From: an uncultured Gammaproteobacteria bacterium | Lineage (GTDB): Bacteria; Pseudomonadota; Gammaproteobacteria; Rariloculales; Rariloculaceae | DNA: 9,123 nt | Direction of reading: 5' to 3' | Assembly: GCA_946887385.1 (NCBI GenBank) | Contig: CAMPKU010000187.1 | Coordinates: 1 to 9,123 of the forward strand | Shown here: positions 1 to 9,123 of the stretch, piece by piece | Numbering within the stretch: position 1 is the first letter of the stretch | How the letters are laid out: every line of letters begins with the position of its first letter | Position numbers and translations under genes: made by a program | The notes under the pieces: generated by a model | Database searches by the model: none | Told to the model about the DNA's origin: nothing | What the model saw: the letters and a program-made list of their open reading frames with translations, nothing else

Positions 1-2
1 CG

Positions 3-263
3 ACGCCGAGCTCGATGGACCTGCGTTATGCCACATTGCTGTCGAGCACCAATGCCTGCGGGGCGCCGCCTCAGTCGGGGGACGTCGGCCTGGGCGCGGG
101 CGCGCAAATCATTGCGCCCGGGGATGCGTCGAATTCGGTGCTCGTCGAGCGCATGGGCCGGCGCGACGCCAACGCTATGCCGCCGCTCGCATCCAACCTG
201 GTCGATACGGACGGCATTGCGCTGCTGCGGCAATGGATCGACGGGCTCGCGACTTGCCAGTAA
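3..263 (+). CDS. C-terminal fragment of a cytochrome-c/PQQ-dehydrogenase-like protein (5' end outside window)
   Basis: The reading frame is open from the left edge to TAA at 261-263, so only the last 86 or so residues are present. They contain the pattern APGD..NSVL.ERM, then MPPL, then VD..GI.LL.QWI, and end in Cys-Gln. This arrangement is typical of the C-terminal haem-domain-like tail of exported PQQ-dependent sugar dehydrogenase or SO2930-type diheme cytochrome proteins, where the MPPL methionine is a candidate axial haem ligand. No CxxCH motif lies in the visible part, so haem binding cannot be shown. By family such proteins work in the periplasm. The ATG at 15 is internal, because the frame stays open upstream of it and the similarity continues. 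The stop is 39 bp before glnS. The family assignment is from motif resemblance only and the real start is not in the window. Confidence 0.6.
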   Translation, partial: TPSSMDLRYATLLSSTNACGAPPQSGDVGLGAGAQIIAPGDASNSVLVERMGRRDANAMPPLASNLVDTDGIALLRQWIDGLATCQ

Positions 264-264
264 A

Positions 265-294
265 TTGAGTTTGGCCGAGCGATTGAACGACAAT
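265..294 (+). promoter_or_regulatory. Possible sigma70-type promoter for glnS
   Basis: TTGAGT at 265-270 and GACAAT at 289-294 are separated by 18 bp, a weak match to the -35/-10 consensus in the 39-bp gap before glnS. Initiation about 7 bp after the -10 would fall almost on the ATG at 303, giving a leaderless or near-leaderless message. That fits the lack of any visible Shine-Dalgarno sequence. Readthrough from the upstream gene is the alternative. Confidence 0.25.
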
Positions 295-302
295 GCGCGC
301 CC

Positions 303-2024
303 ATGGAAACCGAAGACGGGAACGAAGCCACACGCGGCCGCGACTTCATCAGTCAGATCGTCGCGGAAGACGTTGCGGCCGGTAAGAACGGCGGGCGAGT
401 GCAGACGCGCTTTCCCCCGGAGCCGAACGGCTACTTGCACATCGGCCACGCAAAGGCCATTTGCGTCGACTTCGGTATCGCGCGCGACTTCGGCGGCACC
501 TGCTTTTTGCGCTTCGACGACACCAATCCGGAACGTGAAACCGAAGAGTTCGTCGAGAGCATCAAGCGCGACGTGAGCTGGCTCGGGTTCGACTGGGGCG
601 ACCGCTTGCGCCACGCGTCGGATTACTTCCACACAATGCACGACTGCGCCATCGCGCTCATCGAGCGAGGGCTCGCGTACGTCGATCACCAGAACGCCGA
701 AGAGATCCGCAAGAACCGCGGCACGCTGACGGAGCCCGGCAAGAACGGCCCCTACCGCGACCGTTCGGTCGAGGAGAACCTGCGGCTGTTCGAGGGCATG
801 CGGCGCGGTGAATTCGATGAAGGCGCGTGCGTATTGCGCGCCAAGATCGATATGGCATCGCCGAACATCAATTTGCGTGATCCCACGCTGTATCGAATCC
901 GTAAAGTGCCGCACCAGCGCACGGGCAACGAATGGTGCATTTACCCGATGTATGACTACGCGCATACATTGTCGGACGCCATCGAAGGCACGACACACTC
1001 GCTCTGCACGCTCGAGTTCGAGGATCACCGGCCGCTGTACGACTGGTTCTTGGATCAGCTCTGGCAGGGAAAGCCGAGCCGGCCGCGGCAAATCGAATTC
1101 TCGCGCGCCAATCTCATGTACACGGTGACGAGCAAGCGCAAGCTGAAACAGCTCGTCGACGAGCAGCATGTCGAAGGCTGGGACGACCCGCGCATGCCCA
1201 CGCTGGCGGGCATCCGCCGCCGCGGCTATACGCCTAAGTCGATCGTCGAGTTCGTACACCGGATCGGCACCACGAAGAAGGAAAAGGTGGCCGAGCTCGG
1301 CCAGCTCGAAGGTTGCGTACGCGAGCACTTGAACGACATGGCGCCGCGGCGTTTTGCGGTGCTCGATCCGCTGCGAGTGATCATCGATACGTACGCCGAG
1401 GGCGAGGAGGAGTGGCTCGAGGCCGCGAACCATCCGAGCAAGCCCGAGCTCGGCAGTAGGCAGGTGCCGTTCGCGCGCGAGATTCTCATCGAGCGCGACG
1501 ATTTCATGGAAAACGCGCCGGGCAAGTTCCACCGCTTGAAGCCCGGCGGCGAAGTGCGCTTGCGCTACGCCTACATCGTGAAGTGCGAGCGCGTGGTGAA
1601 GGACGCCGCCGGCAACGTCGTGGAGCTGCACTGCAGCCACGATCCCGCCTCGCGCAGCGGATCCGACGAATCGGGTCGCAAGGTGAAGGGCACCATCCAC
1701 TGGGTGGCGGAGAAGCGCGCGCGTTACGCTGCCGTGCGGCTTTACGATCGCTTGTTCTCCGTGCCTTTCCCCGGCGACGACATCGCGAAGGAGCTGAACC
1801 CGCACTCGCTGAAGATCGTGACGCGCGCGGCGCTCGAGCCCAAGCTCATCGAGGCGCAGCCGGAGGAGCGGTTTCAGTTCGAGCGGCTGGGTTATTTCAC
1901 GGCCGACAGCACGCTGTCGAAGCCCGGAGCGCCCGTGTTCAACCGGACGGTGACCTTGCGCGACTCGTGGGCCAAGCTCGAGGCAGAAGCGCTGGCGACA
2001 TTGCCGCGCGCAGGGGCGGACTGA
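303..2024 (+). CDS. glnS: Glutamine--tRNA ligase (GlnRS)
   Basis: Cytoplasmic class I aminoacyl-tRNA synthetase that charges tRNA-Gln with glutamine using ATP. The 573-aa protein is close to E. coli GlnRS (554 aa). Visible signatures are [14 protein letters not shown] at residues 36-49 (the HIGH ATP site at 46-49), RFDDTNP at 70-76, the acceptor-stem/active-site block [17 protein letters not shown] at about 232-248, and the KMSKS-type loop VTSKRKL at 275-281, followed by [15 protein letters not shown]. The C-terminal half is the beta-barrel anticodon-binding region. The KMSKS-type loop has Thr276 where E. coli has Met, with the following Ser-Lys-Arg intact. The [11 protein letters not shown] form and DDTNPE separate it from GluRS (GltX). 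ATG 303 is the first in-frame start, but no good ribosome-binding site precedes it. The TGA shares its last base with the next ATG, suggesting coupled translation with the DUF2845 gene. Confidence 0.97.
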
Positions 2025-2362
2025 TGCTCCACGCGAAGCGCTGGGCTTGCGGTGCGGTGGCCGTCGCCGTTGCGCTCTTGGCGTGGGACGCGAACGCTCA
2101 ACGCACCATGCGCTGCGGCAACGGCCGGCTCGTGGACTTAGGAATGGTGGCTGCAGAGATTTTGGCGCGTTGCGGCGAGCCGAAAAACCGCAGCAGTGAG
2201 GAAATTCCGGTGCGCGCGCGTCTACCGAACGGCGCCGTGATACAGACCGGCACCACGCGCGTCGAGCGCTGGACGTACGAGCGCGGGCAGGGAGAGTTCG
2301 ACGCGCTGCTCACGTTCGAGGACGACAAGCTCGTGAGCATCGAGATCTTGGCGCAGCGCTAG
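2024..2362 (+). CDS. DUF2845-family exported protein
   Basis: A 112-aa protein of unknown function. Residues 1-25 look like a Sec signal peptide: positive H-A-K-R, an alanine/valine/leucine core at about 9-20, and the cleavage motif ANA before Gln26. The mature part has MRCGNGRLVDLG at about 29-40, then AAEILARCGEPK at about 43-54, then ERWTY at 81-85, and a C-terminal FEDDKLVSIEIL strand. This matches the DUF2845 layout of CGN...G.....V...CGEP...E.W.Y.......F..G.L..I. The two cysteines of the mature protein (31 and 50) could form a periplasmic disulfide, which is an inference. The start ATG overlaps the glnS stop by one base (TGATG), so translation probably depends on glnS ribosomes. An open frame continues upstream of this ATG within glnS, but it is only out-of-frame glnS sequence. 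Confidence 0.85.
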   Translation: MLHAKRWACGAVAVAVALLAWDANAQRTMRCGNGRLVDLGMVAAEILARCGEPKNRSSEEIPVRARLPNGAVIQTGTTRVERWTYERGQGEFDALLTFEDDKLVSIEILAQR

Positions 2363-2365
2363 CGC
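2356..2365. repeat. 10-bp perfect palindrome at convergent gene ends
   Basis: GCGCTAGCGC spans the stop codon of the DUF2845 gene and reaches to 1 bp before the convergent LysR-gene stop. It has no loop and no T-tract, so it is not a convincing intrinsic terminator. It may be chance in GC-rich DNA. Confidence 0.3.
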
Positions 2366-2366
2366 G

Positions 2367-3308
2367 TCACGCGGCGTCTCCCGCCGGTGCGTCGAGTGTC
2401 TCGGCGTGCGTGGCTTCGACGAGCCAGTCTGCGAACTCTCGCACCTGCGGCTTGGTTCTCGCGGCAGGCGATTCAACCACGTAATAGGCGCGCGACGAGG
2501 CTACCTTCTTCTTGAAGGGCGCCACGAGCTTGCGATCGCGCAGCAATTGCTTGAGCAACGGATGGCGCCCGAGTGCAACGCCATGGCCGTCGAGCGCGGC
2601 CTGAATGAGCTGATCGTAGTGCGTGAAATGCATCTTGCCTGCGGGCTCGAAGTCGCGCAGTCCAAGCGCATGGAACCACAGCTCCCAGTCGAGCCACGCC
2701 GCCCGCGTATGCTCGAGATATAGCAGCACGTGACGGTGCAAGTCCTCGGCGGTCACGAGCGGAACGTCGGGATCGCTCGCGAGCGCCGGGCTGCAAACCG
2801 GAAAAACCGTTTCGCCGAACAGCAGCCGCCCGCTCGTGGCGCTGCGCTCTGGCACGTAGCGCACCGCAAGATCGACTTGCGCCTGTTCCAGGTCGTCCAC
2901 GATGCCGTTCGTGGCGGAGATCCGCACGTCGAGCTGCGGATGGTTGCGCGTGAAACCGGCCAGGCGCGGTATCAGCCACAGCGATGCGAATCCGGGCGTG
3001 GTCGCAACCACCACAGTGTTCGTCGTCGCCGTGCGGTGCAGCCGTCGCGCGCTGTCGTGCAGCTTCTGTAGAGCCTCCTGTGCAGCTCTATAGAAGTGCT
3101 GGCCGTGCTCCGTGAGCAGCAGCGCGCGGGCGCGACGCTGGAACAGTTTGACCTTGAGGTGCTCCTCGAGCTGTTGAATCTGCCGGCTCACGGCGGATTG
3201 CGTCAGATTCAGCTCGGCTGCGGCCTTCGTGAACGACAGGTTCCGCGCGGCGGCTTCGAACGCCAGCAGCGGGTCTAGCGGCGGGACGTCGTAGCGTTGA
3301 TTACGCAT
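2367..3308 (-). CDS. LysR-family transcriptional regulator (GcvA/AmpR-like)
   Basis: A 313-aa DNA-binding regulator of normal LysR length. The N-terminal winged helix-turn-helix covers about residues 10-68: LDPLLAFEAAARNLSFTKAAAE, then LNLTQSAVSRQIQQLEE with the recognition helix at about 36-48, then FQRRARALLLTEHG. A linker helix at about 72-92 leads to the effector-binding domain from about 97 on (VVVATTPGFASLWLIPRL at 99-116, a typical start of RD-I; DLAVRY at 146-151). The LDPLLAFEAAAR.LSFT start and overall pattern resemble the GcvA/AmpR group, but the effector cannot be read from the sequence. It is convergent with the DUF2845 gene (4 bp between stops) and divergent from the small membrane-protein gene and osmC-like gene. 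By common LysR layout those divergent genes are the first candidate targets. Confidence 0.93.
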   Translation of the reverse strand: MRNQRYDVPPLDPLLAFEAAARNLSFTKAAAELNLTQSAVSRQIQQLEEHLKVKLFQRRARALLLTEHGQHFYRAAQEALQKLHDSARRLHRTATTNTVVVATTPGFASLWLIPRLAGFTRNHPQLDVRISATNGIVDDLEQAQVDLAVRYVPERSATSGRLLFGETVFPVCSPALASDPDVPLVTAEDLHRHVLLYLEHTRAAWLDWELWFHALGLRDFEPAGKMHFTHYDQLIQAALDGHGVALGRHPLLKQLLRDRKLVAPFKKKVASSRAYYVVESPAARTKPQVREFADWLVEATHAETLDAPAGDAA

Positions 3309-3447
3309 GCAAAAAATTCATGTATAGGATGCAGAAAGACCGTTTGTGATGGGCTTATGACAACAGCATTATGGCCGCCGTGCTAGTGGGGCGTTGGATC
3401 GAAAGGCCCCTGGATCATACGGAAACATCATGCAAAGGAGTCTCATC
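3309..3447. promoter_or_regulatory. Divergent intergenic region: lysR-type gene (-) / small membrane protein gene (+)
   Basis: This 139-bp AT-richer gap should hold promoters for both directions. On the minus strand a TATACA -10-like hexamer lies at 3326-3321, which would place the start of transcription a few bases before the LysR ATG (no good -35 seen). A near-exact 9-bp direct repeat, ATGCAAAAA at 3307-3315 and ATGCAGAAA at 3329-3337, has a 22-bp period (two helical turns), and a related ATGCAAAGG sits at 3430-3438. GGGGC at 3388-3392 and GCCCC at 3406-3410 could pair in the leader of the small gene. None of these is proven to be an operator. Confidence 0.4.
3434..3440 (+). promoter_or_regulatory. 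Strong ribosome-binding site deciding the start of the small membrane protein
   Basis: AAAGGAG lies 7 bp before ATG 3448. In-frame upstream ATGs at 3394 and 3430 lack such a site, so 3448 is the preferred start. Confidence 0.75.
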
Positions 3448-3609
3448 ATGTCCAACCGAATCGAACGAGCGCGGCGCCGGGTACGGCCCGTAGCCACTGC
3501 GTTGGCCCGCCCGAGCGACCTCTTCGGCGAAAGCCTGCCGGAGCTGGCGCTAGTGGTGGCCGTCGTCGCCACGGTAGTCAGCGCCGCGCTGGCGCTCGGC
3601 GGCGGCTGA
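3448..3609 (+). CDS. Small single-pass membrane protein, unknown function
   Basis: A 53-aa protein that I do not recognise. Residues 5-13 are strongly basic (ERARRRVRP begins the stretch), residues 14-29 form a polar linker ending in ESLPE, and residues 30-50 (LPELALVVAVVATVVSAALAL) are a clear hydrophobic helix. The protein ends in Gly-Gly-Gly. The charge pattern predicts an inner-membrane helix with the N-terminus in the cytoplasm. A strong ribosome-binding site at the right distance and codons like those of the neighbours support that it is real. The osmC-like gene follows after 56 bp with a nearly copied initiation site, so the two may be expressed together. Alternative longer starts (3394, 3430) would add residues with no hydrophobic character. 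A chance ORF cannot be fully excluded, because the opposite strand is also open here. Confidence 0.6.
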   Translation: MSNRIERARRRVRPVATALARPSDLFGESLPELALVVAVVATVVSAALALGGG

Positions 3610-3653
3610 CGCGCGCCCTCTTGCTTCGCGGCCCGTAGAATGGGGGCGACGAG

Positions 3654-3660
3654 AAAGGAG
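3654..3660 (+). promoter_or_regulatory. Ribosome-binding site of the OsmC-family gene
   Basis: AAAGGAG sits 5 bp before ATG 3666. A TAGAAT hexamer at 3636-3641 could be a -10 element, but no fitting -35 is visible. Confidence 0.7.
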
Positions 3661-3665
3661 ACATC

Positions 3666-4115
3666 ATGTCCGAGCATCGAGCCACGATCGATTGGCAGCG
3701 CAGCAGCGCCGACTTCACCTACCTCACTTACAACCGCGCGCACGACTGGCGGTTCACCGCGGCAACGGTGCCGGCGTCGGCGACGAAGGAGTACCGAGGC
3801 GACGAAAGCCGCGTGAATCCCGAAGAGGCCCTCGTGGCGGCGCTGTCGTCGTGTCACATGCTCACGTTTCTCGCCGTGGCCGCGAAACGCAAGCTGTCGC
3901 TCGATGCCTATCGCGACGAAGCCGTGGGCGTGCTCGAGAAGAACGCCGAAGGCAAGCTCGCGATTACTCGAGTTACGTTGCGGCCTACGATTCGATGGTC
4001 GGCCGGTGTAACGGTGTCGGCCGAGGATCTGGCCAAGATGCATCACGACGCGCACGAAGGATGCTTCATCGCGAGCTCCGTGAAGACCGAGGTCGTCGTC
4101 GATCCGCAGCCCTGA
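3666..4115 (+). CDS. OsmC-family peroxiredoxin-like protein
   Basis: A 149-aa cytoplasmic protein of the OsmC/Ohr superfamily, which uses a reactive cysteine pair to reduce organic hydroperoxides. The two family cysteines are present: Cys63 in LSSCHMLTFL (helix start) and Cys133 in EGCFIASSVK. These correspond to the peroxidatic/resolving pair of E. coli OsmC. The segment NPEEALVAALSSCH at 51-64 is the family hallmark, and HHDAHEGCF at 126-134 matches the second site. The N-terminal beta-strand region has W10, F17 and W28. The length fits OsmC rather than larger fusions. The start is set by AAAGGAG 5 bp upstream. It is convergent with the FAD-oxidoreductase gene (21 bp between stops). Peroxide detoxification beside a lipid-modifying operon is suggestive, but a functional link is only inference. 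A general OsmC-like role without peroxidase activity is also possible. Confidence 0.92.
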   Translation: MSEHRATIDWQRSSADFTYLTYNRAHDWRFTAATVPASATKEYRGDESRVNPEEALVAALSSCHMLTFLAVAAKRKLSLDAYRDEAVGVLEKNAEGKLAITRVTLRPTIRWSAGVTVSAEDLAKMHHDAHEGCFIASSVKTEVVVDPQP

Positions 4116-4126
4116 GCTTGCGCCTG

Positions 4127-4136
4127 ACGCGCGCGT
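4127..4136. repeat. 10-bp palindrome between convergent genes
   Basis: ACGCGCGCGT is self-complementary and lies directly before the TAA of the minus-strand oxidoreductase gene, in the 21-bp gap after the osmC-like gene. There is no T-run, so a terminator role is unsupported. Confidence 0.25.
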
Positions 4137-5483
4137 TTACCGCGCCGCGAGCGCTACCTTCTTGTACAACGTCTGCGCATTACCGCCGGCGTCGTACTTC
4201 GCCTTGAGCTTCCGATAAGCCGCGCCGTTGTAGAGCGCGTCGAACTCCGCTTCGCTCAAGAAGGTGGACGAGTACAGCATCTTGATGCCGCCCAAGTCGA
4301 AGCACTTGCGATCGAGGATCTTCGTGTAGTGATACGGCGGCATGCCGACGGGCCGCTGAACTTGGCAGTAGCAACCCAAGTTGAAGTAGAGCTCGTTCGG
4401 CACGACCGGATACAACGTGGGACTGCGCGGCGCCTTGATCGGCACGGCCGCCCACGGCCGCCCGCCCAAGTCGACGTTATCGATCGCGAACCGGATCAGC
4501 TCTTCGCCGTGCCGCCAGGGCACTTCCCAGTCTTGGATCAACGGCTCCATGCGCTCGTCGTGAATTCCGAGCTTGCCGAGCGCCTTGCGCTTGGCGGCCA
4601 CGTATTTCGTGTAAAACGCCGAGTTGCGCCAGCGCAAGGGCGCGTGGCGGCGAAACAGGTCGTAGAACCCCGTTTCCGGCACGTTCCAGAACCAATCGGG
4701 GTCGTAGCGGAAGATGTAGTCGAAGGTACTGAGGTAAACGTCGCGGCGCGTCTCCACGAGCTTGTAGAACACGCTGCGCCGCACGATGTCGTCGCACCAC
4801 GGCGCCTTGTCGACGAAGCGCCCGGTCATCAGGAAAAACCGGTTGTCCCCGAAGAACAGCCCTTCAACGAAGTGCAGGTCGGGCGACTCGGTGGCCACGC
4901 GCAGCGCCTCGAGGTATGCGGCCGCGTTGCGGAATTTCTCCATGTGCAGGTGCACGAAGGGCCCCGCAGGATGCAGCGCAATCTTGGCCCGGAGGATATA
5001 GCCGAGCGTTCCGTAGGAGTTCGGTAGCGCGTTGAACAGATCTGCGTGCTCGTTGTCGGGGCGTGCCGTGACGATCGTGCCGCCGGGCAGCAGCACGTCG
5101 GCCTCGCGCAAGCCGTCGTGCACGAACCCGTAGCGGAAACACGTCGACTCGATGCCGATACCTACCGTGGCTCCGCCCACCGTAATGTGCTTGAGCTCGG
5201 GGGCCACGAGGGGCAGAAAGCCGCGTTCGAGGCAGTACCGTACAACGGTCTCGTAAGTGGTGAGCCCTTCGACCTCGACGGTGCGCGCCGCTGCGTCGAG
5301 CCCGAGCACGTGGTTGAATTCGCCGAGCGACAAGCGGCGCGCCGCGGCGCCGCGCGGCTGATATCGGAACAGATTCGAGATCGTCGACTTCTCGAGCCGG
5401 AGCGGGCCGGGACCGCTTTGCCAGTTGCTCGTGAGCCGCGCGACCTTCAGCTCGTAGCTGTCAGGGGTGATCGCGGTAGACAT
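4137..5483 (-). CDS. DHCR24-like FAD-binding oxidoreductase, candidate TmsA/BfaA-type methylene-lipid reductase
   Basis: A 448-aa flavoprotein of the FAD_binding_4 (VAO/PCMH) fold. The FAD-binding loop is ITVGGATVGIGIESTCFRYG at residues 100-119, followed by DLFNALPNSYGTLGYILRAK at 148-167. The stretches HFVEGL..G....LMTG, ELYFNLGCYC and a C-terminal MLYSSTFLSEAEFDALYNG closely resemble the delta(24)-sterol reductase DHCR24 layout, which reduces a C=C bond. Actinobacterial TmsA/BfaA, which reduces 10-methylene to 10-methyl acyl chains, is a homologous flavoprotein. The start at ATG 5483 (MSTAITPDSY) overlaps the end of the upstream methyltransferase gene by 23 bp. A longer frame would begin with TTG at 5561 and run inside that gene, so I reject it. 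Translational coupling to a lipid methyltransferase makes a lipid substrate likely. Sterol-like or other substrates remain possible. There is no signal peptide. Confidence 0.88.
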   Translation of the reverse strand: MSTAITPDSYELKVARLTSNWQSGPGPLRLEKSTISNLFRYQPRGAAARRLSLGEFNHVLGLDAAARTVEVEGLTTYETVVRYCLERGFLPLVAPELKHITVGGATVGIGIESTCFRYGFVHDGLREADVLLPGGTIVTARPDNEHADLFNALPNSYGTLGYILRAKIALHPAGPFVHLHMEKFRNAAAYLEALRVATESPDLHFVEGLFFGDNRFFLMTGRFVDKAPWCDDIVRRSVFYKLVETRRDVYLSTFDYIFRYDPDWFWNVPETGFYDLFRRHAPLRWRNSAFYTKYVAAKRKALGKLGIHDERMEPLIQDWEVPWRHGEELIRFAIDNVDLGGRPWAAVPIKAPRSPTLYPVVPNELYFNLGCYCQVQRPVGMPPYHYTKILDRKCFDLGGIKMLYSSTFLSEAEFDALYNGAAYRKLKAKYDAGGNAQTLYKKVALAAR

Positions 5484-6726
5484 GCGCGCGCGTCCACGGA
5501 ACGTTCTTCGCACCGGTGCGCGCAAACAGCACCTGGAACAGTTGTAGCCTGCCCAAGACAAAGGCGGCGATCGAGCCCACGAGATACAAGCGCCAGGCGC
5601 GCACGAACGTCTCGTCGAACAACGACCGTACGGCCTCGACGTTCTCCTCGTAGCGCTGCAGCCAGCATTCGAGCGTCTTCGCGTAGTGCAAACGGATGTT
5701 TTCCACGTCGAGCACCGAGAAGCGGTGCGGCTCGAACATGTCCATCATCTCGCGCAGGGTGGGAGGATAGGCGCCCGGGAAAATGCGCTTGTCGATCCAG
5801 GGGTTCATGAGCGCAGGAGCGTCGCGGCCGATGCTGTGCACGAGGCCGCGGCCTTCGGGCGTCAACGCGCGGCTCATCAGTGCGCCTAAGTCTTGATAGT
5901 TGCCTTTGCCCACGTGCTCGAGCATGCCGATCGACACGAACGCGTCGTAGGTGCCCGTGAGGTTGCGGTAGTCGTCCTCGACAAACTCCACTTGGCTCGA
6001 AAGCCCGAGCCGCTTGGCCCAATCGCGCGAGTGCGCGATCTGCTCTTTGGAGATATTGAAGCTGCGCACGCGCACGCCGTAGTTCTTCGCCATGAACAGC
6101 GCGAAGCCGCCCCAACCACCGCCGGCCTCGACGACGCGCTCGCCGGCCTTGAGCTCGAGCTTGCGGCACACGTGGTGCATTTTTGCCTGCTGCGCCTCCT
6201 CGATCGTCATCGAAGGGTGCGCGAAGTAGGCGCATGTGTATTGCAGCGCCTCGCGGTCGAGCCACAACTTGTAAAAGTCGTTGCCGATGTCGTAGTGGTG
6301 ATGGATATTGCGCTTCGACTCGTGCAGATCCGGCGCGAGCTTGCGGCCGCGCGCCACGATGGCACCCACCGCCGTGTTCTTCTCGGTGTAGCGATAGGCT
6401 TCGAGCAGCAGCGTGAGGAGATCCCCGCGCACCTGGATGCGCCCGGCGCTGTACAGATCGCCGAAGTGTAGGTCCGGATTGATGATGAGCTGCCAGAGGG
6501 CCTTGCGGTCCATGATCCGCATGCGCACGGTGCCGTCGCGCGGCGTGACGTCGGGCGGGGAGTCCCACAGGCTCAAGCGCACCGACGAAGACGGTCCCAG
6601 CCTGGCCACGATTTGGGCGATGAGCCAGCGGTCCATGGCGCTCGGCTCGTGGCGCGCCGCGGCTGCCTCGTCAAAACCAACATCGGATGCCGGAACGCCC
6701 AACGGTTCCAAACGACTTCGGTTCAT
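5461..6726 (-). CDS. Cyclopropane-fatty-acyl-phospholipid synthase-like SAM methyltransferase, candidate TmsB/BfaB-type
   Basis: A 421-aa enzyme (E. coli Cfa is 382 aa) that transfers a methyl group from SAM to a double bond of a phospholipid acyl chain. An N-terminal lipid-binding domain covers about residues 30-115 and the Rossmann methyltransferase domain about 140-405. Visible motifs are HHHYDIGNDFYKLWLD at 142-157, LQYTCAYF at 161-168, SAM loop VVEAGGGWGG at 198-207, IGMLEHVG at 266-273, VHSIG at 296-300 and HYAKTLECW at 347-355. The residues known in E. coli Cfa as active-site or bicarbonate ligands (C139, E239, H266, I268, Y317) correspond to C165, E270, H297, I299 and Y348. The Cys of the usual GCGWGG loop is Gly203 here. 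CTCC on the plus strand at 6735-6738 reads as GGAG 8 bp before ATG 6726. The family alone cannot separate cyclopropanation from methylene formation; the overlapping reductase gene argues for the latter. Confidence 0.9.
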   Translation of the reverse strand: MNRSRLEPLGVPASDVGFDEAAAARHEPSAMDRWLIAQIVARLGPSSSVRLSLWDSPPDVTPRDGTVRMRIMDRKALWQLIINPDLHFGDLYSAGRIQVRGDLLTLLLEAYRYTEKNTAVGAIVARGRKLAPDLHESKRNIHHHYDIGNDFYKLWLDREALQYTCAYFAHPSMTIEEAQQAKMHHVCRKLELKAGERVVEAGGGWGGFALFMAKNYGVRVRSFNISKEQIAHSRDWAKRLGLSSQVEFVEDDYRNLTGTYDAFVSIGMLEHVGKGNYQDLGALMSRALTPEGRGLVHSIGRDAPALMNPWIDKRIFPGAYPPTLREMMDMFEPHRFSVLDVENIRLHYAKTLECWLQRYEENVEAVRSLFDETFVRAWRLYLVGSIAAFVLGRLQLFQVLFARTGAKNVPWTRAHVYRDHP

Positions 6727-6795
6727 GATCGATACTCCGCCTGCACCTCAAAACACTGCGGGCCGTCCTAGCTTCCCTAGCCGTTCGGTCTCTAA

Positions 6796-6807
6796 GCCGA
6801 ATTCGGC
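6796..6807. repeat. 12-bp perfect palindrome GCCGAATTCGGC
   Basis: A perfect dyad without loop, built from the CCGAA/TTCGG element repeated elsewhere in this intergenic region. The absence of a loop suits a dimeric protein operator better than an RNA hairpin. Confidence 0.45.
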
Positions 6808-6822
6808 CCCCGCATGGCGGGG
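6808..6822 (+). other. GC hairpin CCCCGC-atg-GCGGGG
   Basis: A perfect 6-bp all-GC stem with a 3-base loop, immediately after the 12-bp palindrome. There is no following T-tract on either strand, so it is not a standard intrinsic terminator. Confidence 0.45.
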
Positions 6823-6843
6823 TGCCGGCAGCGTTTGCCAAAA

Positions 6844-6878
6844 TGCCGAACCTGGAGCCGTTTCGGCCGCGGTTCGGT
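6844..6878 (+). other. Nested hairpin in the possible moaA leader
   Basis: CCGAACC at 6846-6852 pairs with GGTTCGG at 6871-6877 (7 bp), enclosing a second stem, GCCG at 6857-6860 with CGGC at 6864-6867 around a TTT loop. TGCCGAA at 6844-6850 can instead pair with TTCGGCA at 6916-6922, or its last six bases with TTCGGC at 6862-6867, so the pairings exclude each other. By position it could act in moaA control; I cannot match it to the published Moco RNA motif from memory. Confidence 0.4.
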
Positions 6879-6888
6879 CCGTTCTTGA

Positions 6889-6908
6889 CCGCTAGGTTAC
6901 TATAGCGG
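6889..6908 (+). other. Hairpin CCGCTA/TAGCGG upstream of moaA
   Basis: CCGCTA at 6889-6894 and TAGCGG at 6903-6908 form a 6-bp stem with an 8-base AT-rich loop. It may equally be a dyad operator overlapping an undefined promoter. Confidence 0.35.
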
Positions 6909-6922
6909 CACGAAATTCGGCA

Positions 6923-6939
6923 GCCGTGTCTAATACGGC
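6923..6939 (+). other. Hairpin GCCGT/ACGGC just before moaA
   Basis: GCCGT at 6923-6927 pairs with ACGGC at 6935-6939 around a 7-base loop, ending 21 bp before the moaA ATG, so it could affect ribosome access. Confidence 0.35.
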
Positions 6940-6960
6940 ACTAGCCCGCGTATTACGAAC

Positions 6961-8019
6961 ATGACGCACACCATAACTCATTGGCAGACCCAGGCAGCCG
7001 TCAAGGACCGCCTCATGAGGCCGCTGCGCGATTTGCGCATTTCGGTCATCGATCGCTGCAATTATCGCTGCCCGTACTGCATGCCCGCCGACCTGTTCGG
7101 CGAGAACCATACATTTTTGCCGCGCGCGAACTGGCTCACGGCGGGCGAGATCAAACGCGTCGCCAGCGTGTTTGTGCAGCTTGGCGTGAAGAAGCTCAGG
7201 CTCACGGGTGGGGAGCCGCTGCTGCGCCGCGACATCGTCGAGATCGTTGCCGGTCTTACCGAGCTCAATGGCGTGGACGACCTGGCAATCACGACGAACG
7301 GCTCGCGGCTGGCCGAGCATGCCGCCGCGCTCAAGCGAGCGGGGTTGCAGCGCATCACCGTGAGCCTCGATAGTCTGGACGCGCAAGTGTTCAAAGAGAT
7401 GAACGGTGGGCGCGGGGAGCTCGACGTTGTGCTGCAGGGCATCGAAGCGGCCCGCGCGGCCGAGCTGCCGATCAAGATCAACACGGTGGTCGAGCGCGGC
7501 AAGAACGATCACACGGTGCTCGAGCTCGTCGAGCGCTTTCGTGGCACCGGCATCATCGTGCGCTTCATCGAATACATGGACGTCGGCACCGTGAACGGTT
7601 GGGAGCCGAAGCAAGTCGTGCCGTCGAAGGAGCTGCTGGCCACTCTGAGCGCGCGCTGGCCGTTGTCGCCTCTCGGCAGCAATTATCGAGGCGAGGTGGC
7701 CAAGCGCTACGCATTCGACGACGGCCAAGGCGAAATCGGCTTCATTTCCTCGGTGAGCGAGCCGTTTTGCGGCGACTGCCACCGCGCACGGCTGTCGGCT
7801 GACGGTACCGTGTACACCTGCTTGTTCGCGTCGAGCGGCACGGAGCTGCGCACGCCGCTGCGCGCGGGCGCCAGCGACGCGGACCTCGTGGGCTTGCTGC
7901 AGAACGTGTGGCGCAACCGCACGGACCGCTACAGCGAGATTCGCGGCCGGCTGCTCGAGCACAAGCCGGAGGGCACGGAGAAGCGCGAGCGAGTCGAGAT
8001 GTACCGGATGGGCGGCTGA
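6961..8019 (+). CDS. moaA: GTP 3',8-cyclase MoaA (radical SAM)
   Basis: First enzyme of molybdenum-cofactor synthesis: it rearranges GTP to 3',8-cyclo-GTP, which MoaC turns into cyclic pyranopterin monophosphate. In the 352-aa protein the radical-SAM cluster is C33-x3-C37-x2-C40 (DRCNYRCPYC), with LRLTGGEPLLRRDI at 79-92 for SAM binding. The second, GTP-binding 4Fe-4S cluster uses C270, C273 and C287 (EPFCGDCHRARLSADGTVYTC). The protein ends in the catalytic Gly-Gly tail (351-352). The length is slightly above E. coli MoaA (329 aa), partly from a longer N-terminus. I keep ATG 6961 because residues 14-30 (VKDRLMRPLRDLRISVI) still follow the family; an ATG at 7015 with AAGGA 7 bp upstream is the alternative. 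The stop overlaps moaC by one base (TGATG). Confidence 0.97.
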   Translation: MTHTITHWQTQAAVKDRLMRPLRDLRISVIDRCNYRCPYCMPADLFGENHTFLPRANWLTAGEIKRVASVFVQLGVKKLRLTGGEPLLRRDIVEIVAGLTELNGVDDLAITTNGSRLAEHAAALKRAGLQRITVSLDSLDAQVFKEMNGGRGELDVVLQGIEAARAAELPIKINTVVERGKNDHTVLELVERFRGTGIIVRFIEYMDVGTVNGWEPKQVVPSKELLATLSARWPLSPLGSNYRGEVAKRYAFDDGQGEIGFISSVSEPFCGDCHRARLSADGTVYTCLFASSGTELRTPLRAGASDADLVGLLQNVWRNRTDRYSEIRGRLLEHKPEGTEKRERVEMYRMGG

Positions 8020-8501
8020 TGTTGTCGCACGTCGATTCATTGAACCGTCCCACCATGGTCGACGTCGGCGACAAGGCCGTTACCACGCGTACGGCCACGG
8101 CGCGGGCCGTCGTGGTGTTTCCGCCGGACGTCGCCGTGCGTTCGGGCGAAGCGCTGCGCACGAAGAAGGGACCCGTGTTCGACACGGCGATCATCGCCGG
8201 GGTCATGGCCGCGAAGCGCACGCACGAGCTGATTCCGTTCTGCCACCCGATCCCGCTCGAGGATTGCAAGATCGCGATCGACTGGGGGCAGGGCAACGAG
8301 GTCGTCATCGAATGCTCGGTGCGCGCCACGCACAAAACCGGCGTCGAGATGGAAGCGCTCACCGGCGCCACGACGGCAGCCCTCACGATCTACGACATGT
8401 GCAAGGCCCTCACGCACGGCATCGCCATCCGCGAAGTGGTGCTGCTCGCCAAAGCCGGAGGCAAGCGCGACTATTTGGCGGCCGGCGAGAGAACGGCATG
8501 A
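8019..8501 (+). CDS. moaC: Cyclic pyranopterin monophosphate synthase MoaC
   Basis: Converts 3',8-cyclo-GTP from MoaA into cyclic pyranopterin monophosphate; a cytoplasmic hexamer in known members. At 160 aa it is almost the same length as the E. coli protein (161 aa). Signatures are MVDVGDKAVTTRTATA at 13-28, RTKKGPVFDTAIIAGVMAAKRT at about 47-68, LIPFCHPIPL at 71-80, ATHKTGVEMEALTGA at 103-117 and IYDMCKA at 124-130. The KTGVEMEALT block and the DMCKA Asp126/Lys129 are the catalytic region in the family, and all are intact. ATG 8019 overlaps the moaA stop by one base. The frame is open further upstream inside moaA, but that part shows no MoaC similarity. Its TGA overlaps the moaD ATG (ATGA), so the genes should be translationally coupled. 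Confidence 0.97.
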   Translation: MLSHVDSLNRPTMVDVGDKAVTTRTATARAVVVFPPDVAVRSGEALRTKKGPVFDTAIIAGVMAAKRTHELIPFCHPIPLEDCKIAIDWGQGNEVVIECSVRATHKTGVEMEALTGATTAALTIYDMCKALTHGIAIREVVLLAKAGGKRDYLAAGERTA

Positions 8502-8743
8502 CGATCGAAGTCACGGCGCATTACTTCGCGGCGTTTCGCGAGCGCGCGGGGCGCGATTCCGAGCGCGTAAGCACGGAGGCGCGCACGGCAGCCGATCTTT
8601 ACGGCGAGCTCGCCCGCCGGCACGGCTTCGCCGACTCGGTGACGCGCTGCAAAGTGGCAGTCAACGACGAGCTCGCCGACTGGAACGTGACGCTCACGGC
8701 CGGCGACGAAGTCTTGTTCTTTCCACCCGTCGCCGCCGGTTGA
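8498..8743 (+). CDS. moaD: Molybdopterin synthase small (sulfur-carrier) subunit MoaD, with atypical Ala-Gly C-terminus
   Basis: Ubiquitin-like sulfur carrier. Its C-terminal glycine is adenylated by MoeB, turned into a thiocarboxylate, and inserted into MoaE to add the dithiolene sulfurs to the pterin. The 81 aa equal the E. coli length. The start MTIEVTAHYFAAFRERAG, the middle CKVAVNDELADWN at 51-63 and GDEVLFFPPVAAG at 69-81 fit MoaD. The family ends in Gly-Gly (E. coli ...PPVAGG), but here the last codons are GCC GCC GGT TGA, giving Ala-Ala-Gly, so the penultimate glycine (position 80) is replaced by alanine. The terminal Gly81, which carries the sulfur, is kept. The position between moaC and moaE leaves little doubt about identity, while full activity is less certain. 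ATGA overlap with moaC; 6 bp gap to moaE. Confidence 0.93.
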   Translation: MTIEVTAHYFAAFRERAGRDSERVSTEARTAADLYGELARRHGFADSVTRCKVAVNDELADWNVTLTAGDEVLFFPPVAAG

Positions 8744-8749
8744 TTCGCG

Positions 8750-9123
8750 ATGTCGTTCAAGATCACCTCCGCCGTCATCGATCCGGCCGCCCGCAAGCGT
8801 GAGCTCGAACGAAGCTCCGCCGGCGCTTGCGTCACGTTCGAAGGCTGGGTGCGCAACCACAACGAAGGTGAAAGCGTGCAAGCGCTCGAGTACGAGGCGC
8901 ATCAGACCATTGCCGAGAAGGAAGGCGCGCGCATCGTCGCGGAGGCCATGACGCGCTTCGCCGTGACGGCAGTGCACTGCGAGCACCGCGTCGGCAAGCT
9001 TCAGATCGGCGACTGCGCGGTATGGGTAGGCGTGAGCGCCGCGCATCGCGGCGCCGCGTTCGACGCATGCCGCTACGTGATCGACGAAGCCAAAGCGCGC
9101 GTGCCGATCTGGAAGAAAGAGCA
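8750..9123 (+). CDS. moaE: Molybdopterin synthase catalytic subunit MoaE (3' end outside window)
   Basis: Large subunit of molybdopterin synthase, which with thiocarboxylated MoaD converts cyclic pyranopterin monophosphate to molybdopterin. The frame runs from ATG 8750, 6 bp after the moaD stop, to the window edge without a stop, so 124 complete codons are seen out of an expected ~150. Signatures are CVTFEGWVRNHNEGESV at about 27-43 (with Arg35 in the place of the family's substrate-binding Arg), ALEYEAH at 45-51, EHRVGKLQIGD at 78-88, VGVSAAHRGAAF at 93-104 (His99-Arg100) and AKARVPIWKKE at 114-124. Lys115 and Lys122 match the E. coli active-site pair Lys119/Lys126. All visible catalytic positions are intact. 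No stop is visible, so the C-terminus cannot be judged. Confidence 0.95.
   Translation, partial: MSFKITSAVIDPAARKRELERSSAGACVTFEGWVRNHNEGESVQALEYEAHQTIAEKEGARIVAEAMTRFAVTAVHCEHRVGKLQIGDCAVWVGVSAAHRGAAFDACRYVIDEAKARVPIWKKE

Follow-up and report, generated by a model that had tools for sequence, protein, structure and literature searches.

A putative hybrid operon of a TmpB-like methyltransferase and a BfaA-family flavoprotein in an uncultured gammaproteobacterium

Two overlapping genes of an uncultured gammaproteobacterium, one for a CFA-family SAM methyltransferase and one for a flavoprotein, raise the question of which lipid they make together: ordinary cyclopropane chains, furan fatty acids or mid-chain methyl-branched chains. 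The stretch of DNA analysed, referred to as the window, is 9,123 nucleotides long. In the account of Blitzblau et al. (PMC7791843), BfaB and TmpB make 10-methylene chains, which BfaA reduces; tmpBA is described there as a proteobacterial operon whose TmpA is a relative of geranylgeranyl reductases and not homologous to BfaA. The tmpBA pathway is therefore already known, and the first-pass annotation, which had read the window genes as a proteobacterial tmsB/tmsA (bfaB/bfaA) pair, did not mention it. The reading favoured here, at a probability of roughly 70%, is that the two genes form an operon, a hybrid of tmpB-like and bfaA-family genes, which would make mid-chain methyl-branched phospholipid acyl chains.

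The layout of the locus is given in Table 1; the Pfam scan covered 10 gene products of the window rather than every ORF. The overlap of the two minus-strand genes, already noted in the first-pass annotation, agrees with their coordinates, and the nearest relative (L025/L123) shows an identical 23-bp overlap. Among 30 related loci, 16 of 25 same-strand pairs overlap or are spaced by at most 3 bp, as measured with automatic start-codon choice and with two of the 25 yielding no value. The order moaE-moaC-moaA, methyltransferase-flavoprotein, glnS recurs in L001, L002, L004 and L025, and partly in L003, L005 and L029. The L029 contig is labelled Rhodospirillales, yet its proteins and gene order fit the gammaproteobacterial relatives, and it is perhaps misnamed or misbinned. 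At E 1e-8, none of the 30 related loci, some of them short, gave a match to the LysR and OsmC genes that separate the operon from glnS (2367-4115), and promoter and terminator scans gave results near chance. Several draft genomes (L025/L123, L026, G271:C34) have a broken reading frame for the flavoprotein, through either sequencing error or decay.

Table 1. Genes and gene overlap in the window.
Feature	Position	Strand	Remarks
glnS	303-2024	+	
DUF2845 gene	inside ORF 1583-2362	+	
GcvA-like LysR regulator	2367-3308	-	287.3 of 288 bits, just under GcvA cut-off
OsmC-family gene	3666-4115	+	
BfaA-type VAO-fold flavoprotein, second operon gene, putative methylene reductase	4137-5483	-	ATG at 5483, 448 aa
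CFA-family SAM methyltransferase (TmpB-like), first operon gene	5461-6726	-	ATG start, 421 aa
Overlap of methyltransferase stop and flavoprotein start, 23 bp	5461-5483	-	read directly from sequence
moaA	6961-8019	+	
moaC	8016-8501	+	
ThiS/MoaD-family gene	8501-8743	+	
moaE	from 8750	+	

The first gene product matches the CMAS family (PF02353, E 2e-78, 263.9 bits). The CFA-synthase active-site residues claimed for it are all present: Y137, C139, G236, E239, H266, I268 and Y317 of E. coli Cfa correspond to Y163, C165, G267, E270, H297, I299 and Y348 of the window protein, and the bicarbonate-site residues are kept. This retention of every Cfa catalytic residue checked is what would be expected if the protein were simply a cyclopropane fatty acid synthase and the neighbouring flavoprotein were unrelated or auxiliary to it, and the combination of R at E. 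coli position 314 and no D at 318, common to Lactobacillus and Aquifex enzymes named cyclopropane synthases, points the same way. Such an arrangement is nevertheless improbable. The protein falls under the curated cut-offs of all three matching NCBIfam cyclopropane fatty acid synthase models (314.9 of 600, 262.9 of 650 and 261.9 of 400 bits), its partner flavoprotein is homologous to BfaA, and a TmpA-like or BfaA-type flavoprotein adjoins at least 31 of the 41 window-type genes surveyed below.

The R314/no-D318 pattern was also considered as a mark of methylene formers. It is found in 46 of the 53 methyltransferases that adjoin a BfaA-type or TmpA-like reductase and in none of 17 DUF1365-linked ones. 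The candidate was dropped because the pattern is shared by 5 of 13 other CFA genes and, in the alignments, by the solved enzymes 5z9o and 7qos, which are named cyclopropane synthases and which PMC11387697 lists as the Lactobacillus acidophilus and Aquifex enzymes, respectively.

The lineage of the methyltransferase was examined in quick trees, one with 8 tmpBA-type operons and later ones with 14. These operons were recognised by a CMAS gene with a TIGR02032 gene immediately behind it, and 14 were fetched. The sample was picked by gene neighbourhood; L073, L097 and one L053 piece were left out, as were a second L053 piece and L131 in the later trees. The window protein lies within a 33-row clade of 92 rows (SH-aLRT 100), composed of 17 partners of clade A flavoproteins and 2 partners of clade D flavoproteins (both clades are described below), 11 of the 14 tmpBA-type methyltransferases, and three unlinked genes of genomes that contain a BfaA-type gene. 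The other three sampled tmpBA-type methyltransferases fall outside it. Identity is 45-55% to the 11 tmpBA-type members, compared with 30% to Nonomuraea BfaB and 31% to E. coli Cfa.

The first-pass annotation had identified this protein with TmsB (BfaB). That identification did not hold: it does not share a clade with actinobacterial BfaB, and a tree joining its ten-row group with BfaB was rejected (AU p 5.9e-13). The published BfaB-TmpB identity of 31% (PMC7791843) provides a weak consistency check, as it fits the 33-row clade (28-31% to Nonomuraea BfaB) and also the outlying tmpBA-type L114 (33%), but not the two remaining outliers (45-47%). The 120 matches listed per protein search included no named TmpB of Marinobacter or Thiohalospira, and the experimentally tested TmpB proteins (Marinobacter, Thiohalospira, Desulfobacter) are absent from the tree. 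The window methyltransferase is assigned to the tmpBA-type lineage, with membership in that lineage defined by operon layout.

The second gene product carries a FAD_binding_4 domain (PF01565, E 8.4e-12). Its likeness to TmsA (BfaA), proposed earlier, is supported over the full length of the protein, with 33-37% identity to proteins of actinobacterial bfaAB-like loci. One of these references is backed by synteny: in a Tsukamurella locus, recR, ybaB, an amidase gene and an SRPBCC gene lie upstream of the FAD protein and the methyltransferase gene downstream, a layout in agreement with the genes that the published bfaAB map names in its legend. Across 32 flavoprotein sequences of both clades, 41 residues are invariant.

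In the trees, from which five rows, and in another nine, had been dropped (broken pieces, duplicates and one long branch), the window flavoprotein falls outside the actinobacterial BfaA clade. It belongs to a sister clade, A (support 95/94), while BfaA groups with a proteobacterial clade, D (89/97). Fifteen positions are fixed differently between clade A and BfaA plus clade D, including F258W, Y260W, N267C, Y372W and M402S. Both clades also occur side by side: on a 4.2-Mb betaproteobacterial chromosome (L013:4616-8691), three genes stand in tandem on one strand, encoding a methyltransferase and flavoproteins of clade A and clade D. This tandem suggests that the two reductases are not redundant there and may do different things. 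In view of this and of the depth of the split, the window reductase may differ from BfaA in its exact reaction.

Genomic neighborhoods support a functional link between the two genes. The pairing of methyltransferase and flavoprotein, which the first-pass annotation expected to be conserved, was found in 27 of the 30 related loci, the exceptions being L016, L017 and L030, the last of which ends at a contig edge. In the survey described below, a CFA homologue lies beside 7 of the 11 strong BfaA-type matches, and the strong BfaA-type gene is away from any methyltransferase in the other 4 genomes. This adjacency is beyond chance. The methyltransferase comes first in 19 of the 27 two-gene loci, the flavoprotein in six (L015, L018, L019, L020, L022, L027), and the genes lie on opposite strands in two (L010, L021). 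The gene coordinates of the window bear out the methyltransferase-first order, reversed with respect to actinobacteria, that had been pointed out before.

The flavoproteins are not tied to one kind of methyltransferase. BfaA-type proteins partner at least four lineages, namely BfaB, the tmpB-like clade of the window, a Betaproteobacteria/Variovorax lineage and classical Cfa-like enzymes. The tmpB-like and betaproteobacterial lineages are each found with both clade A and clade D reductases, and the classical Cfa-like methyltransferase partners clade A in six loci. A tree placing all sampled BfaA-type partners in a single methyltransferase clade was rejected (AU p 1e-33).

Several loci stand somewhat apart. 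Contigs labelled Woesearchaeota, Saccharibacteria and Levyibacteriota likewise carry the pair (L014:4886-7335, L026, L022, L024), in three of the four (L014, as L033, L026 and L024) with classical Cfa-like partners; the two L014 genes share 4 bp and lie beside a class I tRNA synthetase gene, not far from one for a Lon-like protease. It would be odd for such reduced genomes to remodel their lipids, and the contigs may be misbinned. On Paracoccus and Sulfitobacter plasmids (L074:5983-8363, L079:5908-8300), a CFA-family gene shares 4 bp with its neighbour, which is annotated as type II glyceraldehyde-3-phosphate dehydrogenase; the two are possibly a further two-gene lipid operon.

Because the tree sample had been chosen by neighbourhood, a second test took the methyltransferase as its starting point and covered 274 genomes of the same class. 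Window-type methyltransferases were defined by E <= 1e-80 and strong BfaA-type genes by E below 1e-70, and the positions of methyltransferases and reductases were compared by eye. A window-type methyltransferase is present in 41 of the 274 genomes. A TmpA-like (TIGR02032) gene follows it directly downstream on the same strand in at least 27 of the 41, a lower bound, as at most 8 candidates were scored per genome. A strong BfaA-type gene lies beside the methyltransferase in four genomes (G001, G271, G212, G042) and elsewhere in the genome in another four (G088, G170, G061, G119). None of these arrangements was among the matches listed for six (G245, G242, G127, G180, G034, G159); G242 and G127 hold a tmpBA-type operon with another methyltransferase elsewhere in the genome, and G180 and G034 hold a distant FAD relative (35% or less).

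None of the 41 genomes combines a TmpA-like neighbour with a strong BfaA-type gene among the matches listed (Fisher p 3e-5 within the 41, to be read as indicative because survey genomes share ancestry and are not independent samples). Weaker TIGR02032 matches occur elsewhere in the BfaA-type genomes G061, G119, G146 and G212, and TIGR02032 is a broad model, so the exclusion concerns the TmpA-like neighbour and not the whole family. Strong BfaA-type genes are present in 11 of the 274 genomes: 8 of the 41 with a window-type methyltransferase and 3 of the 233 without (p 1.6e-5, likewise indicative). The latter three (G146, G099, G220) adjoin another CFA lineage. That the two reductase types exclude each other next to this methyltransferase supports the view that the flavoprotein fills the slot of TmpA as a methylene reductase, a relationship that is read as non-orthologous replacement. 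In the favoured hybrid operon, a flavoprotein reduced by NADPH would, in the second step, saturate the exo-methylene group to give the methyl branch, as its homology to BfaA and its slot in the operon suggest. A mid-chain methyl-branched product is accordingly what we best infer for the pair.

A different assignment of the second step can be formulated, in which the methyltransferase yields an exo-methylene chain or a methylated alkene and the clade A flavoprotein carries out another redox step, acting on another alkene position, isomerising or desaturating. The deep split of clade A with its fixed differences and the A-D tandem in L013 are compatible with this, and so is the structure search, which gave a VAO fold, no indication of the substrate, and PDB relatives that, among the matches listed, are oxidases or dehydrogenases; DHCR24 was not among the matches listed. 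We regard this assignment as unlikely, however, since the same methyltransferase lineages are found with clade A in some loci and with clade D in others, and clade A sits in the slot of TmpA. DHCR24 reduces a C=C bond by means of FAD, and the DHCR24-likeness pointed out in the first-pass annotation is borne out in kind: the window flavoprotein aligns with human DHCR24 over 414 positions (27% identity, E 1e-35, against an approximate DHCR24 sequence and not a database entry), a lead that would likewise speak against another redox step.

The furan pathway also begins with a methylated acyl chain from a SAM methylase (PMC7380195), and the window pair could in principle belong to a pathway of the UfaM/UfaD/UfaO type. 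The first-pass annotation ranked this route as the main alternative, and it is indeed the weaker reading, with very little probability left to it. No DUF1365 (UfaO) gene was found among the 10 scanned gene products of the window. DUF1365 matches occur in 77 of the 274 genomes; of the 11 genomes that have a strong BfaA-type gene, 2 (G146, G212) show such a match and 9 do not, no different from the class at large (p 0.73, again indicative). The flavoprotein of one scanned DUF1365 operon (L131) is of the amine-oxidase type, not FAD_binding_4. Of 20 DUF1365 loci fetched, L081 and L082 had no CFA match in their short flanks and L097 was omitted; the methyltransferases of the remaining 17 (L083-L096, L098-L100) all align with E and Q at Cfa positions 236 and 266, where the window protein has G and H, as do E. 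coli Cfa, BfaB, the tmpBA-type and the BfaA-partnered enzymes. E236 and Q266 beside DUF1365 genes are possibly a mark of methylated-alkene formation.

On a broader scale, we lean somewhat towards viewing the second methyl-branching step as a swappable slot, in which flavoenzymes of two unrelated folds, the BfaA and the TmpA type, have taken each other's place behind a single methyltransferase lineage. The BfaA type would have been captured by at least four CFA lineages, including those on contigs labelled candidate-phylum bacteria and Woesearchaeota, and clade A may have a substrate of its own. Blitzblau et al. (PMC7791843) judged bfa and tmp to have evolved independently, as their reductases, gene orders and hosts differ. 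The hybrid operons connect bfa with tmp and suggest non-orthologous replacement as another possible history. TmpA is reported as inactive in E. coli or yeast (PMC7791843), a practical gap on which the hybrids bear, as pairing TmpB-like methyltransferases with reductases of BfaA type may work aerobically. The hybrid further predicts methyl-branched rather than cyclopropane lipids in proteobacteria whose methyltransferase carries just the name of a cyclopropane synthase. In the titles and abstracts listed from open-access PubMed Central, no hybrid of tmp-type and bfaA-type genes was described.

Among known systems, DHCR24, a sterol delta-24 reductase, differs from the window flavoprotein in its substrate. 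E. coli Cfa resembles the window methyltransferase in family and bicarbonate-site residues and differs in overall sequence and in the window protein's scores under the Cfa models; a flavoprotein partner was looked for in E. coli, and none was found. UfaM/UfaD/UfaO (PMC7380195) likewise combine a SAM methylase acting on fatty acyl chains with redox enzymes acting on phospholipid chains, whereas the window differs in DUF1365, flavoprotein family and active-site residues, as set out above. The actinobacterial 10-methylstearate operon bfaAB (tmsAB; PMC5660069, PMC7791843) shares with the window a reductase homologous over its full length, two genes that overlap or nearly touch, and both predicted activities; it differs in its reversed gene order, in a methyltransferase of another CFA lineage (p 6e-13) and in a reductase to which that of the window is a sister-clade relative. 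The proteobacterial 10-methylpalmitate operon tmpBA (PMC7791843) shares the methyltransferase lineage (by operon layout), the methyltransferase-first order and the bacterial class. It differs in the reductase: the TmpA-type neighbours are geranylgeranyl reductase kin of the Rossmann type (FAD_binding_3/DAO in the two scanned), whereas what follows the window methyltransferase is not a TmpA-type reductase but a FAD_binding_4 protein of BfaA type and VAO fold. Of the tmsB/tmsA pair originally proposed, the reductase half stands and the methyltransferase half gives way to the tmpBA type. With a TmpB-like methyltransferase, a BfaA-like reductase and the tmp gene order, the window appears to hold a natural hybrid, a mixture of two known systems.
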